Shown: in pieces, positions 1 through 64,000 of the stretch
Numbering within the stretch: position 1 is the stretch's first letter
Layout: every line of letters begins with the position of its first letter
Assembly: GCF_001618685.1 (NCBI RefSeq)
Contig: NZ_CP014342.1
Span: 2,852,001-2,916,000 of the forward strand
Reading direction: 5' to 3'
Source: Geobacillus subterraneus
GTDB lineage: Bacteria > Bacillota > Bacilli > Bacillales > Anoxybacillaceae
DNA length: 64,000 nucleotides
The notes under the pieces: model-generated
The model's database searches: none
Told to the model about the DNA's origin: nothing
What the model saw: only the letters and a program-made list of their open reading frames with translations
Translations under genes and position numbers: made by a program

Positions 1-152
1 TGAACAGTCCCAACTAACCGCCATGTGTCGCCATCTTGTTCAAAGACAAGGCACAAGCTCTGCCAATAATACTGACGTCTTCTTCACCGTTACAGAAAAC
101 TTATAAAACTTTTATAAAGCTCCTAGCCCCCTCCTCTCCCCCTCTAGAACAA

Positions 153-190
153 ATCCCCCTTCAATAGACAACCGTCTACCGAAAGGGGAT
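153..190 (-). terminator. possible terminator of the cstA operon
   Basis: Downstream of cstA on the minus strand, ATCCCCTT and AAGGGGAT arms face each other across a loop that holds a second small stem, and TTTGTTCT follows. One bulged base breaks the stem, so this is weak. Positions 1-150 show no gene. Confidence 0.3.
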
Positions 191-220
191 GTTCAGCAAC
201 TCCAGCATCACCTTACTCTA

Positions 221-1837
221 TTACGCTTTGACCGTCGTATCTTTATCTTTCGGTTTCGTAAAGGAGCGATACGCTTCAATGACGAGGAAGATACACAAGA
301 CAAACAAGATAAACCCACAAACCACAAGGAAAATATTCCCGTTTAAGAAATTCGTTCTCATGAAGACGAGCAATGCAGAAAGCGTCACAATAAACATAAA
401 GATCATCGGGATGATCGTAAACCACGACTTCGTCCCTTTTTTTACAAGCCAGACGCTGACGGCCAGCAACGCCAACGCACCAAGCATTTGGTTAGCAGAA
501 CCGAACAGCGGCCATAAATCGCTCCACGTTCCCGAGAGCGCCAGCGCCGCCGCACCGACGACGATCACTCCTGTTGCTATATGAGGGTTGGCAAACGTCT
601 TGGATCTTCCTTCCGCAAACTCTTGCACACCGTATCTCCCAAGCCGTGTCGCTGAATCTAACGTTGTCATGAGAAAAGCTGAAGCCGCCAGAGCGACAAA
701 GGTCGTACCTGCCGCTTCTGGGATTCCGAAATGGCTCATAAAATACCCAAGACCGGCAGAGAAAGCCGGAATCGGCCCACCCAGCTCAACGAGTCGCTGT
801 GTGAACTGCTCCGTCGTCAAATACGCTACCGAGCAGACAACAATCACCGCCAAAAATCCTTCAATCAACATCCCACCGTAGGCGATAAAACGGCCGCTTC
901 GTTCGTTGTCGAGCTGCTTAGCTGTCGTGCCGCTCGCCACCAAGGAGTGGAAACCAGAAATCGCGCCGCAGGCAATCGTAATAAAGAGAATCGGGAACAA
1001 TGGACCCAACTTCTCATTGTAAAAACCGGTAAACCCGGCAAGCTGAAGTGTCGGATTCGCGAAAAGAACACCGATAAACCCGCCGAGCATCATGCCGTAC
1101 AACAAATACGAATTTAAATAATCCCGCGGCTGCAACAACAGCCAAACCGGCAACACGGATGCTATATAAGAATAAGCGATCAAGAAAAACACCCAAAACG
1201 CAGCGCTCATTTTAATAGGGAAAATCATGCCGGCCCACACGCAGACAAACATGACAATGACGCCAATGACGCTCGCCAACACGAAATTAACGCGCATTTG
1301 GTTAACGAAAAAGCCGAACAACATCGCAACGAAAATAAAAAGGACAGAAGCAGTCGCCGCCTCTGGGACGTTCGCAAACGTATCGGCAACCAGCACGATA
1401 AACACACCGACAATCAAAATAATGGTCGCCGTGGAGAATGATAAAAACAATGTTTGGCCGCGCTTGCCGATATACCCTTTAATTACTGCCCCGATCGACT
1501 GCGCTTTATGGCGGATCGATGCTTGCAATGAGGCGTAGTCGTGCACCCCGCCAAAGAAAATACTTCCCAGCACAATCCATAGCACCGCCGGAATCCAACC
1601 GAATACCGCTGCAGAAATCGGACCGACAATCGGGCCGCCGCCTGCAATCGTGGCGAAATGATGACCAAGCAAAACCGGCCGGTTGGTGGAAACATAGTCC
1701 TTTCCATCCGCCATCTCCACCGCCGGCGTCGGCCGGTTTGGATCGACCCCGAGCTTCCGGTCCAGATACTTGCCATACGTAAAATAAGCAACGATAAAGG
1801 CAATGGCCGAAATCAGCAATAACGTCACCGCGCTCAT
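221..1837 (-). CDS. cstA: carbon starvation protein A (CstA), peptide/pyruvate transporter family
   Basis: A 538-residue polytopic inner-membrane protein of the CstA family, whose members import peptides or pyruvate when carbon is scarce. The N-terminus shows the family pattern: a first membrane helix, then KYLDRKLGVDP and a glycine-rich GHHFATIAGGGPIVGP segment near residues 58-73. Many hydrophobic helices follow and the C-terminus is charged (SFTKPKDKDTTVKA). It is shorter than E. coli CstA (about 700 residues), as is common for short Gram-positive versions. The start codon overlaps the stop of the upstream gene (ATGA), and GGGAGGA lies about 12 bases upstream, so the two are translationally coupled. 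The substrate cannot be told from sequence. Confidence 0.9.
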   Translation of the reverse strand: MSAVTLLLISAIAFIVAYFTYGKYLDRKLGVDPNRPTPAVEMADGKDYVSTNRPVLLGHHFATIAGGGPIVGPISAAVFGWIPAVLWIVLGSIFFGGVHDYASLQASIRHKAQSIGAVIKGYIGKRGQTLFLSFSTATIILIVGVFIVLVADTFANVPEAATASVLFIFVAMLFGFFVNQMRVNFVLASVIGVIVMFVCVWAGMIFPIKMSAAFWVFFLIAYSYIASVLPVWLLLQPRDYLNSYLLYGMMLGGFIGVLFANPTLQLAGFTGFYNEKLGPLFPILFITIACGAISGFHSLVASGTTAKQLDNERSGRFIAYGGMLIEGFLAVIVVCSVAYLTTEQFTQRLVELGGPIPAFSAGLGYFMSHFGIPEAAGTTFVALAASAFLMTTLDSATRLGRYGVQEFAEGRSKTFANPHIATGVIVVGAAALALSGTWSDLWPLFGSANQMLGALALLAVSVWLVKKGTKSWFTIIPMIFMFIVTLSALLVFMRTNFLNGNIFLVVCGFILFVLCIFLVIEAYRSFTKPKDKDTTVKA

Positions 1838-2367
1838 AGGCTGATTTTATCCTCCCTCATTAAAGTTTCGATCGACTTAACGAACGACCTTCCTTTCGGG
1901 TGGATATGCACGGTTTTTTGATCGGGATGGAGGATGGCTACATATGTTTCAACCCACCCATGCCAGCCGAATTTTAAAAATTTTACTTTTCGAAACTTCC
2001 TCACCTCCTTCAAAACCGCTTTATCGAGCGCGCCCTCCGCAACAATAAGACCGAGCACAATCGTAGACATATGTTCCGCATCTTCTTGAATAAACCGATG
2101 TTTATGTTGATCGATGACATCTTGAAATCGTCTGACAAACTCCAGCGAGACGGGCTCATTTGCGACAGCGGCAAACACAAGCTGTTGGTTTTCTACGCCG
2201 TACACTTTAATCTTTTTCATCACCATATACCGTTCGTCTCTTCGTTTGTAATGGGCAATAAACGAAAGGGGGAAATCGCTTGGTTGTTCGTCGCGGTATA
2301 CATCAAAATATAAGGTGAATTTGTTAGCCAACTCACGGGCAAAACGAGTCAACCGATCTCCCACCAT
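1834..2367 (-). CDS. conserved hypothetical protein, DUF8052-like
   Basis: A 177-residue soluble protein with no signal peptide or membrane helix. The pattern FPLSFIAHYKRRDERYMV, then EHMSTIVLGLIVAEG and FGWHGWVETYVAIL, recalls a family of uncharacterised Firmicute proteins I associate with DUF8052; that name is from memory and was not checked. It is the middle gene of a three-gene minus-strand run: it starts 16 bases after the 96-residue gene and its stop overlaps the cstA start. Co-translation with cstA suggests a link to the transporter, but no function is known to me. Confidence 0.65.
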   Translation of the reverse strand: MVGDRLTRFARELANKFTLYFDVYRDEQPSDFPLSFIAHYKRRDERYMVMKKIKVYGVENQQLVFAAVANEPVSLEFVRRFQDVIDQHKHRFIQEDAEHMSTIVLGLIVAEGALDKAVLKEVRKFRKVKFLKFGWHGWVETYVAILHPDQKTVHIHPKGRSFVKSIETLMREDKISL

Positions 2368-2382
2368 CCATCTTTCCCTTCT

Positions 2383-2673
2383 TTAAAAATATTTGAACCC
2401 TTCCACCCGAATCGTGTTAAAAAAAGGAGAGAGGGCCATCTTTATCTGCAGATGGTTTTGTTTACACTCTAACCCTTTTTCTATAAAACACGTAATCCCC
2501 TCTTGCACAATCTTTTCGTAAAGGCTTTCATTTTCAGGCTTTCGAAATTCAATCCAAAGTTCCGATCCCGGGACACAACAATGGGCCGCTTGAAACTTTG
2601 AAATGGTCAGTACACCGCCTTTTCTCTTCAACCATTCCCTCGCCTTGTCGTCGATGGAAACGGAGTAATCCAC
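2383..2673 (-). CDS. small CC-motif protein (CC/Se motif family)
   Basis: A 96-residue protein starting at GTG with AAGGCGGGATGAG upstream. It has the layout of the small family whose key position is Cys-Cys or Cys-Sec: an N-terminal DDKAREWLKRKGGVLT stretch followed by AAHCCVPG, with the CC pair near residues 31-32. Two more cysteines lie further on, in ITCFIEKGLECK. The family resembles HesB/IscA-like folds and is suspected of redox or metal chemistry; both points are recollection. It is the first gene of the run leading to cstA. AT-rich TATAATATAAT sequence near 2731-2741 on the minus strand could be its -10 region. Confidence 0.6.
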   Translation of the reverse strand: MDYSVSIDDKAREWLKRKGGVLTISKFQAAHCCVPGSELWIEFRKPENESLYEKIVQEGITCFIEKGLECKQNHLQIKMALSPFFNTIRVEGFKYF

Positions 2674-2866
2674 CGCTCATCCCGCCTTATTAAGAATTGA
2701 TTATTTTTTCTGTATATTCAGCACATTATATTATACATTCGTACAGTCGAAAAATATAACCTTTTTCTTCCGCTTCCGATCGAAACAATCGCGAATATGG
2801 GCCGTTTTTTGCTATTATCCCCTTATGCCACGCCGGGAGGTGAAAGACTTTCCAATCGACAATCAT

Positions 2867-2904
2867 AAAGCCCGTTTCCCCCTCACTTAGGGGAACGGGC
2901 TTTT
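2867..2904 (-). terminator. rho-independent terminator after the RlmD-like gene
   Basis: AAAGCCCGTT and AACGGGCTTTT pair with four more G-C pairs across an 8-base loop, directly after the stop codon at 2911. The downstream T-tract on the minus strand is short (TTTATG), so termination may be partial. Confidence 0.6.
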
Positions 2905-2910
2905 CCTGAT

Positions 2911-4299
2911 TTATGATGATTTGACAAGCAACGCACAGCACTCGACGTGCGCTGTATGGGGAAACATATCGACCGGTTGAACGGTTTTCAATGTATAGCC
3001 GAACGGAACGAATTCCGCAATATCGGCCGCAAACGTCTCCGGATTGCACGAGACGTACACGACCCGCTCCGGCTGGGCCCGGCCGATTTTTCGCATCACT
3101 TTTCCGCCCGCGCCGGAACGCGGAGGATCCAAAAGCAACAGCTCCGGCCGCCCGAACTGCTCCAACACTTCATCAATCCCGCGCCGCGCATCCCGCGCCA
3201 AAAAGTACGTATTGTCAATGCCGTTGTCTTTCGCGTTTCGTTTCGCCGACTCGATCGACGTTTCCACAATTTCAATGCCCGCCAACGCCTTCACCCGCTT
3301 GGCGAACGGCAAGGAAAACGTGCCGACTCCGCAGAAGAGATCGATCATTTTCTCATGGGGCTTGGGCTCGCCCATCTCCAACGCCAGTTCAACCAATTTG
3401 GCCGCCTGCACCGGGTTCGTTTGGAAAAACGTATCAAACCAAAGACGGTAGCGGAACCCGCACAATTCATCGTAAATGAAATCCCGTCCGGCCAGCACGT
3501 GCGTTCGTTCCGCCTGGGTGCGGTCGGCCCACGCCCGATTCTCCAGCCAAAGCAAACTTTTCACGTCCGGGAGCGCCTTCGTGATCCGCTCCGTCAAATC
3601 AGCCGCCGCTTCTTTCAACTCCCCTTCCGGCGCCTCGGTCGCAAAGAGCGCCACCATCACCTCTCCTGTCGCAAACGACTCGCGCACCATGACGTGGCGA
3701 AGCAGCCCTTCATGGGTGTCTTTGTGATACCCAGGCAGCTGATGATCGCGCGCCCAACGCGCCACCTCCATAGCGGCTTTGACGATCTTCTCGCCGGCAA
3801 TGAGACATGTCTCCAACGAAATCACTTGCCGGAAATTCCCTTGCTCGTGCAGTCCAAGCAACCCTTCCGGAGAAAACGTAAACTCCATTTTATTGCGGTA
3901 ATGCCACGGATGTTCCATGCCAATCGTATCGCGGACAACGCCAGGGTCAAATCCGTGCTCTTTCAAGAGCGTCTTGACATGCTCCGTTTTATGGCGCAGC
4001 TGCCCTTCATAGCGCCAGTGCTGCCAGACACAGCCGCCGCAGCGGTCAAAGTGCGGACACGGCGGATCGAGCCGCTCTGGATGCCGCTCGATCACTTCTT
4101 CCACTCGGGCATGGGCCCTCCGGCGTTTCGGCCAATCGATCAAAACCCGCACCTTTTCACCAGGAAGCGTGGACGGAACAGTGAGTTTGAGCTTTTTTCT
4201 CCTCCCTTCTTCTTCCTGCCAAACGACCGCTTGTCCCGCTCCTTTTTTATCCAACTGATGAATGTCCGTAATGAACGATTGTTTTCCGCTGTCTGTCAA
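2911..4299 (-). CDS. 23S rRNA (uracil-C5)-methyltransferase, RlmD/RumA family (YfjO-like)
   Basis: An SAM-dependent RNA m5U methyltransferase of about 462 residues. Visible parts: an N-terminal TRAM-like beta domain, a Fe-S cluster motif CPHFDRCGGCVWQH near residues 80-95, the SAM site MIDLFCGVGTFSLPFA, the LLLDPPRSG loop, and the catalytic cysteine in YVSCNPETF near the end. The TTG start at 4299 is chosen because GGAAGGAGGAAAG sits 8 bases upstream; the longer ATG at 4335 has no such site. A second family member, at 14303-15676, matches B. subtilis YefA (RlmCD, which methylates U747 and U1939) better. That makes this one the YfjO type, whose target is less certain. It stands alone on the minus strand. 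Confidence 0.85.
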   Translation of the reverse strand: MTDSGKQSFITDIHQLDKKGAGQAVVWQEEEGRRKKLKLTVPSTLPGEKVRVLIDWPKRRRAHARVEEVIERHPERLDPPCPHFDRCGGCVWQHWRYEGQLRHKTEHVKTLLKEHGFDPGVVRDTIGMEHPWHYRNKMEFTFSPEGLLGLHEQGNFRQVISLETCLIAGEKIVKAAMEVARWARDHQLPGYHKDTHEGLLRHVMVRESFATGEVMVALFATEAPEGELKEAAADLTERITKALPDVKSLLWLENRAWADRTQAERTHVLAGRDFIYDELCGFRYRLWFDTFFQTNPVQAAKLVELALEMGEPKPHEKMIDLFCGVGTFSLPFAKRVKALAGIEIVETSIESAKRNAKDNGIDNTYFLARDARRGIDEVLEQFGRPELLLLDPPRSGAGGKVMRKIGRAQPERVVYVSCNPETFAADIAEFVPFGYTLKTVQPVDMFPHTAHVECCALLVKSS

Positions 4300-4483
4300 T
4301 GGCTTTCCTCCTTCCGAGATGAACGATGTTGTCACCCTTTATGTATTGTACACGATCAGTGGACGAATCCAAAGCACCTTTCCGTCACGGCGTCAACCCC
4401 TCTTCTCTCCGGCGCGGCCTTTGGCGGGGATTTATCCCTTTCCGACCGGAAGCACGATTGATCCAAAACGGCCAGCACCAAAG

Positions 4484-4521
4484 TTGACTTTTCCTGAAGA
4501 TATAACTATAATGGTTACAAC
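4484..4521 (+). promoter_or_regulatory. promoter and likely operator of the Rrf2 gene
   Basis: TTGACT (4484-4489), a 17-base spacer and TATAAT (4507-4512) form a near-ideal sigma-A promoter. The -10 box lies inside TATAACTATAATGGTTACAAC (4501-4521), whose GGTTACAAC half resembles the two GGTTRTAAC copies ahead of the neighbouring oxidoreductase gene. This suggests autoregulation by the Rrf2 protein (inference). Confidence 0.65.
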
Positions 4522-4534
4522 GGTGGTGTTTTAC

Positions 4535-4951
4535 GTGAAACAAATTAGCACACGATTTTCGATGGCCGTGCACATCCTTTGCTTGCTTGCGACCAGCCCG
4601 GCCGATTGCACCGGAGATTTCATCGCGCAGAGCGTCAATACAAACCCTGTCATCATCCGTCGAATTATGGGCATGTTAAAAAAAGCGGGGTTGGTTGACG
4701 TCCGCCCCGGAGTCGGCGGCGCTTCGCTACGCAAACCTCCCGACCAAATCACGCTGTTAGACGTGTATCGGGCCGTCCGTGTCGTGGAAACGGATCAACT
4801 GTTTCGCATCCATGAACATCCGAACATTCAGTGCCCGGTCGGGCGGAATATCGAGGCGGTTCTGCAAGCCGAACTGAAAGCGGCGCAGGCGGCCATGGAA
4901 GAGCGGCTTTCGCAAACGACGATCAGCCGGCTGATCGCTCAATTTCAATAA
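4535..4951 (+). CDS. Rrf2-family transcriptional regulator (YwnA-like)
   Basis: A 138-residue winged-helix regulator. The start is GTG at 4535 (VKQISTRFSMAVHIL), just after a strong promoter; the longer upstream frame would run through that promoter and is rejected. The family layout is clear: an N-terminal helix RFSMAVHILCLLA, a recognition helix around NPVIIRRIMGMLKKAGLV, then a wing GVGGASLRKP, ITLLDVYRAV and CPVGRNIEAVL. It has one cysteine in the C-terminal loop, not the three-cysteine Fe-S cluster of IscR, so thiol or ligand sensing is more likely than cluster sensing. It is followed by its own terminator and then an NmrA-like oxidoreductase with matching upstream sites, which is probably its target. 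Confidence 0.8.
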   Translation: MKQISTRFSMAVHILCLLATSPADCTGDFIAQSVNTNPVIIRRIMGMLKKAGLVDVRPGVGGASLRKPPDQITLLDVYRAVRVVETDQLFRIHEHPNIQCPVGRNIEAVLQAELKAAQAAMEERLSQTTISRLIAQFQ

Positions 4952-4978
4952 TAAAAGCTCTTAACAGGGCTTTTATTT
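4951..4978 (+). terminator. terminator of the Rrf2 gene
   Basis: ATAAAAGCTC and GGGCTTTTAT pair around a 7-base loop, starting at the stop codon. The T-rich 3' arm serves as the U-tract, and the A-rich 5' arm could let it act on both strands. Confidence 0.6.
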
Positions 4979-4985
4979 ATACATC

Positions 4986-5009
4986 GGTTGTAACCAAACT
5001 GGTTATAAC
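4986..5009 (+). promoter_or_regulatory. candidate Rrf2 operator ahead of the NmrA-like gene
   Basis: GGTTGTAACC (4986-4995) and GGTTATAAC (5001-5009) are near-direct repeats 15 bases apart, and each is itself nearly palindromic. Related sequence lies over the -10 box of the Rrf2 gene. No clear -35 box stands at the right distance from TATAAC, so the promoter itself is uncertain. Confidence 0.5.
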
Positions 5010-5034
5010 AAAACAAATGAGGAGGTCTAGGCGT

Positions 5035-5910
5035 ATGAACATATTAGTCACCGGGGCAACCGGAAAATTAGGAACGAAAGTCGTCGAAACGCTGTTGAAA
5101 TCCGTGCCGGCTCACCAGCTGGCCGTCAGCGTCCGCCAGCCGGAAAAAGCCGAACATCTTCGGGCCCGCGGAGTCGACGTTCGCCATGGCGATTTTGACC
5201 GCCCCGAAACGTTGGAGACAGCCTTTCAAGGGATTGACCGGCTGTTGATCATCTCCACCGACGGAGACAACGAAACAAGAATCCGCCAGCACACAAATGC
5301 CGTCAACGCCGCCCAACGCGCCCAAGTCGGATTCATTGCGTACACAAGCCTGGCGAATGCGAATGAAAGCCGGCTCGCCTTGGCCGAAGTGCATCGGGTG
5401 ACGGAAGAAGCCATCGCAAACACCGGCATTCCGTACTCCTTTTTGCGCAACAACTGGTATTTGGAAAACGAAATCGGAACCGTTCAAGCCGTCCTCGCCG
5501 GGGCGCCTTGGGTGACATCAGCCGGGACAGGCAAAGTCGGCTGGGCCCTTCGCCAAGACTACGCCGAAGCCGCCGCTGCCGTCCTCGCCGGAGATGGCCA
5601 TGAAAACACAATTTACGAACTTTCCGGCCCCCTCATGACCCAAGAAGAACTCGCCGCCGCCCTCGGCGCCGTCTTAGGCAAAGACGTGCCGGTGCAACAA
5701 GTCGACGATGCTGCCTATGCTGATATCATGAAAAAGGCTGGTTTGCCCGATCCGCTCGTGTCGTTTCTCGTGGACATTCAACGCGGCATCCGCGAAGGCT
5801 CCTTAGAAATCGAAAGCAACGACTTTGAAAAACTGCTCGGCAGACCGGTGACGCCGATTCACGACGCGCTGGCCCAACTTGTTCGTGACCTAAAGGGAAC
5901 AACCCATTAA
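5035..5910 (+). CDS. NmrA-like NAD(P)H-binding oxidoreductase (QOR2/SDRa type)
   Basis: A 291-residue Rossmann-fold protein. The start is ATG at 5035 with AGGAGGT 8 bases upstream. The NAD(P) site is NILVTGATGKLGTKVVETLL at the N-terminus; VRHGDFDRPETLETAFQGID and LRNNWYLENE are typical of the NmrA/quinone oxidoreductase 2 subgroup (E. coli YtfG type). Such enzymes reduce quinones or sense the NADPH/NADP ratio; the substrate is not visible. It follows the Rrf2 regulator on the same strand, separated by a terminator and a putative operator. A stress-inducible quinone or electrophile detoxification pair is therefore plausible (inference). Confidence 0.8.
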   Translation: MNILVTGATGKLGTKVVETLLKSVPAHQLAVSVRQPEKAEHLRARGVDVRHGDFDRPETLETAFQGIDRLLIISTDGDNETRIRQHTNAVNAAQRAQVGFIAYTSLANANESRLALAEVHRVTEEAIANTGIPYSFLRNNWYLENEIGTVQAVLAGAPWVTSAGTGKVGWALRQDYAEAAAAVLAGDGHENTIYELSGPLMTQEELAAALGAVLGKDVPVQQVDDAAYADIMKKAGLPDPLVSFLVDIQRGIREGSLEIESNDFEKLLGRPVTPIHDALAQLVRDLKGTTH

Positions 5911-5917
5911 TTTCCAC

Positions 5918-5946
5918 AAAAACCGGCCCTGCGGCCGGTTTTTTTA
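5918..5946 (+). terminator. terminator of the NmrA-like gene
   Basis: AAAACCGGCC and GGCCGGTTTTTTT form a strong G-C stem with a tiny loop, starting 8 bases after the stop codon. Confidence 0.85.
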
Positions 5947-6108
5947 CGAAACAAACTTCCTCCCCCTCTCCCCTTTTCCATCTTCCCGACCGCCATCCCC
6001 GTCAGCTCATCAACCGTTTCGTCATCATCTCCTGTTTCCAACCTTTTTTTCAATATCTGCTTTGCCTAACAGGATTCCAAAGCGGCCATTCCCAGGATGC
6101 CGGACGCA

Positions 6109-6140
6109 CAAAAACGGTGTCCCGAACGCAGCGGGACACC
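6109..6140 (-). terminator. terminator of the alanine symporter gene
   Basis: On the minus strand GGTGTCCCG and CGGGACACC pair around a short loop and are followed by GTTTTTGTG, 25 bases past the stop codon at 6165. Positions 5947-6108 contain nothing I recognise. Confidence 0.75.
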
Positions 6141-6164
6141 TCCAACTCTACAACGTATGATGGC

Positions 6165-7634
6165 TTATAACGCTTGTTCCTTCTTTTCGTCCACTCTCGT
6201 ATACCCATTTTCCCAAAATGTCGCGTTCTTGATCCCGTATTTTGACGCATTGAATTCCGGATCCTTGCCTTGCTTCAGCTGCTCCTCATAATCTTTTAGC
6301 GCAATATAGGCCGGTTTAAACAACAACAAGATCGCGATCAAGTTGAGCCAAACCATGATTCCAAGCCCGATGTCGCCCATCGCCCACGCCGTCGTCGCCG
6401 TTTTGACCGTTCCGTAGAAAGTGGCGGCCAAAAAGATGACTTTGAGGGCAAAGAAGGCCATCCCCCTCTTTTCACTGCGCACCAGATAAGCGAGGTTCGT
6501 CTCGGCAATATAGTAATAGGCGTACATCGTCGTAAACGCAAAGAAGAAAAGGGCAATCGCAATAAACGCCGAGCCAAATCCCGGGAAGAGGGTGTCCACC
6601 GCCGCTTGCGTATACCCTGCACCCGGTTCTACCCCTTCAAGGTTGACGACAATCGGCTCCCTGGTTTTTTCATTAATGACATTATACTGGTTAGTAAATA
6701 AAATCATCAGTGCAGTCGCTGTCACGACTAAGAACACATCCAAATAGATTGAAAACGCTTGCACAAGCCCCTGCTTGGCCGGGTGGGATACTTCCGCCGC
6801 CGCCGCCGGATGAGCGCCTGTCCCTTGACCAGCTTCATTGGCGTAAAGGCCGCGTTTGACGCCCCACATCACGGCCGATCCAAGAATTCCGCCAAACACT
6901 TGATCAGCGCCGAACGCGCTTTTGAAAATCAGGCCAAAAACATCGGGGACTTTTTCAATATTCACCGCAATGATCGCAATCGCGACCAACAAATAGCCAA
7001 CTGCCATAAACGGAACGACAATTTCCGCCGTTCTGGCGATCCGCTTCACCCCTCCAAAAATCGTAAAACCAAGAATCGAAATGACAATAATTCCTGTAAT
7101 CAGCTTCGGAATGCCAAACGCATTCGAAAAGCTGTCGGCAATCGAGTTTGCTTGAATTCCCGGCATCAGCACCGCCATCGAGAGAATGATCGCCGCGGCA
7201 ATCACAACCGCAAACCATTTCCAGCCAAGGCCCTTTTCAATATAGAAAGCTGGCCCGCCCCGGTACTGCCCGTCTCGTTCCTCTTTATAAATTTGCGCCA
7301 GCGTCGACTCGACATACGCCGTCGCCGCACCGATAAACGTAATGACCCACATCCAAAAGACAGCGCCCGGTCCCCCGTAGGCAATCCCCGTTGCCGTCCC
7401 AGCGACGTTCCCGACCCCAATGCGGCCGGATAAAGACATCGTTAACGCTTGAAAGGACGAGACCCCCGCGTCAGAGCCCTTCCCGGTCGTCACAAGCCGG
7501 ATCATCTCTTTCACATGGCGAATTTGCAGGAAACGGGTGCGAATGCTAAAATACAAACCACAACAAACAATAAAACCAATTAAGAAAGGACTCCATAATA
7601 ACCCGTTCACCGTTTCGACCATTTTTTCAACCAA
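6165..7634 (-). CDS. alanine/glycine:cation symporter (AGCS family)
   Basis: A 489-residue membrane carrier of the AGCS family, which takes up alanine or glycine with Na+ or H+. The family signature is present as GVGNVAGTATGIAYGGPGA near residues 75-93, with GTGAHPAAAAEVSHPAKQG further on. About ten hydrophobic helices are seen and the C-terminal tail is charged. The TTG start at 7634 is preferred because AGGAGGG lies 6 bases upstream; the ATG at 7667 lies upstream of that site. B. subtilis AlsT is the obvious relative but the ortholog was not confirmed. It is transcribed alone and ends at a strong hairpin. Confidence 0.85.
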   Translation of the reverse strand: MVEKMVETVNGLLWSPFLIGFIVCCGLYFSIRTRFLQIRHVKEMIRLVTTGKGSDAGVSSFQALTMSLSGRIGVGNVAGTATGIAYGGPGAVFWMWVITFIGAATAYVESTLAQIYKEERDGQYRGGPAFYIEKGLGWKWFAVVIAAAIILSMAVLMPGIQANSIADSFSNAFGIPKLITGIIVISILGFTIFGGVKRIARTAEIVVPFMAVGYLLVAIAIIAVNIEKVPDVFGLIFKSAFGADQVFGGILGSAVMWGVKRGLYANEAGQGTGAHPAAAAEVSHPAKQGLVQAFSIYLDVFLVVTATALMILFTNQYNVINEKTREPIVVNLEGVEPGAGYTQAAVDTLFPGFGSAFIAIALFFFAFTTMYAYYYIAETNLAYLVRSEKRGMAFFALKVIFLAATFYGTVKTATTAWAMGDIGLGIMVWLNLIAILLLFKPAYIALKDYEEQLKQGKDPEFNASKYGIKNATFWENGYTRVDEKKEQAL

Positions 7635-7859
7635 ACAAATCCCTCCTATATTTTTGTTGTATAACACGAGCCCAAATTATATTATAAATATCACAAATTT
7701 TTGTTTCAATAATTTTTTATAATAGGTTTTTTATATATTTTCTGGATATATCCCGCACTTCTCACCTCAGCATTACAAGAACAAAGGACATTTTATTTAG
7801 TTTTCTAACGTAACTCAGTATGGATATACTCATTTCGTTCTATACGCATAAGAAATATA

Positions 7860-7896
7860 AGGCATCTTCAAGACACTTTCAACCTCAAAGATGCCT
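7860..7896 (-). terminator. possible terminator of the hsd operon
   Basis: AGGCATCTT and AAGATGCCT form a 9-bp stem with a 19-base loop, 35 bases after the hsdR stop, followed on the minus strand by TATATTTCTTATG. The rest of 7635-7859 is AT-rich intergenic sequence without a recognisable gene. Confidence 0.4.
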
Positions 7897-7930
7897 GAAC
7901 ATCGAAGAAAAACAAAATGGATTACTTTTC

Positions 7931-10900
7931 CTACGCCCCCGCGATCTCTTCGGAATTTCGGTTAATCTCATCGATAATGCGAATAATCTTGCGCGCGTCG
8001 TCCATGTTGTCCTGAAACAGTTCAACGATGCTGCCGACGGTTTTAAACGGTTCTTCCTGCAGCACCCGCTTGTCCATGACTCCATTTTTCACAAAGTAAT
8101 CGACGATCAATTTGACAAAGCGGCTTTGTTGGATGTTCAACCGTTCGCTTGATAAAAATTCGGAAAACGCTTCGTTGGCGGCCTGTGGGTCAAGGCCGAC
8201 GATTTGGCGGACGAGCTTTGTAATCGGTGTGTCTCCGAATTCTCTTTTATAATCTTCCTGTGTGCCAAGCTCATTCCAAAGAATATGTTCCAACGTTTTT
8301 ACGTCTTGGACGGTTAGCTTTTTATTATTTCGCAACTTGTAAATGGCCATCTGGTCGCGGTGTTCGTGCAGATAATGTTCCACCTTTTTCCGATAATTTT
8401 TCAGATCATTGACAGTAAACATCGGGCCGTTTTCTTTGACCTCTAAGACTTGGTCTTTAAAGTTCGTATAGTAAATTTTTTGCGTTTCTTTTTCAAGGAA
8501 TTTGACTAAGTCACGCAACGCTTCGCGAACAGCTTCCAATTCGAAAATATCGGCTTCGCTCCAAAACTCTTCCGTCTGCACCTTTTCGATGATGTATTTT
8601 TGTTCCATCACTTGAGGAATGGAACCGAGTTTCGACAACGCCTCTGCGGTGCGAATCACACTCCGAATCGGCTTCGTCGCATTTTTCGTTTGCAGCTTCG
8701 CCAATTCGATCGTGTACATAAGCAAATCAAAGCGTTTCGCAAATTCATCGTCATTTAACGGGACAATCAACGGCGAAAGATGTTCTTTAATCTCATGAAC
8801 ATCGAGCGCCGTCAAACCATTCCACGCTTCCCTGTTTTGGAACTTGTGCACATACTGGATGTGCTGGCGCACGCGGAAATTTTCTTCATTGAGCTGACGA
8901 ATTTCCGCCAGCACTTCGTCAATCAACTCATTGCGATGAGCAATATAGTCCTCTTCTTGGTGCTGTAAATGCTGCAATTCGTGAATGATGTCTACCTTCG
9001 TGTTAAACAGCCGCTCCGTTAAACTTTCCACCGCTTTTCCTTCGATTCCTTTCGGATTTTCGCGGAAAAACGCAAAGTTGCCGCAATAGTCGAAAATCAA
9101 AAAATGCGTTTTATCTTGCCCGGCTCCGAATAAGTCTTTGCATAAACGGGTTCCGCGTCCAATCATTTGCCAAAACTTTGATTTGGAGCGTACTTTCTTG
9201 AAGAACACAAGGTTGACGACTTCCGGAATATCCACTCCTGTATCGAGCATATCGACCGATACGGCAATCTGCGGCCATTTGTTACGGTCGGAAAAATCAT
9301 CGATTAAGGTTTGGTAGTAGTTCACGCTGTAATCAATGACTCGTGCAAAGCCGCCCTTGTATTCAGGGAACAATTGATCAAAGCGCTCCACGATTCGTTC
9401 CGCATGGCGATGGTTTTTCGCAAAAATAATCGTTTTGCCGAGTTTGTCTCCGCCTTCGACGCGAATTCCTTTTTCCATTAAATCTCTCAGTACCGTATCA
9501 ATCGTATCGTCGTTAAACAGCCATTCGTTTAACGCGGCACTGTCAATATCCTCGCCTACTTCATCATCAAATGTTTCTTCATATCGTTCTTTTTCTTCAT
9601 CCGATAACTCATCGTAATGAATGCCTTCTTCGAGGAACTTTAATTTTGTTTCAATGGTACGATAATCCACTAAATAGCCGTCCTGAACGGCTTGATCTAA
9701 CTCATAGGCATAGGTCGGCACACCGTTTTCCAGATCAAACACTTCATACGTATTGCGGTCAATTTCATCTTTTGGTGTGGCGGTAAGCCCAAGCAATATT
9801 GCGTCAAAATAGTCAAAAATAGCCCGATATTTCTTATAAATACTGCGGTGGGATTCATCGACGATAATTAAATCAAAATGGCCGACGGTAAAGAGGCGTT
9901 TGCCGTCTTTTCGTTTCGCTTCGTCAATCGCGTTCATCATTGTCGGGTACGTCGAAAACACCATGCGGCTTTCCTCTGGATTGTCTTTGTTATCGAGCAA
10001 ATTGCAAAGCGTCAAGTTCGGAAGCAAATGGCTAAAGCTGTTTTTGGCTTGCGTTACCAGCGTTTTGCGGTCCGCTAAAAACAAAATATTTTTTACCCAA
10101 TTGTGGCGAGTGAGAACATCGACAATCGAAATCGCTGTCCGAGTTTTGCCGCTCCCCGTTGCCATGACAAGCAATGCTTTGCGCCGTTTGTTCTCGAGCG
10201 CGTCACATACGGCTAACACCGCTTCTTTTTGGTAATATCGGTTTGTAATATTGTCATTGATTTTTACATTTCGTAACGGCCGCTTCATCGTGCGGCGGTC
10301 TATAAGCAAGCTTAATTCTTCCTTATTGTAAAAACCGGAAACCTTCCGCGCCGGATAGTTAAGGTCGTCCCAAATATACGTTTCAAAACCGTTTGTGTAA
10401 AAAATAATCGGACGTTGGCCGTGCATTTTCTCAATGCAGTCGGCGTACAATTTCGCCTGTTGCTTTCCTTTGTTCGGGTCAGCGGTTGTCCGTTTCGCTT
10501 CGATGACCGCCAGCGGCTTTCCGTTGTCGCCAAAAAGAACGTAATCGACATAGCCGACTCCTTCTTGATTCGGCATGCCAACGACAGGGTATTCAACAAT
10601 AACGTCCTTTTTAAATTCCCAACCCGCCAGCTTCAAATCTAAATCAATATATTTCTTTCTTGTTTCCCATTCGCTTAGTTCATCGACTTGGAAGTGGTAC
10701 TCTTTTGTATTCGCTTCCCGTTTGGCGGTGAGAAGAGCGCGGAGCTGTTCATTTTCTTTCATCATTTCCTCAAGACGCTTGTCTTTGGAGCTTAACCGTT
10801 CGTATAAATCTTTTAATTCTTCCGGACGCTCGCGCTTTTCCTCTCCGATTGGCAACAACGATTCATCAAAATCCGTAGCCGTATATTCATCTGAATAACA

Positions 10901-11275
10901 ATAATCAATCCAAGACACAAACTGATGAAGATGATGCAGGGAAAGAATCGCTTCTTCCCTCGTAATCATCGAGTTCGTATGAACCGCGACATTTCCCAGT
11001 TTGACAATGTAACGCAACAACGGCAACAAGTCTTCATCAATAATGGACAAAAAGACGTTGTCATGAATCAAACTGGAAAGATTATCTTGATACGGAACTT
11101 TCAACGCGCTGTCAAAGCTGTACACCCACTTCACCGCGAGTTCCAGCGCACGGCGCGTTAAAATCGCGCACGTCGCTGGACTCACAACCAAACTTTTCTC
11201 CGCTTCTAAACACGCATTCGTAAAGCTCTCATAATGAGGCTTGCCTACTAAAAACTGAAAGTTGGATAACAACAA
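7931..11275 (-). CDS. hsdR: type I restriction endonuclease subunit R (HsdR family)
   Basis: The 1,114-residue motor and nuclease subunit of the type I restriction system. Parts in order: an N-terminal DUF4145-like domain (about residues 1-110), a short coiled coil, a PD-(D/E)XK nuclease seen as VDYVLFGDNGKPLAVIEAKRT near 240-260, a Walker A motif (MATGSGKTRTA, about 375), an IIVDESH box (about 472), a second RecA domain with QMIGRGTRLCKD, and a C-terminal helical region that probably contacts HsdM. The TTG at 11275 follows AAGGGAGGGG. It is last in the operon hsdM-hsdS-hsdR, with 40 bases between hsdS and hsdR. It cuts unmodified DNA after ATP-driven translocation. The frame is unbroken and the key motifs are present, so it looks functional. 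Confidence 0.9.
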   Translation of the reverse strand: MLLSNFQFLVGKPHYESFTNACLEAEKSLVVSPATCAILTRRALELAVKWVYSFDSALKVPYQDNLSSLIHDNVFLSIIDEDLLPLLRYIVKLGNVAVHTNSMITREEAILSLHHLHQFVSWIDYCYSDEYTATDFDESLLPIGEEKRERPEELKDLYERLSSKDKRLEEMMKENEQLRALLTAKREANTKEYHFQVDELSEWETRKKYIDLDLKLAGWEFKKDVIVEYPVVGMPNQEGVGYVDYVLFGDNGKPLAVIEAKRTTADPNKGKQQAKLYADCIEKMHGQRPIIFYTNGFETYIWDDLNYPARKVSGFYNKEELSLLIDRRTMKRPLRNVKINDNITNRYYQKEAVLAVCDALENKRRKALLVMATGSGKTRTAISIVDVLTRHNWVKNILFLADRKTLVTQAKNSFSHLLPNLTLCNLLDNKDNPEESRMVFSTYPTMMNAIDEAKRKDGKRLFTVGHFDLIIVDESHRSIYKKYRAIFDYFDAILLGLTATPKDEIDRNTYEVFDLENGVPTYAYELDQAVQDGYLVDYRTIETKLKFLEEGIHYDELSDEEKERYEETFDDEVGEDIDSAALNEWLFNDDTIDTVLRDLMEKGIRVEGGDKLGKTIIFAKNHRHAERIVERFDQLFPEYKGGFARVIDYSVNYYQTLIDDFSDRNKWPQIAVSVDMLDTGVDIPEVVNLVFFKKVRSKSKFWQMIGRGTRLCKDLFGAGQDKTHFLIFDYCGNFAFFRENPKGIEGKAVESLTERLFNTKVDIIHELQHLQHQEEDYIAHRNELIDEVLAEIRQLNEENFRVRQHIQYVHKFQNREAWNGLTALDVHEIKEHLSPLIVPLNDDEFAKRFDLLMYTIELAKLQTKNATKPIRSVIRTAEALSKLGSIPQVMEQKYIIEKVQTEEFWSEADIFELEAVREALRDLVKFLEKETQKIYYTNFKDQVLEVKENGPMFTVNDLKNYRKKVEHYLHEHRDQMAIYKLRNNKKLTVQDVKTLEHILWNELGTQEDYKREFGDTPITKLVRQIVGLDPQAANEAFSEFLSSERLNIQQSRFVKLIVDYFVKNGVMDKRVLQEEPFKTVGSIVELFQDNMDDARKIIRIIDEINRNSEEIAGA

Positions 11276-11315
11276 TACCCCTCCCTTGATCAGCGCAAAT
11301 TCCTTTTACATTTGC

Positions 11316-12494
11316 TTAATCGTTGAATAACTCTCCCTTAAACGCCCGTTGCATGAGGGAGTTGAAGTTTTTTTCTAACTCAACTAATCCTTTTTTAAAA
11401 AGTTCTCTTTGAGATTCTATTTTTTGTACAATCTCAGCAAATTGATCTTGGAGTTGTTTAGGAGGTATATATATTTTTATTGATTTTAGTTCCTCAGCAT
11501 TGATATTTGCCATCCCTACGATATTTTTAGCCATTGAAAATAAAATACTTTTTCCGTACTTCGAGTTTAAGTACGCAGATATAAACTCGGCATTGGCTTT
11601 TTCATTAGGAATTACCTTAACTAAATATCCTGCAAAGGCCATTGGTTTTTCAAAGCGATACACAGCTGTTTTTCCTACTAGTTCTTTACTATTTGTTCTA
11701 TTAAATAAAAGCTCTCCTTTATGAACCAGATATTTTTCAACTTCCTTATCATCTAAATCAACGTATTTAAGATCTGTGAGATCCCAATGTCCTTCATACG
11801 TAATATTGTTCATTCTCAATATAGGATATTTCCCTGTATCCTCGCTTGCTTTTTTGCTTGTACCATATTGTGTTTTTAGAGCTAAATCCTTTATAAAACC
11901 CATTGGCCATTTCTTAGGATTAGTAGCTGGATCTCCAAACACCTCTAAAAACACACTTTGCGTTAACTGGTCTAACGCTTCAATTTGGGCTTTTCTTTTA
12001 AAAATTATTTCTTCTGCTTGTTTAAGTAATTTAGATATTTTTTTTTGAATCGCTTTACTTGGTAGATCAATATCAATCTCACCGATATCACTTAAACGAA
12101 TACTTGGATAGGATGAATCCAATACTAGACGACTTGGTGGATTAGCACGAAAAAAATAGTATAGATAATCCGGCTCTATCTCGTTAGAACAAATTATAGC
12201 TGCTAAGTGATTTACAATATACGCTTCATGAGTAGTTTTATATACTCTATTTTTTAATATACTCATTCCACTTTTTGCAAATAGAATCGTATTTTCCGGG
12301 ACAAGAACCATTTTCCTATTTTGGGCAACGCTTTCTTCTATTTTTGGTAATTCCATTAAACTTTTTCCGTTACATAGCTCCTCTAAGTGTCCTGCTCTGA
12401 TAAAAGGTTTTCCGTTATTCTCGCTAAATTCATTATCTTTAGGAGCTGTACTCCCTGATAACACTTTAGCAATTTTTTTTAGTTTTATTTTCAT
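11316..12494 (-). CDS. hsdS: type I restriction-modification specificity subunit S
   Basis: A 392-residue DNA-recognition subunit with the usual two target-recognition domains, each followed by a conserved helix: SKAIQKKISKLLKQAEEIIFKRKAQ after the first, and PPKQLQDQFAEIVQKIESQRELFKKG after the second. The ATG at 12494 is chosen because GAGGT lies 8 bases upstream. Its base composition is clearly more AT-rich than hsdM and hsdR. That fits rapid exchange of specificity subunits between strains; the DNA target cannot be read from sequence. It sits 12 bases after the hsdM stop. Confidence 0.9.
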   Translation of the reverse strand: MKIKLKKIAKVLSGSTAPKDNEFSENNGKPFIRAGHLEELCNGKSLMELPKIEESVAQNRKMVLVPENTILFAKSGMSILKNRVYKTTHEAYIVNHLAAIICSNEIEPDYLYYFFRANPPSRLVLDSSYPSIRLSDIGEIDIDLPSKAIQKKISKLLKQAEEIIFKRKAQIEALDQLTQSVFLEVFGDPATNPKKWPMGFIKDLALKTQYGTSKKASEDTGKYPILRMNNITYEGHWDLTDLKYVDLDDKEVEKYLVHKGELLFNRTNSKELVGKTAVYRFEKPMAFAGYLVKVIPNEKANAEFISAYLNSKYGKSILFSMAKNIVGMANINAEELKSIKIYIPPKQLQDQFAEIVQKIESQRELFKKGLVELEKNFNSLMQRAFKGELFND

Positions 12495-12506
12495 CATCAA
12501 GCACCT

Positions 12507-13964
12507 CTAGAATTTAAGCATATCTTCTAACTCTTTTATACCTTTTATTATTTCTTCTTCTAGCTTCTTTACTTTTTCAATTATTTCTATCGGTTGTTGA
12601 TACTTCACTTCTTCATACTCAATTTCTTTATACTTGTTAATCGAAAGGTCATAGTCGTTTTCACGAATTTCTTCCACCGGCACGAAGAACGACTGCTCCG
12701 TGCGCTTCCGTTCTTTTTCCGCTTCACGGTTATGGAATCGCGCAATGATGTCCGGAATGTCGTTTTCTTCAATCGGAGTACGCTTGTCGTCCAATGAATA
12801 GCCGTCCGCTTTCATATCATAAAACCATACTTGATCCGTACCGCCGACTCCCGTTTTCGTGAAAATCATAATCGCTGTCGATACGCCCGCGTATGGTTTA
12901 AATACGCCGCTTGGCATCGAAATAATGGCTTCTAATTTATGATTTTCCACAATCTCTTTGCGGATGTCTTTATGCGCCTTCGAGCTGCCGAACAATACCC
13001 CGTCCGGCACAATGCACGCGCAACGTCCGCCCGTTTTTAAAATGCGTAAGAATAATGCCAAAAATAAAAGTTCGGTTTTCTTTGTCTTTACAACTTTTAA
13101 CAAATCATTTGAAACTGCATCATAATCTAATGAACCTTTAAAAGGCGGATTGGCAAGGACAAGGGTGTATTTGTCCTTATCTTTGTTTTGTTCCGACAAG
13201 GAGTCGCGATATTCGATATTTGGATTTTCAATGCCATGGAGCATCATGTTCATCGCGCCAATCCGCAGCATCGTGCGGTCCATATCAAAACCGTAGAACA
13301 TATGGTTATTAAAATGTTCTTTTAAACTTTGCACTAAAAATAAGTCACTGCGATGTTTGCGCAAATATTCGCCCGCTGCGACTAAAAACCCTGCGGAACC
13401 TGCGGCCGGGTCGACGATGATGTCTTCCGGCGTCGGTTTCATCAGCTCGACCATCATGTGAATGATATGACGCGGGGTGCGGAATTGGCCGTTCGTGCCT
13501 GCGGTGGCGATTTTCGATAACAAATACTCGTACAAATCGCCTTTCGTATCGCGGTCTTTCATCGGAATGCGGTCAATGCCGTCGACGATTTTGACGAGCA
13601 TTTGCGGCGTCGGGATCATGAAAATGGCGTCGCCCATATATTTTGCATAGGCCGATTCCCGATTGCCGTGCAAGTTTTTGATGAACGGAAACACTTCATT
13701 GGACACGACATCGTACATATGGGCGGCTTCAAAATGTTTGAATTTGCTCCAGCGCAAGTGTTGCTTATCGGGAGGAAAGATGCGTTCCGATTCAATGCCG
13801 AGCAGCGCATCCTCCTGCTCGCGCTGTGTTTCGACTTCATCCAAGCCTTTGATGAACAATAAGTAGGTAAACTGTTCAATGACCGTCAGCGGGTTCGTAA
13901 TTCCGCCCGTCCAAAACGTTTCCCATATTTTATCGACTTTATGGCGCAATTCGCCTGTGAGCAT
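12507..13964 (-). CDS. hsdM: type I DNA N6-adenine methyltransferase subunit M
   Basis: A 485-residue gamma-class N6-adenine methylase. The SAM-binding motif I is IVDPAAGSAGFLVAAGEYL (about residue 190) and the catalytic motif IV is NPPFKG (about residue 270). An N-terminal helical HsdM_N domain precedes them, and a C-terminal coiled coil (EIIEKVKKLEEEIIKGIKELE) probably docks HsdS. The start at 13964 (MLTGELRHKVDK) is preferred over 13994 because AAGGAGGT lies about 11 bases upstream of it. It is first in the hsdMSR operon. With HsdS it methylates the host recognition sites and protects them from HsdR. Confidence 0.92.
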   Translation of the reverse strand: MLTGELRHKVDKIWETFWTGGITNPLTVIEQFTYLLFIKGLDEVETQREQEDALLGIESERIFPPDKQHLRWSKFKHFEAAHMYDVVSNEVFPFIKNLHGNRESAYAKYMGDAIFMIPTPQMLVKIVDGIDRIPMKDRDTKGDLYEYLLSKIATAGTNGQFRTPRHIIHMMVELMKPTPEDIIVDPAAGSAGFLVAAGEYLRKHRSDLFLVQSLKEHFNNHMFYGFDMDRTMLRIGAMNMMLHGIENPNIEYRDSLSEQNKDKDKYTLVLANPPFKGSLDYDAVSNDLLKVVKTKKTELLFLALFLRILKTGGRCACIVPDGVLFGSSKAHKDIRKEIVENHKLEAIISMPSGVFKPYAGVSTAIMIFTKTGVGGTDQVWFYDMKADGYSLDDKRTPIEENDIPDIIARFHNREAEKERKRTEQSFFVPVEEIRENDYDLSINKYKEIEYEEVKYQQPIEIIEKVKKLEEEIIKGIKELEDMLKF

Positions 13965-14302
13965 GGCTTCTATGTACCTCCTTGTGATTTCCAATCTCCA
14001 TTATATACGGTTTTCGGTACAAAAGGGGGAAGAAAAATATGTTTTATGCCGGTTGACGCTCAGGAAGACAGAGGGTGACATTTGGGGCAAAGAAACTCCG
14101 ACTGTGCTTTGCATGAAGCGGGAGTCGTTCACCATAACCGTTCGAGGAACACTTGCAAGTGGTGTGGATTCTCAATAGGATGGATCTCATCCAGCCCCCA
14201 GTTTTGCAGGCGGATGAAATCTTTATCATGTCATTCGTGTCGTCATGGCCGTTTGCCCAATTCGACTGCAAACAACAAGGCCGGATCCACCGGCCCGTTG
14301 TC
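13965..14302. other. intergenic region between hsdM and rlmCD
   Basis: A 338-base gap. The minus-strand sequence just upstream of hsdM contains TATAATGG, a possible -10 box, but no convincing -35. Between 14044 and 14271 there are only short frames with scattered cysteines that match no family I know; they may be remnants. No gene is called. Confidence 0.4.
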
Positions 14303-15676
14303 TTATCTCAACCGAATTTTCGCCACACACTCCACATGCGCCGTGTGCGGAAACATGTCCACTGGCTGGACTTCGATCGTTTCGTAGCCGCCGTCTTCTA
14401 GGATGCGCAAGTCGCGGGCGAGCGTCGCCGGGTTACACGAGACGTAGACGACGCGCGGCGGTTTCATGGCGATGATCGTCTCAAGCAGCGCGGCGTCACA
14501 GCCTTTGCGCGGCGGGTCAACGACCAAGCAGTCGGCGCGGATGCCTTCTTCGTACCAACGCGGGATGACGTCTTCGGCGGCGCCGACTTCGAAGGTGACG
14601 TTTTGGATGCCGTTGAGTTTGGCGTTGCGCTTGGCGTCTTCGATCGCTTCGGGGACGATTTCGACGCCGTAGACGTGTTTCGCTTTACGCGCCAAAAAGA
14701 GCGAGATCGTGCCGATGCCGCAGTAGGCGTCGATCACCGTCTCCCGCCCGGTCAGCTCCACGTATTCGAGCGCTTTGTCATACAGCACTTTCGTCTGTTC
14801 GGGGTTGACTTGGTAAAACGAGCGGGCCGAGATGGCGAATTGAATGCCGCCGATGCGGTCGGTGATGAACTCGCTTCCCCATAACACCCGCGTTTTGGCG
14901 CCGAAAATGACGTTCGTCCGCTCGGGGTTGACGTTTTGCACGATCGATTTCACGCCCGGAATGGCGCGGACGATGTCACGGACAATGTCCTGTTCGTGGG
15001 GCAGATGGTCCGTGCGGGTGACAAGCACGACCATCACCTCGCCTGTTGCCGCGCCGTAGCGGGCGACAATATGGCGAAGAACGCCCTTGTGCGTGGTTTC
15101 GTCGTATGGGGGAATACCATAGCGCTCGGCGATGCGCTTCACGGCCTGGACGACGACATCGTTCGCCTCTTGCTGGATGAGGCAGGCGTCCATATCGATG
15201 ATTTCATGCGTCCGCTCCTTGTAAAAGCCCGCCACCAAGCCCCCTTCGCGCTCGCCAACGGGCACTTGCGCCTTGTTTCGATACCGCCATGGGTTCTTCA
15301 TCCCGATGACGGGATGGACGGTGACGCCTTCTAGCTTGCCGATGCGGGCGAGCACTTCTTTCACCTGCTTTTCCTTCGCTTTCAGCTGGCCTTCGTAGCT
15401 GAGGTGTTGCAGCTGGCAGCCGCCGCATTGGCGATAGACGGGGCACGGCGGCGCAACGCGGTCGGGGCTTGGTTCGTACAGCTCCACGAGGCGGCCGTAC
15501 CCATACCCTTTTTTCACTTTGATCGCTTTCACCTTCGCCCGCTCGCCGGGAAGCGCGTGTTTCACAAACAACGGAAAGCCGTCGACTTTCGCCACTCCGA
15601 GACCGTCGTGGGTCAAATCCGTGAATACGACGTCATAATATTCATTTTTGGCGACTGGTGGTTGCTGCTTCGTCAT
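14303..15676 (-). CDS. rlmCD: 23S rRNA (uracil-C5)-methyltransferase RlmCD
   Basis: A 457-residue m5U methyltransferase with an N-terminal TRAM domain, the Fe-S motif [14 protein letters not shown] near residues 78-92, the SAM-site region [16 protein letters not shown], the loop [11 protein letters not shown] and the catalytic cysteine in [13 protein letters not shown]. In B. subtilis YefA, one enzyme methylates both U747 and U1939 of 23S rRNA. The assignment here is favoured by synteny: dgkB lies directly upstream on the same strand, as in B. subtilis. GAAAGGAGAACGAC precedes the ATG. The related protein at 2911-4299 is a paralog. Confidence 0.88.
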
Positions 15677-15752
15677 GTCGTTCTCCTTTCTGCCGTTCCT
15701 CTGTATATGTAGCGTGCCCTTTATAGGGGAAAGGCATAAGAAAAGAACAGGC

Positions 15753-16673
15753 TTATCTTCCTGTTCTCACTTGTTCTGCCTTTTCTTTTGGCATCAATAC
15801 GTCAATATGGCGGCGCAAATTGACGAACTCCCCTGGAAGCATGCCGCCGAATTCGCCGTCTAAGTTCAGCTGCATCGGCGAGTGCACTTTTACCCGGTTC
15901 GCTTTCGTGTAAATGACGTGCGGGTCGTTGATGTGCTCGCCGCGCGCCGCGAGGGTGACAAGGCGGATGAATTCGGCCAAGTTCGTTTTCTTGACGATGA
16001 TAAAATCGAACAGGCCGTCATTCAATGATGAATCGGGTGCCAGTTTTTCAAACCCGCCGACCGAGTTCGTGAGCGAAACCAAAAACATCATAATCTCGCC
16101 TTCGAACAGTTTGCCGTCATACTCGATTTGCGCTTCGGTCGCCTTGATGGACGGCAACATCTCGATCCCTTTCAAGTAATAGGCGAGCTGGCCAAGCATC
16201 GTTTTCAGCTTGCTCGGCACTTCGTAGGTGAGCTCGGTCAGGCGCCCGCCGCCCGCGATGTTGATGAAATAGCGCGTTTTGTCTTCGTTCGTCACACAGC
16301 CGATGTCAATCGGGACGGGCTCGCCCGTGGCGATCACGTCGCACGCCCCTTCAATCGAACGGGGCACGCCGATGGCGCGGGCGAAATCGTTCGTCGTCCC
16401 AACGGGAATGACGCCCAGTGTCGGCCGATGCGGCTGATCGGCGATGCCGTTGACGACTTCATTGATCGTTCCGTCGCCCCCTGCGGCGACAACGAGATCA
16501 AATTCCCGCAGGACGGCCTGGCGCGCTGCTTCCGTCGCATCCCCCGGCCCTTCGGTGGCGTGGCACGACGTTTCATAGCCCGCCTTTTCCAACCGCACGA
16601 GCACATCAGGCAAATGGCGCTTAAACAGCTCCCGCCCTGATGTCGGGTTATAAATGATTCGAGCTCGTTTCAT
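15753..16673 (-). CDS. dgkB: diacylglycerol kinase DgkB
   Basis: A 306-residue soluble lipid kinase of the DAGK catalytic family. It phosphorylates diacylglycerol, left over from lipoteichoic acid synthesis, to phosphatidic acid. The nucleotide loop [14 protein letters not shown] is near residue 65 and [11 protein letters not shown] near 95; the substrate-side motif [12 protein letters not shown] and the C-terminal LNLDGEFGG are also in place. The ATG at 16673 ([13 protein letters not shown]) is preferred over the longer 16706 start because the family begins there and GGAAGTAGG precedes it. A weak hairpin (GAACAGG/CCTGTTC, 15746-15766) overlaps the stop codon. It is co-oriented with rlmCD. 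Confidence 0.9.
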
Positions 16674-16778
16674 TATTCTCAACCTACTTCCTTTTTTCCA
16701 TTCCACCCGTTCCCATCATAACGAAACAACGCTTCATGCGCAACTCCGACGAATGTCGTGAACAAGGCGGCGAGAAAC

Positions 16779-16807
16779 AGCGCCCTCGGGTTCAAGCGAA
16801 GGGCGCT
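16779..16807 (-). terminator. terminator of the flotillin operon
   Basis: AGCGCCCT and AGGGCGCT arms with a 13-base loop lie 16 bases after the floT stop. The downstream minus-strand sequence is GTTTCTCG, so the U-tract is poor. Confidence 0.55.
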
Positions 16808-16822
16808 GTGGGAGGATAGGCA

Positions 16823-18346
16823 TCATTCTGTTGTCTTCGCCTCTTGGGACGATGCTGGCGCACCGAGCGGCTGGACATGGGCCGCTCCACCCTGGGCGAC
16901 GCTCTCGAGCAGCTGCTTCACATCGATGCCGGTTGACGCTTTCAACGTCTCCTGCAAGCTCGCCATTAAGTTCGTCGCATAGCCCGTGACGCGGTTGGCG
17001 CCGCCCCCCGCTCCTGAGCCGGTGTCGACGATCGTCAGCTTCTCGATGTTCGCAAGCGGGCTCGCCACTTGTTTCGCATACTCCGGAAGCATCTTGATGA
17101 TCATGTCGAGCACCGCAGCCTGGCCATAGCGCTCGAACGCTTCGGCGATCTTTTGTTTCGCTTCCGCTTCGGCGAGGCCTTTCAGTCGGATGATTTCCGC
17201 TTCCGCTTCCCCTTTCGCTTTCTCCGCCTCGGCTTTTGCCAACCCGTCGAGTCGGACGCGCTCCGCTTCCGCTTTCGCCAGCGTTTCGACGCGGTACTTT
17301 TGCGCATCGGCTTCGGCGATTTGTTTCGCCTTTTCCGCCGCTGCTTTTTGCTCGATCGCATAGCGCTCGGCATCAGCTTTTTTCTTCACTTCTGAATCGT
17401 ATTGCCGTTCGCGGCGCAAAATTTCTTTTTCTTCGAGCTCGATTTGTTTTTGCCGCTCGATGATTTTAATTTGCATTTGTTGAGCCGTCACTTCTTGTTT
17501 GGCTTTCGCTTCTTCGAGATGGTACGCCTGATCGGCGCGCGCTTTGGCGATATCTTGCTCTTGGCGGAATTCGGCGAGTTTGAGCTGGTTGATTTTTTCC
17601 GCCTCGGCGATTTCCGTCAGCCGCTCGAGTTCCGCTTTGCGCGCTTCCTTGTCCGCTTCGGCCCGCTTGATGCGCGTCTCTTTTTCCGCTTCGGCCGTCG
17701 CGATATCGGCGTCGCGCTTCACTTGGGCGATGCGCGGCTTCCCGAGCGCGTCAAGGTAGCCGTTTTTGTCGCGCACGTCTTTGATCGTGAACGAGACGAT
17801 GACAAGCCCCATTTTCGCGAGATCTTGCGAAGCGACACGCTGCACTTCTTGCGAAAATTTATCGCGGTTTTTATAAATTTCTTCAACCGTCATCGACCCG
17901 AGGATGGAGCGAAGATGGCCTTCAAGCACTTCACGCGCTTCGTTTTCCATATCTTGGCGCGTTTTGCCTAAAAACTGCTCGGCCGCGGTCGCGATTTCGC
18001 TGATCGAACTTCCGACTTTGATGATCGCCACCCCGTCCGCCATGACGGGCACGCCTTGTTCCGTATACACTTCCGGCGTTTGCACATCGAGCTTGATCGA
18101 CAATAAACTGAGCGGCTCAGCCTGCTGGAAAATCGGCACGACAAACGTGCCGCCGCCGCGGACGATTTTAATTTTGTTTCCCGATTCGTCCACGTGAACG
18201 TTTTTGCTTCCTAAGTAGCTGCCCGTCACAATGAGCGCCTCGTCCGGCCCGACGGTGCGGTAGCGGGCGATAAAAATGGCAATAAGTCCGACAAGAAGCA
18301 AGACGACGACGCCGATCACGACAAGCCATGGCGCAATAGTCATCAC
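16823..18346 (-). CDS. floT: flotillin-like protein FloT (YuaG family)
   Basis: A 507-residue flotillin that scaffolds ordered membrane microdomains. An N-terminal membrane segment (PWLVVIGVVVLLLVGLIAIF, about residues 5-24) leads into an SPFH/band-7 domain. A long Ala/Glu-rich coiled coil then runs from about residue 200 to 400, with repeats such as KAEAEKAKGEAEAE. The C-terminal part ends in a small Gln/Ala-rich tail. It follows the NfeD-type gene by 18 bases, as yuaF-floT does in B. subtilis. A sigma-W-like promoter upstream of that gene fits control by cell-envelope stress. Confidence 0.92.
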   Translation of the reverse strand: MMTIAPWLVVIGVVVLLLVGLIAIFIARYRTVGPDEALIVTGSYLGSKNVHVDESGNKIKIVRGGGTFVVPIFQQAEPLSLLSIKLDVQTPEVYTEQGVPVMADGVAIIKVGSSISEIATAAEQFLGKTRQDMENEAREVLEGHLRSILGSMTVEEIYKNRDKFSQEVQRVASQDLAKMGLVIVSFTIKDVRDKNGYLDALGKPRIAQVKRDADIATAEAEKETRIKRAEADKEARKAELERLTEIAEAEKINQLKLAEFRQEQDIAKARADQAYHLEEAKAKQEVTAQQMQIKIIERQKQIELEEKEILRRERQYDSEVKKKADAERYAIEQKAAAEKAKQIAEADAQKYRVETLAKAEAERVRLDGLAKAEAEKAKGEAEAEIIRLKGLAEAEAKQKIAEAFERYGQAAVLDMIIKMLPEYAKQVASPLANIEKLTIVDTGSGAGGGANRVTGYATNLMASLQETLKASTGIDVKQLLESVAQGGAAHVQPLGAPASSQEAKTTE

Positions 18347-18364
18347 TTTTTCCCCTTTCTCTGT

Positions 18365-18901
18365 TTAAATCAAAGCATGATACGGATCGCGCTTCGCCAC
18401 TACAGCGATGCCGTTTTCCATTTGCACGATGACGACTTCTTCCCCCGCAGCGATTTCCTCGCGATGGAGGCTTTTCGCTGGTTTCGCCACCGCCCCGCTT
18501 TTGCGGGAGATGAGAATTTCACCAAACCCATCAGGCGGCACCGGGACGATCACTTTGGCGAGCGTTCCCTCCAAATCGGCGTCCGTATATCCAAGTGACG
18601 CCTCAGCCGAACGGAGCGGCAAAAAAACGAAAAAGTGCAACAGCAACACAGCAACAAGCGCCGCGCCGATGGCAAGCCACAGAACCAAGCTCGATGCCCA
18701 GTCTGTGTACCATTCCGCCAGCAATCCGACCGCGCTGCCAACAATGAAAAACGATAAAACTAGCTGCGGACTGAACAGCGGATGATCGGGCAGATCGAAG
18801 ATGCCATCAAGCACATCGCTGAAGAAAAAATACAAAACCGTCAACAACGCACTGACGACAAGCACCCATCCGTACACAACTTCAGGCGAATGGCTGAACA
18901 A
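18365..18901 (-). CDS. NfeD-family membrane protein, flotillin partner (YuaF-like)
   Basis: A 178-residue membrane protein with four predicted helices and a C-terminal OB-like soluble domain (DLEGTLAKVIVPVPPDGFGEIL...AAGEEVVIVQMENGIAVV). This is the NfeD layout that accompanies flotillins. The TTG start at 18901 is supported on two grounds. AAAGGAGGGAGG lies about 10 bases upstream. The alternative ATG at 18934 overlaps the CGTA -10 element of the sigma-W-like promoter and so cannot be in the transcript. It is the first gene of the floT operon. In B. subtilis YuaF is involved in membrane fluidity and FloT function. Confidence 0.85.
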   Translation of the reverse strand: MFSHSPEVVYGWVLVVSALLTVLYFFFSDVLDGIFDLPDHPLFSPQLVLSFFIVGSAVGLLAEWYTDWASSLVLWLAIGAALVAVLLLHFFVFLPLRSAEASLGYTDADLEGTLAKVIVPVPPDGFGEILISRKSGAVAKPAKSLHREEIAAGEEVVIVQMENGIAVVAKRDPYHALI

Positions 18902-18933
18902 CTCCCCTCCCTCCTTTCCCCTTCGCTTATACA

Positions 18934-18959
18934 TACGGCGAAGGCAGCCGTTGGTTTCA
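18934..18959 (-). promoter_or_regulatory. sigma-W-type promoter of the nfeD-floT operon
   Basis: On the minus strand TGAAAC (18959-18954) is followed by exactly 16 bases and then CGTA (18937-18934), matching the B. subtilis ECF sigma-W consensus. The same operon is sigma-W-dependent in B. subtilis, so position and regulon agree. Confidence 0.8.
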
Positions 18960-19106
18960 TCATTTTTCCAATGTCATCAAAATTCGACAATCCTCCCTGA
19001 TTTCCTTCTTCTAACAGCAGAAAAAATGCAGGGAGACCGGCAGGATTTTGCATAGTGCAAGGCGAATCAAGCTATGCGAATCTAAAAACATATCGGGAGG
19101 GAGACC

Positions 19107-19985
19107 ATGTCAGAAACGCGCATTGACCACGATCGGCTGTTTAAAGAGTTGTTGAGCACCTTTTTTGAAGAATTTGTTCTCCTCTTCTTTCCTCACGTAC
19201 ACGAACAGATTGACTTTCACTACCTTTCCTTTTTATCAGAAGAAGTGCTGACCGATGTCACCGCGGGTGAAAAACATCGAGTCGATTTATTGGTCGAGAC
19301 GAAGCTGAGAGGAGAAGACGGACTGATCGTCATCCACATCGAACATCAAAGCTACATCCAATCCTCGTTTTCAGAGCGAATGTTCATTTATTTCAGCCGC
19401 TTGTTTCAAAAACACCGCCGCCGCATTCTTCCGATCGCCATCTTCAGCTATGATGCCATCCGCGATGAACCATCTTCATTCACCGTTTCGTTTCCGTTTT
19501 TGACCGTTCTCGATTTCCGTTTTTTGACGGTGGAATTGTCCAAACTCCCATGGCGCACATACATCCGCCATGACAACCCGGTCGCTGCCGCCCTGTTAAG
19601 CAAAATGGGGTATAATGAAGAGGAGAAGGTGGAAGTGAAAAAGGAATTTTTGCGCATGCTCACCCGCCTCGAGCTCGATGAGGCGAGACAGCGTCTGTTG
19701 TTCGGCTTTTTCGAAACGTATTTGCGGTTATCGGAGGAAGAAGAAGTCCGACTGCGAGATGAGGTGAAGACCATGGAGGAGAAGGAGGCTGCCAAAGTCA
19801 TGGAACTTATCGTGTCATACGAACAGAAAGGCATGGAAAAAGGAATGGAAAAAGGAATAGAGAAAGGAATGGAGAAAGCAAAGTTGGATGTTGCGAAACG
19901 AATGTTGGCAAAAGGATTTGATGCTGACACGATCCATGAACTGACCGGACTGCCGCTGGAAACGATTGAACAATTGAAGCCATGA
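19107..19985 (+). CDS. Rpn-family PD-(D/E)XK nuclease / putative transposase (copy 1)
   Basis: A 292-residue protein of the Rpn family (recombination-promoting nuclease, PDDEXK superfamily). The nuclease core is HRVDLLVETKLRGEDGLIVI with HIEHQ after it, near residues 53-80: D, E and the trailing E-x-Q are the usual active-site positions. The C-terminal half is helical and carries a tandem Lys/Gly-rich GMEKGMEKGIEKGMEKAK stretch, common in this family, then a small helix-turn-helix-like end (AKGFDADTIHELTGLPLETI). GGGAGGGAGACC precedes the ATG. It is a paralog of 49225-50109. RecA-independent recombination has been reported for E. coli Rpn proteins; the cellular role here is unknown. Confidence 0.8.
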   Translation: MSETRIDHDRLFKELLSTFFEEFVLLFFPHVHEQIDFHYLSFLSEEVLTDVTAGEKHRVDLLVETKLRGEDGLIVIHIEHQSYIQSSFSERMFIYFSRLFQKHRRRILPIAIFSYDAIRDEPSSFTVSFPFLTVLDFRFLTVELSKLPWRTYIRHDNPVAAALLSKMGYNEEEKVEVKKEFLRMLTRLELDEARQRLLFGFFETYLRLSEEEEVRLRDEVKTMEEKEAAKVMELIVSYEQKGMEKGMEKGIEKGMEKAKLDVAKRMLAKGFDADTIHELTGLPLETIEQLKP

Positions 19986-19996
19986 GAAGGCAAACC

Positions 19997-20066
19997 CCTT
20001 CTCCCTGAATCATTCGGGTTGCCGCCCCCCATTTCTCCAAACTTTGGAACATCTTCAGGGAGAAGG
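19997..20066 (+). terminator. long-loop hairpin after the Rpn gene
   Basis: CCTTCTCCCTGAA (19997-20009) is perfectly complementary to TTCAGGGAGAAGG (20054-20066), followed by TCTTTTC. The 44-base loop is unusual, but the 13-bp stem and position between convergent genes suggest a terminator. Confidence 0.4.
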
Positions 20067-20086
20067 TCTTTTCATCGTTCTTCGCT

Positions 20087-20416
20087 TTATTCCTCTGAAA
20101 TCCCCAGCCGCTCCAAATCCCGCCCAAGCTGCCCCGTAAGCATGAGCCCGTACATGCGAAAATCGGCCCGAAGCGACCAAAACGGATGGCCGAAGGTGGC
20201 GGGCTTGTTTCCTTCAATGAAAAAGTGGCTGAACCAGGCGAGCGCATAGGCGGCCACTGGAGCGCCGAGCAGCCACCACGCATTCCTCGTCACGATCGCA
20301 ATGATCACAAACAAAAACACGAAGCTCGTTCCGACAAAATGCCAGCGCCTTGTCGCCCGTTTGCGGTGCTGAGTCAAATAAAATGGCCAAAACTCTTCAT
20401 AATCGCGGAATTCCAT
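20087..20416 (-). CDS. Mpo1-like / DUF962 membrane protein
   Basis: A 109-residue membrane protein matching the DUF962/Mpo1-like family: HRKRATRRWHFVGTSFVF near the N-terminus and WFSHFFIEGNKPATFGHPFW, then SLRADFRMYG. Conserved histidines lie at the membrane faces. In yeast, Mpo1 is an Fe(II)-dependent dioxygenase of 2-hydroxy fatty acids; bacterial members are uncharacterised. The ATG at 20416 is chosen because AAAGGGGG lies 8 bases upstream; the longer frame runs through the neighbour. It overlaps the end of the upstream 4-helix membrane gene by 20 bases, so the two are probably co-translated. Confidence 0.75.
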   Translation of the reverse strand: MEFRDYEEFWPFYLTQHRKRATRRWHFVGTSFVFLFVIIAIVTRNAWWLLGAPVAAYALAWFSHFFIEGNKPATFGHPFWSLRADFRMYGLMLTGQLGRDLERLGISEE

Positions 20417-20786
20417 CTCCCTTTCCCCCTTTGATGGATGCGGCGCGCCGCCCACGAATGCCGCGAACGAGCAGCACCCAGTACCCGATCATGTACAGAA
20501 ACAGCACAAGCGACAGCCACGCCCACCATTGCCCCTCGATGAGGGATTGCTGCCAGTAGGCGAACGGATCGACGCCGACCCTGGCGATCGTGTGAAAATT
20601 GTTCAGAAAAAAGAGCGGCACTGCGATCACCGCAACGAGCGAATACAAGCGGCGAACCGTTCCTTTCACTAGCATCGCCACACCGACAATCAAGGTGGCC
20701 ATGCACATAATGTAGTACAACACGGACATCCATAGCGGCGCACTCGGGCCCATTTCAAATCCCTTTTCATCCGTCATAATGGCCAT
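20397..20786 (-). CDS. hypothetical four-helix membrane protein
   Basis: About 129 residues from the ATG at 20786 (MAIMTDEKGFEMG). Four hydrophobic segments can be read: LWMSVLYYIMCMATLIVGVA, YSLVAVIAVPLFFL, WWAWLSLVLFLYMIG and the start of a fourth around the conserved FHTIARVG loop. The tail is basic (RGIRGRRAASIKGGK). I do not recognise the family. The only Shine-Dalgarno-like site (AGGAAGGA) is about 25 bases upstream, which is far, so the start is uncertain. It overlaps and precedes the DUF962 gene. The 272 bases upstream (20787-21058), up to the decayed IS630, contain no recognisable gene. Confidence 0.55.
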   Translation of the reverse strand: MAIMTDEKGFEMGPSAPLWMSVLYYIMCMATLIVGVAMLVKGTVRRLYSLVAVIAVPLFFLNNFHTIARVGVDPFAYWQQSLIEGQWWAWLSLVLFLYMIGYWVLLVRGIRGRRAASIKGGKGDGIPRL

Positions 20787-21096
20787 ATTCGATGAGAACC
20801 AAAAGAGTTCCTTCCTGTTAGAACGATGTTCCCTTCCACTGTGAGGGAGCGGCTGCTCAAGTTCAACACACATTTGGCCTGCACCCACAAAGCTCCCCTT
20901 CATAATGAATTGTGTTTTCAAGTTGCGGGAAAGAGTGTGGGAACACAGAAGGACGTAACTCTTAGAACGGGATCTCCTCCATTTTTGGGATCATGCCCGC
21001 TCAGCTGCAGTCAGTTCGCTTTTGTTATGTTTAGCACTTGAGAATCAATACCTAATTTCTATATACATGCAACATGAAGAGTTAACTTCTCAGTCA

Positions 21097-21537
21097 TCCT
21101 GCACACCCTAAGCGTTGCAGCACTTCCTGCGGACGTTCGTGGATGTCGTCCGCAAACCGAGCAATGGCCTGGACGATATCGTTTCGATGTTTGTGAAACA
21201 CATTGGCGATCACGGTGTCTTTCAGCCATTTCCACAAGCTGAATGCGGGCGTGATCCAACACCAAGACGATGAGACGGTCTGGATCGCGCTCTTTGAGCA
21301 TTCTCAAGAAATTCAAGAACGTCGCGGCATTGGCGCGGCAGTCGTTTGATGAAGCACCGTTTCGCCATCGTGGATGTTGACCGCGCCAAACCGCGATACG
21401 TGGGCATGATGGCCGAACGTCGGCACTTGTTTTTGGCGGCCGACTTCTGACCATGTGGACCGCAAGACATGGTAAGAGCGGATATGGGTTTCATCGATGT
21501 ACAGAAGAACGGCATCTTCTGTGTCCTTGGTGATCAA
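21097..21537 (-). pseudogene. IS630 transposase second frame, broken
   Basis: This carries the DDE catalytic half in pieces: LLYIDETHIRSYHVLRSTW (first Asp) is intact and VLVLDHARI keeps the second Asp. The NPIERLW block with the catalytic Glu is gone. The DNA joins CCGCATTCA directly to GCTTGTGG, whereas copy 2 has 98 more bases between them. A second lesion of +2 bases near 21335 also shifts the frame. It is dead. Confidence 0.85.
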
Positions 21538-22075
21538 GTTTTTTGATCAGATCCATTTGCTTTTCCAATTGCTTTTGCTCATCCGGGTTCCCTTTCGCCA
21601 GTGTGTACGTCGGTCGTGTCCACGACAGCCCTTTGCGGTGCAGGAGTTTTCGCAGCGCTTCGCGGGAAATGGAAACACCGAATTGCTTTGCGACATAGGA
21701 TTGCAGGAGTTTGGTGTTCCACGCCGAGGCGACGTCCCAGCCCAGTTCGGCGGGAGTGGTGGTCAACACAAGCTGTTTGATCTTTTCCTGCTGTTCTTCG
21801 GTGAGAAACGGCTCTCGCCCGGGGGCGAAATCCCGATGAAGCAGGAGTTCAAGGCCGCCTTCGTTGAACAGCGACACATAATGGGAAACGGTTTGTCGGC
21901 ACACGTTGACCATGGAGGCCGCTTCTTTGCCCGAATAGCCTTCCATGACGAGGCGAACGGCCATCACCCGTTGGCGAAGAAGGGTGTTTTTGATTTTCCA
22001 TTCCTGTTTGCGAAGTGTCCGAGGTGTCCATCCGTGATCGTTGGTGATTTTGAGACGTTTCATGCAGAATTCCAC
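21491..22075 (-). CDS. IS630 transposase first frame (DNA-binding half)
   Basis: A 194-residue frame carrying the helix-turn-helix half of the transposase: RQRVMAVRLVMEGYSGKEAA, VNVCRQTVSHYVSLFNEGGL and a second HTH around YVAKQFGVSISREALRKLLHRKGLSW. In this IS type it is fused to the catalytic frame by ribosomal slippage on an A-run near 21546 (CAAAAAACTTG). Here the catalytic half is broken, so at most a DNA-binding fragment would be made. It is close to identical to the copy at 50617-51192. Confidence 0.75.
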   Translation of the reverse strand: MEFCMKRLKITNDHGWTPRTLRKQEWKIKNTLLRQRVMAVRLVMEGYSGKEAASMVNVCRQTVSHYVSLFNEGGLELLLHRDFAPGREPFLTEEQQEKIKQLVLTTTPAELGWDVASAWNTKLLQSYVAKQFGVSISREALRKLLHRKGLSWTRPTYTLAKGNPDEQKQLEKQMDLIKKLDHQGHRRCRSSVHR

Positions 22076-22162
22076 TCCTTTTCCATACTTTTCCTTAGGG
22101 ACAGTATAACCGGAGTGGGCACCGCTTATGCGAAGGTTAACTTTTCAATGAGCATGTATATA

Positions 22163-22637
22163 CAATGAATGGTCAAAACATCAGCAACAATCTGCTGATC
22201 CATTCATGCAACGAACATACCAGGACACTGACCGCTCGCTTTCGTAAGCGTAAATCACGAATCATGCGGAAGACAACAACATGAGTCATACAAAAACGGG
22301 TCTCTTAATCATACGGTTCCTCTCCTACATGAATGATCGTTATCCGTTACATGTGAGGAAAATATTGTAGGTCATATTCATGTTCCCCAACAAGCGCAGT
22401 GGAGTGAAAAAAGAAAAAGATATACAAAACGAACCTGTCCCTGCTATAATGTCAATTGAAAAAAGAACCAATATTGGAGAAAAACGTTCATGAACGTTCA
22501 ACAACATGCCATTGTCAACCACCTACATGTAGAATGGACGAATTTCGTTACCAATGGGTATTAGTGGATTTACTTAAGTGATAAATAATGACTAGGGGGT
22601 TTCTTGCACTTTTTCAACTAGACAGGGGGAGCAACAG
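22163..22637. other. 475-base intergenic region
   Basis: Lies between the IS630 remnant and the M48 gene. Near 22444-22449 there is a TATAAT with no clear -35. A 24-codon frame from ATG at 22490 (MNVQQHAIVNHL...) ends at a stop near 22564 and looks like a truncated start of a larger lost gene. No supported gene. Confidence 0.4.
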
Positions 22638-24356
22638 ATGCCAGATGTGACTATATCGATTTGGACTGCTGCAGTCGGCTTTTTTCTCGGTTTCTTGGCA
22701 TACTTTTTTAAAAAATGGTGTCCTTCTTTATATGTACATATCCTCACTGCGATACTCGGAATCGGATGGATCGTCTATGTGTTCTTAGATCAAGGGTTTA
22801 TAAAAACGGTGCCCATTTTTTTTATATTTGGATTTAGCTTTTTTAGCTCTCCGGTACCGGAAAGAAGCAAAACCCAATTGAAAGAGATCATCGATCAACT
22901 AAAAGAACAAGGTGCGAGAGAAATAGTCTTGTCTAAAAATAAAGAGCGCCTATTAGCGGATTTGTTATTTTCCGGATTTTTCATCGTCATTGCTGTTCTT
23001 TATTTCCTTTTCGGGCCGAATTCCGCGATTACGTTCATCCTTTTATATAGCTTCATCTCTCTTTTTGTTGGGCTGACAAAAAGAGTGGGACTGCTTCGCT
23101 CTCTCCGCCTTTTTTACGCAGAACACGAAGAAGCATTATATGCTGTATCTTTGTTTGAAACCAAAAAATATCCATTGAAGGAACTTTCAGAAGTAAGCGT
23201 TCAGACAAGGCCGGATGTGTTGCAACTATTCCAGCTTTTTTCTTTGTTCTCTCCTAATATGGACTATACGACCAGCATGGGGAAAACGTGGAAGTTATCT
23301 TTTTCCGGTGAAAAAGTTTATCTCACCCCTGATCCATTAGAATCGATGGATTTTCTCCTTAAAGGAGAAATACATAAAATGGAAGAGTTCGAAGTAAAGC
23401 CTTTTTATCATCCAAAAAATTGGAAACGACTTTTAGGAAAATGGTATTTTGCAGCAACGGTGAAAGGGGTGGGAGCTTATGCAGCCCTTCTCACACTGTT
23501 TACTTTGCTGGGGATCGGGCCGATCGCAACAACCGCTGTTATTATACTATTTTGGATATTCAATCTATGGATTTCGGATCGCGTATTGAAAATCGCTTTA
23601 GATATGAGGAAAATAGACGATCCCGATTTGCTGCCCATCATCGAGAAAGTCTTTTCACGTGCCGGCCTTTCTCATGTTGATATTTATGTTACGGAATCGG
23701 CCGAATATAACGGTTTTGCGATAGGTGCGAATATTGGTCGATCATTGGTAGCGTTAACTTCAGAAACGCTGAAACTTCCCCATGAAGCCATTGAAGGCAT
23801 TTTGGCTCATGAGGCGATTCATGTGAAAAAGCGAGATGTCTTGATGGGACAGTTATTGCGATTTGCGTTGATCGGGTTAGTTTTTGCTGGTGTTTTCCTT
23901 ATCCATGAAGCCTTTCCAAATTGGCTAGAACATAATCAAATCTTTGTTTTTCTCGGCCTATGGCTCTTGATTTTTCTGCTTCCTGCTTTCCAATCTCTAT
24001 TCACACAGTGGATGGAAGTCCGGGCAGATCATTTAGGAGCAACGCTGTTGGACGGTGGGAATGCTCAAATGGCTAACAGTTTGACGATCCTGTGTGAATA
24101 TCAAGATCGAGCATTGGAAAAGTCTGTAGGATACCACATTGATTTTAAAAACGAGCAAGAAGCAAATAAAAAGGACAAAAAAATCTCTTCCTTAGAAAGA
24201 GATTCTTGGTTTTTTAGATTTTTGGAATTCCAGTTTATGTCCCATCCGCCCATGTATTGGCGTGTTCATGCGCTTCAAACAACAGAAACCGAATGGAGCA
24301 TCAGGAAAATCAAATTATGGTGGTGCAGCCGCTTCCGAGAGTCGTTGCCCAATTGA
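22638..24356 (+). CDS. M48-family (Ste24/HtpX-like) membrane metalloprotease
   Basis: A 572-residue integral membrane zinc protease. The HExxH motif lies in ILAHEAIHVKKRD, with H391, E392 and H395. The third ligand is probably the Glu in WMEVRADHLGATLL near residue 459, as in HtpX and Ste24. Several hydrophobic helices precede the motif (near residues 8-70, 105-150 and 280-330) and two follow it. The N-terminal 270 residues form an unusually long extra region with two helical hairpins. AGGGGGAGCAACAG precedes the ATG. M48 proteases degrade misfolded membrane proteins or cleave peptides; the substrate here is unknown. It is a single gene, more AT-rich than most neighbours, and may be acquired. 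Confidence 0.8.
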   Translation: MPDVTISIWTAAVGFFLGFLAYFFKKWCPSLYVHILTAILGIGWIVYVFLDQGFIKTVPIFFIFGFSFFSSPVPERSKTQLKEIIDQLKEQGAREIVLSKNKERLLADLLFSGFFIVIAVLYFLFGPNSAITFILLYSFISLFVGLTKRVGLLRSLRLFYAEHEEALYAVSLFETKKYPLKELSEVSVQTRPDVLQLFQLFSLFSPNMDYTTSMGKTWKLSFSGEKVYLTPDPLESMDFLLKGEIHKMEEFEVKPFYHPKNWKRLLGKWYFAATVKGVGAYAALLTLFTLLGIGPIATTAVIILFWIFNLWISDRVLKIALDMRKIDDPDLLPIIEKVFSRAGLSHVDIYVTESAEYNGFAIGANIGRSLVALTSETLKLPHEAIEGILAHEAIHVKKRDVLMGQLLRFALIGLVFAGVFLIHEAFPNWLEHNQIFVFLGLWLLIFLLPAFQSLFTQWMEVRADHLGATLLDGGNAQMANSLTILCEYQDRALEKSVGYHIDFKNEQEANKKDKKISSLERDSWFFRFLEFQFMSHPPMYWRVHALQTTETEWSIRKIKLWWCSRFRESLPN

Positions 24357-24788
24357 AACCGTAGGTGAGCAAACTTACTCATCTCCATGGACAACTGAGA
24401 TCCCTTCGTGAGACTTCGCTGTTGTACATATGAGGCACGAACGTCCTTGTGGCTCGTAGTAGGCACGCCTATTCTAGCCAAGGAATTCGGTCCTTGTGAC
24501 AACAGCAAACGAAGCCCTTCCTCCAACATCATTCCGAGCGAAGTGATGATTCGGATCATGGGGCCCCCTGTATTGCGGGCGCACCCACTCTCGGACATGC
24601 AACGGCTGCACGTCGTCCTGCCAGCTCTCGCAATATGAGCAGACTCGATACAAAAAGTGCTGACGACACGGAATCAACGTACAGCCGTCTCATTTCGCTT
24701 TATACTCCAGCATCATGAGCAAGCGCCGCACACGAAAATGAACATCGCCTCTTTCCAGCCGCTTCGGCTGAAAAGAGGCGATGTCTTC
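24357..24788. other. 432-base intergenic region
   Basis: No gene is supported. Minus-strand frames around 24474-24677 contain a CxxC-like pair (RVCSYCESW) suggestive of a lost zinc-ribbon protein, but stops break them and there is no start signal. The last 45 bases hold the htrA terminator. Confidence 0.4.
24743..24783 (-). terminator. terminator of the HtrA-like gene
   Basis: CATCGCCTCTTT and AAAGAGGCGATG arms, extended by AGCCG/CGGCT near the loop, form a very stable hairpin just after the htrA stop. The minus-strand sequence after it is TTCATTTTCG. Confidence 0.75.
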
Positions 24789-25994
24789 TTATGACTGGCT
24801 GCTTTCTCTCGCTTTTAAGGTGACGGATACGGTCGTCTCAAACCCATCGCGATAGATCGTCAGTTTGATGCGATCGCCCACCGATGTTTTCGTATACAAA
24901 TAGTTGCGCAAGGCGCTGACGCTGTCGATTTTGTCGCCGTTGATGGCGACGATGACGTCTTTTGATTTCAGCCCGGCTTCCGCGGCTGGGGAGAACGGTT
25001 CGACGGACGTGACGGCCGCCCCGCTTGTGATGTTCGACGGCAATTTCAATTCATTCGTGCGGACGTCATCGGACAAATCCGCCACATCGACAAGCTGGAC
25101 GCCAAGGTACGGGCGTTTGATTTTCCCATCTTTCATCAGCTGCTCGACGATCGGTTTGACGTTTTCGCTCGGGATGGCAAAGCCGAGCCCTTCGACGCCC
25201 GTTTCCGCGATTTTCATGCTGTTGATGCCGATCACCTGCCCCGCGCTGTTAATGAGCGCTCCGCCGCTGTTGCCCGGGTTGATGGCGGCGTCCGTTTGGA
25301 TGACGTCGATTTCCCAATCCCCCGCTGACGTTGAGACGGGCATCGTCCGTTTGCCGCTGACGATCCCTTCCGTCACCGTCCGCGACAAATCAAGGCCGAG
25401 CGGGTTGCCGATCGCCGCGACAGGCTCGCCGATTTTCACCTTCGACGAGTCGCCGAAACTCGCCACGTTCGTCACCCCTTCAGCAGGGATTTTCAAGACG
25501 GCGAGGTCGGTGAGTGCATCCGCGCCGACGATCTCGGCTTTCACTTTTTTCCCGTTCGCGAGCGCCACTTCGACTTTGTTCGCCCCTTCAATGACATGGT
25601 TGTTCGTCACAATGTAGGCCGCATCGCCGTCTTTTTTAAAGATGACGCCCGACCCCGTCCCCGCTTCCGTATCTTGCGCTTGTTCGGAGAAAAAGTCGAC
25701 TTGTTTTTGAATGTTGACGACGCCGACGACCGCATCGGCCACTTTATTAATGGCGGCGATCATGTTCGTGTTGACGTTCCCCGTCGGCTGCAGCGGCAGC
25801 GCCTCGCTTTTTGCGGTCGTTTCCGCTGTTTCCGTTTGGGAATTCGTTTCTCCATGCATCCATTTCGGCGCCACATACCACGTCGCCGCGCTCCCAATCA
25901 CCGCCCCTGCGACGGAAGCGGCGAGCCACGATACGAAGCGGCCGCGGCGTTTCGGTTCTGGCGTTGGGGTTGGTTCAAATGGCATCACGTCCAT
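24789..25994 (-). CDS. HtrA/DegP-like serine protease (S1C) with PDZ domain
   Basis: A 401-residue membrane-anchored protease for envelope protein quality control. A cytoplasmic N-terminus (PEPKRRGRF) precedes one helix (SWLAASVAGAVIGSAATWYV, about residues 21-41). The trypsin-like domain carries the triad: His in VTNNHVIEG (about 132), Asp in LTDLAVLKI (about 162) and Ser in NPGNSGGALIN (about 243). One C-terminal PDZ domain follows (SNITSGAAVTSVEPFSPAAEAG...DVIVAING). The length fits B. subtilis YyxA (HtrC) better than the longer HtrA and HtrB. GAAGGAGGAGATGACCC precedes the ATG. It is a single gene with a strong terminator. Confidence 0.9.
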   Translation of the reverse strand: MDVMPFEPTPTPEPKRRGRFVSWLAASVAGAVIGSAATWYVAPKWMHGETNSQTETAETTAKSEALPLQPTGNVNTNMIAAINKVADAVVGVVNIQKQVDFFSEQAQDTEAGTGSGVIFKKDGDAAYIVTNNHVIEGANKVEVALANGKKVKAEIVGADALTDLAVLKIPAEGVTNVASFGDSSKVKIGEPVAAIGNPLGLDLSRTVTEGIVSGKRTMPVSTSAGDWEIDVIQTDAAINPGNSGGALINSAGQVIGINSMKIAETGVEGLGFAIPSENVKPIVEQLMKDGKIKRPYLGVQLVDVADLSDDVRTNELKLPSNITSGAAVTSVEPFSPAAEAGLKSKDVIVAINGDKIDSVSALRNYLYTKTSVGDRIKLTIYRDGFETTVSVTLKARESSQS

Positions 25995-26183
25995 GGGTCA
26001 TCTCCTCCTTCATGATCCATGATGGAATATGCAGCATCTTCGAGCGAATGGCCGCCAAGCAGTGAAATGGCGGGCGAAATACGACGATGCCACCGACATC
26101 GATCGGCCTTGCATAAAGAGAAGACCAGCGTCGCTGTTTCTTTCGGTTGTTCTGATGCATCGTTTCATCCCTTCCTGCGTACG

Positions 26184-26609
26184 TTATGTCGTCTCCGGCG
26201 CTGGCGTCATCCGCTTCTGCTTCCGCCTCCGTCCCGCTGCGAGCGTGCGGATCGACAGGAAAATCCCCGTCGCGGTCAAGATGATCATCGCCACCGCCGC
26301 GACATCAACCGCCCAGCGGATGTCAAGCGAACCGATTCTCCCTTCGTGCAGCTGGCGGACGAACATCATGAGCGACGATCCGCCTCCCTCGGCGCGCGGT
26401 GCCATCGGGGCCGTAGATGCCCCCGCTCCCGACGTCTGCCCCGCCCCGAACGCGTTCATTCCTTCCTGCGCGGCGCGGTGCATCTCGCCGCGCTCCGCCT
26501 GGCCGATCAGCCACGGCTCGGATAGAAGGAGCCCCGTCACCGCCTCAACAAGCAAAAAGATCGAACTGATCAGCCCAATCCAAAGATGCAAATTCCTCAT
26601 TTTCCTCAT
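26184..26609 (-). CDS. PepSY-associated TM protein
   Basis: A 141-residue protein with two membrane helices: LHLWIGLISSIFLLVEAVTG at the N-terminus and VDVAAVAMIILTATGIFL near residues 100-118. Between them is a Gly/Ala/Pro-rich extracytoplasmic loop with LHEGRIGSLDIRW. These are hallmarks of the PepSY-associated TM family, thought to restrain or assist external proteases or redox proteins. AAGGAGGCAAACGGCG precedes the ATG. It is divergent from a response-regulator/kinase pair, and the shared intergenic region carries paired GTGAAAA repeats, so it is a probable regulon member. B. subtilis ykoGH is likewise next to a PepSY gene. The 189 bases between this gene and htrA show nothing. Confidence 0.75.
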   Translation of the reverse strand: MRKMRNLHLWIGLISSIFLLVEAVTGLLLSEPWLIGQAERGEMHRAAQEGMNAFGAGQTSGAGASTAPMAPRAEGGGSSLMMFVRQLHEGRIGSLDIRWAVDVAAVAMIILTATGIFLSIRTLAAGRRRKQKRMTPAPETT

Positions 26610-26657
26610 CGCCGTTTGCCTCCTTTTCCTCTTCGTCCATCATGATAGCCAAGGAAG

Positions 26658-26736
26658 GTGAAAAAATGGTGAAAATTCTTTTTGAGAGAACAGCCTTCTG
26701 CGCGGCGAATGGGCTGCGTTTTCACCGTTTTTTCAC
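26658..26736. promoter_or_regulatory. paired OmpR-type binding sites in a divergent promoter region
   Basis: GTGAAAAAATGGTGAAAA (26658-26675) and its inverted copy TTTTCACCGTTTTTTCAC (26719-26736) differ at one base. Each is a tandem pair of GTGAAAA with 11-base periodicity, the usual footprint of an OmpR-family dimer. They flank the start region between the PepSY-TM gene and the response regulator. A TATGAT -10 candidate lies at 26748-26753. Confidence 0.6.
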
Positions 26737-26787
26737 GAACGATTTGATATGATAAGAAGGAAGAGAGACAGAACGGGAGGAATGGCG

Positions 26788-27450
26788 ATGAAAATTTTGC
26801 TGGCCGAGGACGATCTTCACCTAGGGGAGCTGATCGTTCACTTATTGAAAAAGAAAGGCATCGACCATATCGATTGGGTGCAGGAAGGGGAAGATGCGTA
26901 CGATTACGCCATGGCGGAGTTTTACGATGTCGTCGTGCTCGATTGGATGCTTCCAAACGGCGATGGGGTGGACATTTGTCGACGGTTGAGGCAAAACGGC
27001 TACACAGGCGCGATTTTGATGTTGACGGCGAAAGACGCCGTCCATGACCGCGTCACCGGGCTTGAGGCGGGAGCGGACGATTACTTGGTCAAACCGTTTG
27101 AAATCGACGAGCTCGTCGCGCGGCTCAAGGCGCTCGCCCGGCGCACGTTCGTCCCGCTTCAAGAGGAAAAAGTGGCGTTTCACGGCTTCACCTTAAACCG
27201 GACAAGCCATACGCTCCATCGCGGCGATGAAGAGATTTTCCTCACTCCACGCGAGTTTCAGCTTCTCGATTTGCTCGTGCAAAACCAAGGGCAAGTCGTG
27301 CCGCGCGAAACGATATTGGACCGCGTTTGGGGGTGGGATGCCGATGTGTCAATGAAAACGATCGACGCGACAATCAAGCTATTGCGCAAAAAGTTGAAAG
27401 ACGATGTCATCCAAACCGTTCGAGGAGTGGGGTATAAAATTGAAAAATAA
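26788..27450 (+). CDS. OmpR-family response regulator (YkoG-like)
   Basis: A 220-residue two-component regulator. The receiver domain has the acidic pocket in LLAEDDLHLG, the phospho-acceptor Asp in VVVLDWMLPNGDGV (about residue 51), the Thr in LMLTAKDAV and the Lys in DDYLVKPFEIDEL. The C-terminal winged helix is clear (LTPREFQLLDLLVQNQGQVV, then VRGVGYKIEK). The start at 26788 follows GGGAGG by 8 bases; upstream in-frame ATGs lie in the promoter. Its stop overlaps the sensor kinase start. The inverted GTGAAAA repeat pair upstream suggests autoregulation. Gene order with a neighbouring PepSY gene recalls B. subtilis ykoG-ykoH-ykoI. Confidence 0.88.
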   Translation: MKILLAEDDLHLGELIVHLLKKKGIDHIDWVQEGEDAYDYAMAEFYDVVVLDWMLPNGDGVDICRRLRQNGYTGAILMLTAKDAVHDRVTGLEAGADDYLVKPFEIDELVARLKALARRTFVPLQEEKVAFHGFTLNRTSHTLHRGDEEIFLTPREFQLLDLLVQNQGQVVPRETILDRVWGWDADVSMKTIDATIKLLRKKLKDDVIQTVRGVGYKIEK

Positions 27451-28813
27451 CTGGAGGGAATGGCGCGACTGGCTGCGCCGCCTAGGAAGCGCCGACTTGT
27501 TCCGCCGCGCCCATTGGCGGTTGACGGCGCTCTACAGCGGCATTTTCACGTTGTTTCTCGCCTTGTTTGTCATGATCGCCGCGGCCTTGTTTTACTGGAT
27601 CGCTACCTCTGACCAAGAGCGGCGCATCAGCCGCCTCGCCGAGCAAGAGGCGAATACGATCGAACAAGTGCTGCTCAAGCAAAGCAATTTCGACTTGTTT
27701 GATGATGAAAATGTCATTTTGTTAAGCGAAGACCAACTCTTTTTTTACGTCATCGGCCCGGACGGGGGCCTGCTCGCCGGGGATGAAGTCCACCCGCGCC
27801 TGCGTCCGTATTTTTTAAACGCCTTGTCCCATCTCAAGGCAAATGAGCGCGCTCCCGTCTACATGAGCGTCTCTTTGCCGGAACATATGCCCGGCCTCGC
27901 GCGCGAAGCGGCCCGCGACTGGCGCGTGCTCGCCGCCGCCCGTCCGCTCGTCATCCACGGCGATTTCGTGGGCATGCTGTATATCGGCATGGACGTCACG
28001 TCGTTTTTCGGCGTGTTCCATTGGCTGCTCATTGTGCTCATCGGCTTGGCCGTTTTGTTTCTTGCCGTCGGCGTGGCGCTCAGCTTCTTTATGTCCAAGC
28101 GCGCGCTCGCACCGATTGAAGAGGCGTACGAGCGGCAGCGCCAGTTCGTCGCCGACGCCTCTCATGAGCTGCGGACGCCGCTCAGCGTCGTCTTCTCGTC
28201 CGTCGAGGCGCTTTCGCTTGAGGAGGATGTGATGAAAAACGACTTTGCCCGCCGCCTGCTCGACCGCCTGCGTGACGAATTGAAGCGAATCACGAAACTG
28301 ATGAACGACTTGTTGACGCTCGCCCGCGCGGATGCGAAACACGCCGCGCTGGAGCTTTCAAAACAAACGTTCGATTTCCGCCCGCACGCCGAGCGCACGT
28401 TCCAGCTCATGTCGGAACTGGCGGCGAAAAAACAGATTACGATGCATTTTCACGCTCCCGAGCAAGCGCTCGTCACCGCTGACCCGGACAAATTGACGCA
28501 GCTGTTGTACATTTTGCTCGACAACGCGATCAAATACACCCCCGAAGGCGGCGAGGTGACGCTGTCGATCCGCACCGAGCCAAAGCACGTGTTCCTTTCC
28601 GTCAAAGACACCGGCATCGGCATCCCGCCGGAAGACATCGGCCGCATTTTCGACCGCTTTTACCGCGTCGACAAAGCGCGCTCGCGCCAACAAGGCGGCC
28701 ACGGCCTCGGGCTGTCGATCGCCAAATGGATCGTCGACGCCCACGGCGGCGCGATCCACGTCCATAGTCAAATCGGGAAAGGAACCGAATTTCTTGTTCG
28801 TCTTCCTCGCTAA
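27440..28813 (+). CDS. sensor histidine kinase (YkoH-like)
   Basis: A 457-residue membrane kinase. The first helix is at about residues 28-52 (ALYSGIFTLFLALFVMIAAALFY). An extracytoplasmic sensor region of roughly 120 residues follows, then a second helix (LLIVLIGLAVLFLAVGVALSFF), a short HAMP-like linker, the phospho-acceptor His in ADASHELRTPLSVV, and the ATPase N-box DNAIKYTPEGG with G-boxes DTGIGIPPEDIG and GGHGLGLSIAKW. The TTG at 27440 lies inside the end of the response regulator, with GAGGAG 12 bases upstream, giving translational coupling. The stimulus is unknown; the PepSY neighbour hints at envelope or metal stress (inference). Confidence 0.88.
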   Translation: MKNNWREWRDWLRRLGSADLFRRAHWRLTALYSGIFTLFLALFVMIAAALFYWIATSDQERRISRLAEQEANTIEQVLLKQSNFDLFDDENVILLSEDQLFFYVIGPDGGLLAGDEVHPRLRPYFLNALSHLKANERAPVYMSVSLPEHMPGLAREAARDWRVLAAARPLVIHGDFVGMLYIGMDVTSFFGVFHWLLIVLIGLAVLFLAVGVALSFFMSKRALAPIEEAYERQRQFVADASHELRTPLSVVFSSVEALSLEEDVMKNDFARRLLDRLRDELKRITKLMNDLLTLARADAKHAALELSKQTFDFRPHAERTFQLMSELAAKKQITMHFHAPEQALVTADPDKLTQLLYILLDNAIKYTPEGGEVTLSIRTEPKHVFLSVKDTGIGIPPEDIGRIFDRFYRVDKARSRQQGGHGLGLSIAKWIVDAHGGAIHVHSQIGKGTEFLVRLPR

Positions 28814-28905
28814 ATCCAGGGGGCAAAACAGTAAGGCGAAGGCTTCCTTCCCCTAACAGAACGTGCCGTTGAGTGAGAAAAACGAAACATCATACTTTGT
28901 TGCTG

Positions 28906-28968
28906 TTGCAAACCGAACATATTCATGTTATGATTCAAAACGTAATGACCAAATTGTCCATTTAGTCA
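28906..28968 (+). promoter_or_regulatory. promoter and operator of the TetR gene
   Basis: TTGCAA (28906-28911), 17 bases and TATGAT (28929-28934) form the promoter. Just downstream, a 23-base operator at 28946-28968 begins TGACCAAATTG and ends TTTAGTCA. Its reverse complement matches the site at 29584-29606 at all but a few positions. Confidence 0.7.
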
Positions 28969-28988
28969 AAAATGAAGGATGAATGCCC

Positions 28989-29558
28989 ATGTCGGATAAA
29001 AAACAACAAATTATTGATGCCGCCACTCAATCATTTTCGCTGTTCGGCTACAAAGCAACGACAATGGATCAAGTAGCGAAGATGGCTAATGTCGGCAAAG
29101 GAACGATTTATACATTTTTCAAAAGCAAAGAAGAGCTGCTTGACCATATCGTTTCCTCTGTTATATCCGAAATTAAGCATGAAGCGGATGCGGCTATGGA
29201 TGATCGTTTGCCGTTCAGCGAAAACGTCCAACGCGCCTTGCAGCGTATTTTTACATTCCGTCAAGAACATGAATTAACCATCAAACTTTTGCAAGAAATG
29301 CGGGATATTGGCACCGCAGCTGTACAAGATGTGATGAAACGCCTTGATCGCGAAATGATTGCCTATATTCGCGAAAAAATTGAAGAAGCGATGGCAAAAG
29401 GGGACATTCGCTCTTGCGATCCAGAGTTAACGGCATTTTTCATGTTTAAAATGTACATCGCATTAAGCATTGAATGGGAAAAAGATCACGAACCATTGTC
29501 TCAACAAACCATTGCCGAACTGTTTGATCTGTATTTGCTGAAAGGATTGTCTCCATGA
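28989..29558 (+). CDS. TetR-family regulator (YhgD-like)
   Basis: A 189-residue repressor. The N-terminal helix-turn-helix is canonical: IIDAATQSFSLFGYKATTMD, then VAKMANVGKGTIYTFFKSKE. The C-terminal helical domain would bind the ligand (unknown). The ATG at 28989 is chosen for its spacing from AAGGA; the ATG six bases earlier is too close. It stands 74 bases before a YhgE/Pip-family membrane protein, the same pairing as B. subtilis yhgD-yhgE. Matching 23-base operators lie before both genes, so it probably represses itself and yhgE. Confidence 0.85.
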   Translation: MSDKKQQIIDAATQSFSLFGYKATTMDQVAKMANVGKGTIYTFFKSKEELLDHIVSSVISEIKHEADAAMDDRLPFSENVQRALQRIFTFRQEHELTIKLLQEMRDIGTAAVQDVMKRLDREMIAYIREKIEEAMAKGDIRSCDPELTAFFMFKMYIALSIEWEKDHEPLSQQTIAELFDLYLLKGLSP

Positions 29559-29583
29559 TAATCCTTCTCTTTTCGGAGCGAAA

Positions 29584-29606
29584 TGACTAAATGGACAAAT
29601 CAGTCA
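29584..29606 (+). promoter_or_regulatory. TetR operator ahead of the YhgE gene
   Basis: TGACTAAATGG...AATCAGTCA, 23 bases with TGACT/AGTCA ends, matching the operator at 28946-28968 in inverted orientation. An in-frame ATG at 29591 falls inside this site, which argues that the true YhgE start is 29633. Confidence 0.7.
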
Positions 29607-29632
29607 GAATTATAAACAAAGGAGGTTCGGGC

Positions 29633-31942
29633 ATGCACGCATTTCAATTATGGTTAAAAGAATGGAAGGCCATTCTGTCCAACCGCAAAGTGCTGATTCC
29701 TGTCATAGCTGTATTATTCATCCCTCTTCTATACAGCGGCATGTTTCTATGGGCATTTTGGGATCCATACGATCATTTGGATGAACTTCCCGTCGCTGTA
29801 GTCAACCAAGACAAAGGGGCGGTTCTCAACGGCAAAGAGATTCATCTTGGGGAAGATCTTGTCGAAAAGTTAAAAGAGAACAAGCAGTTTGACTGGCATT
29901 TTGTAACCGAACATGAAGGGGAAAAAGGGTTAAAAGAACAAAAGTATTATATGCTCATTCAAATCCCTGACGATTTTTCCCGGAATGCGACAACGCTGCA
30001 AGACGATCATCCGAAAAAACTGCAGCTCATTTACAAACCGAATGAGGGATTTAACTTTCTATCGGCACAAATCGGCGAAACTGCAGTTGAAAAAATAAAA
30101 AACGAAGTAGCGAACGCCATAACAGAAACATATGCCGAAAGCATGTTTGATACGATTCAAACTGTCGCTGACGGATTGACAAACGCGAGCGACGGAGCCG
30201 CACAACTGCATGACGGACTCAGCCAAGCACAAGACGGAACAAACCGACTGTATGATGGCATGAAAAAAGCACAAGACGGAACTGAAACGTTATATCACCA
30301 TTTAGCGACACTCGCGGAAAAATCCGTGAGCTTTACTGACGGACTGCACCAAGCTGCCAGTGGCTCATTGCAAGTTCAAACCGGGTCCGAAGCGCTTTAC
30401 AACGGGATGAAACAGATGACCGCTGGGCAAGAGAAACTCCTCTCCGGAGCAAAGCAGGCTCAGCAAGGAGCAGCGAATCTTGCTTCAGGGACAAGACGCG
30501 TATATGAGGGAATGCAAGCGCTCGACGCCCGCACTCCGCAGCTTTTGCAAGGATCTGAACAATTGAGCGATGGAGCAGCAAAGCTCACAGCTTCATTGGC
30601 TCAGTGGCAGGAAGGAGCCGAACAAGTTCACACAGGTGCGGCCCAAATCACAAGCGGTCTTAAGCAGTTGGGCGCGCAGCTGGACGTGCTCATCAAGACA
30701 ACTCCTCAAGCGCAACAGAGAGCCGTATATGAGCAATTAAAAGAACAAATCATGAAACTATCATCGGGAAGCCAGCAAGTCGAAAACGGCCTTGCGCAGT
30801 TAAATAGCGGCGCCCAATCGTTGCACTCTGGAGCCTCTTCTTTGCACGAAGGAGCCCAACAGCTGCATGAAGGGCACATCGCTCTCGATCGCGGAGTCGA
30901 TGAACTGCTTGCCGGTCAACAACAACTTGTCAATGGCGCAGACGCACTGGCGAATGGCCAAGAACAACTCGTCAGCGGCATGAAAACAATGTATGACAAA
31001 ATGCAAGAAGCTGCACAAGGAGCAAGCCAGCTTGCCCATGGCAGTGGAACACTTTCTTCAGGCCTGCAAACATTGGCTCAAGGAGCGGATCAGCTTCAAG
31101 ATGGTACGCGCCAGTTGAGGGACGGTTCACAACAAGTAGCGGCTGGAACGAAGGAATTAACGAACGGGACAAAACATTTGCAAGATGGTGTCAACCAACT
31201 GACAGACGGCTCGAAAGAATTGGCGGATAAATTGAAAGAAGGAGCCGAACAAGCAAGCGATGTCAAAGCCAATAAGGCTGTCTACGACATGTTTGCCCAA
31301 CCAGTGAATCTCCACAAGGAAGAAATCAATAAAGTGCCGAACTACGGAACAGGGTTTACGCCGTACTTCTTATCACTTGGATTGTTTGTCGGAGCGCTGT
31401 TGCTTTCCATCGTCTTTCCGCTTCGCGAACCAGCGGAGATTCCGCGTTCACCATTGCATTGGTTTTTGGCTAAATTCGGCGTCTTGATCGGCATCGGGAT
31501 TTTGCAAGCACTGCTGGCGGATGTCGTGTTGCTGGTTGGACTCGATTTACACGTAAAAAGCGTCCCGCTCTTTATCGTGTTTAGCATTGTCACTAGCATC
31601 ACATTTTTATCTGTCATTCAATTTCTTGTTACCGTGTTCGGCGATCCAGGAAGATTTATCGCGATTGTCGTGCTGATTTTGCAATTGACAACAAGCGCGG
31701 GAACATTCCCGCTCGAACTGATTCCACGCTCGTTGCAACACTTTAACGCATGGCTTCCGATGACGTATTCGGTTTTCGGATTGAAAGCGGTCATCTCAAG
31801 CGGTGATTTCTCGTTTATGTGGGAAAACATCGGCAAGCTGCTTCTATTTGTTGTTGCCATGATGATGGGAACACTCGTTTATTTGACTATCCAACATCGC
31901 CGCCAATTTGCCACGGCCGTCGAACAAGCTTCTGAAGCGTAA
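29633..31942 (+). CDS. yhgE: YhgE/Pip-family membrane protein
   Basis: A 769-residue protein of the YhgE/phage-infection-protein family, ABC-2-like in its membrane part. One helix near the N-terminus (VLIPVIAVLFIPLLYSGMFL) is followed by a large extracellular region, then five or six C-terminal helices (from about residue 590). The middle is built of many short repeats of the type GxxQLxxG: LHDGLSQAQDGTNRLYDGMK, then others such as LASGTRRVYEGMQ, forming a long helical stalk. Relatives serve as phage receptors (Lactococcus Pip) or as a component of type VII secretion (EsaA). AAAGGAGGTTCGGGC precedes the ATG at 29633. It is probably repressed by the preceding TetR protein. Confidence 0.88.
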   Translation: MHAFQLWLKEWKAILSNRKVLIPVIAVLFIPLLYSGMFLWAFWDPYDHLDELPVAVVNQDKGAVLNGKEIHLGEDLVEKLKENKQFDWHFVTEHEGEKGLKEQKYYMLIQIPDDFSRNATTLQDDHPKKLQLIYKPNEGFNFLSAQIGETAVEKIKNEVANAITETYAESMFDTIQTVADGLTNASDGAAQLHDGLSQAQDGTNRLYDGMKKAQDGTETLYHHLATLAEKSVSFTDGLHQAASGSLQVQTGSEALYNGMKQMTAGQEKLLSGAKQAQQGAANLASGTRRVYEGMQALDARTPQLLQGSEQLSDGAAKLTASLAQWQEGAEQVHTGAAQITSGLKQLGAQLDVLIKTTPQAQQRAVYEQLKEQIMKLSSGSQQVENGLAQLNSGAQSLHSGASSLHEGAQQLHEGHIALDRGVDELLAGQQQLVNGADALANGQEQLVSGMKTMYDKMQEAAQGASQLAHGSGTLSSGLQTLAQGADQLQDGTRQLRDGSQQVAAGTKELTNGTKHLQDGVNQLTDGSKELADKLKEGAEQASDVKANKAVYDMFAQPVNLHKEEINKVPNYGTGFTPYFLSLGLFVGALLLSIVFPLREPAEIPRSPLHWFLAKFGVLIGIGILQALLADVVLLVGLDLHVKSVPLFIVFSIVTSITFLSVIQFLVTVFGDPGRFIAIVVLILQLTTSAGTFPLELIPRSLQHFNAWLPMTYSVFGLKAVISSGDFSFMWENIGKLLLFVVAMMMGTLVYLTIQHRRQFATAVEQASEA

Positions 31943-31966
31943 TTGCTTCAGAAGCTTGTTTTTTTC
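31926..31966 (+). terminator. terminator of the YhgE gene
   Basis: AAGCTTCTGAAGC and GCTTCAGAAGCTT form a 13-bp perfect stem with a 6-base loop, followed by GTTTTTTTC. The 5' arm lies within the last codons of the gene. Confidence 0.9.
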
Positions 31967-32140
31967 TATCGACCCTTGCCATCGTTATCATTCTTTCATG
32001 ATTTCTCTCTGATGCAAGGGACAATGATGGAGAACAGTTTTTCATGTTCTTCCTCACATTTCAACTAATGATTCTTGAACGGTGAGACAGGCGTTATGAG
32101 CCGCTTCAGCGTTTTTTCGCAAACGGAACGTCGCCCTGCT

Positions 32141-32488
32141 TCAGGCGATGCAACAGGTGGAGGGCGTGGAGAATGCCAAATATATCAACGCATTCACAAC
32201 CGCGTTGATATACTGCATAACCAAGTCTCCGACATCGCGGATTTCGATCGGAAACAGGCGGATGATGAGGACAGACACCGCGATGATGAGGAACGAACCG
32301 ATCAGAGTACCGCCGAACCGCGCCTGCGGATGCCATCGAATTCTCGCCAAGCCGACGATCAACGAACCGATGGCAAACCCCAAAAACGAGCCGTACGCAT
32401 AATATCCAACATAAAACGTCGGAAACAAAAAGGAAAACAACAACACCAACAAAGCGCCGCCCACATCAACCCCATACGACCGAACCAC
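32141..32488 (-). CDS. hypothetical four-helix membrane protein
   Basis: A 115-residue hydrophobic protein read from GTG at 32488, with GAAGGAGGGGAAGAC correctly spaced upstream, which argues that it is real. Helices: GALLVLLFSFLFPTFYVGYY, GSFLGFAIGSLIVGLA, GTLIGSFLIIAVSVLIIRLF and VVNALIYLAFS; loops are short and positively charged residues lie at RIRWHPQARFG. I do not recognise the family. The DNA near its 3' end contains a perfect 11-bp inverted repeat (32181-32212). The gaps on each side (31967-32140 and 32489-32687) hold no other gene. Confidence 0.55.
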   Translation of the reverse strand: MVRSYGVDVGGALLVLLFSFLFPTFYVGYYAYGSFLGFAIGSLIVGLARIRWHPQARFGGTLIGSFLIIAVSVLIIRLFPIEIRDVGDLVMQYINAVVNALIYLAFSTPSTCCIA

Positions 32489-32687
32489 GTCTTCCCCTCC
32501 TTCGTCCCCACAATGTCAGAAAAAACAGATGCCCGTCAAAATCATCGTCCATCTCGCGGCGGATCCCCTATTCATGATATACTCAAAAATCCTTCAAAAA
32601 AATGTTCGCTTTTCACCTAATTTTCTCCTTCCCCCTCTACAATACAAACCGTAAGCCAGTCCACTGCCGAAAAAAGGAGGTGACGAT

Positions 32688-33212
32688 GTGAAAAAGGCAA
32701 AAACGTTCCTATTCATCGCGCTCGCTGCTCTCGTTGGATGGAGCGCGTTTCATGTTCTGACGCCGCATGAAGTGATGGCGCACGGCCGTCCGGGCGTTCC
32801 ATTTGCCGGCGTGCACGATGGATTCGGACATCACCATCGAGAGTTCGGCATGGGATCGCGCGAAGGCTGGATGATGGCAGGTTTGTTCATGTGGTGGCTC
32901 ATTCCGTTTTTGCTCGTGGGCGCGGGGGCGATATGGCTCGCCGCGGCGCGGTCGAAGCGCTGGATCGGTTGGGCGCTTGTCGCTTTAGGCGTTGCTGCGA
33001 TCTTGCCGAAATGGGTGTTGATTTTGCTTGCACTGGCCGCGGTGTACGCCTCGGGGCGGCGTCAAGCGCGCAAACCGTCCGCTGTTGAGGCGTTGATGCC
33101 AGCGGCGCCTTCGGTTTCCACCGATTGGCTCGATGAATGGGAAAAATCAATTCAAAAGGAGGATCAATCAAATGGGTATTTTTCGCCGAATGAAGACGAT
33201 CGTTCTCGCTGA
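32688..33212 (+). CDS. hypothetical membrane protein encoded with a PspA-like protein
   Basis: A 174-residue protein from GTG at 32688, preceded by AAAAAAGGAGGTGACGAT. A signal-like first helix (FLFIALAALVGWSAFHVL) is followed by a His/Gly-rich exposed loop (MAHGRPG, FGHHHREFGMG), then two close helices (GLFMWWLIPFLLVGAGAIWL and LVALGVAAILPKWVLILLAL) and a cytoplasmic acidic tail. The family is not recognised. The last 41 bases overlap the PspA-like gene, so the pair is translationally coupled. By analogy with LiaI-LiaH or PspC-PspA pairs it may anchor the PspA-like coat at the membrane (inference). Confidence 0.6.
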   Translation: MKKAKTFLFIALAALVGWSAFHVLTPHEVMAHGRPGVPFAGVHDGFGHHHREFGMGSREGWMMAGLFMWWLIPFLLVGAGAIWLAAARSKRWIGWALVALGVAAILPKWVLILLALAAVYASGRRQARKPSAVEALMPAAPSVSTDWLDEWEKSIQKEDQSNGYFSPNEDDRSR

Positions 33213-33825
33213 AGTGAACGAACAAATCGACCGCTGGGAAGACCCCGTCGCCATGACGAAACAATATTTGCGTGAACTTGAAAAGCAGCTCGAACGAGGG
33301 CGCCAGGCGCTCGCCCAGCAATGGGTCGCCGAGCGGCGCTATGAGACGCTCATCGCCCAAGCGGAGGCGACGATTGAAAAACGGAGCCGCCAAGCGAAAC
33401 TGGCGCTCGAGCGCAACGAAGAAGCCGTCGCCAAACTCGCCTTGCGCGACAAGCTGTTGTATGAGAAAAAGCTGGAGGCGTACAAACAACAATACGACGC
33501 CATCAAAGCGAAAACGGCGGAAGTCGCCAACCGTCTAAACCAACTGCGCGAGCGGTACGACGAGCTCGCAGCTAAGCAGCTGGAGCTCGCTACCCGCGTT
33601 AACGCCGCGCAAGCGTTGAAGCAAATCGACTCGGCGCTCGCCTCCTTTTCCGCCGACGAGGCGCTGCGCGGATTCGCCCGCATGGAAGAGCGCGTCATCG
33701 CCTTAGAAGCCGAAGCGTCCGCCGCCCGGTTCGGGACGAATGCTGCGTTGTCCCCCGTGCCGTTTGAGGAAGAAGTGGAACGTGAATTAGCGAAATGGAA
33801 GGAAGCCCAAGCCAATAACGCCTAA
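33172..33825 (+). CDS. PspA/IM30-family protein
   Basis: A 217-residue, almost entirely helical protein. It starts MGIFRRMKTIVLAEVNEQID, the amphipathic membrane-binding helix of PspA/LiaH proteins, and continues as a long coiled coil to about residue 190 (DPVAMTKQYLRELEKQLERG, KLLYEKKLEAYKQQYDAI). Such proteins form rings or rods that protect the membrane under stress. AGGAGGATCAATCAA precedes the ATG at 33172, within the end of the upstream membrane gene. No promoter was identified. Confidence 0.85.
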   Translation: MGIFRRMKTIVLAEVNEQIDRWEDPVAMTKQYLRELEKQLERGRQALAQQWVAERRYETLIAQAEATIEKRSRQAKLALERNEEAVAKLALRDKLLYEKKLEAYKQQYDAIKAKTAEVANRLNQLRERYDELAAKQLELATRVNAAQALKQIDSALASFSADEALRGFARMEERVIALEAEASAARFGTNAALSPVPFEEEVERELAKWKEAQANNA

Positions 33826-33850
33826 TCCCCTCCCCCTTTGACATAGATGA

Positions 33851-33875
33851 CCCCCTTGCCGGGCAGGCAAGGGGG
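33851..33875. terminator. hairpin after the PspA-like gene
   Basis: CCCCCTTGCC and GGCAAGGGGG form a perfect 10-bp stem with a 5-base loop. There is no clean U-tract, so it may be a weak terminator or a processing structure. Confidence 0.45.
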
Positions 33876-34024
33876 ATGGTGTTTGTTCAGGGAAATGGCA
33901 CCGCTCCCCACCGTCGCACGGCCTGACTCTCGCTTTCCCCCGTTCGGAAGCAAAATCGTTTCCTTTGTTTTTCCATCGTGGTAAAATCATTAGAGAAACG
34001 AAATAATACAGGAGATGACCTCCT

Positions 34025-35266
34025 ATGAACTGGAAGCGAAGCGTCCGCGTTCTTTGGCTGTGCAATTTCATGGTTTCTGCCGGGATGACGATGGTCATTC
34101 CCTTTTTGTCGCTCTTTTTATGGCAAATGGGCGTCACTGAGCACCACGCCTTGAGCATCTGGACGGGACTTGTGTTTTCCGTCACGTTCCTATCAGCCGC
34201 TGTCATGGCGCCGATTTGGGGCATGTTCGCCGACAAGTACGGCCAGCGCGCCAACCTCATCCGCGCGGGGATTGGCATGGGGCTGATCACCAGCTGCATG
34301 GCGTTCGCCCATTCGCCGATGGCGCTGCTTGTTCTTCGCTTTTTGGTCGGCTTTTTCTCGGGATTCATCACCGTCTCGTTTTCGTACTTGGCGCGCGTCG
34401 TGCCAAAAGACCATAGCGGCGAGGCGCTCGGGACGCTGCAGACGGGAAGCATCGCCGGCAACGTCATCGGGCCGCTCATCGGCGGCGCCTTATCCGATTG
34501 GTTCGGCTTCCGCCCGGTGTTTCTCGTGACCGGGTTTTGCATTTTGGCGACATTGCTTCCTGTCGTCTTTTGGCTCGACAAAGACCCCGTCGCGCCGCAG
34601 ACGCAAGAGCGCCATGCCAGTTTCAAAGAAGTATTCGCCCATCGGCCGCTCGTCATCTTGTTTGTCGCCACCTTTCTCGTGCAAATCGCCGTTCTTGGCG
34701 TCAACTCGATGATGACGATTTTCGTCCAGTCGCTCGTCGGCGATTCTCGCAATCTCGCATTTCTATCAGGGCTCGCCTCCTCGATCACCGGAATCGCCAC
34801 GATCATCGGCGCACCGTATTTAGGCAAGCTCGGCGACCGGATCGGGCAGGAGAAAACACTGCCGATGTTGCTTCTGCTCTCCGGCCTGTTCGCCTTGCCG
34901 CAAGTATGGACGGACCATCTTTATGAATTGTACGTCTGGCGCTTCTTGCAAGGGCTTGTCGTCGGCGGGGTATGGCCTGCCCTTCAAGCGCTGATCAACG
35001 CGCAATGCCCGCGCCGCATCCAAGGGCGGGTGTTCGGCGTCACAGCCAGCTCCCGCTTTCTCGGCAACTTGACCGGCCCGACCGCCGCCGGCGCGGTCGC
35101 TGGGCTGTTTTCCATCGCCTACATGTTCGCGTTGTCCGGCCTCTTGCTCATCGCCACCGGCGCGTTGGTCGGCTACGCCAACCGCCAGGCGGCAGCGGGG
35201 GCGCAGTCGTTTGACATAAAAGAAAAACTCGCCGCTTGGAAACACCGCCTCCATAGCCGGCACTAA
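34025..35266 (+). CDS. MFS multidrug efflux transporter (MdtG-like)
   Basis: A 413-residue, 12-helix major facilitator. The A-motif loop between helices 2 and 3 is WGMFADKYGQRANLI, and the matching loop in the second half is LGKLGDRIGQEKTLPMLL. The drug:H+ antiporter motif C region reads GSIAGNVIGPLIGGALSDWF. The N-terminus MNWKRSVRVLWLCNFMVSAG is typical of MdtG-like efflux pumps of Gram-positives. CAGGAGATGACCTCCT precedes the ATG. The substrate cannot be deduced. It is a single gene with its own terminator. Confidence 0.85.
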   Translation: MNWKRSVRVLWLCNFMVSAGMTMVIPFLSLFLWQMGVTEHHALSIWTGLVFSVTFLSAAVMAPIWGMFADKYGQRANLIRAGIGMGLITSCMAFAHSPMALLVLRFLVGFFSGFITVSFSYLARVVPKDHSGEALGTLQTGSIAGNVIGPLIGGALSDWFGFRPVFLVTGFCILATLLPVVFWLDKDPVAPQTQERHASFKEVFAHRPLVILFVATFLVQIAVLGVNSMMTIFVQSLVGDSRNLAFLSGLASSITGIATIIGAPYLGKLGDRIGQEKTLPMLLLLSGLFALPQVWTDHLYELYVWRFLQGLVVGGVWPALQALINAQCPRRIQGRVFGVTASSRFLGNLTGPTAAGAVAGLFSIAYMFALSGLLLIATGALVGYANRQAAAGAQSFDIKEKLAAWKHRLHSRH

Positions 35267-35385
35267 GCCCGGTCCGTTTCGCAACGCCGGCGAAGAAACG
35301 TCGGTTTTGCCAGACCTCTCATTCGAAAAGAGGCAGTGCTCCGCCGTTTTCCACTGATAGACGCCGCCCGGCGAAAAACGGACAG

Positions 35386-35421
35386 AGCCCGAAAGGCGGA
35401 TTCCTTTCGGGCTGTTTTGTT
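35386..35421 (+). terminator. terminator of the MFS gene
   Basis: AGCCCGAAAGG and CCTTTCGGGCT form an 11-bp stem followed by GTTTTGTTG, 120 bases downstream of the stop. The rest of 35267-35532 shows no gene. Confidence 0.75.
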
Positions 35422-35532
35422 GAGCCAACGCCACAAGCAGAGAGCCTTGTCCCCATGCAAACGATGCGATAATCTTGACTTTCATCCCTCTCCATGACCG
35501 CCGTCCAGCTGGCAAGACGGCTGTAGCCATTC

Positions 35533-36585
35533 TCACCACGCCCGTTTCATCCGTTCCAGCAGCGCATACGGAATCGCTTCCCCGATCCGCCCGTTGCGTC
35601 CGGTTGTCGTCTCCGCCATCGTGAGCGAATTCCAAATCGCTTCCTCGGTCGCCTCAATCGCCGCTTGGAACAGCTCATTCATAAGCGGCGCATCGTCGCG
35701 GATGAGCGGCGGGACCGATTGAAGGGCAGAATCGGAAAAATGCGGGATCGTGTAAGCGTTGGAAAACGCAATCACAATATCACCGCTCCCGTGATGGACG
35801 CAGCTTCCCGTCCGCCCGAGCCCCACCGTCGCCCGCCTCGCCAGCCGCTTCAACTGCCGGGCATCGAGCGGCGCATCGGTCGCGATGATCATCATAATCG
35901 ACCCAGGCGGCACTTCCCGTTCATCGAACGCCGGCGGCACATACGGCACAAACCGCAGCTCCTCGCGCCGGCCGAAATTGCTCACCACCAGCGCCCCGAC
36001 CGTATACATCCCGCCCGCGATCCGCGATGAACTGCCGACGCCCCCTTTCCAGCCGAAGCACATCATCCCCGTCCCCGCGCCGACCGCTCCTTCTTCCATA
36101 TCTACCCGCGCTTCGGCAATCGCCTGTTTCGCATGCGCCTTCGTCACCGCCAGCGCCCGCGCCGCATTCAAATAGCTGTCATTGCATTCCCCGACGACAA
36201 TGTTGGCCGACCCGGTCGTATCTCCGATCTCCGGCGTCATCGCAAGCATATACTCAAGCGTCCCTTGCCAGACAGCGCCGACACTGAACGTATTGGTCAG
36301 CATAATCGGCGACTCGATCGTCCCCAGCTCCTCGACTTGCACAAGTCCCGCGGTTTTCCCGAACCCGTTCAGGACAAAGCACGCCGCCGGCACCTTCTCT
36401 AAAAACCAATTCCCCCCATGCGGCAACACCGCCGTCACCCCAGTGCGGACCACCGTCCGTTCATCCCGCTCTTCACGAATCGTCACATGCCCGACCCGAA
36501 CGCCGGACACATCCGTAATTTGATTCCGCTTCCCTGTCGGAAGCGTGCCGATCGAAAACCCGAGATCGCGAAGTTTTTGGCGCAT
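35533..36585 (-). CDS. P1-family (DmpA-like, S58) aminopeptidase
   Basis: A 350-residue Ntn-hydrolase-type peptidase. Family features: GKRNQITDVSGVRVGHVTI at the start; GFGKTAGLVQVEELGTIESP; the autocleavage and active-site region around GAGTGMMCFGWKGGVGSSSR (about residues 195-214), where the Gly-Ser junction GGVGSSSR would yield the N-terminal nucleophile Ser; and DAPLDARQLKRLARRATVGLGR. DmpA-type enzymes release N-terminal amino acids or D-residues after self-cleavage into two chains. The ATG at 36585 is chosen because AGGAGG lies 10 bases upstream; the longer frame extends into non-coding DNA. It ends the ordinary chromosomal part before the CRISPR island. Confidence 0.85.
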   Translation of the reverse strand: MRQKLRDLGFSIGTLPTGKRNQITDVSGVRVGHVTIREERDERTVVRTGVTAVLPHGGNWFLEKVPAACFVLNGFGKTAGLVQVEELGTIESPIMLTNTFSVGAVWQGTLEYMLAMTPEIGDTTGSANIVVGECNDSYLNAARALAVTKAHAKQAIAEARVDMEEGAVGAGTGMMCFGWKGGVGSSSRIAGGMYTVGALVVSNFGRREELRFVPYVPPAFDEREVPPGSIMMIIATDAPLDARQLKRLARRATVGLGRTGSCVHHGSGDIVIAFSNAYTIPHFSDSALQSVPPLIRDDAPLMNELFQAAIEATEEAIWNSLTMAETTTGRNGRIGEAIPYALLERMKRAW

Positions 36586-36740
36586 CGATGTGAAGCCTCC
36601 TGTCGCGGTGGTTAGCTCTCTAACCTTAAAATAGAAAAACCAAAAATTTATAAAACCGTGATGCACAAAAAAGGGAGTTCCGTTCTTTTCATCACAAATG
36701 TTTACAAAGAAACCGGTTGGATGAGCAAACGTAGGTGTCG

Positions 36741-37563
36741 GTTTTCATTCGTTATAGGTACGATAAAAACAGCCAAAGCCAAAGAAGGCAGCTTGGGGTT
36801 TGAGTTATGTTTTAATCCGTCGTAGGTACGATAAAAACCAAAAACCGACTGCAACGACTCGAGTTTCTGATCATCAGTTTCAATCCCTCATAGGTACAAT
36901 AAAAACCGATCATAGTTCCCTTGAGATTATCGCTGTGGTAGTTTCAATCCCTCATAGGTACGATAAAAACAATGCGCCGAACTATGATGTGCATGTCCGT
37001 ATCATGTTTCAATCCCTCATAGGTACGATAAAAACTTTCCTAGCGAGTGGCGGGAGGCAGTAGAGTTCGAGTTTCAATCCCTCATAGGTACGATAAAAAC
37101 CGACAGGCGTTTTCTTATGCTCTGAAAAGATGTTCGTTTCAATCCCTCATAGGTACGATAAAAACCCGGTTGAGCTGCGCCAGGACGATGATCGGGACGT
37201 TGTTTCAATCCCTCATAGGTACGATAAAAACTTGAGAAGGTGAAAGGGTATTTGAAGCGGCAGAAGGAGTTTCAATCCCTCATAGGTACGATAAAAACGC
37301 TTCTCATCCAATTGGTATCCCGAATTTAGGTGTGTTTCAATCCCTCATAGGTACGATAAAAACTTCATAGTACGATGAAAATGTAAAGCAAATAAAGTCG
37401 TTTCAATCCCTCATAGGTACGATAAAAACGCAAACATTCGTTCATGAACTGCTGCACGCCTGTTTGTTTCAATCCCTCATAGGTACGATAAAAACGTGTA
37501 TGCTCCAAAAGTCGGTAATACAACGCAAGCATAGTTTCAATCCCTCATAGGTACGATAAAAAC
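36741..37563 (-). CRISPR. CRISPR array 1 (13 repeats, 12 spacers)
   Basis: The 30-bp repeats begin GTTTCAATCC and end CGATAAAAAC on the plus strand, with spacers of 34-38 bases. Repeat starts: 36741, 36809, 36877, 36941, 37006, 37071, 37136, 37202, 37269, 37334, 37400, 37466 and 37534. The two at the low-coordinate end are degenerate (GTTTTCATTCGTTATAGG and GTTTTAATCCGTCGTAGG), marking the old, leader-distal end. The leader is at 37564 and up, so transcription is on the minus strand. The processed crRNA tag would be ATTGAAAC, the usual 8-base handle left by Cas6. Confidence 0.97.
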
Positions 37564-37740
37564 CCCAAAAAGTGTTGTCATATCAACCTTTTCCCTTCAA
37601 CGTCATCATCAGAATAACACGTTTCGAAGATTCTGTCAATCAAGTTCAACCATGATGGCTGTAGGGATCAGGCGATCAAAACCAATGTCGTCGACCCCCT
37701 AGGGTTTTTGCACGATTGGAGGTCGACGACAATCAGAATG
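37564..37740 (-). promoter_or_regulatory. leader of CRISPR array 1 with promoter and distal inverted repeat
   Basis: On the minus strand TTGACA (37639-37634), 17 bases and TATTCT (37616-37611) form a promoter 48 bases from the first repeat. Nearly all of the leader is shared with array 2 and, in the visible part, with array 3. At its far end GTCGTCGACC (37687-37696) and GGTCGACGAC (37721-37730) form a perfect 10-bp inverted repeat, just beyond the cas6 stop. Confidence 0.85.
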
Positions 37741-37742
37741 GC

Positions 37743-38489
37743 TCACTCGCTGATTAACCGAAACATGCCGAATCCTTGGGAATTGCGGCTGCCTAGGCCA
37801 ACGTGGTATAGAAACGTCAGTTGTTCGGGAGAAGAGGAAAGACGATAATGGCCTAACCAGCCCGTAATATACATATCTTTGAATCGTGTTACCACTCGAT
37901 GACGGTGGTGGACATGGACAGGCTGGATCACCAATCTCTCTGCTGGCTCGACGCCATAGTACGCTTCGTATTTATGGCGGAAATTCAGCTCCACGAGGTG
38001 GGGAAAGACGTCGTCGTCCGGCCCGAAAAAATGCGTTTTCTTTTTGCCATCGATCGTTTCATACGTGCTGTATACGGTCAGCGGGGAGAGCATGGCCACC
38101 TCGATGGTGTTTTGGGCAATTTCCACCTTGTCCATCTTCACGCTTTGGACCTCCACCGGCTGATCGTAAAGCCAAATCTCCCGCCGCAGCAACAACTGCT
38201 GCCCGAGCTGCTCGGTCAAATCCGGGAGAATCGTGTCGATATGCCATTGGAAATCGTCCAAAAATCGTATCGTTTTCTTTCCCCTATCCACTTCATGCCT
38301 TCCAACTAGACGGCTAAACGTAAACAGTTTAAACGATCGCTTCTCATGGCGGAAGCCGATCTCATGCAAAAACGTCGCGAATCGTTCACTTTCTAGCGAA
38401 CGATACAACAGGCCTTGCAGCAAATGCTGATAATGAAGCGGCAGCGACACGGGGCCTTGCCGCCCGTTCATCGTAATGGTCAGTCTCAT
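37743..38489 (-). CDS. cas6: CRISPR pre-crRNA endoribonuclease Cas6
   Basis: A 248-residue RAMP-fold RNase that cuts within the repeat to make crRNAs. The start LTITMNGRQGPVSLPLHYQH and the C-terminal glycine-rich loop GLGSRNSQGFGMFRL are diagnostic; a His in the HYQHLLQG stretch (about residues 19-22) is the likely catalytic residue. It lies between array 1 and the tnpB element, in line with the type I-B operon but cut off from it by that insertion. No second cas6 is seen in the window, and all three arrays carry the same repeat, so it presumably serves the I-B and III-B complexes alike. Its stop is only 2 bases from the array 1 leader. Confidence 0.92.
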   Translation of the reverse strand: MRLTITMNGRQGPVSLPLHYQHLLQGLLYRSLESERFATFLHEIGFRHEKRSFKLFTFSRLVGRHEVDRGKKTIRFLDDFQWHIDTILPDLTEQLGQQLLLRREIWLYDQPVEVQSVKMDKVEIAQNTIEVAMLSPLTVYSTYETIDGKKKTHFFGPDDDVFPHLVELNFRHKYEAYYGVEPAERLVIQPVHVHHRHRVVTRFKDMYITGWLGHYRLSSSPEQLTFLYHVGLGSRNSQGFGMFRLISE

Positions 38490-38510
38490 GTGAATACCCT
38501 GCCTTCTGTA

Positions 38511-38720
38511 GGTGAACTACCCCCACTTAATTTTCTAGCGAAAATTTGAAGTGGGGGCTTCCAAAGAAGTTTGACTGCTTCAAGCAATCCTTATTCTTTG
38601 AGGCGTGTCCACTTCGCCGCTAGAGCATAAGACACTCAGGTCTACAGCTTTACTTTTCTTTAAGATGTTTAATGCGCCATTGACATCAGCATTAATTAGT
38701 TTGCCAGACTTTGTTCGATA
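38511..38720 (-). ncRNA. predicted omega RNA (right-end RNA) of TnpB
   Basis: TnpB nucleases use an RNA that overlaps the 3' end of tnpB and the right end, with the guide taken from sequence beyond it. The stable hairpin at 38520-38557 and the tnpB 3' end occupy the expected place. Extent is a guess from family knowledge, with no direct signal for the 5' end. Confidence 0.35.
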
Positions 38721-39827
38721 CAAGCCGCGCTTAATACGTTTGCCGCTGAACTTATATTCTTTTGGATTGTCGGCATTATATTCAGGAATCTCATCGCCGT
38801 CAAAAAAGCTGGCTTGAGACGTATATGATTCTTCCTGTTTCAAGAATTCAATGCCGTAAAATTCACAAAGATATTCTAGTTTTTCTTTTATGTTACCGAG
38901 AGGAATATTGACAAAGTTTTGATTTGTCTTTTTTCCTAGATTAATATTGCGTTGTAATGTTTCCGCATAGCCAATGACAAGTTTGCCAATTTGATTTTCA
39001 ATACAGTAGTTAATGATGTAACGGCAAGTCTTGTTGATATAATCATTCACTTTATTATTGCGATTCATAGCAAGCAAAGCCTGTTTACGAGTGGTGCCTT
39101 TGATTTTTTGCTTATCTTTCATGCTTTGAAGTCTGGCATTTTCTTTGTTAAACCATTGATTTATACTTTTTAATCTCCGCCCATCAATGATGAATGATCT
39201 GCCGTCTGATGTGACACAAGTGGCAAGATTGTTTAATCCTAAATCAATTGCCAGTGCTTTTTGGTCGTTTAATTCTCTTTGATCTTCAGGCATTTCATAT
39301 TTGTACTGAATCTCAAAGAACCTGGCATGATGCTTAGGAATGATTTCAATCTGCTTAATCTTTTTGTCCAGCAACACAGGCGGAATCGTTATCGTGATAG
39401 GCTTGTGAGTCTTTTTAAATAGGCGAGAATACGGTATCGTGAATTTGTTGCCGTCTATACGAATCTGGCCAATGATCAGTGAATGAAAGCCATCTTTTTT
39501 AAGATATTTTGGAATACTGATAGCCTTGTGGTCATATTTTCCTTGTTTGGCAAGACTGATCAAACCAAAGAAAGATTTAAAGGCTTCATTGACCTTTTTT
39601 AAAATTTGCTGTGCCATGTTGCTGTTTAACAGCTTATAGTTTTCGTTAGTTTTTGCAAGATGATAGTTTTTCTCATAATTAAGAAATTCCTTGTGTTCAA
39701 AATAGTATTGTCTGACATTGTACAATCCGACGTTGTACATGTTCTTGGCAATATGGCACAGTTCTCGAAGAGTCAAGTATTCTTCTTTGGTCAAACCATT
39801 TAGCTGTTGTTTGATACAAAAATACAT
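38580..39827 (-). CDS. tnpB: TnpB RNA-guided endonuclease (zinc-finger cysteines absent)
   Basis: A 415-residue TnpB. The RuvC triad is present: Asp in [13 protein letters not shown] (about 195), Glu in [11 protein letters not shown] (about 289) and Asp in [12 protein letters not shown] (about 381). The CxxC...CxxC zinc finger normally found between the last two is missing; the region reads [20 protein letters not shown] instead, a variant known in a TnpB subgroup. GGGAGGTGAAAAC precedes the ATG at 39827. The frame is intact, so it is probably an active RNA-guided nuclease that keeps the element in place. It splits the cas operon between cas2 and cas6. Confidence 0.88.
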
Positions 39828-39987
39828 GTTTTCACCTCCCATCTAACTATATGATACTATATTTTACTGAATCTATCCTATTTTCAGCAAAATATAGTTA
39901 AGGCGATTCATCTCCCACTTACTCCGCTTCGCTTCGTTGAAGTGGGAGTCTTCTCGCCTAATTAAGATAAATGCCGTTCCTTCTTCA

Positions 39988-40251
39988 TTATAAGATGAAC
40001 TCATCCCCTCCCTTTTTCAACCCCATTTCTTCTCTTTTCGAGTACTTTTGGGTACGAAACGTGTAAAAAATGACCGAGTCCTCATCAGGATCCATCATTT
40101 GGCGCAGTTCCATCTTTAACTTTTCGTAATTCGCCGTTGTGATCTCCCCTTCAAACACCGAGTTTTGCACCCAATGAAGATATTTGCGAGCAATTTTCAA
40201 CGCTTTGGCCACGCGCTTTTCGTTAAAATCGTACACGAGAATCACAAACAT
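39988..40251 (-). CDS. cas2: CRISPR-associated Cas2
   Basis: An 87-residue ferredoxin-fold protein, the structural partner of Cas1 in spacer integration. MFVILVYDFNEKRVAK has the conserved Asp of the first strand, and FYTFRTQKYSKRE is typical of the type I-B subgroup. The ATG at 40251 follows TAGGTGGAAGCACT; the longer frame lies within cas1. It overlaps the end of cas1, so the two were translationally coupled. With cas1 disrupted upstream, expression now depends on readthrough of, or a promoter from, the inserted IS. Confidence 0.92.
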   Translation of the reverse strand: MFVILVYDFNEKRVAKALKIARKYLHWVQNSVFEGEITTANYEKLKMELRQMMDPDEDSVIFYTFRTQKYSKREEMGLKKGGDEFIL

Positions 40252-40262
40252 AGTGCTTCCAC

Positions 40263-41157
40263 CTACCAACGAGCTGCATAAGGCTCGTACGTTTTTTCAC
40301 CGAGAAGATGCTTTTGAACTTTATATAACTCAAGGCGAATGAGACGACGATACGATACAGACTTCCCCAGATGACGATGTTGAACCGTCGTCTGCATTTT
40401 CTTCTCCAATTCACTGACAAATAACTTTCTTCCTTCTTCATTTAACAAAATGCCGTCGGTTAATTTCTCAAAATGCTTATGCGACAACATATGTCGATTC
40501 ACTAAGGTGAAAATCAAGCGATCGACAATGATCGGTTTAAAAATTTCCGCAATATCCAAATTCAATGAAAAGCGGCGAAAGTTCGTGCTATGCAAAAAGC
40601 CAATGCGCGGATCTAAATACGTCTTATAAATTTCACTCAAACACATCGTGTACACAATCGAGTTCCCAAAGCTAATCAGTGCGTTCAAACGATTATGCGG
40701 CGGCCGTTTGGTCCGCTTTTCAAACACAAAATCTGGATGACGGATGATGGTATCGAACGAAGCATAATACGCTTCACGAATATGACCTTCTGCCGCCATT
40801 AACTGCTCCACCGTTTCCGCCTGATTCAACCTCCCTTCTTCCCGTTCGATCGATTGCAGCGCTTTTTCCAATTCCTCCGGTTCAGAAAGGCGGGAACGGT
40901 AATACTTGAGCACCCGCTCCATTTGGCGGATGGAGCCTTGAACAAACAGGCGGGCAAGCTCTAATCGTTTGGCCGGATCAATGTAATGCTCCGCTTGCTT
41001 TACTATGACATGTCCGGAATTTAAATGTTCTCGCGGATAAAAGGAGCCGACGTAATAGCCATAATGATTAAAGTAATGAACGATGATCTCTTTTTGCGCC
41101 GCAAACTCCAAAAACCGTTTCGACACGTCCACTTCCCCGAAAATATAAATATCATTC
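40263..41157 (-). pseudogene. cas1: cas1, 3' part (interrupted by an IS4-family element)
   Basis: Carries residues from about 36 to 333 of a type I-B Cas1: YIFGEVDVSKRFLEFAAQKE, VHYFNHYGYYVGSFYP, and the active-site blocks with RLNALISFGNSIVYTMCLSE, IGFLHSTNFRRFSLNLDIAE (His) and FKPIIVDRLIF (Asp). The N-terminal strand domain has been separated. The fragment's own ATG (MDNQHAWNDIYIF) comes from IS sequence plus the duplicated target. Joining this piece to 42407-42522 and dropping one 9-base duplication gives 1,002 bases, exactly 334 codons. The truncated product would lack the N-terminal domain that forms the Cas1 dimer, so it is probably inactive. Confidence 0.93.
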
Positions 41158-42406
41158 CAGGCGTGTTGATTATCCAATAAAATCCAAAGGGTATAGAAAA
41201 AAGAGCACCTTTCCTGTAGAATGTGAGTAACGACACAAACAAACCCAGGAGGTGCTCTCTATGAACAAGCATACCACACTCCCGAATTTGATGCAAAAAC
41301 TTGTTTCGGATGAAGAGATTCAACTGATTGCCGAAGCGGTTGGGTATCGTGATTCGTCTCGAACCTTTACGTTGCGCGAGTTGATTCACTTCTTCCTGCT
41401 GGCCGCCATGCATCAATGGAAAAGCTTTCGCCACGGAGCCGATGTGGGGCCTCTGTATGGATTGCCGCGATTCCATTATTCAACTGTATCCAAGAAAGCG
41501 AAAGAAGTTCCCTATGACATCATGAAACGCTTGTTGGCGTTGATCATTTCCAAGTGCAACCGCCAAACCCGCCGTTCGCTTCGGTTTCCCAAACCGCTTC
41601 GGGTGGTGGATTCGACGACCGTCACGGTCGGGAAAAACCGCCTCCCATGGGCGCCGTATCACGGCGAACGCGCCGGAGTGAAGCTGCACGTCGCGTATTC
41701 GCCGGAATCCTCGCTGCCGGCAGACGTGGTGGAAACGACCGGACTGCGTCACGATGGCCCAGTGGGAGAACAGTTGACGAACGCTCAACAAGTGCTGGTG
41801 GAAGACCGGGCGTATTTCAAAATCGAACGCCTCGATCGATTTGTGGAGCAGCATCAGCTCTTTGTCATTCGAATGAAGGACAACATCGAACTTCATCAGA
41901 AAAAAAGCTTGAAACGCCTTTCCAGCACATCTTCATCGGTTCAAGCCGACTTCACGTGCCAGTTGGGGACGAAACAATGCCGATCGACCAAGCGTCACCG
42001 GGTAGTGATCTTTCGAGATGCAAATGGCCGCGACATTCGGGTCGTGACGAACCTCTTCCATGCGTCTGCGGAAACCATTGCCGACATGTACCAACAACGT
42101 TGGACCGTTGAAGTCTTTTTCCGTTGGGTGAAGCAATATCTGAATGTCCCGACCTTGTTTGGCACGACGGAAAATGCGGTATACAACCAACTGTTTGCGG
42201 CGTTCATCGCGTATGTGTTGCTGCGATGGCTGTATGATCAAACCAAAAAACAGACGAACGTCTCTCTTTCCTTCATTTCGTTCGTTCGCCGTTTTTTCTC
42301 TGGGCAGCTTCCTCTCGATTGGAAATCCGGGATGGCCGCTGCTTTGTTTGAGTATGCCCAAATTTATGGAAGGCGTATGTATAATTTTGGATAATCAACA
42401 CTCGTG
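41158..42406 (+). mobile_element. IS4-family insertion sequence (IS5377-like) inside cas1
   Basis: 1,249 bp. The ends share GTGTTGATTATCCAA as inverted repeats, beginning CAGGC at the left and CACGA at the right. The flanks carry a 9-base direct duplication, ATATCATTC, at 41149-41157 and 42407-42415. It holds one intact transposase gene on the plus strand, against the direction of cas1. Similarity to IS5377 of G. stearothermophilus is from memory. Confidence 0.92.
41252..42394 (+). CDS. IS4-family DDE transposase
   Basis: A 380-residue transposase with the IS4 layout: Asp120 in RVVDSTTVTV, Asp185 in VLVEDRAYFKI, and Glu287 in the Y-(2)-R-(3)-E-(6)-K signature YQQRWTVEVFFRWVKQ. The N-terminal part (FTLRELIHFFLLAAMHQW) is the usual DNA-binding helix region. 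CAGGAGGTGCTCTCT precedes the ATG. The frame is unbroken, so the element may still move, and precise excision could restore cas1. Confidence 0.92.
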   Translation: MLSMNKHTTLPNLMQKLVSDEEIQLIAEAVGYRDSSRTFTLRELIHFFLLAAMHQWKSFRHGADVGPLYGLPRFHYSTVSKKAKEVPYDIMKRLLALIISKCNRQTRRSLRFPKPLRVVDSTTVTVGKNRLPWAPYHGERAGVKLHVAYSPESSLPADVVETTGLRHDGPVGEQLTNAQQVLVEDRAYFKIERLDRFVEQHQLFVIRMKDNIELHQKKSLKRLSSTSSSVQADFTCQLGTKQCRSTKRHRVVIFRDANGRDIRVVTNLFHASAETIADMYQQRWTVEVFFRWVKQYLNVPTLFGTTENAVYNQLFAAFIAYVLLRWLYDQTKKQTNVSLSFISFVRRFFSGQLPLDWKSGMAAALFEYAQIYGRRMYNFG

Positions 42407-42522
42407 ATATCATTCGTATTTTCTACCGGTATATAACGTTTACGTCCTTCTGTTTCGAAATACAGGCTATTGTCTTTGCGACGAAGTTCACCATTTTGGA
42501 AAATATAAAGCGTCTTTTTCAT
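42407..42522 (-). pseudogene. cas1: cas1, 5' part (interrupted)
   Basis: From ATG at 42522, with GGAGGAATAGAA upstream, the minus strand reads MKKTLYIFQNGELRRKDN, then SLYFETEGRKRYIPVENTND up to the insertion. This is the start of a type I-B Cas1. It begins 2 bases after the cas4 stop and is too short for the ORF caller. After excision of the IS the frame continues into 40263-41148. Confidence 0.93.
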
Positions 42523-42524
42523 TT

Positions 42525-43034
42525 CTATTCCTCCGCCCAACAATATTCACGGTAGGCGCATTTGCCGCAAAATGATATCTTTTTCGGCGGCGGTGGGACA
42601 GGCATTCGCACGATGCGACGGATGTCGGCAATGGCACGTTCTAACTCATGCCGCCCTTCCTCGGTCCATTCGACACATTCTTTTTTCCGCTCCTTTGGAA
42701 ACAACAGTTCCCCTTCCGCGTAGATCCCCGCCTGTCTCAACGTATCTAAATAGTATAACAGCTGCATTCGAGCGCTTTTTAAATAGCTCAATGACTTCTT
42801 CACTTCTCCTATAATCAACTGGCCGTCTTCTTGACGGATGCGATCAATGACAATGGAACCTATCGATATTTCTTTCTTGTCTCTCTGGTAAGTTGTTTCA
42901 GAAAGAAATCTCCCAATTTCTATCGCTTCATCTTCTTGGTCTGGAGCAATCTGATGCTTCATCAGCCAAACTTCGCGCGGACAAATGTAATAGTACCAAA
43001 TGTCCGTTCCCGTCACAGGCATTTCATATTCCAT
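42525..43034 (-). CDS. cas4: CRISPR-associated Cas4 nuclease
   Basis: A 169-residue PD-(D/E)XK exonuclease with an Fe-S cluster that trims prespacers and checks the PAM. Cluster cysteines: C18 in YYYICPREVW and the C-terminal group FCGKCAYREYC (C156, C159, C165). The nuclease core is GQLIIGEVKKSLSYLKSAR. The ATG at 43034 follows TAGGTGAGATCG. It stands between cas3 and cas1, in the adaptation part of the operon, with 9 and 2 bases of spacing. It is intact, but its partner Cas1 is disrupted. Confidence 0.92.
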   Translation of the reverse strand: MEYEMPVTGTDIWYYYICPREVWLMKHQIAPDQEDEAIEIGRFLSETTYQRDKKEISIGSIVIDRIRQEDGQLIIGEVKKSLSYLKSARMQLLYYLDTLRQAGIYAEGELLFPKERKKECVEWTEEGRHELERAIADIRRIVRMPVPPPPKKISFCGKCAYREYCWAEE

Positions 43035-43043
43035 CGATCTCAC

Positions 43044-45377
43044 CTACCAAATGAGCCCTTCACTTTTCGTCCGGTACCCGAGCGCCTCATCGTAAAAGTC
43101 TGACAGCGAATCGTGTCCCACATACCCGATCCCATGGACAATCGGCGGTTGGTGATCTACCCGCGCTGGAATCGCAATGACATATTGAAAAAAGCGGGTT
43201 TTAATATCAGAAAATCTCTTCCTCCGCTCCCACCGATCGCTGATTCGCAAAATGGTCTCATATTCACGAAACACTTCGCTCGCTTCCTCATCCAGCTCAA
43301 TAAAGACATTGAGTTTTTCCCCTTCTCCTTCAATCAGGTGAAAATGCGACACAGGAAGGCGGTCAACGGTTTCTTCCCCATCAAAGTACAGCGTCATCAT
43401 CCCTTTTAACAGCCGTTCGGACTCGTTATTGCTCATTCGTGCAGCCAGCGTTTCGAAATAGGCTGTAATCAACTGTAAAAATTCGCTTTCCTCTATTTTC
43501 GCTTTTCCTTTTAACAAAGCCTGTGTAATGTCTAAGCGGATCGCATCATAAATATAGCTCGCGTATAATCGCTTTTTGTTGTCTGTTAAGCGAACAATGT
43601 GCACCTTCCCTCCTCGCTGTCCGTGGCGGTTGCACCTTCCAGCTGCCTGCTGGATGGAATCCAAGGGGGCAAAGTCTCGGTAGACCACATCAAAATCAAT
43701 ATCAACCCCCGCCTCGATCAACTGCGTGCTAACGACAATCCGATACTCCCCGTTTTTCGCTGCCATGATCCGCCGCAGGCGTTCTTTTGGCGGAATATGA
43801 GTAGACAGAAACGTCATGTCCCCCTCATCTATGCCTTCGTCTAGAAAGGCACGGTATAAAGCTTTAGCACTCTCAATCGTATTCAAAATGAATAAGTACG
43901 TTTTTTCCCCATCCCACTCGATTTGCCGAGCAAACTCCTCGATCTCTAGCGGTTCGTCGATGTCTGGATGCAAGGTCACCCGGGAAAGCAGTTGAAAATA
44001 GGCCGATTCATTGACAAGGGAAACCGCTTCTGGAAACCATTTTGGATCCGTTGCCGAGCTGAAGATAAAATAACAGCCGAGTTCTTCCGCCATCGCAGCA
44101 AACAAGCGGCGAACAGCCAACCAATAACGATGAGGAACGGCCTGCACCTCATCGATGAGAATAATGGAATTGGCCAACCGATGAAATTTGCGCAGTGAAG
44201 CATTGCGGTGAGAAAAAATCGTTTCGAACAGCTGCACAAAGGTAGTCACAATCAATTCCGAATGCCAACCTTCCACCAACAGTTTCGCTGCCTCATAATC
44301 AGCGTCGTAACGCTCCTCATCTTGCCTTGTCACATAACGCATATCAGCCAGATGATGATGCGCAAGCCAAAGCTGGTGATCCTCCTGCATTCCGCTCGCA
44401 GCAAAAACGTCTTTTAGAACACTTGCCGTCTGGTCAATGATGCTGAGAAAAGGAAGACTGTAAATGATTCGGGGCGTCACCTGTTGACGGCGTTCGATTT
44501 CGTGGCGAAGACGCAAGGCAAAGTGGAGACCGGCTAACGTTTTTCCCATTCCGGTTGGCAAGTTCAACGAATACACATGATGACGCAAATCGATCGGCGC
44601 CTGATCCACTTCTTGAAACGCCCGCTCTCTCCATTCATTCAACTTCGTTTTCGGCCACGATTGTTGCTGCTTATAGCGCAGAATCAAATCAGCCGGAATG
44701 TCCTTGCGCCCGGAAAACGACCATGACTGCTTTTGCAAAATTCCAACTTCTGACTTATCTGCATCAATGAGCAGAGAGAAGAGAAACAACAGTTGCAAAT
44801 ATGGCACAAGCGAATCATTGCTTCGATTCCATTTCATGATCCAGCGGCGCAACGAGCGAGCTTCGGCAAAAAATCGTTCAATCCACGCTAACCACACTTC
44901 TTTCGTCCAAATCGCTTCTTGTCCAACACCCAAACAGGCCATCTGTTTGGATAGTGCGGAAAAGTCTGTTGCTTCAGCTTGACGTTTCAACAACGTCTTG
45001 GCCTCGTCCCCCATCCGCTTCAGTTCTTCCAGCCAATCGTCTAAATTCCCATGATGCCGCTTCACGACAAGAAACGCCAACAATCGCCAAAACTCATCCA
45101 TCCCCTTTTCTTGTAAAAAAACCGCTACGAGGACAGCCGACAAAAGCGCATGGCTTTTTAATGCAGGCGGACCTTGAAAGGAATCCGGTGATTGGATGTA
45201 TTGCTGGAAGAAGGCATGACTTTTGCCGATATCATGAAAAAGCGCAATCCACCGATTCACTTCCCCCAACTGTCCGGACTCAGCGAGACGGACGGACTTT
45301 TCAGACAAAAAGAGGGAGGAAAGCTGTTCCACCCCTCGCAAATGATCCGACAAAAAATAATGGGGATGAGAATACAT
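43044..45377 (-). CDS. cas3: type I-B CRISPR helicase-nuclease Cas3
   Basis: A 777-residue protein with the HD nuclease in front: WIALFHDIGKSH gives H48-D49, and FLVVKRHHGNLDD carries further metal ligands. The superfamily 2 helicase follows: Walker A NLPTGMGKTLAGL (about residue 277), IILIDEVQAVPHRYW (about 408, the DEAD-like box), FSSATDPKWFP, and motif VI QQAAGRCNRHGQRGG. Recruited by Cascade with crRNA bound to target, it unwinds and degrades the non-target strand. The ATG at 45377 follows GGGAGAGTAGG. All motifs are intact, so interference by the I-B system should work. Confidence 0.94.
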   Translation of the reverse strand: MYSHPHYFLSDHLRGVEQLSSLFLSEKSVRLAESGQLGEVNRWIALFHDIGKSHAFFQQYIQSPDSFQGPPALKSHALLSAVLVAVFLQEKGMDEFWRLLAFLVVKRHHGNLDDWLEELKRMGDEAKTLLKRQAEATDFSALSKQMACLGVGQEAIWTKEVWLAWIERFFAEARSLRRWIMKWNRSNDSLVPYLQLLFLFSLLIDADKSEVGILQKQSWSFSGRKDIPADLILRYKQQQSWPKTKLNEWRERAFQEVDQAPIDLRHHVYSLNLPTGMGKTLAGLHFALRLRHEIERRQQVTPRIIYSLPFLSIIDQTASVLKDVFAASGMQEDHQLWLAHHHLADMRYVTRQDEERYDADYEAAKLLVEGWHSELIVTTFVQLFETIFSHRNASLRKFHRLANSIILIDEVQAVPHRYWLAVRRLFAAMAEELGCYFIFSSATDPKWFPEAVSLVNESAYFQLLSRVTLHPDIDEPLEIEEFARQIEWDGEKTYLFILNTIESAKALYRAFLDEGIDEGDMTFLSTHIPPKERLRRIMAAKNGEYRIVVSTQLIEAGVDIDFDVVYRDFAPLDSIQQAAGRCNRHGQRGGKVHIVRLTDNKKRLYASYIYDAIRLDITQALLKGKAKIEESEFLQLITAYFETLAARMSNNESERLLKGMMTLYFDGEETVDRLPVSHFHLIEGEGEKLNVFIELDEEASEVFREYETILRISDRWERRKRFSDIKTRFFQYVIAIPARVDHQPPIVHGIGYVGHDSLSDFYDEALGYRTKSEGLIW

Positions 45378-45378
45378 C

Positions 45379-46122
45379 CTACTCTCCCTTTCCATTCGAA
45401 TAGAAAAAGACAATCCGTTCTCCTTGCGCATTCTCCCAATAATAAGGGACCGAAGCGAGGAGCGGACGCGCCCCCGCCTCGAAAATCACTTCTTCATACC
45501 GAGAAACTACCCGTGCCGGATCCATCTCCCAAGCCACTCGTTCCTTGCGATACTCTTTTCCCGGCTCTACTTTCAGCGCTTGTATGTCTCTTCCTGGGAT
45601 GACCGAACAAATAGGCACAGGCTCTTTGTCCATCGCTTCAACCCGATGAAAATCGTCTACAGCGACAAACCGTACATCTGCTAAACATTCACTCAATCCT
45701 AGACACGGCGTATAGACGCTTTTGTGCTGCCGAACGAAATCAACAAGCTGCGAAAATCGCTCATGATCGTTCATATATACGTAGCAACGGAAACGAGGAA
45801 AACGCAAAAACTCCACGCGAATTTGCGTTCGTGCTCCTTCCCGCCGTTGCTTCGGGACCCATATATTTCCTTTTGTGTTGACATAGTTGATGCCGACTCT
45901 CGTTTTTCGTACAGGTTCCATCAGGCGTACAGCCACATTCGTCGTCTCATGGTTAAACACCCGCAAATAGTCATTATCCTCTTTTCCCACTCCAACGATG
46001 GCGCCAAGCAAACCAAAAAGAGCCGTTGGGGGAATAAACGAGTGCGTCAGCGGCGAGGAAGTCGAATACATTTGGCGAAAATGGCCAAAATCGGCTCGAA
46101 CATCAAATACAAGCACATTCAT
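45379..46122 (-). CDS. cas5: type I-B Cascade subunit Cas5
   Basis: A 247-residue RAMP protein that caps the 5' handle of the crRNA. It starts MNVLVFDVRADFGHFRQMYS, the Cas5h/Cas5b form in which DxRADFGHFR is conserved, and PPTALFGLLGAIVGVGKEDN follows, with many small and aromatic residues. The start at 46122 is preferred because AGGGA is 9 bases upstream; the ATG at 46131 is too close to it. It sits between cas7 and cas3 with spacings of 15 bases and 1 base. Confidence 0.9.
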   Translation of the reverse strand: MNVLVFDVRADFGHFRQMYSTSSPLTHSFIPPTALFGLLGAIVGVGKEDNDYLRVFNHETTNVAVRLMEPVRKTRVGINYVNTKGNIWVPKQRREGARTQIRVEFLRFPRFRCYVYMNDHERFSQLVDFVRQHKSVYTPCLGLSECLADVRFVAVDDFHRVEAMDKEPVPICSVIPGRDIQALKVEPGKEYRKERVAWEMDPARVVSRYEEVIFEAGARPLLASVPYYWENAQGERIVFFYSNGKGE

Positions 46123-46137
46123 CGCACTCATTCCCTG

Positions 46138-47094
46138 TTACCGAATATCGACAGTGATTCCTTCTTTGCGCAAGCGCTCAGCCAGATTCTCACTGCACGC
46201 AAGCCTTCCGTCCTGACGCAGCTCGATGTTGGCGATGTGTTCTTTCTGTTGAACCAATACTTCAGCCAATCGCGACACATCGAGCACATAATCGCTGACA
46301 TCCCGAATTTCCTCTTCCGCTTTTTCGGTGTGAAGAGAAATATACTTATCCAACTCTCCGATATGGAAGTACGGCTCTTGATAGACGACGCGAAGAAGCA
46401 ACCGCGGAACATGTCCAACTTTCGAACGCGAAATTAAGTTTTTCGTACCTTCCCACATCGCTTCCATCAGCAACTCCACATCTTCTTCCGTTAATCCCGT
46501 GAAGCGCGCCGCCGCCTCATTGATCATCCCGTAAAAAGCAATGAGGGAATAAGGCAACACATATTCCTCACGGAACGTCTTTTGTGTCATTTGCCCACCT
46601 GAGGCAAACGCTCCGGTTCCTTTGATATACTCCATCTTCACCCGATGCAGCGATTGCCCCATTTTAAATTGGACCGGCCCTGTATGGGTAATTGAGCTTT
46701 TTTCCTTTTGATTTTTTTCGATCGGCAATGTCACGCCAAACAACCGCACATCAATGCATTGACGCAGCACTTCATCGTTGATGATTTTTTTCATTTCGCG
46801 TAAGGTCAGTTTCGATTTATCTAGTTTCTCGCCGTCTTTCACTAAAAAGTCTTCCGCCCGGGCCTTCGCATCTTGAATATACTCATCGTCTTGCGCAATT
46901 TCGCGGACAAAAATTTCTTGTTGACGATAGTCATATAAATAATCCCGAATCGTCCGTTTCAGCCGAACATCGGTGACAATATTCTTCCCCGTTTCCTCAT
47001 CGATGCGCGGCTTGTTCCCGTCAACCGGATCGCCATTCGGGTTTGCCCATTGCACATCATACAAAAAGAGCAGCTCGGAACGGTGCTTGACCAT
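46138..47094 (-). CDS. cas7: type I-B Cascade backbone subunit Cas7 (Csh2 type)
   Basis: A 318-residue protein that polymerises along the crRNA spacer. Csh2-type hallmarks: LLFLYDVQWANPNGDPVDGN at the start, then PRIDEETGKNIVTDVRLKRT, DVRLFGVTLPIEK and ITHTGPVQFKMGQSLHRV. AAGGAGGAGAAATAAT precedes the ATG. It is 1 base from the cas8b stop, which implies a strongly coupled operon and fits the need for several copies per complex. Confidence 0.94.
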   Translation of the reverse strand: MVKHRSELLFLYDVQWANPNGDPVDGNKPRIDEETGKNIVTDVRLKRTIRDYLYDYRQQEIFVREIAQDDEYIQDAKARAEDFLVKDGEKLDKSKLTLREMKKIINDEVLRQCIDVRLFGVTLPIEKNQKEKSSITHTGPVQFKMGQSLHRVKMEYIKGTGAFASGGQMTQKTFREEYVLPYSLIAFYGMINEAAARFTGLTEEDVELLMEAMWEGTKNLISRSKVGHVPRLLLRVVYQEPYFHIGELDKYISLHTEKAEEEIRDVSDYVLDVSRLAEVLVQQKEHIANIELRQDGRLACSENLAERLRKEGITVDIR

Positions 47095-47095
47095 A

Positions 47096-48811
47096 TTATT
47101 TCTCCTCCTTGTTCGCTACGATTTCTTTGACCTTCCACGATAAGTTCATCCCGCAGGCGAAATAAAAATTCAATTCATCGACAGATAATTTCCATCTTGG
47201 GGAAGAGGATAGGAATAAATGGGAAATTTCTTCCGCCAACTGTCGATGGCTCGCATAGTAAGACTCGTATTCTTCGAGTTTTCCGATGACCTTCGGAAGC
47301 AGCCCTTTGATCGCCTTCTGGTCCATCTTCAACCCCATTAATTGCTTCACAAATGGCTTGCTTCCCCGTTTTTGTTGCTGGATGTCAAGCAACATTTGCG
47401 TCAATGCCCCCAACAGGAAAACAGCTTGTTTTTCCGGAGACTCCAGCTGTCCCCCGTACGCATCAAACAACTGCGCAAATTTCCCTTGCACCGCCTTCTC
47501 TCCTTTCCTGACCAGCACGCCCGCCTGCTCTAAAAAAAGCACAACCGCAAGCGCTTGACGTGTTTTGTTGACAAACGACCAATCGCCAGCCTCATAATCA
47601 TAAAAATCAGCCCGAAGCTGCTCCATAAAAAAGGGAGCGAAAAACGAGATCGAAAGGGGCTTCTTTTGGAATACATACTCCACCACTTGCAAAAAGTACT
47701 TATCATAGACACCCGGCCGAAAAAAGGTGCGAAGAAAGCCAAAGTGAAAAGGATGGTCCCCTTCTCTATACAGAAGAGACTCCGTCGCTTTCTTCGCTTG
47801 AAACAATTCACTAATTCGCGACGGCAACACATCTTCAATCAATAACAAAATCCGCTCGGCACTTTGAATCTTCTGCAAGAACAACAGCTGAAGCGACAGG
47901 GAATTATCATAGTCTTGCATGAGCCCAAGCAAGTCTTCCTCCGTCGTCATAAAGGAATCTGCCTGCTCTTGATGAACGCGAATGTCTTTCTTTCCGTCTG
48001 TCAAATATTGAAGCAATTCATCCAATACATCCTTGCCAGCCGGAATGAGCAATGTCGGAATGACGAAATAAGAAAAACCGTAAAAGCGATAGTGCAAATG
48101 GGACTCCACAAACTTTCTTCCTTCTTCAATATGAGCTTTGCAAGATAAACAGACGGGGTAATTTCGCCACGCTTTGGCCTCGTCAAACCCTCCTGTAATA
48201 AATCCGGGCTTGTCCAACGTATAAAACCGAAACACGGATAATTTTCCGATGACCGTATCTTTGCGCTCCCCACAAATAGCGCATACTTGATCCCGAGCCG
48301 ACAACTCCATATCTTTCTCGTGAACTAGATGCAAGAAAGCATCGCGAAACGGCTCACAGTCATATAAATAGGAGCCGTTAATTTTTAGAGAAATAAGGGA
48401 ACGATCGGTTGAGAGAGAGAGTTTTTCCCTCAACTCCTGCAAGATCGCTTCCTTTTTTTGCACAAGCAATTGCTCAATCGCCCGAAGAACGGGATGATCC
48501 ATTTTGCGGGTAACCGTTCGAAACCAGCCAATGACTTTTTGTTCATATGTATTTTCAATCGTTGTAATTTTCGCCGTCGGCGAATAGTTGGCTCCGCGAG
48601 ACGAACCGGAACGAAACAAATATTTTTTGTAATCGCTTCCACATCCCTCAATCTCGCAACCTTCCCAGACAACATTCCCTTCTTCGTCCGCACGCACTGC
48701 AACAAGCACACAAGCAGGATAGCCGGGGTTCTCCACCAACTGATCCACCACTGACCCCTCTCCTTGCTTTTCAAGCACTATCTTCCCAATTTGGGCGATC
48801 GCTTCGATCAA
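47096..48811 (-). CDS. cas8b: type I-B Cascade large subunit Cas8b (Csh1 type)
   Basis: A 571-residue large subunit that recognises the PAM. It has a Csh1-type zinc motif: QVCAICGERKD (about residue 174) and PVCLSCKAHIEEG (about 198). The TTG start at 48811 (LIEAIAQIGKIVLEKQG) is chosen on two grounds: CGGAGGGG lies 7 bases upstream, and the ATG at 48847 is embedded in the promoter -10 sequence. It is first in the operon, so the operator-promoter at 48846-48875 would control the whole I-B set. No separate cas11 gene is visible; in I-B systems the small subunit can be made from an internal start in cas8b (established for the subtype, not tested here). Confidence 0.9.
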   Translation of the reverse strand: MIEAIAQIGKIVLEKQGEGSVVDQLVENPGYPACVLVAVRADEEGNVVWEGCEIEGCGSDYKKYLFRSGSSRGANYSPTAKITTIENTYEQKVIGWFRTVTRKMDHPVLRAIEQLLVQKKEAILQELREKLSLSTDRSLISLKINGSYLYDCEPFRDAFLHLVHEKDMELSARDQVCAICGERKDTVIGKLSVFRFYTLDKPGFITGGFDEAKAWRNYPVCLSCKAHIEEGRKFVESHLHYRFYGFSYFVIPTLLIPAGKDVLDELLQYLTDGKKDIRVHQEQADSFMTTEEDLLGLMQDYDNSLSLQLLFLQKIQSAERILLLIEDVLPSRISELFQAKKATESLLYREGDHPFHFGFLRTFFRPGVYDKYFLQVVEYVFQKKPLSISFFAPFFMEQLRADFYDYEAGDWSFVNKTRQALAVVLFLEQAGVLVRKGEKAVQGKFAQLFDAYGGQLESPEKQAVFLLGALTQMLLDIQQQKRGSKPFVKQLMGLKMDQKAIKGLLPKVIGKLEEYESYYASHRQLAEEISHLFLSSSPRWKLSVDELNFYFACGMNLSWKVKEIVANKEEK

Positions 48812-48845
48812 TCTATCACCCCTCCGCATCATGAGAACTAATTCC

Positions 48846-48875
48846 ATTATACCATATTTCAGGAAATATGGTATA
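48846..48875 (-). promoter_or_regulatory. cas I-B promoter with a perfect palindromic operator
   Basis: TATACCATATTTC (48848-48860) and GAAATATGGTATA (48863-48875) are perfect reverse complements 2 bases apart. On the minus strand the second half runs into an extended -10 (TGG-TATAAT, 48851-48846). No good -35 is present. A dimeric regulator binding here would cover the -10 box. Confidence 0.75.
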
Positions 48876-49224
48876 AAAATTTATAATATTTAGTGATTAT
48901 AAATCATCGTTCAAACCACAGACGAAAAAATTGGCACATAGCCCACATAATCGTTATGCATCAAAACTCCGTAACGCTTGCCCAACTCCAAGAGGGGCCC
49001 ACATAACTCCTGAAAAAATCTGTTTCACGCAAAACATCGATTAAGGAAAAAAAGGCCATGGACAACCTTTTTCCCTCCCCTATAAAAATCACGTGGTACG
49101 ATTCTCACGGAACAAGCGGCTGAAGTCAAACTTCATGAAAAAAAGGCGGTGGATAACCGCCTTCTTCTTTCCCTCTTACTCATTCAACAGGAAACACCAG
49201 GATGAGATCGACCCCCTTTCCCTC
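48876..49224. other. intergenic region with a terminator
   Basis: About 350 bases between the cas8b promoter and the Rpn copy 2 stop. No gene is supported. Near 49138-49163 the minus strand has GGCGG and CCGCC arms in AAGGCGGTTATCCACCGCC followed by seven T, a good terminator for the Rpn gene. Confidence 0.6.
49138..49163 (-). terminator. terminator of Rpn copy 2
   Basis: The minus strand reads GGCGGTTATCCACCGCC followed by TTTTTTT, about 60 bases after the stop codon at 49225. Confidence 0.8.
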
Positions 49225-50109
49225 TTACTCGCTCAGCAAGCTTCGAACCTCTTCTTCAGAAAGATCAACCAACCGGGCAATCTCGGCGGCCGTCATCCCT
49301 TTTTGCGCCATCGTCTCAATGAGCCGCTTCATTCCTTGCTTCATCCCTTGCTCAAGGCCGCGTTTTACCCCTTCTTCCAGCCCCTCTTTCTTCCCTTTTT
49401 GCTCGTAGGAGATGATCAGCTCCAACACTTTCTCTCGTTCTTTCGTTTCCATCGCCTTCACCTCGCTTTGCAGCTGTTGTTCCTCTTCCTCCGTCAGCTT
49501 CACGTACGTCTCAAAAAACCCAAGCAGCAGCCGCTGCCTTGCCTCATCGAGCTCCAACCGCACCAGCATGCGCAAAAACTCTTTTTTCAGCTCCACCTTC
49601 TCTCTTTCAGTATACCCCATTTGACTGAGCAGCGCAGCCGCGACCGGGTTGTCGTGCCGGATGTACTCCCGCCACTGCTTCTTCCGCAACGCCACCGGAA
49701 AAAAGCGAAACTGCAGCACTTCCCCAAACGGAAATTCCATCGAAAACACAGACGGTTCCTCGCGGAGAGAATCATAGTGGAAGACGGCGATCGGGACGAT
49801 GCGGGTCCGGTAGGTTTCATACAAGCGGCTGAAATAGAGGAACATGCGCTCGGCAAACGTCGGCTGGACATACCCTTGCGTTTCCACGTGCACGATGATC
49901 AGCCCGTCTTCGCCTTTCAGCTTCGTCTCGACCAGCAGATCAACGCGGTACTTTTCGCCAGCCGTCACATCAGTAAACAGCTCTTCGGATAAAAAGGACA
50001 GATGGTGGAAATCGATATGCTCGTGCATGTCGGGGAAAAAGAGGAGCAGAAACTCTTCGAAAAACGTGCGGATCAGCTCTTTGAACAGCCGATCATGGTC
50101 AATCGCCAT
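49225..50109 (-). CDS. Rpn-family PD-(D/E)XK nuclease / putative transposase (copy 2)
   Basis: A 294-residue paralog of 19107-19985 with the same plan: MAIDHDRLFKELIRTFFEEF at the start, nuclease core YRVDLLVETKLKGEDGLIIV with HVETQ (about residues 54-78), a helical middle with RLELDEARQRLLLGFFETYV, and a Gly/Lys/Glu-rich stretch GKKEGLEEGVKRGLEQGMKQ before a final helix-turn-helix-like segment (MTAAEIARLVDLSEEEVRSL). AAGGTGAGGTGATTGA precedes the ATG. It lies between the I-B promoter and the stranded CRISPR repeats. The two copies differ at many positions, so duplication within this strain is not recent. Confidence 0.8.
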   Translation of the reverse strand: MAIDHDRLFKELIRTFFEEFLLLFFPDMHEHIDFHHLSFLSEELFTDVTAGEKYRVDLLVETKLKGEDGLIIVHVETQGYVQPTFAERMFLYFSRLYETYRTRIVPIAVFHYDSLREEPSVFSMEFPFGEVLQFRFFPVALRKKQWREYIRHDNPVAAALLSQMGYTEREKVELKKEFLRMLVRLELDEARQRLLLGFFETYVKLTEEEEQQLQSEVKAMETKEREKVLELIISYEQKGKKEGLEEGVKRGLEQGMKQGMKRLIETMAQKGMTAAEIARLVDLSEEEVRSLLSE

Positions 50110-50177
50110 TCAATCACCTCACCTTGATGGTCTCTCTTTTTCTATTCGCCGTCCCCAAGGCGGCATCCTGCTCACAG

Positions 50178-50274
50178 TGAGAAATTCGTCATAGGTACGA
50201 TAAAAACGGCAGAAGGAACTCCAATTGTCACGACCGGGATGACGTTTCAATCCCTTTATAGGTACGATAAAAAC
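50178..50274 (-). CRISPR. two stranded degenerate CRISPR repeats
   Basis: A partial repeat ending CATAGGTACGATAAAAAC (to 50207), a 36-base spacer (50208-50243), and a repeat at 50244-50274 with an extra base (CTTTATAGG where the consensus has CTCATAGG). They are separated from array 2 by a small frame and the IS630 element and look like its former leader-distal end. Confidence 0.75.
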
Positions 50275-50275
50275 T

Positions 50276-50485
50276 TCACATTTTAAGACCGTACATATCC
50301 ACAAAAAACTGGTACACTTTAGGTTCGCCTAGTTGTAGGATTTCGACCACCGCTTTTTTGACTTCTTCTTTCACCTGTGATGTCCAGACAGACGTTTGAA
50401 AGTACCATCGACTGATGATTTCATCCAATTTGTCCATGTTGTCCATGTTTTGAATGTAGCCGATCAAGTCATAGATCGTGATCAT
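50276..50485 (-). CDS. hypothetical 69-residue protein
   Basis: A short frame from ATG at 50485, with GGGGGTGAAGAAACC upstream. The sequence is acidic and helical (IQNMDNMDKLDEIISRWYFQ, VKEEVKKAVVEILQLGEP) and ends YGLKM just at the degenerate repeat. It resembles nothing I can name. The IS630 end lies 32 bases upstream, so any original promoter has been displaced. It could be a real small gene or the tail of a larger one. Confidence 0.35.
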   Translation of the reverse strand: MITIYDLIGYIQNMDNMDKLDEIISRWYFQTSVWTSQVKEEVKKAVVEILQLGEPKVYQFFVDMYGLKM

Positions 50486-50616
50486 GGTTTCTTCACCCCC
50501 AGTTCATTCATTGCAACTATATACATGCTCATTGAAAAGTTAACCTTCGTATAAGTGGTTCCCACTCCGGTTATACTGCTCCTAAGGAAAAGTATGGAAA
50601 AGGAGCGGAATTCTGC

Positions 50617-51192
50617 ATGAAACGTCTCAAAATCACCAACGATCATGGATGGACACCTCGGACACTTCGCAAACAGGAACGGAAAATCAAAAACACCCTT
50701 CTTCGCCAACGGGTGATGGCGGTTCGCCTGGTCATGGAAGGCTATTTGGGCAAAGAGGTGGCCTCCATGGTCAACGTGTGCCGACAAACTGTTTCCCATT
50801 ATGTGTCGCTGTTCAACGAAGGCGGCCTTGAACTCCTGCTTCATCGGGATTTCGCCCCCGGGCGGGAGCCGTTTCTCACGGAAGAACAGCAAGAAAAGAT
50901 CAAACAGCTTGTATTGACCACCACTCCCGCGGAACTGGGCTGGGACGTCGCTTCGGCGTGGAACACCAAACTCCTGCAATCCTATGTCGCAAAGCAATTC
51001 GGTGTTTCCATTTCCCGCGAAGCGTTGCGAAAACTCCTGCACCGCAAAGGGCTGTCGTGGACACGACCGACGTACACACTGGCGAAAGGAAATCCGGATG
51101 AGCAAAAGCAATTTGAAAAACAAATGGATCTGATAAAAAAAAAACTTGATCACCAAGGAGACAGAAGATGCTGTTCTTCTGTACATCGATGA
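50617..51192 (+). CDS. IS630 transposase, first frame (DNA-binding half)
   Basis: A 191-residue frame with two helix-turn-helix regions (VNVCRQTVSHYVSLFNEGGL and FGVSISREALRKLLHRKGLS). Near its end the DNA has a run of ten A (51136-51145) where ribosomes can slip into the second frame. Full transposase would be a fusion of the two frames, as is known for many IS630 relatives. GAGCGGAATTCTGC precedes the ATG. Confidence 0.85.
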   Translation: MKRLKITNDHGWTPRTLRKQERKIKNTLLRQRVMAVRLVMEGYLGKEVASMVNVCRQTVSHYVSLFNEGGLELLLHRDFAPGREPFLTEEQQEKIKQLVLTTTPAELGWDVASAWNTKLLQSYVAKQFGVSISREALRKLLHRKGLSWTRPTYTLAKGNPDEQKQFEKQMDLIKKKLDHQGDRRCCSSVHR

Positions 51193-51685
51193 AACCCATA
51201 TCCGCTCTTACCATGTCTTGCGGTCCACATGGTCGGAAGTCGGCCGCCAAAAACAAGTGCCGACGTTCGGCCATCATGCCCACGTATCGCTGTTTGGCGC
51301 GGTCAACATCCACGATGGCGAAACGGTGCTTCATCAAACGACCGCTGCCAATGCCGCGACGTTCTTGGATTTCTTGAGAATGCTCAAACAGCGCTATTTA
51401 GACCGTCTCATGGTTTTGGTGTTGGATAACGCCCGCATTCACCATGCCAAAATGGTCAAGGAGTTTTTGCGGGAAGAAGGACAGTGTTTTCACTTTATTT
51501 ACCTTCCTCCGTATTCTCCGCAACTGAACCCGATCGAACGCTTGTGGAAATGGCTGAAAGACACCGTGATCGCCAATGTGTTTCACAAAAATCGAAACGA
51601 TATCGTCCAGGCCATTGCTCGGTTTGTCCACTACATCCACGAACGTCCGGAGGAAGTGCTGCAACGCTTAGGGTGTGCAGGATGA
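51146..51685 (+). CDS. IS630 transposase, second frame (DDE catalytic half)
   Basis: A 179-residue frame with the full DDE set: Asp in LLYIDETHIRSYHV, Asp in VLVLDNARIHHAK and Glu in PQLNPIERLWKWLK. It is read after frameshifting from the first frame, and the internal ATG may not be used. All three acidic residues are present, so the element is probably mobile. Confidence 0.88.
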   Translation: MITKETEDAVLLYIDETHIRSYHVLRSTWSEVGRQKQVPTFGHHAHVSLFGAVNIHDGETVLHQTTAANAATFLDFLRMLKQRYLDRLMVLVLDNARIHHAKMVKEFLREEGQCFHFIYLPPYSPQLNPIERLWKWLKDTVIANVFHKNRNDIVQAIARFVHYIHERPEEVLQRLGCAG

Positions 51686-51793
51686 GAAGTTAACTCTTTA
51701 TGTTGCATGTATATAGTAGACACAAGCAGATTTCCCGGTTCGCTGTGCCGAATCTAATCCCGGATTCCAGGCCTTCTTTGATCATCTGCCGAA

Positions 51794-52684
51794 GTTTCAA
51801 TCCCTCATAGGTACGATAAAAACTGCGCACTCAACTAGGAGTGCCGCAAGCTGGGCTGCGTTTCAATCCCTCATAGGTACGATAAAAACGAGGTGTTGCG
51901 GTGAGCGTTGTTTTGCGGACGAGGCGTTTCAATCCCTCATAGGTACGATAAAAACGTGGAGCTTGGGGAGCTGGCGAACGAAGCAAGGTTCTTGTTTCAA
52001 TCCCTCATAGGTACGATAAAAACGCCAAACCCTATCACCTGCTTTAGTGAAAGAGGCAATGTTTCAATCCCTCATAGGTACGATAAAAACAAGACGGATC
52101 CGCCGCCACTGTTGATATAGATGTTGTTTCAATCCCTCATAGGTACGATAAAAACCACTCCGCCCGACCGTCTCGGACGGAGGATAAAGGGTTTCAATCC
52201 CTCATAGGTACGATAAAAACATTGCGCGACGATGAAGCGTTTGTATTCGGTGAAGGTTTCAATCCCTCATAGGTACGATAAAAACCGAATACACTGCCGC
52301 CATAGCTGTCAATCCATACGGGTTTCAATCCCTCATAGGTACGATAAAAACAATTGCGCGACGATGAAGCGTTTGTATTCGGTGAAGGTTTCAATCCCTC
52401 ATAGGTACGATAAAAACGTAGTATCTTTGTATTTGAGCGTCAAACATGTAGGTGTTTCAATCCCTCATAGGTACGATAAAAACGAACGGATATGTTTATA
52501 TAACTGAACATGATGAGGTGTTTCAATCCCTCATAGGTACGATAAAAACCAATGTCAACGTCTACATATTCGGTATCAAATGTACGGTTTCAATCCCTCA
52601 TAGGTACGATAAAAACCGACAAACTCATTGAATTGCTCAATGCAGAAACGTGGCGTTTCAATCCCTCATAGGTACGATAAAAAC
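51794..52684 (-). CRISPR. CRISPR array 2 (14 repeats, 13 spacers)
   Basis: Same repeat and orientation as array 1. Repeat starts: 51794, 51860, 51926, 51994, 52061, 52126, 52191, 52256, 52322, 52388, 52454, 52520, 52587 and 52655; spacers are 35-38 bases. The leader lies at 52685 and up, next to the cmr6 stop. The low-coordinate end stops abruptly with a perfect repeat. Spacers 52221-52255 and 52352-52387 are the same sequence except for one extra base at one end. Confidence 0.97.
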
Positions 52685-52868
52685 CCCAAAAAGTGTTGTC
52701 ATATCAACCTTTTCCCTTCAACGTCATCATCAGAATAACACGTTTCGAAGATTCTGTCAATCAAGTCTATCCTTGATGGCTGTAGGGATCAGGCGATCAA
52801 AACCAATGTCGTCGACCCCCTGGGGTTTTTGCGTGATTGGAGGTCGACGACAAACGAAAGGCGGTTTG
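52685..52868 (-). promoter_or_regulatory. leader of CRISPR array 2
   Basis: Almost identical to the array 1 leader. The minus-strand promoter is TTGACA (52760-52755), 17 bases and TATTCT (52737-52732). The distal inverted repeat GTCGTCGACC (52808-52817) / GGTCGACGAC (52842-52851) lies 18 bases beyond the cmr6 stop. Confidence 0.85.
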
Positions 52869-52869
52869 G

Positions 52870-54015
52870 TTATGAGCCGTTAAGCAGCTGTTGAATGACG
52901 TTGATTTTTTCTTTTTGCTTTTTGCTGGCGCTTTTTTCCCATTGGCCGATCCGTTGCCAATACGCAAGCAGCGCTTGAGCGGCCTGTTTGTTTTGTTGTT
53001 GGATGACTTGACTATATAGGATGTCTTTGCTGCGCTGCTGATCGGCTTGGCTGTCGGTGAGCTGCTCGATTTCAGCGACAAGCCGTTCTTCTGGGGAAAG
53101 CAGGGCAAGTTTTGCTTGCTCTTCTTCCTCGCGCTTCCGCTGTTCCAGCAATGCCTGCTCTTTTTTCCGCTGTTCAAGCCGCATCGTTTCTTTTCGGACA
53201 ACGGGAAGAAATTCCGTTTCCGTCACATCCTCCACATCGATGAATCGGCCATAGCCCGATGATGTTTTCGATCCAATTCCCCATTCTGTCAGCGCCGCCT
53301 TCGTCCATGCCGCGGCTTCCTCCAGCAGACGCTTCGCCTCTTCATCGCTTTGTGCCGAGCGGTTTGCTGTCAAGTAGATCTCCACCTCAGCGGCCGTGAC
53401 CGTCCAAAACGAAACAGGGACGGGCTTTTGGTCATCGGTCGCTGCCTTTTTCCCTTCGTAATACTCTTTCATATGCACAGCAAGGGCATCGCGGACGAGT
53501 TGCAGCCCATCGATGAGAAAAATATCGTGAAATTGAACCATGCCTTTCTTTTCTTGCGTTCCAAACACGTCCCTTCCGATCTTCTGTTCGGAAAGGCTTT
53601 TTTCTTCCCCTTGACCGTATGCTTCGATCCACCAGTGGCGGACAAGTCCTTTTACGCTCGAGGCGGGAATGTACGGCAGTCCGTATACGGGATGGATCGT
53701 CAATGAGGTCTCGCGGACATGGCCAGCACCAAGGCCATGGATGATTCGACCGGCAAGGCGTGCTTTGAGCTTTTTGACATGCCCGGTTTGCGCCCATGCA
53801 GCCATGGCGTGTTCACGCTGCGCCCGCAACTGTTCTCCCACTGCTTTGAGTTCTGGAAGGATCGGAACAGGCTTTAGTCGTTTGGATAACTCCCACACTC
53901 TTTTTTTATCGTTCCACTCATGTTCTAAAAAGTAATAGAGATGGTACGCCAAATGGGCCATGGACTTGCTGGCGGCCTGCATGACGTCCCGCGTGTCTTT
54001 TGGATGAAAAAGCAT
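52870..54015 (-). CDS. cmr6: type III-B RAMP protein Cmr6
   Basis: A 381-residue Cas7-like subunit at the head end of the Cmr complex. The RAMP core is seen in ARLAGRIIHGLGAGHVRETS, PVYGLPYIPASSVKGLVRHW and the glycine loop WGIGSKTSSGYGRF. A C-terminal extension of about 110 residues is a Gln/Glu/Lys-rich coiled coil (LEQRKKEQALLEQRKREEEE), longer than in minimal Cmr6. The ATG at 54015 follows AAGGAGGA. It is the last gene of the III-B operon and ends next to the array 2 leader. Confidence 0.9.
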   Translation of the reverse strand: MLFHPKDTRDVMQAASKSMAHLAYHLYYFLEHEWNDKKRVWELSKRLKPVPILPELKAVGEQLRAQREHAMAAWAQTGHVKKLKARLAGRIIHGLGAGHVRETSLTIHPVYGLPYIPASSVKGLVRHWWIEAYGQGEEKSLSEQKIGRDVFGTQEKKGMVQFHDIFLIDGLQLVRDALAVHMKEYYEGKKAATDDQKPVPVSFWTVTAAEVEIYLTANRSAQSDEEAKRLLEEAAAWTKAALTEWGIGSKTSSGYGRFIDVEDVTETEFLPVVRKETMRLEQRKKEQALLEQRKREEEEQAKLALLSPEERLVAEIEQLTDSQADQQRSKDILYSQVIQQQNKQAAQALLAYWQRIGQWEKSASKKQKEKINVIQQLLNGS

Positions 54016-54027
54016 GCTCATTCCTCC

Positions 54028-54438
54028 TTACTCCGCCGTCCCGCCATCGTCCTTCGCCATCCCGTCGGCAAACTTGCGCATCCAATCAAGCAACGCGACC
54101 GCCTCCATCGTCCATAGCCGATATTCTGCACTCGATAAATGGACGATGACTTCCACCAACTCTTCATTCCCGCTTGGGAACTGGTCAGGAAACTGCTCTT
54201 TCATCCATTTTGCGAGCGTATGATAAATCACTTTATACTCGTTTTGTTTCTTTTTTTGGAAATAAAACGCCAATGTTTGCCCAAGGCCGTTCACTTGAAT
54301 GAGAGACGGCATTTTTTTCACGTACGAACGATACGTTTCAAAATTCTCCCTTAACTGTTCTTTCGCCCGTTTGACCTCTTGGAACGCGAAAGCGGCGCGT
54401 CCATTCTCAATCCCAACCCGTTGCACCGTTTTTTTCAT
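54028..54438 (-). CDS. cmr5: type III-B small subunit Cmr5
   Basis: A 136-residue helical subunit (Cas11 class) that lines the belly of the Cmr complex. KKTVQRVGIENGRAAFAFQE and YRSYVKKMPSLIQVNGLGQTLAFYF are typical of Cmr5. GGAGGAGACAAAG precedes the ATG at 54438; the 15-base longer start overlaps the cmr4 stop. It lies between cmr4 and cmr6. Confidence 0.92.
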   Translation of the reverse strand: MKKTVQRVGIENGRAAFAFQEVKRAKEQLRENFETYRSYVKKMPSLIQVNGLGQTLAFYFQKKKQNEYKVIYHTLAKWMKEQFPDQFPSGNEELVEVIVHLSSAEYRLWTMEAVALLDWMRKFADGMAKDDGGTAE

Positions 54439-54453
54439 CTTTGTCTCCTCCAT

Positions 54454-55347
54454 TTACAGCCAAATGGTTCTCATCATTCCACGTCCTAGCGTACTGTTTC
54501 CGCCCAATTGAAAGACAGACGGAAATTTCCCGCTTTTCACTAAATACTGTTCAATGTCGTTCGCGGTGGTCAGTCCATTGATTCCGTTGCCGCGCGCATG
54601 GCCAATATAAAGGAAGCTGTAAAAGAACGTCTCCGGCGGCACATTTTCTTCGTACCAAAGCGCCCCATTGTCCACCGTTCCCGTCTCGTGGGAAATGCGA
54701 ATACGTGCATTGACTTCCGTCGATAGTTTGACAAAATCGACAAAATCATCGTCAGACAGCACGACAAGACGTTCTGGAAGACGGAGGCGGCTGTATTCGC
54801 CAATGAGAGTCGCTAACTGTTCGGCAAGCTGTTGGGCCTCTCGTGAAATCGTGACGTCGAACGTATATTCTTCAAGGACGATGCGTCCATTTACGGCCAT
54901 CAACCGGTCACTGCTCACCGTATTTGGCGCTGGAACTGGAAGCGGTTGAAAAGCGTTCTCTTTGCTGATTGTTTCTTGGTGAATGCTCATTTCCTGATTC
55001 CAGCGTTCAAGTACGTGAGGGCATGTAATCCAAGCAAACACGCCGCGAAGCGATTTGACAGGGAACAATAGCACACGAGCGTCGCTCAATGCAATAGCGC
55101 TCGCCTGCGTGACACTTTCCTCCCCTCGGTCAGCTCCAAAAATAAGGTCGAGCTCCTTCTTTTCTTCCGGCAACGCTTGTACCATATGATACCGCACTGC
55201 TCCTTTGAGAGAGGAACTCTCAATCTTCGGGAAACCAGTATGTTTCTCACGCTGGATCGGCAAGTCGACAAGCCCAATTTCACTTCCACTTCCCGCGTGG
55301 ACAGACGTAACCGCATGCAAAACAAACGGACGAACAATGGAATACAT
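54454..55347 (-). CDS. cmr4: type III-B backbone RNase Cmr4
   Basis: A 297-residue Cas7-type subunit that forms the filament and cuts target RNA every 6 bases. The catalytic Asp is D28 in HAGSGSEIGLVDLPIQRE, and the usual SSSLKGAVRYHM motif follows. The C-terminus has LGGNSTLGRGMMRTIWL, the RAMP glycine loop. Its start shares a base with the cmr3 stop. Target RNA cleavage should be intact, which also serves to switch Cas10 off. Confidence 0.93.
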   Translation of the reverse strand: MYSIVRPFVLHAVTSVHAGSGSEIGLVDLPIQREKHTGFPKIESSSLKGAVRYHMVQALPEEKKELDLIFGADRGEESVTQASAIALSDARVLLFPVKSLRGVFAWITCPHVLERWNQEMSIHQETISKENAFQPLPVPAPNTVSSDRLMAVNGRIVLEEYTFDVTISREAQQLAEQLATLIGEYSRLRLPERLVVLSDDDFVDFVKLSTEVNARIRISHETGTVDNGALWYEENVPPETFFYSFLYIGHARGNGINGLTTANDIEQYLVKSGKFPSVFQLGGNSTLGRGMMRTIWL

Positions 55348-56477
55348 TACAACTCCTCCTCACTTTCACTGGCACTGGTTACAATCGCAAAGCCAAAACC
55401 TTCTTCGGCTCCTTCATCGGTCAGATGAATGCCGTCAAGGACCGAGAAAATAAGCGGCAGTTCCTCATCACGCTCCACCTTCACGTAAACGACAGAACCG
55501 GCCGGAACCATCCATTTCCGTGGTTTTGGGCGATGATGGACGATATCCCACCCACCGTACAGCTCTGGACGGCCAATGGCAGAAGCAAGCCATTCAACGG
55601 TTGCGCCATTCGGCCATCTCCAATGCACGCCGTCAAAGGTGGCAGGGCGGGAACCGTTTGAAAAAATGGCAGGGGACAAAAACACGACTTTCGCTAGTTT
55701 TGTCCGTTGAATCGTCTGTTCAAGGGTCTTCCTTTCGTCCACGCTCCATAAACGAAACTGCTCCGGCGTTTGCCGAATCGACCAAGGGCGGTTCTCACCG
55801 CCAATCCGCGCCCATTTCACGGCAGAAAAGTCCGGCTCATCACTGATGTAAGCAACCAGCGAGGCATCGCCTAAAAAGCGGCTTTTCTCCACCCGGTACA
55901 AAAATTTCTCGCGGGCGGTTCGTTTGCTGTCATCCAATTGAATGCCCACTTTCGCTTCGCGCACGATAAATGACGATAAGGATCGAAGCGAGGTGATCGG
56001 CTGACTAGCGAGTAACGCGCGTTTCCATTCATCGACAGAAACGTAGCGATGTTGCGAACTTTTTGTTTTCTCCCTCCGTGATGAGGCAAGCCGCCATCCT
56101 GGGGACGATGAAGCGGGTTTTCGATCCTTGACTAGCTCCAACGGATACGCTGTGAGCGACTCCCCTTCCTCAACGACTTGATAGTCAAGTGGGAGAGGCA
56201 AAAACAGCTGATCCCCATCCGCAAGCCCACAATAATGAAGGCGAAACGCCCCATGTTCGTTCGGCGTGCCCATCCATTGCTTCACATGTTCGTCTGCGCC
56301 TCTGGCAAAGTCCTCAAACGAACTGTGTGTGTAAATATACGCCGCCCGCAACGCCCCGTAAATCGTGTTCGGCCGCGGCGGAAACATGGGCTCCATGACG
56401 GTCGTTTCCCCTGCTTGTGTGGCATGATGATTTTTGAAAAAAAACGTATCGGTCGGCCTCAATGTCAGCTTGGTCAT
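55347..56477 (-). CDS. cmr3: type III-B Cas5-like subunit Cmr3
   Basis: A 376-residue RAMP protein that holds the 5' crRNA handle beside Cas10. MTKLTLRPTDTFFFKNHHAT is the standard Cmr3 start, followed by MFPPRPNTIYGALRAAYI; the C-terminus has GAEEGFGFAIV. It overlaps cas10 by 4 bases (ATGA) and cmr4 by one. The frame is intact. Confidence 0.93.
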   Translation of the reverse strand: MTKLTLRPTDTFFFKNHHATQAGETTVMEPMFPPRPNTIYGALRAAYIYTHSSFEDFARGADEHVKQWMGTPNEHGAFRLHYCGLADGDQLFLPLPLDYQVVEEGESLTAYPLELVKDRKPASSSPGWRLASSRREKTKSSQHRYVSVDEWKRALLASQPITSLRSLSSFIVREAKVGIQLDDSKRTAREKFLYRVEKSRFLGDASLVAYISDEPDFSAVKWARIGGENRPWSIRQTPEQFRLWSVDERKTLEQTIQRTKLAKVVFLSPAIFSNGSRPATFDGVHWRWPNGATVEWLASAIGRPELYGGWDIVHHRPKPRKWMVPAGSVVYVKVERDEELPLIFSVLDGIHLTDEGAEEGFGFAIVTSASESEEEL

Positions 56478-58117
56478 ACGTCGCTCCCCTCGCTCCGTCT
56501 AAAAAAGGTCAACATCTTTAACAAATGCAAAAAATCATAGCCGCGTGGCACGGCATCATACAGCGCCATGAGCGCATCCGTATGGCTGCGCAAATCACGT
56601 TCCTTCCATTGATTCCCTTCTTTCACTGATCGCTTGAGCAGACGGCGAAGCTCAACGGCCAGCATGTCACGGTTTTCCCATTTCGGGCAGTCCTTTTCGT
56701 GCAACAACGGCGCAAACGCTTGGGTAAAGTGGAAAATAAAGTTCGGTGAGATTGAAGTCTTTAACAAGGCAACGAATTGTTCTAACCGGCTTGATGCCAT
56801 TTTTCCTTTGATCATCCACGGAAGTATGGCTTCGGCAATCTCACCCGACCGAGTATGCACCGCCAGTGCCAAGGCGTCTTTTTGCTGATTCGTCTGTTCG
56901 TTACGGTACTGTTTCGCTTTTTGTTCGAGTGCTCTTGCCTCATTTAGCACATGCTGCAGCGGCGCTTTTTTATGGGCAATCACCAATCCGAACGAAGCCG
57001 TCGCCCCTTCCCCTAACCCTTGCTGTTCATCACTGAATGCCAAGCGAAGCAGCTCAGCGGCCTTTAACGCCTCATCGACCGGCAAAAAGGCGAGCACATC
57101 ATCACCGCCTGCATAGACAAGCTCACCATGACATTGTTGTTCGACAATGCGAGGAACGACTTCTTTGGAAAAGCGAGCGAGCTTTTGACTCGTCCGGCTG
57201 TATTCTTCTTTCTGTTCTCCGGAAAACCATCTGCCCATGTTATCGCCATCCATCATAAGCACCGCGTAGTAATCGCCCGAACCGATGTCCAGCACAGATG
57301 GGAACGGCCGAAATGACGCTCCGAACAAGTCCGTGAAGTAATCACGGGCAACACGCTTCCCTAAACAAATGCCGCATAAAAACTCATTGTCTTTCACGCG
57401 GCCAACGCGCCGTTCATCTTCACCGTCTCCATCTCTTCCTTGAAACTTTCCAGCCCTTCTCTTCCACAAATTTGCCGTTTTCCTCTTGATTTCGCCGTAA
57501 CGATCAAAATCGTCGATTTCTTCTAGACGCAGCGCCTCCCGTTCCTTGCAGACAGAACAAACAAGCCCTTGCTGGGGAACAGAGGCGTAATGTTTCTCAT
57601 TTTTCAACGCGCCTAATCGGCGTTCAGCCCGTTCACGCACAGTTCGGAATGATGCGGATGGCTCATACGGTTCCGCCACCCAATAAACTTCCAAAAACGA
57701 TTGCACTTGCTGCTCCACCATCGTTTCAAGCTGTTGCCGCTCATCGTCTGACAGATGCGGGAACATGCGTGAGACCGCTTGAAAACAGAAATCGAGAAAC
57801 ACATTGCGGACGTCTTGTTCGGTTTCCCGCAACCAACCGCAAACGTCAGTTTCTGTACCTTCCATAACCGCTGTTAGGCGGTTGGGGAGCGAAGCAACAC
57901 GAAGTTCACGAAGCGAGAGCGTGCGCAGTTCCTCTTTTCCAACTAGCGGATAAATCATCTCACAGCCGGCACCATATTGGTAAAAGCGTTTCATCGCCTC
58001 TCTTACCAGATGCGACAAAATATAGCTTCCGCTCCAAAAATCTTCTGTTTTGCGGGCCGATGCAATAAACGACTGTACAGGTCCCACCGTAAAAAGAACA
58101 ATATATCGATTCGTCAT
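56474..58117 (-). CDS. cas10: type III-B Cas10 (Cmr2), HD domain absent
   Basis: A 547-residue signalling subunit. It begins at once with the first palm domain (FTVGPVQSFIASARKTEDFW), so the N-terminal HD nuclease of longer Cmr2 proteins is missing. Two zinc-type pairs, VCSVCKER (about residue 187) and LCGICLGKR (about 247), come before the second palm domain, which holds YAGGDDVLAF (GGDD, about 338), the cyclase motif that makes cyclic oligoadenylate. A helical C-terminal domain follows. DNA cutting is thus unlikely, and signalling to the two CARF proteins upstream is the expected output. It overlaps cmr1 and cmr3 by 4 bases each. Confidence 0.93.
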   Translation of the reverse strand: MTNRYIVLFTVGPVQSFIASARKTEDFWSGSYILSHLVREAMKRFYQYGAGCEMIYPLVGKEELRTLSLRELRVASLPNRLTAVMEGTETDVCGWLRETEQDVRNVFLDFCFQAVSRMFPHLSDDERQQLETMVEQQVQSFLEVYWVAEPYEPSASFRTVRERAERRLGALKNEKHYASVPQQGLVCSVCKEREALRLEEIDDFDRYGEIKRKTANLWKRRAGKFQGRDGDGEDERRVGRVKDNEFLCGICLGKRVARDYFTDLFGASFRPFPSVLDIGSGDYYAVLMMDGDNMGRWFSGEQKEEYSRTSQKLARFSKEVVPRIVEQQCHGELVYAGGDDVLAFLPVDEALKAAELLRLAFSDEQQGLGEGATASFGLVIAHKKAPLQHVLNEARALEQKAKQYRNEQTNQQKDALALAVHTRSGEIAEAILPWMIKGKMASSRLEQFVALLKTSISPNFIFHFTQAFAPLLHEKDCPKWENRDMLAVELRRLLKRSVKEGNQWKERDLRSHTDALMALYDAVPRGYDFLHLLKMLTFFRRSEGSDV

Positions 58118-59019
58118 ACCCTCACCCCAACGATTTCCAAAAACCGCTTCCGGTCTTGTTCGTAACGCGGCTCATTGTACCGCTGTTCATTCGTCCTCAC
58201 TTCTGAGATGATCGGATAATACCGTCCGCCGATTTTCCTTACTGTGCACCATAATGGCGAAGCGAGCTTATCCCTTCCGTGCACAAAGCCGAGCGTTCCG
58301 TACCGATTGGCCTCATGGGACGCTTTTCCAAACCCCTTCAGCACTTCGCTCGCGCTATCTTTTCCTTCCCCGACCCAGACAGCGAATAATATCGGGTGGG
58401 GCGTCTTCACAGCTGCGGTTCGCGCTACGATGCAGCCGCGACTTGCGAAGGAAAACGCCGATGCCACCCCGAGATGGCTCAACACGGTATGTAAACTATT
58501 GGCGTATTCTTCAACAGTGTTCCACTCGTGTCCTGTCCACTGCACCGCCCCAAATCCGCGGCGCGATCGTTGTCCGATCCCGGCGAGATGAAGCATATAC
58601 TGGAAATACCATTCATACATCTCCAACTTTGATTCATGCCGTTTCCGCACCGAAACCGTCACTGTCACTTCTTTTCCGGCTGAAAGGGCGGGCACAGTGA
58701 AGGAAGACGACTTGTGCGGCAAAATGTTTTCTTTTTTCGCTCCCTGCACCGTCTCTGACATCGATAGATGAACAGGAGACTGCTGCTTCATCACCCTCGT
58801 TCCACCAAACATGATTTCCTCTTCCCGAAGCAGGTCATTGACATTCGGCTGATCCTGGAGCGTACGCCAAAAATAGCGCCACACCCCCCGCAGCGACGGG
58901 AGGCGAAACTCGGCTTGGGCCCGCGGCTCAGCTCCATGAATGGCCGCTGGCGTCAACAATACAAGCTGATACGGCGATTCGACAACAGCGGTCGCCGTAG
59001 CCGATTCATAACGTTCCAT
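58114..59019 (-). CDS. cmr1: type III-B RAMP protein Cmr1
   Basis: A 301-residue subunit that caps the 3' end of the crRNA in the Cmr complex. Cmr1 features: YQLVLLTPAAIHGAEPRAQA, FRLPSLRGVWRYFWRTLQ and IMFGGTRVMKQQSPVHLSMS near the start, and GIGQRSRRGFGAVQW as glycine loop. The start at 59019 is taken because AGGGGAG is 6 bases upstream; the 57 extra codons of the longer frame read through the end of the neighbour and have odd Cys/Arg content. It lies between the CARF-HEPN gene and cas10. Confidence 0.9.
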   Translation of the reverse strand: MERYESATATAVVESPYQLVLLTPAAIHGAEPRAQAEFRLPSLRGVWRYFWRTLQDQPNVNDLLREEEIMFGGTRVMKQQSPVHLSMSETVQGAKKENILPHKSSSFTVPALSAGKEVTVTVSVRKRHESKLEMYEWYFQYMLHLAGIGQRSRRGFGAVQWTGHEWNTVEEYANSLHTVLSHLGVASAFSFASRGCIVARTAAVKTPHPILFAVWVGEGKDSASEVLKGFGKASHEANRYGTLGFVHGRDKLASPLWCTVRKIGGRYYPIISEVRTNEQRYNEPRYEQDRKRFLEIVGVRV

Positions 59020-59032
59020 CATCTGCTCCCCT

Positions 59033-60358
59033 TTACTTTGACATCGACTTTGCCAACATCGACATCCGCTCAAAAAATGAAGAAAATTGTTCAAACAGCG
59101 CAACCGCCTTCGGCATAAACTTTTCTGCTGGCAGCGGATTGGGACGTGTGCCCGCATGGTTGATATCGTTGCGCAGCTCTTTGATTTGGCCAAACGGCTT
59201 CAATTCCTCCCGATAAGAGTCAAGCGCATTCGCCATCCGCTCCACCAACTCGAACGAATGAACCCGCCATTCGTCCCTCGGAATCCGACGCAGCACGATT
59301 TGAATGGTCGAATGGATGTCATTCCGCACCTCTTCCTTGCGTTCATCGAGCGAAAACGCCCGGCAAATCGCCGTCACTGTGTTTTCCTCAAGCATCGTTA
59401 GCGCTGATTGGATGAGTCCATGATTCAAACACCACCGAACCGCTTGCCAACTGTTGATGATCGGATCATCACTAAAAATGGCATACTTCTTTTCCATTTC
59501 GTCAAGCAGCGGAACAAGCGGTTTGACCGCTTCGGTCGGCGCTGAACGGACACGCGCCAGTTGTTCGCGAAATTTCCGCACTTCCTCATCAATGTCCAAA
59601 CTCCGGCACGTGCGGATCGCTTTTTCTGTCTGATCCAATTGTTTCGCTAACTTGTTTAACGCCGCCACCTCGTTGCGCAGCTCTCGGCTTGCCGTTGGAT
59701 CACAGAAGACGTGACGGTTTTCCTTTTCCGTCAGCGCCCGAATCAACGCCGCATCCCCCGTACGCAAAAACTGGTCGACGCCATTCGTCCAATCAAGCAA
59801 GCTGGCCATGCTCGTCAAATTGACAATCGGCGCCAATCGCTCTTCTGGCGGCAGTTGCTTAACATCCATCGGGCGCCCCAGCACCTCAAACCAGCCATAC
59901 ACAATTGCCCCGATCTCGGCCTTTTTCACCAAGCGGGCATAATTCAACACAATGAGTGCTACAAACGGAATGGAACGAAAACTATGGGTAATATCGAAAT
60001 AGATCGTATCCCCTTCCCCAATTTCTGACATAACGCGATCAAACAGCCGCCAATTGGTCCGTTCATCCTGACCGTTGTCAATGTCAACCATCTTCACATT
60101 CGCTTCAGGGGCGATGCGGCGGAAAGCGGTCATTAGTCCTTCCAGCTGCTCTTCCCCTCTCAAGCGGTCCTCTCCATTTCGCTCCCGCGCTTCTTTTGTC
60201 GCAAACACAATGACATCCATCGGTTGCTCGCCGTGCAACAGCTCGTACACCGCCGTCTGAACAAAACGGGTATACGAGGAAGTTTTTCCCTCATACGTAT
60301 AAAAACAATATTCATAGTCACTTAACCCTAAAAATGACAACAACACATGTCTTCCCAT
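59033..60358 (-). CDS. CARF-HEPN ribonuclease, Csx2-like (TIGR02221 type)
   Basis: A 441-residue effector. The N-terminal CARF half reads HVLLSFLGLSDYEYCFYTYE, then IYFDITHSFRSIPFVALIVL, whose DITHSFRS block is the hallmark of the Csx2/TIGR02221 group. The C-terminal half is helical and ends with a HEPN RNase motif, R-x4-H, in ELRNDINHAGTR (R396, H401). When cyclic oligoadenylate binds the CARF domain the HEPN dimer would cut RNA non-specifically (established for relatives). The start at 60358 follows GGGGGG by 9 bases; an earlier ATG overlaps the upstream stop (ATGA). It is second in the III-B operon. Confidence 0.85.
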   Translation of the reverse strand: MGRHVLLSFLGLSDYEYCFYTYEGKTSSYTRFVQTAVYELLHGEQPMDVIVFATKEARERNGEDRLRGEEQLEGLMTAFRRIAPEANVKMVDIDNGQDERTNWRLFDRVMSEIGEGDTIYFDITHSFRSIPFVALIVLNYARLVKKAEIGAIVYGWFEVLGRPMDVKQLPPEERLAPIVNLTSMASLLDWTNGVDQFLRTGDAALIRALTEKENRHVFCDPTASRELRNEVAALNKLAKQLDQTEKAIRTCRSLDIDEEVRKFREQLARVRSAPTEAVKPLVPLLDEMEKKYAIFSDDPIINSWQAVRWCLNHGLIQSALTMLEENTVTAICRAFSLDERKEEVRNDIHSTIQIVLRRIPRDEWRVHSFELVERMANALDSYREELKPFGQIKELRNDINHAGTRPNPLPAEKFMPKAVALFEQFSSFFERMSMLAKSMSK

Positions 60359-60360
60359 CG

Positions 60361-61563
60361 TCATGATCCCCCCGTCCCTACCAGTTGCGCCGTCACATCC
60401 GAAAATGATGAATCGTCTTCATAAATCCCTTTTCCTCTCACCGCCTCCCGCTCATACCGGTCATGATCGAGCCATAAGTAATTGGCGTACAGGCGGTCTT
60501 CCTCTTCGACATACCGATAGGCGAGCCGAAACGCCGTTTGGCCGTTGCTTGCCCCTTTGTATAAGTGATATTTGGCTTTGCGCGGATCAATCGTTTCAAA
60601 CGATTTTTCATGGTACAAAACCGAAGCGTCGCCTTCACGATATTTTAATTTTTTGACTAGTTCTTGCATCTGTTGGTACACAAATAGCGACTGATGACGA
60701 TTATGCCGAAGCATATCGGCCACTTGCCGCGATACAAAATAAGACGTTTCAAAAAGATGCTTATACTTTTCATGCTCGAGCAAAAACTGGCCAAACGCGC
60801 TCAAACAAACGAACTCTGCATCCCGATAAAATAAGGAAGGGTATTGTTCAATGCATTGCTTTTCTTGATAGGAAAGCTCGTTCATCGCCACCAAATCCAT
60901 TTGGCACTTGCGAAGCAACTCAAAATAACGGCGCACAAATTGTTCGTCGATGTGAATCGGTACGGGTGGAATTTCATGCAAAACTTGTCCATCCTCGTGC
61001 ATATAAGCAGTTGGATAGTTTAAGAATGCCCCAACAATATAGCCAAGCGAAGTCATCACTTTATACCCGCCGATCGGCGCAAAACAAGTCGTCGATGGCT
61101 CGCCGTGCATCAGGGCATTCGCAACCTTCGACATATACTCTCCCAGCGTTTCTTGCAATCGCCTCCGATGGTTCACATCTACTTCTACATACACAACACG
61201 GACATTCGCTTTAAAATCCCGTTCAAGCAAATGGACAAGCATCGCCTCAACGACCCGCCCTCCAACCGTGTCCGTAACAATGAGAACGATCGTCGGTCTC
61301 TCTCCTAGTTTTCCTTGTCGATGAAGCTCGTAAATCATCGAATACTCTGCACAAACACGGTTAGGCTGCTGAGCGGCCTCATGAGCAAACTGCCGGGCAT
61401 GGCGCAACCAACGATCTATCTTGCTTTGTTTTTGTTCATCCACGTCCCGGTCATGAATCCAAGAACGAATCTCCCCTAGCGTCTCGTCTCGATTCACCGA
61501 AAAGACATTCCTAGCCCCCGTCAATAACGAAACGCCGCATGTCAATACAATGTGCTGATACAA
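60361..61563 (-). CDS. CARF-domain protein with a RelE-like C-terminus (candidate effector)
   Basis: About 400 residues, first gene of the III-B operon. The N-terminal half is CARF-like of the APE2256/TIGR02619 kind: IVLTCGVSLLTGARNVFSVN at the start and CFAPIGGYKVMTSLGYIVGA near residue 160. A helical linker follows. The last 110 residues resemble a RelE/HigB mRNA-interferase fold: KAKYHLYKGASNGQTAFRLA, then YRYVEEEDRLYANYLWLDHD and RYERE (about 329-375). A CARF-RelE effector, Cami1, has been described in type III systems. Alternatives are a ring nuclease or an unknown C-terminal domain. The TTG at 61563 is chosen for AGGAGAGAG 10 bases upstream; ATG at 61608 is the alternative. The CARF call is firm; the RelE call is inference. 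Confidence 0.7.
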   Translation of the reverse strand: MYQHIVLTCGVSLLTGARNVFSVNRDETLGEIRSWIHDRDVDEQKQSKIDRWLRHARQFAHEAAQQPNRVCAEYSMIYELHRQGKLGERPTIVLIVTDTVGGRVVEAMLVHLLERDFKANVRVVYVEVDVNHRRRLQETLGEYMSKVANALMHGEPSTTCFAPIGGYKVMTSLGYIVGAFLNYPTAYMHEDGQVLHEIPPVPIHIDEQFVRRYFELLRKCQMDLVAMNELSYQEKQCIEQYPSLFYRDAEFVCLSAFGQFLLEHEKYKHLFETSYFVSRQVADMLRHNRHQSLFVYQQMQELVKKLKYREGDASVLYHEKSFETIDPRKAKYHLYKGASNGQTAFRLAYRYVEEEDRLYANYLWLDHDRYEREAVRGKGIYEDDSSFSDVTAQLVGTGGS

Positions 61564-61628
61564 GCCAATCTCTCTCCTATTCTTCAAATCTCCATCTAGC
61601 ATGAACAAACCAGGAAAATATATCTATT

Positions 61629-61656
61629 TCTATACCAATTTTAAACTATTTTCCAA
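61629..61656 (-). promoter_or_regulatory. likely promoter of the III-B operon
   Basis: On the minus strand TTGGAA (61656-61651), 16 bases and TATAGA (61634-61629) with an extended TG two bases before. The TGG-TATA element recalls the I-B promoter, but the palindrome is not repeated here. Confidence 0.45.
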
Positions 61657-61996
61657 AATTCAAGCAAGTGATTTTATTATTTTCTTAATTCATAACAAAT
61701 CGGTGAATCCTCTACTGCGGAAAGACATTTTGGAAGGCTGGTGATTTAAGGGAGTAGGCCGCTTCTCAATAACGTTTCTCAAATAATAGAAAAAACTGTA
61801 GCATCGTTCCTTCTTTGCACACGTTCACCCATTGATCAAGGGAAACTGCTGTTTTTCACCAGCCTTCTGGAAAACTTCGCATAAAAAATGGGCTGAACTA
61901 GCGATTGTGGGTCAAAATTTTTCGAGGAAGATAGGGAAAGAAAAACAGATAGAAAGTGGAGGGATAAGGATCTTTCCGCAAAAATAGTGCGCTGAC
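61657..61996. other. intergenic region between the III-B promoter and array 3
   Basis: About 340 bases, AT-rich near the promoter. No gene, hairpin with a U-tract, or IS end could be recognised. Confidence 0.5.
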
Positions 61997-63900
61997 GTTC
62001 CGGTCTCTCATAGGTACGATAAAAACCATTTTGGACTCGGAGGCGGATGTGTTGGATGATCTGTTTCAATCCCTCATAGGTACGATAAAAACCCAAAAAC
62101 CACCGCAGAAATGCTTCTTATGTACGCGCAGATTTCAATCCCTCATAGGTACGATAAAAACGTATCGCGACAGGACGACGCCAAGCGGCTGCGAAATGAA
62201 TTTCAATCCCTCATAGGTACGATAAAAACGGCGGGTTAGCCGATTGCCCTCGCTAGAAAACCACGCATTTCAATCCCTCATAGGTACGATAAAAACTGAT
62301 ATTGCTCATCGATAGCACTTAATTTTGTTTCATTTCAATCCCTCATAGGTACGATAAAAACTTGTGAAGAAGTTTGCCGGAGCGAAAGGAAACGCGAAAT
62401 TTCAATCCCTCATAGGTACGATAAAAACCTATCCACCCGTTTGCAACCCGGCGGACGGGTTATTTATTTCAATCCCTCATAGGTACGATAAAAACGGAAA
62501 ACATATAGTGACGCTCGTAGGACAGCTCAGAAGCATTTCAATCCCTCATAGGTACGATAAAAACTGGGAACGGGAGAACACTGCTGAACGTGTCAAGGTG
62601 TTTCAATCCCTCATAGGTACGATAAAAACGCGATAAAAAAGTAGAGCGTGTTTTGGTGGCTAAAGTTTCAATCCCTCATAGGTACGATAAAAACCTCTGT
62701 TCTGAAAGGTGACGGATGAGACCTGGAATGTTTCAATCCCTCATAGGTACGATAAAAACCTCTGTTCTGAAAGGTGACGGATGAGACCTGGAATGTTTCA
62801 ATCCCTCATAGGTACGATAAAAACTGATGACCTCCCGTTTTAAAAAATGTAGAACAAAAAGTTTCAATCCCTCATAGGTACGATAAAAACTATCGGGTAG
62901 TGGCTCGGTCTGTCCTTGTAAACTCGGTTTCAATCCCTCATAGGTACGATAAAAACTCGTGTTCACATTGAGAGACGGAATGGACCCGCGTGAGGGTTTC
63001 AATCCCTCATAGGTACGATAAAAACGCCGATCTGCGTAGTATTCGGATTAGTCAAAAGGGTTTCAATCCCTCATAGGTACGATAAAAACTCATGCTCATA
63101 AATATCGTCCTCCTTCGTTATTGAACCGGTTTCAATCCCTCATAGGTACGATAAAAACATAAGGTCAAAATCATTTTTTTGTTCATCTAGCGTGTTTCAA
63201 TCCCTCATAGGTACGATAAAAACATGATACTATCATGATACTTTTGACGTGTTTTTCCATTGTAGTTTCAATCCCTCATAGGTACGATAAAAACGTGAAC
63301 GCGAACAGGAAATGTTCCACGACATCTAAGTTTCAATCCCTCATAGGTACGATAAAAACTGATCAAGAAATTGCTCGACACATTCAAATTGTCGCTAAGT
63401 TTCAATCCCTCATAGGTACGATAAAAACTGAGTCCAAAGTAGAGCGGTTGAAATCGTACCTGCAAGAAGTTTCAATCCCTCATAGGTACGATAAAAACTG
63501 CGATACCACTTTGTTTTATCGATCTTCAAGCTGTGTTTCAATCCCTCATAGGTACGATAAAAACGTGAACGCGAACAGGAAATGTTCCACGACATCTAAG
63601 TTTCAATCCCTCATAGGTACGATAAAAACTGATCAAGAAATTGCTCGACACATTCAAATTGTCGCTAAGTTTCAATCCCTCATAGGTACGATAAAAACCT
63701 TGTTCTTGTTGCGGTAGCGGGGTTATGACAACACTGTTTCAATCCCTCATAGGTACGATAAAAACGGACAGCTACCCTGCTAAACCGCATTGGGCACCGG
63801 AGTTTCAATCCCTCATAGGTACGATAAAAACGCCTGTTTCCTCGGTGTGTGAAAGAACGAATGGATACGGGTTTCAATCCCTCATAGGTACGATAAAAAC
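61997..63900 (-). CRISPR. CRISPR array 3 (29 repeats, 28 spacers)
   Basis: Same 30-bp repeat and orientation; spacers 34-41 bases. Repeat starts: 61997 (degenerate, GTTCCGGTCTCTC), 62063, 62132, 62200, 62267, 62332, 62399, 62466, 62535, 62600, 62665, 62730, 62795, 62861, 62927, 62996, 63060, 63129, 63194, 63265, 63330, 63399, 63469, 63535, 63600, 63669, 63736, 63802 and 63871. Seven in a row (62132 to 62535) begin with A instead of G. Two spacers are tandem duplicates (62695 and 62760), and a two-spacer block at 63295-63398 recurs at 63565-63668. The leader begins at 63901. Confidence 0.97.
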
Positions 63901-64000
63901 CCCAAAAAGCGCTGCCATAACAAGCTTTCTCCTGCAACGGCAACTTCAGCATAACACGTTTCGAAGATTCTGTCAATCAAGTCTACCCTTGATGGCTGTA
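63901..64000 (-). promoter_or_regulatory. leader of CRISPR array 3 (cut by the window end)
   Basis: Minus-strand promoter TTGACA (63976-63971), 17 bases and TATGCT (63953-63948), placed exactly as in arrays 1 and 2. The 50 bases nearest the first repeat differ from the other two leaders, while the outer part is nearly identical. The distal inverted repeat would lie beyond the window. Confidence 0.8.

What the first reader, a model, noticed from the sequence alone, without database searches (positions are those of the whole stretch)
48846..48875. Perfect 13+2+13 palindrome over the -10 box of the I-B operon
TATACCATATTTC and GAAATATGGTATA form a 28-base palindrome that overlaps an extended -10 (TGG-TATAAT), and no good -35 exists. 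This is the architecture of a repressor operator. No regulator gene lies in the operon, so control would come from elsewhere.
Basis: partly seen in the sequence, partly recalled or inferred. Interest (0 to 1): 0.66.

Follow-up and report, generated by a model that had tools for sequence, protein, structure and literature searches.

The report
Perfect palindrome over a CRISPR-cas promoter
A perfect 30-base mirror-image DNA site lies on the predicted start switch of a Geobacillus CRISPR immune operon and looks like a repressor landing site, but only one other known species has it and no repressor could be named.

Summary
The palindrome is slightly longer than stated: TTATACCATATTTC-AG-GAAATATGGTATAA, 14+2+14, window 48847-48876. 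It overlaps an extended -10 (TGG-TATAAT, minus strand, 48854..48846) with no good -35, just upstream of cas8b, whose true start is probably TTG at 48811. A perfect repeat this long with so short a loop is expected about 0.002 times per 64 kb, and it is not terminator-like.

The repressor interpretation is only partly supported. The site occurs once in the genome, and in only one other of 14 genomes of the genus (G. icigianus, where one arm has a mismatch). Near-matches elsewhere in the genus are absent or marginal, so no regulon points to a regulator. Orthologous promoters of other genera keep at most the extended -10 and lack the palindrome. About 30 Cas8b start regions show nothing comparable. 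No known operator consensus fits. crRNA-guided (CreR) autorepression was tested and not supported.

Symmetry also creates an extended -10 on the plus strand (TGG-TATAAA), so an incidental back-to-back promoter pair is a real rival. Best reading: a lineage-specific operator for an unidentified dimeric repressor (about 0.5). Modest interest.

The parts
48847..48876 (.). Perfect 14+2+14 palindrome TTATACCATATTTC-AG-GAAATATGGTATAA
   Evidence: unique in the genome
48846..48854 (-). Extended -10 (TGG-TATAAT) of the predicted cas8b promoter; transcription start expected about 48839-48843 (inferred)
   Evidence: sequence; one search places it 34 nt before the start codon; TGG-TACAAT lies 32 nt before the start in two other genera
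48869..48877 (+). Mirror-image extended -10-like sequence TGG-TATAAA facing away from the operon (possible divergent promoter, inferred)
   Evidence: sequence
48819..48825 (-). Ribosome-binding site GGAGGGG of cas8b
   Evidence: sequence; start region compared in orthologues
47096..48811 (-). cas8b (Csh1 / TIGR02556), first gene of the type I-B operon, TTG start
46138..47094 (-). cas7 (Csh2)
45379..46131 (-). cas5b
43044..45431 (-). cas3
42525..43043 (-). cas4
40263..41177 (-). cas1b (beyond an IS4-type transposase)
39988..40269 (-). cas2
50178..50274 (-). Two degenerate CRISPR repeats around one spacer: leader-distal tail of the array that sits upstream of cas8b in relatives

Best explanation
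The palindrome is a lineage-specific operator superimposed on the extended -10 promoter of the type I-B cas operon. A two-fold symmetric DNA-binding protein encoded elsewhere would occupy 48847-48876 and exclude RNA polymerase, keeping cas8b-cas7-cas5-cas3-cas4-cas1-cas2 low until it is released. Shown: the palindrome, its position on the -10, its rarity, its presence in two species. Inferred: that the -10 is used, that a protein binds, that it represses. The regulator is unknown.
For: Perfect 14+2+14 symmetry, about 0.002 expected per 64 kb, not terminator-like. It covers most of the -10 and the whole spacer of an extended -10 promoter without a -35, the usual place for a steric repressor. 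The extended -10 has a counterpart at nearly the same distance from the start codon in two other genera, so this is probably the true promoter. The site persists as 13 of 14 arm pairs in G. icigianus.
Against: No second copy in the genome, so no autoregulated or co-regulated gene. Absent from orthologous promoters of other genera. In G. icigianus one arm is broken at 48856, and the site does not look better conserved than its flanks. No match above cut-off to the Csa3 family. No consensus of 15 known Bacillus regulators fits better than chance after correction.
Confidence: 0.5

Rival explanations
1. Mutational by-product with no regulator: an inverted copy of the promoter's own -10 segment was made upstream by template switching, or an imperfect palindrome was corrected to a perfect one. 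The result is two overlapping back-to-back extended -10 promoters, one for cas8b and one firing an untranslated transcript towards the Rpn-family gene.
For: Both arms carry ATGGTATAA, so both strands hold an extended -10 (TGG-TATAAT minus, TGG-TATAAA plus). The palindrome is confined to two closely related loci, while other genera have at most the -10 half. No second genomic site.
Against: The predicted start sites are about 44 bp apart, outside the 7-25 bp that defines bidirectional promoters with a shared -10 (PMC10268837). No recognisable gene or Rfam RNA lies on the plus strand there. Symmetry extends through the centre, beyond what two -10s need.
Confidence: 0.32
2. The palindrome acts as a structure: a cruciform in the DNA, or a hairpin in read-through RNA from upstream, that modulates expression without a protein.
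For: A 12-pair stem is predicted for the 30-mer, and the DNA is AT-rich with a short loop.
Against: The hairpin is weak at growth temperature (-5.8 kcal/mol at 60 C), is not followed by a T run, and lies upstream of the predicted start site, so the main mRNA would not contain it.
Confidence: 0.1
3. Cascade autorepression guided by a crRNA-like RNA (CreR-type) from the degenerate repeat unit at 50178-50274 or from an array spacer.
For: Degenerate repeats lie upstream of the operon, and the P. thermoglucosidasius type I-B Cascade can repress transcription with shortened guides (PMC10551041).
Against: The degenerate unit is the tail of the array, seen in relatives too. Its spacer has a best seed run of 2 nt at a PAM in the promoter; the best of 54 spacers (6 nt) is within the shuffled range.
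Confidence: 0.03

Closest known systems
Promoter-overlapping operators of dimeric repressors (TetR and ArsR type; from general knowledge)
   Same: Long inverted repeat with a short centre, over the -10 and spacer of a sigma-A type promoter
   Different: No regulator identified, no second site, no binding data, not conserved in orthologous promoters
Bidirectional promoters with symmetric -10 elements (PMC10268837, PMC12825309)
   Same: The palindrome places an extended -10 on each strand
   Different: Predicted start sites about 44 bp apart instead of 7-25 bp; the two -10s are separate, not shared
CreR / Cascade autorepression of cas operons (reviewed in PMC12737573)
   Same: Control acting on a cas promoter, with degenerate repeats upstream of the operon
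   Different: No seed match with PAM to the promoter; the degenerate repeats are an array tail
Csa3b control of archaeal cas operons (reviewed in PMC10013973)
   Same: A dedicated regulator binding a cas promoter
   Different: No Csa3-family gene above the curated cut-off in this genome

Membership tests
Operator of a dimeric repressor | Two-fold symmetric site overlapping core promoter elements | tested here: met
Operator of a dimeric repressor | Bound by an identified protein that lowers transcription | not testable with these tools
   no binding or expression data available
Operator of a dimeric repressor | Supporting, not strictly defining: further sites in the genome or conservation in orthologous promoters | tested here: not met
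   only the near-identical G. icigianus locus shares it
Bidirectional promoter (shared -10) | Divergent start sites 7-25 bp apart | tested here: inconclusive
   predicted separation about 44 bp, outside the definition; start sites not measured
CreR-guided cas autorepression | crRNA-like spacer with PAM-adjacent seed match in the cas promoter | tested here: not met
   spacers of this window only, PAM taken from the P. thermoglucosidasius system
Csa3-controlled cas operon | Csa3 (CARF-HTH) gene in the genome | tested here: not met
   no match above the curated cut-off
CodY regulon | Match to AATTTTCWGAAAATT | tested here: inconclusive
   4 mismatches at 48854, 32 equally good places in 64 kb; consensus from memory

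The most novel reading that the evidence does not exclude
A dedicated repressor, possibly acquired together with this cas operon variant and binding nowhere else in the genome, controls type I-B immunity in a small Geobacillus lineage.
Probability: 0.12. Interest if true: 0.55.

Novelty: new member of a known kind. Interest (0 to 1): 0.3.

Why it matters
I found no report on control of the native type I-B operon in this group, while the P. thermoglucosidasius type I-B system is used as a genome tool (PMC10551041). A verified operator would give a handle on when this immunity is switched on and on a host regulator of CRISPR in thermophilic Bacillota.

Tried and rejected
Multi-copy element (MITE): rejected, one copy per genome. 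Terminator: rejected, no T run, 23% G+C. CreR-type mini-CRISPR: the unit at 50178-50274 looked promising, but it is the array tail and its spacer does not match the promoter. Exact half-site elsewhere in G. icigianus (C82): single half-site, no partner arm. Literature search for the motif letters gave no relevant regulator; the streptococcal NagR site has TATACC but different geometry. Csa3 family: only sub-cut-off hits. Viral contigs and plasmids: no copy of the palindrome or promoter region. The hit in G073 (L003) has 3 mismatches in AT-rich DNA; its gene context was not examined and it is treated as chance. The whole genome was not available as a file, so a position-weight scan of it was not done.

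Full report
Observation. The palindrome is real and slightly longer than reported: TTATACCATATTTC-AG-GAAATATGGTATAA, 48847-48876, 14+2+14, no mismatch. On the minus strand its low-coordinate end merges into TGG-TATAAT, an extended -10 at 48854..48846. No acceptable -35 is found. The reading frame opens at an ATG at 48847, but the true start is very probably TTG at 48811: it has GGAGGGG in front, and orthologues begin at the same TTGAT. The start of transcription would then be near 48839-48843 (inferred), and the palindrome would cover roughly -5 to -36 relative to it, outside the main mRNA.

Chance. In 1000 random 64-kb sequences with the window's dinucleotide statistics, repeats with arm >=14 and loop <=2 appeared twice. 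In 427 kb of fetched DNA, twelve distinct perfect repeats with arms >=12 were found; ours has the lowest G+C, 23%, and most of the others are terminator-like or G+C-richer stems. Chance is unlikely, but mutational processes that create inverted repeats are not excluded by this test.

Surroundings. The operon reads cas8b-cas7-cas5-cas3-cas4-(IS4-type transposase)-cas1-cas2, with cas6 further on. No regulator was recognised among the operon genes scanned. Upstream lie an Rpn-family nuclease gene, two degenerate CRISPR repeats, an insertion sequence and an array; a type III-B operon follows.

Distribution. At up to 3 mismatches over 26 positions, 101 genomes gave the own site, G. icigianus (one mismatch) and one AT-rich match in an order-level relative. 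The name icigianus comes from the matching public contig. Cores of 20 positions gave no other site in 14 genomes of the genus except one 3-mismatch hit in G. icigianus; the 16-position core was no more frequent than its control. Viral contigs hold no exact copy, and plasmids have no similar promoter region. Cas8b orthologues at 51-66% identity in other genera lack the palindrome; two keep TGG-TACAAT 32 nt before the start codon, as against 34 nt here. Among about 30 Cas8b loci surveyed, no other start region has a comparable palindrome; three gave no usable frame, and where cas8b is not the first gene the comparison is uninformative.

Conservation. Between the window and G. icigianus the palindrome has one change (48856), the 36-nt leader one, and the 27 bp upstream two. 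With two close sequences this neither supports nor excludes selection on the site.

Rivals. The symmetry places TGG-TATAAA on the plus strand (48869-48877), so an incidental back-to-back promoter is possible. The two predicted start sites lie about 44 bp apart, outside the 7-25 bp of known bidirectional promoters with shared -10s (PMC10268837). The RNA hairpin is weak at 60 C. The CreR idea was followed because degenerate repeats lie upstream of the operon; relatives show that these are array tails next to cas8b, and no spacer has a PAM-adjacent seed match beyond shuffled expectation, using the PAM of the P. thermoglucosidasius system (PMC10551041). A CodY-like core is present with 4 mismatches but is not significant after 15 motifs (consensus sequences from memory).

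Verdict. The feature is genuine, operator-like and lineage-specific, and its function is unproven. I give 0.5 to a repressor operator and 0.32 to a by-product of promoter symmetry.

Noticed in passing
50178-50274: Degenerate two-repeat CRISPR unit, separated from cas8b by an Rpn-family nuclease gene and from the main array by an insertion sequence; in relatives the array tail sits directly upstream of cas8b.
   Followed up: yes
48879-48904: A second, imperfect inverted repeat (ATTTATAATC-ACTAAA-TATTATAAAT) lies right next to the palindrome and is partly eroded in G. icigianus.
   Followed up: no
49082-49230: The 3' flank of the Rpn-family gene is 99% identical to a stretch in another Geobacillus genome without this cas8b, suggesting that the gene and flank were inserted as a unit between array and operon.
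   Followed up: partly
63265-63428 and 63535-63698: A 164-nt segment of a CRISPR array is duplicated exactly, with spacers repeated.
   Followed up: no
41252-42394: An IS4-type transposase gene on the + strand lies inside the type I-B operon between cas4 and cas1.
   Followed up: no
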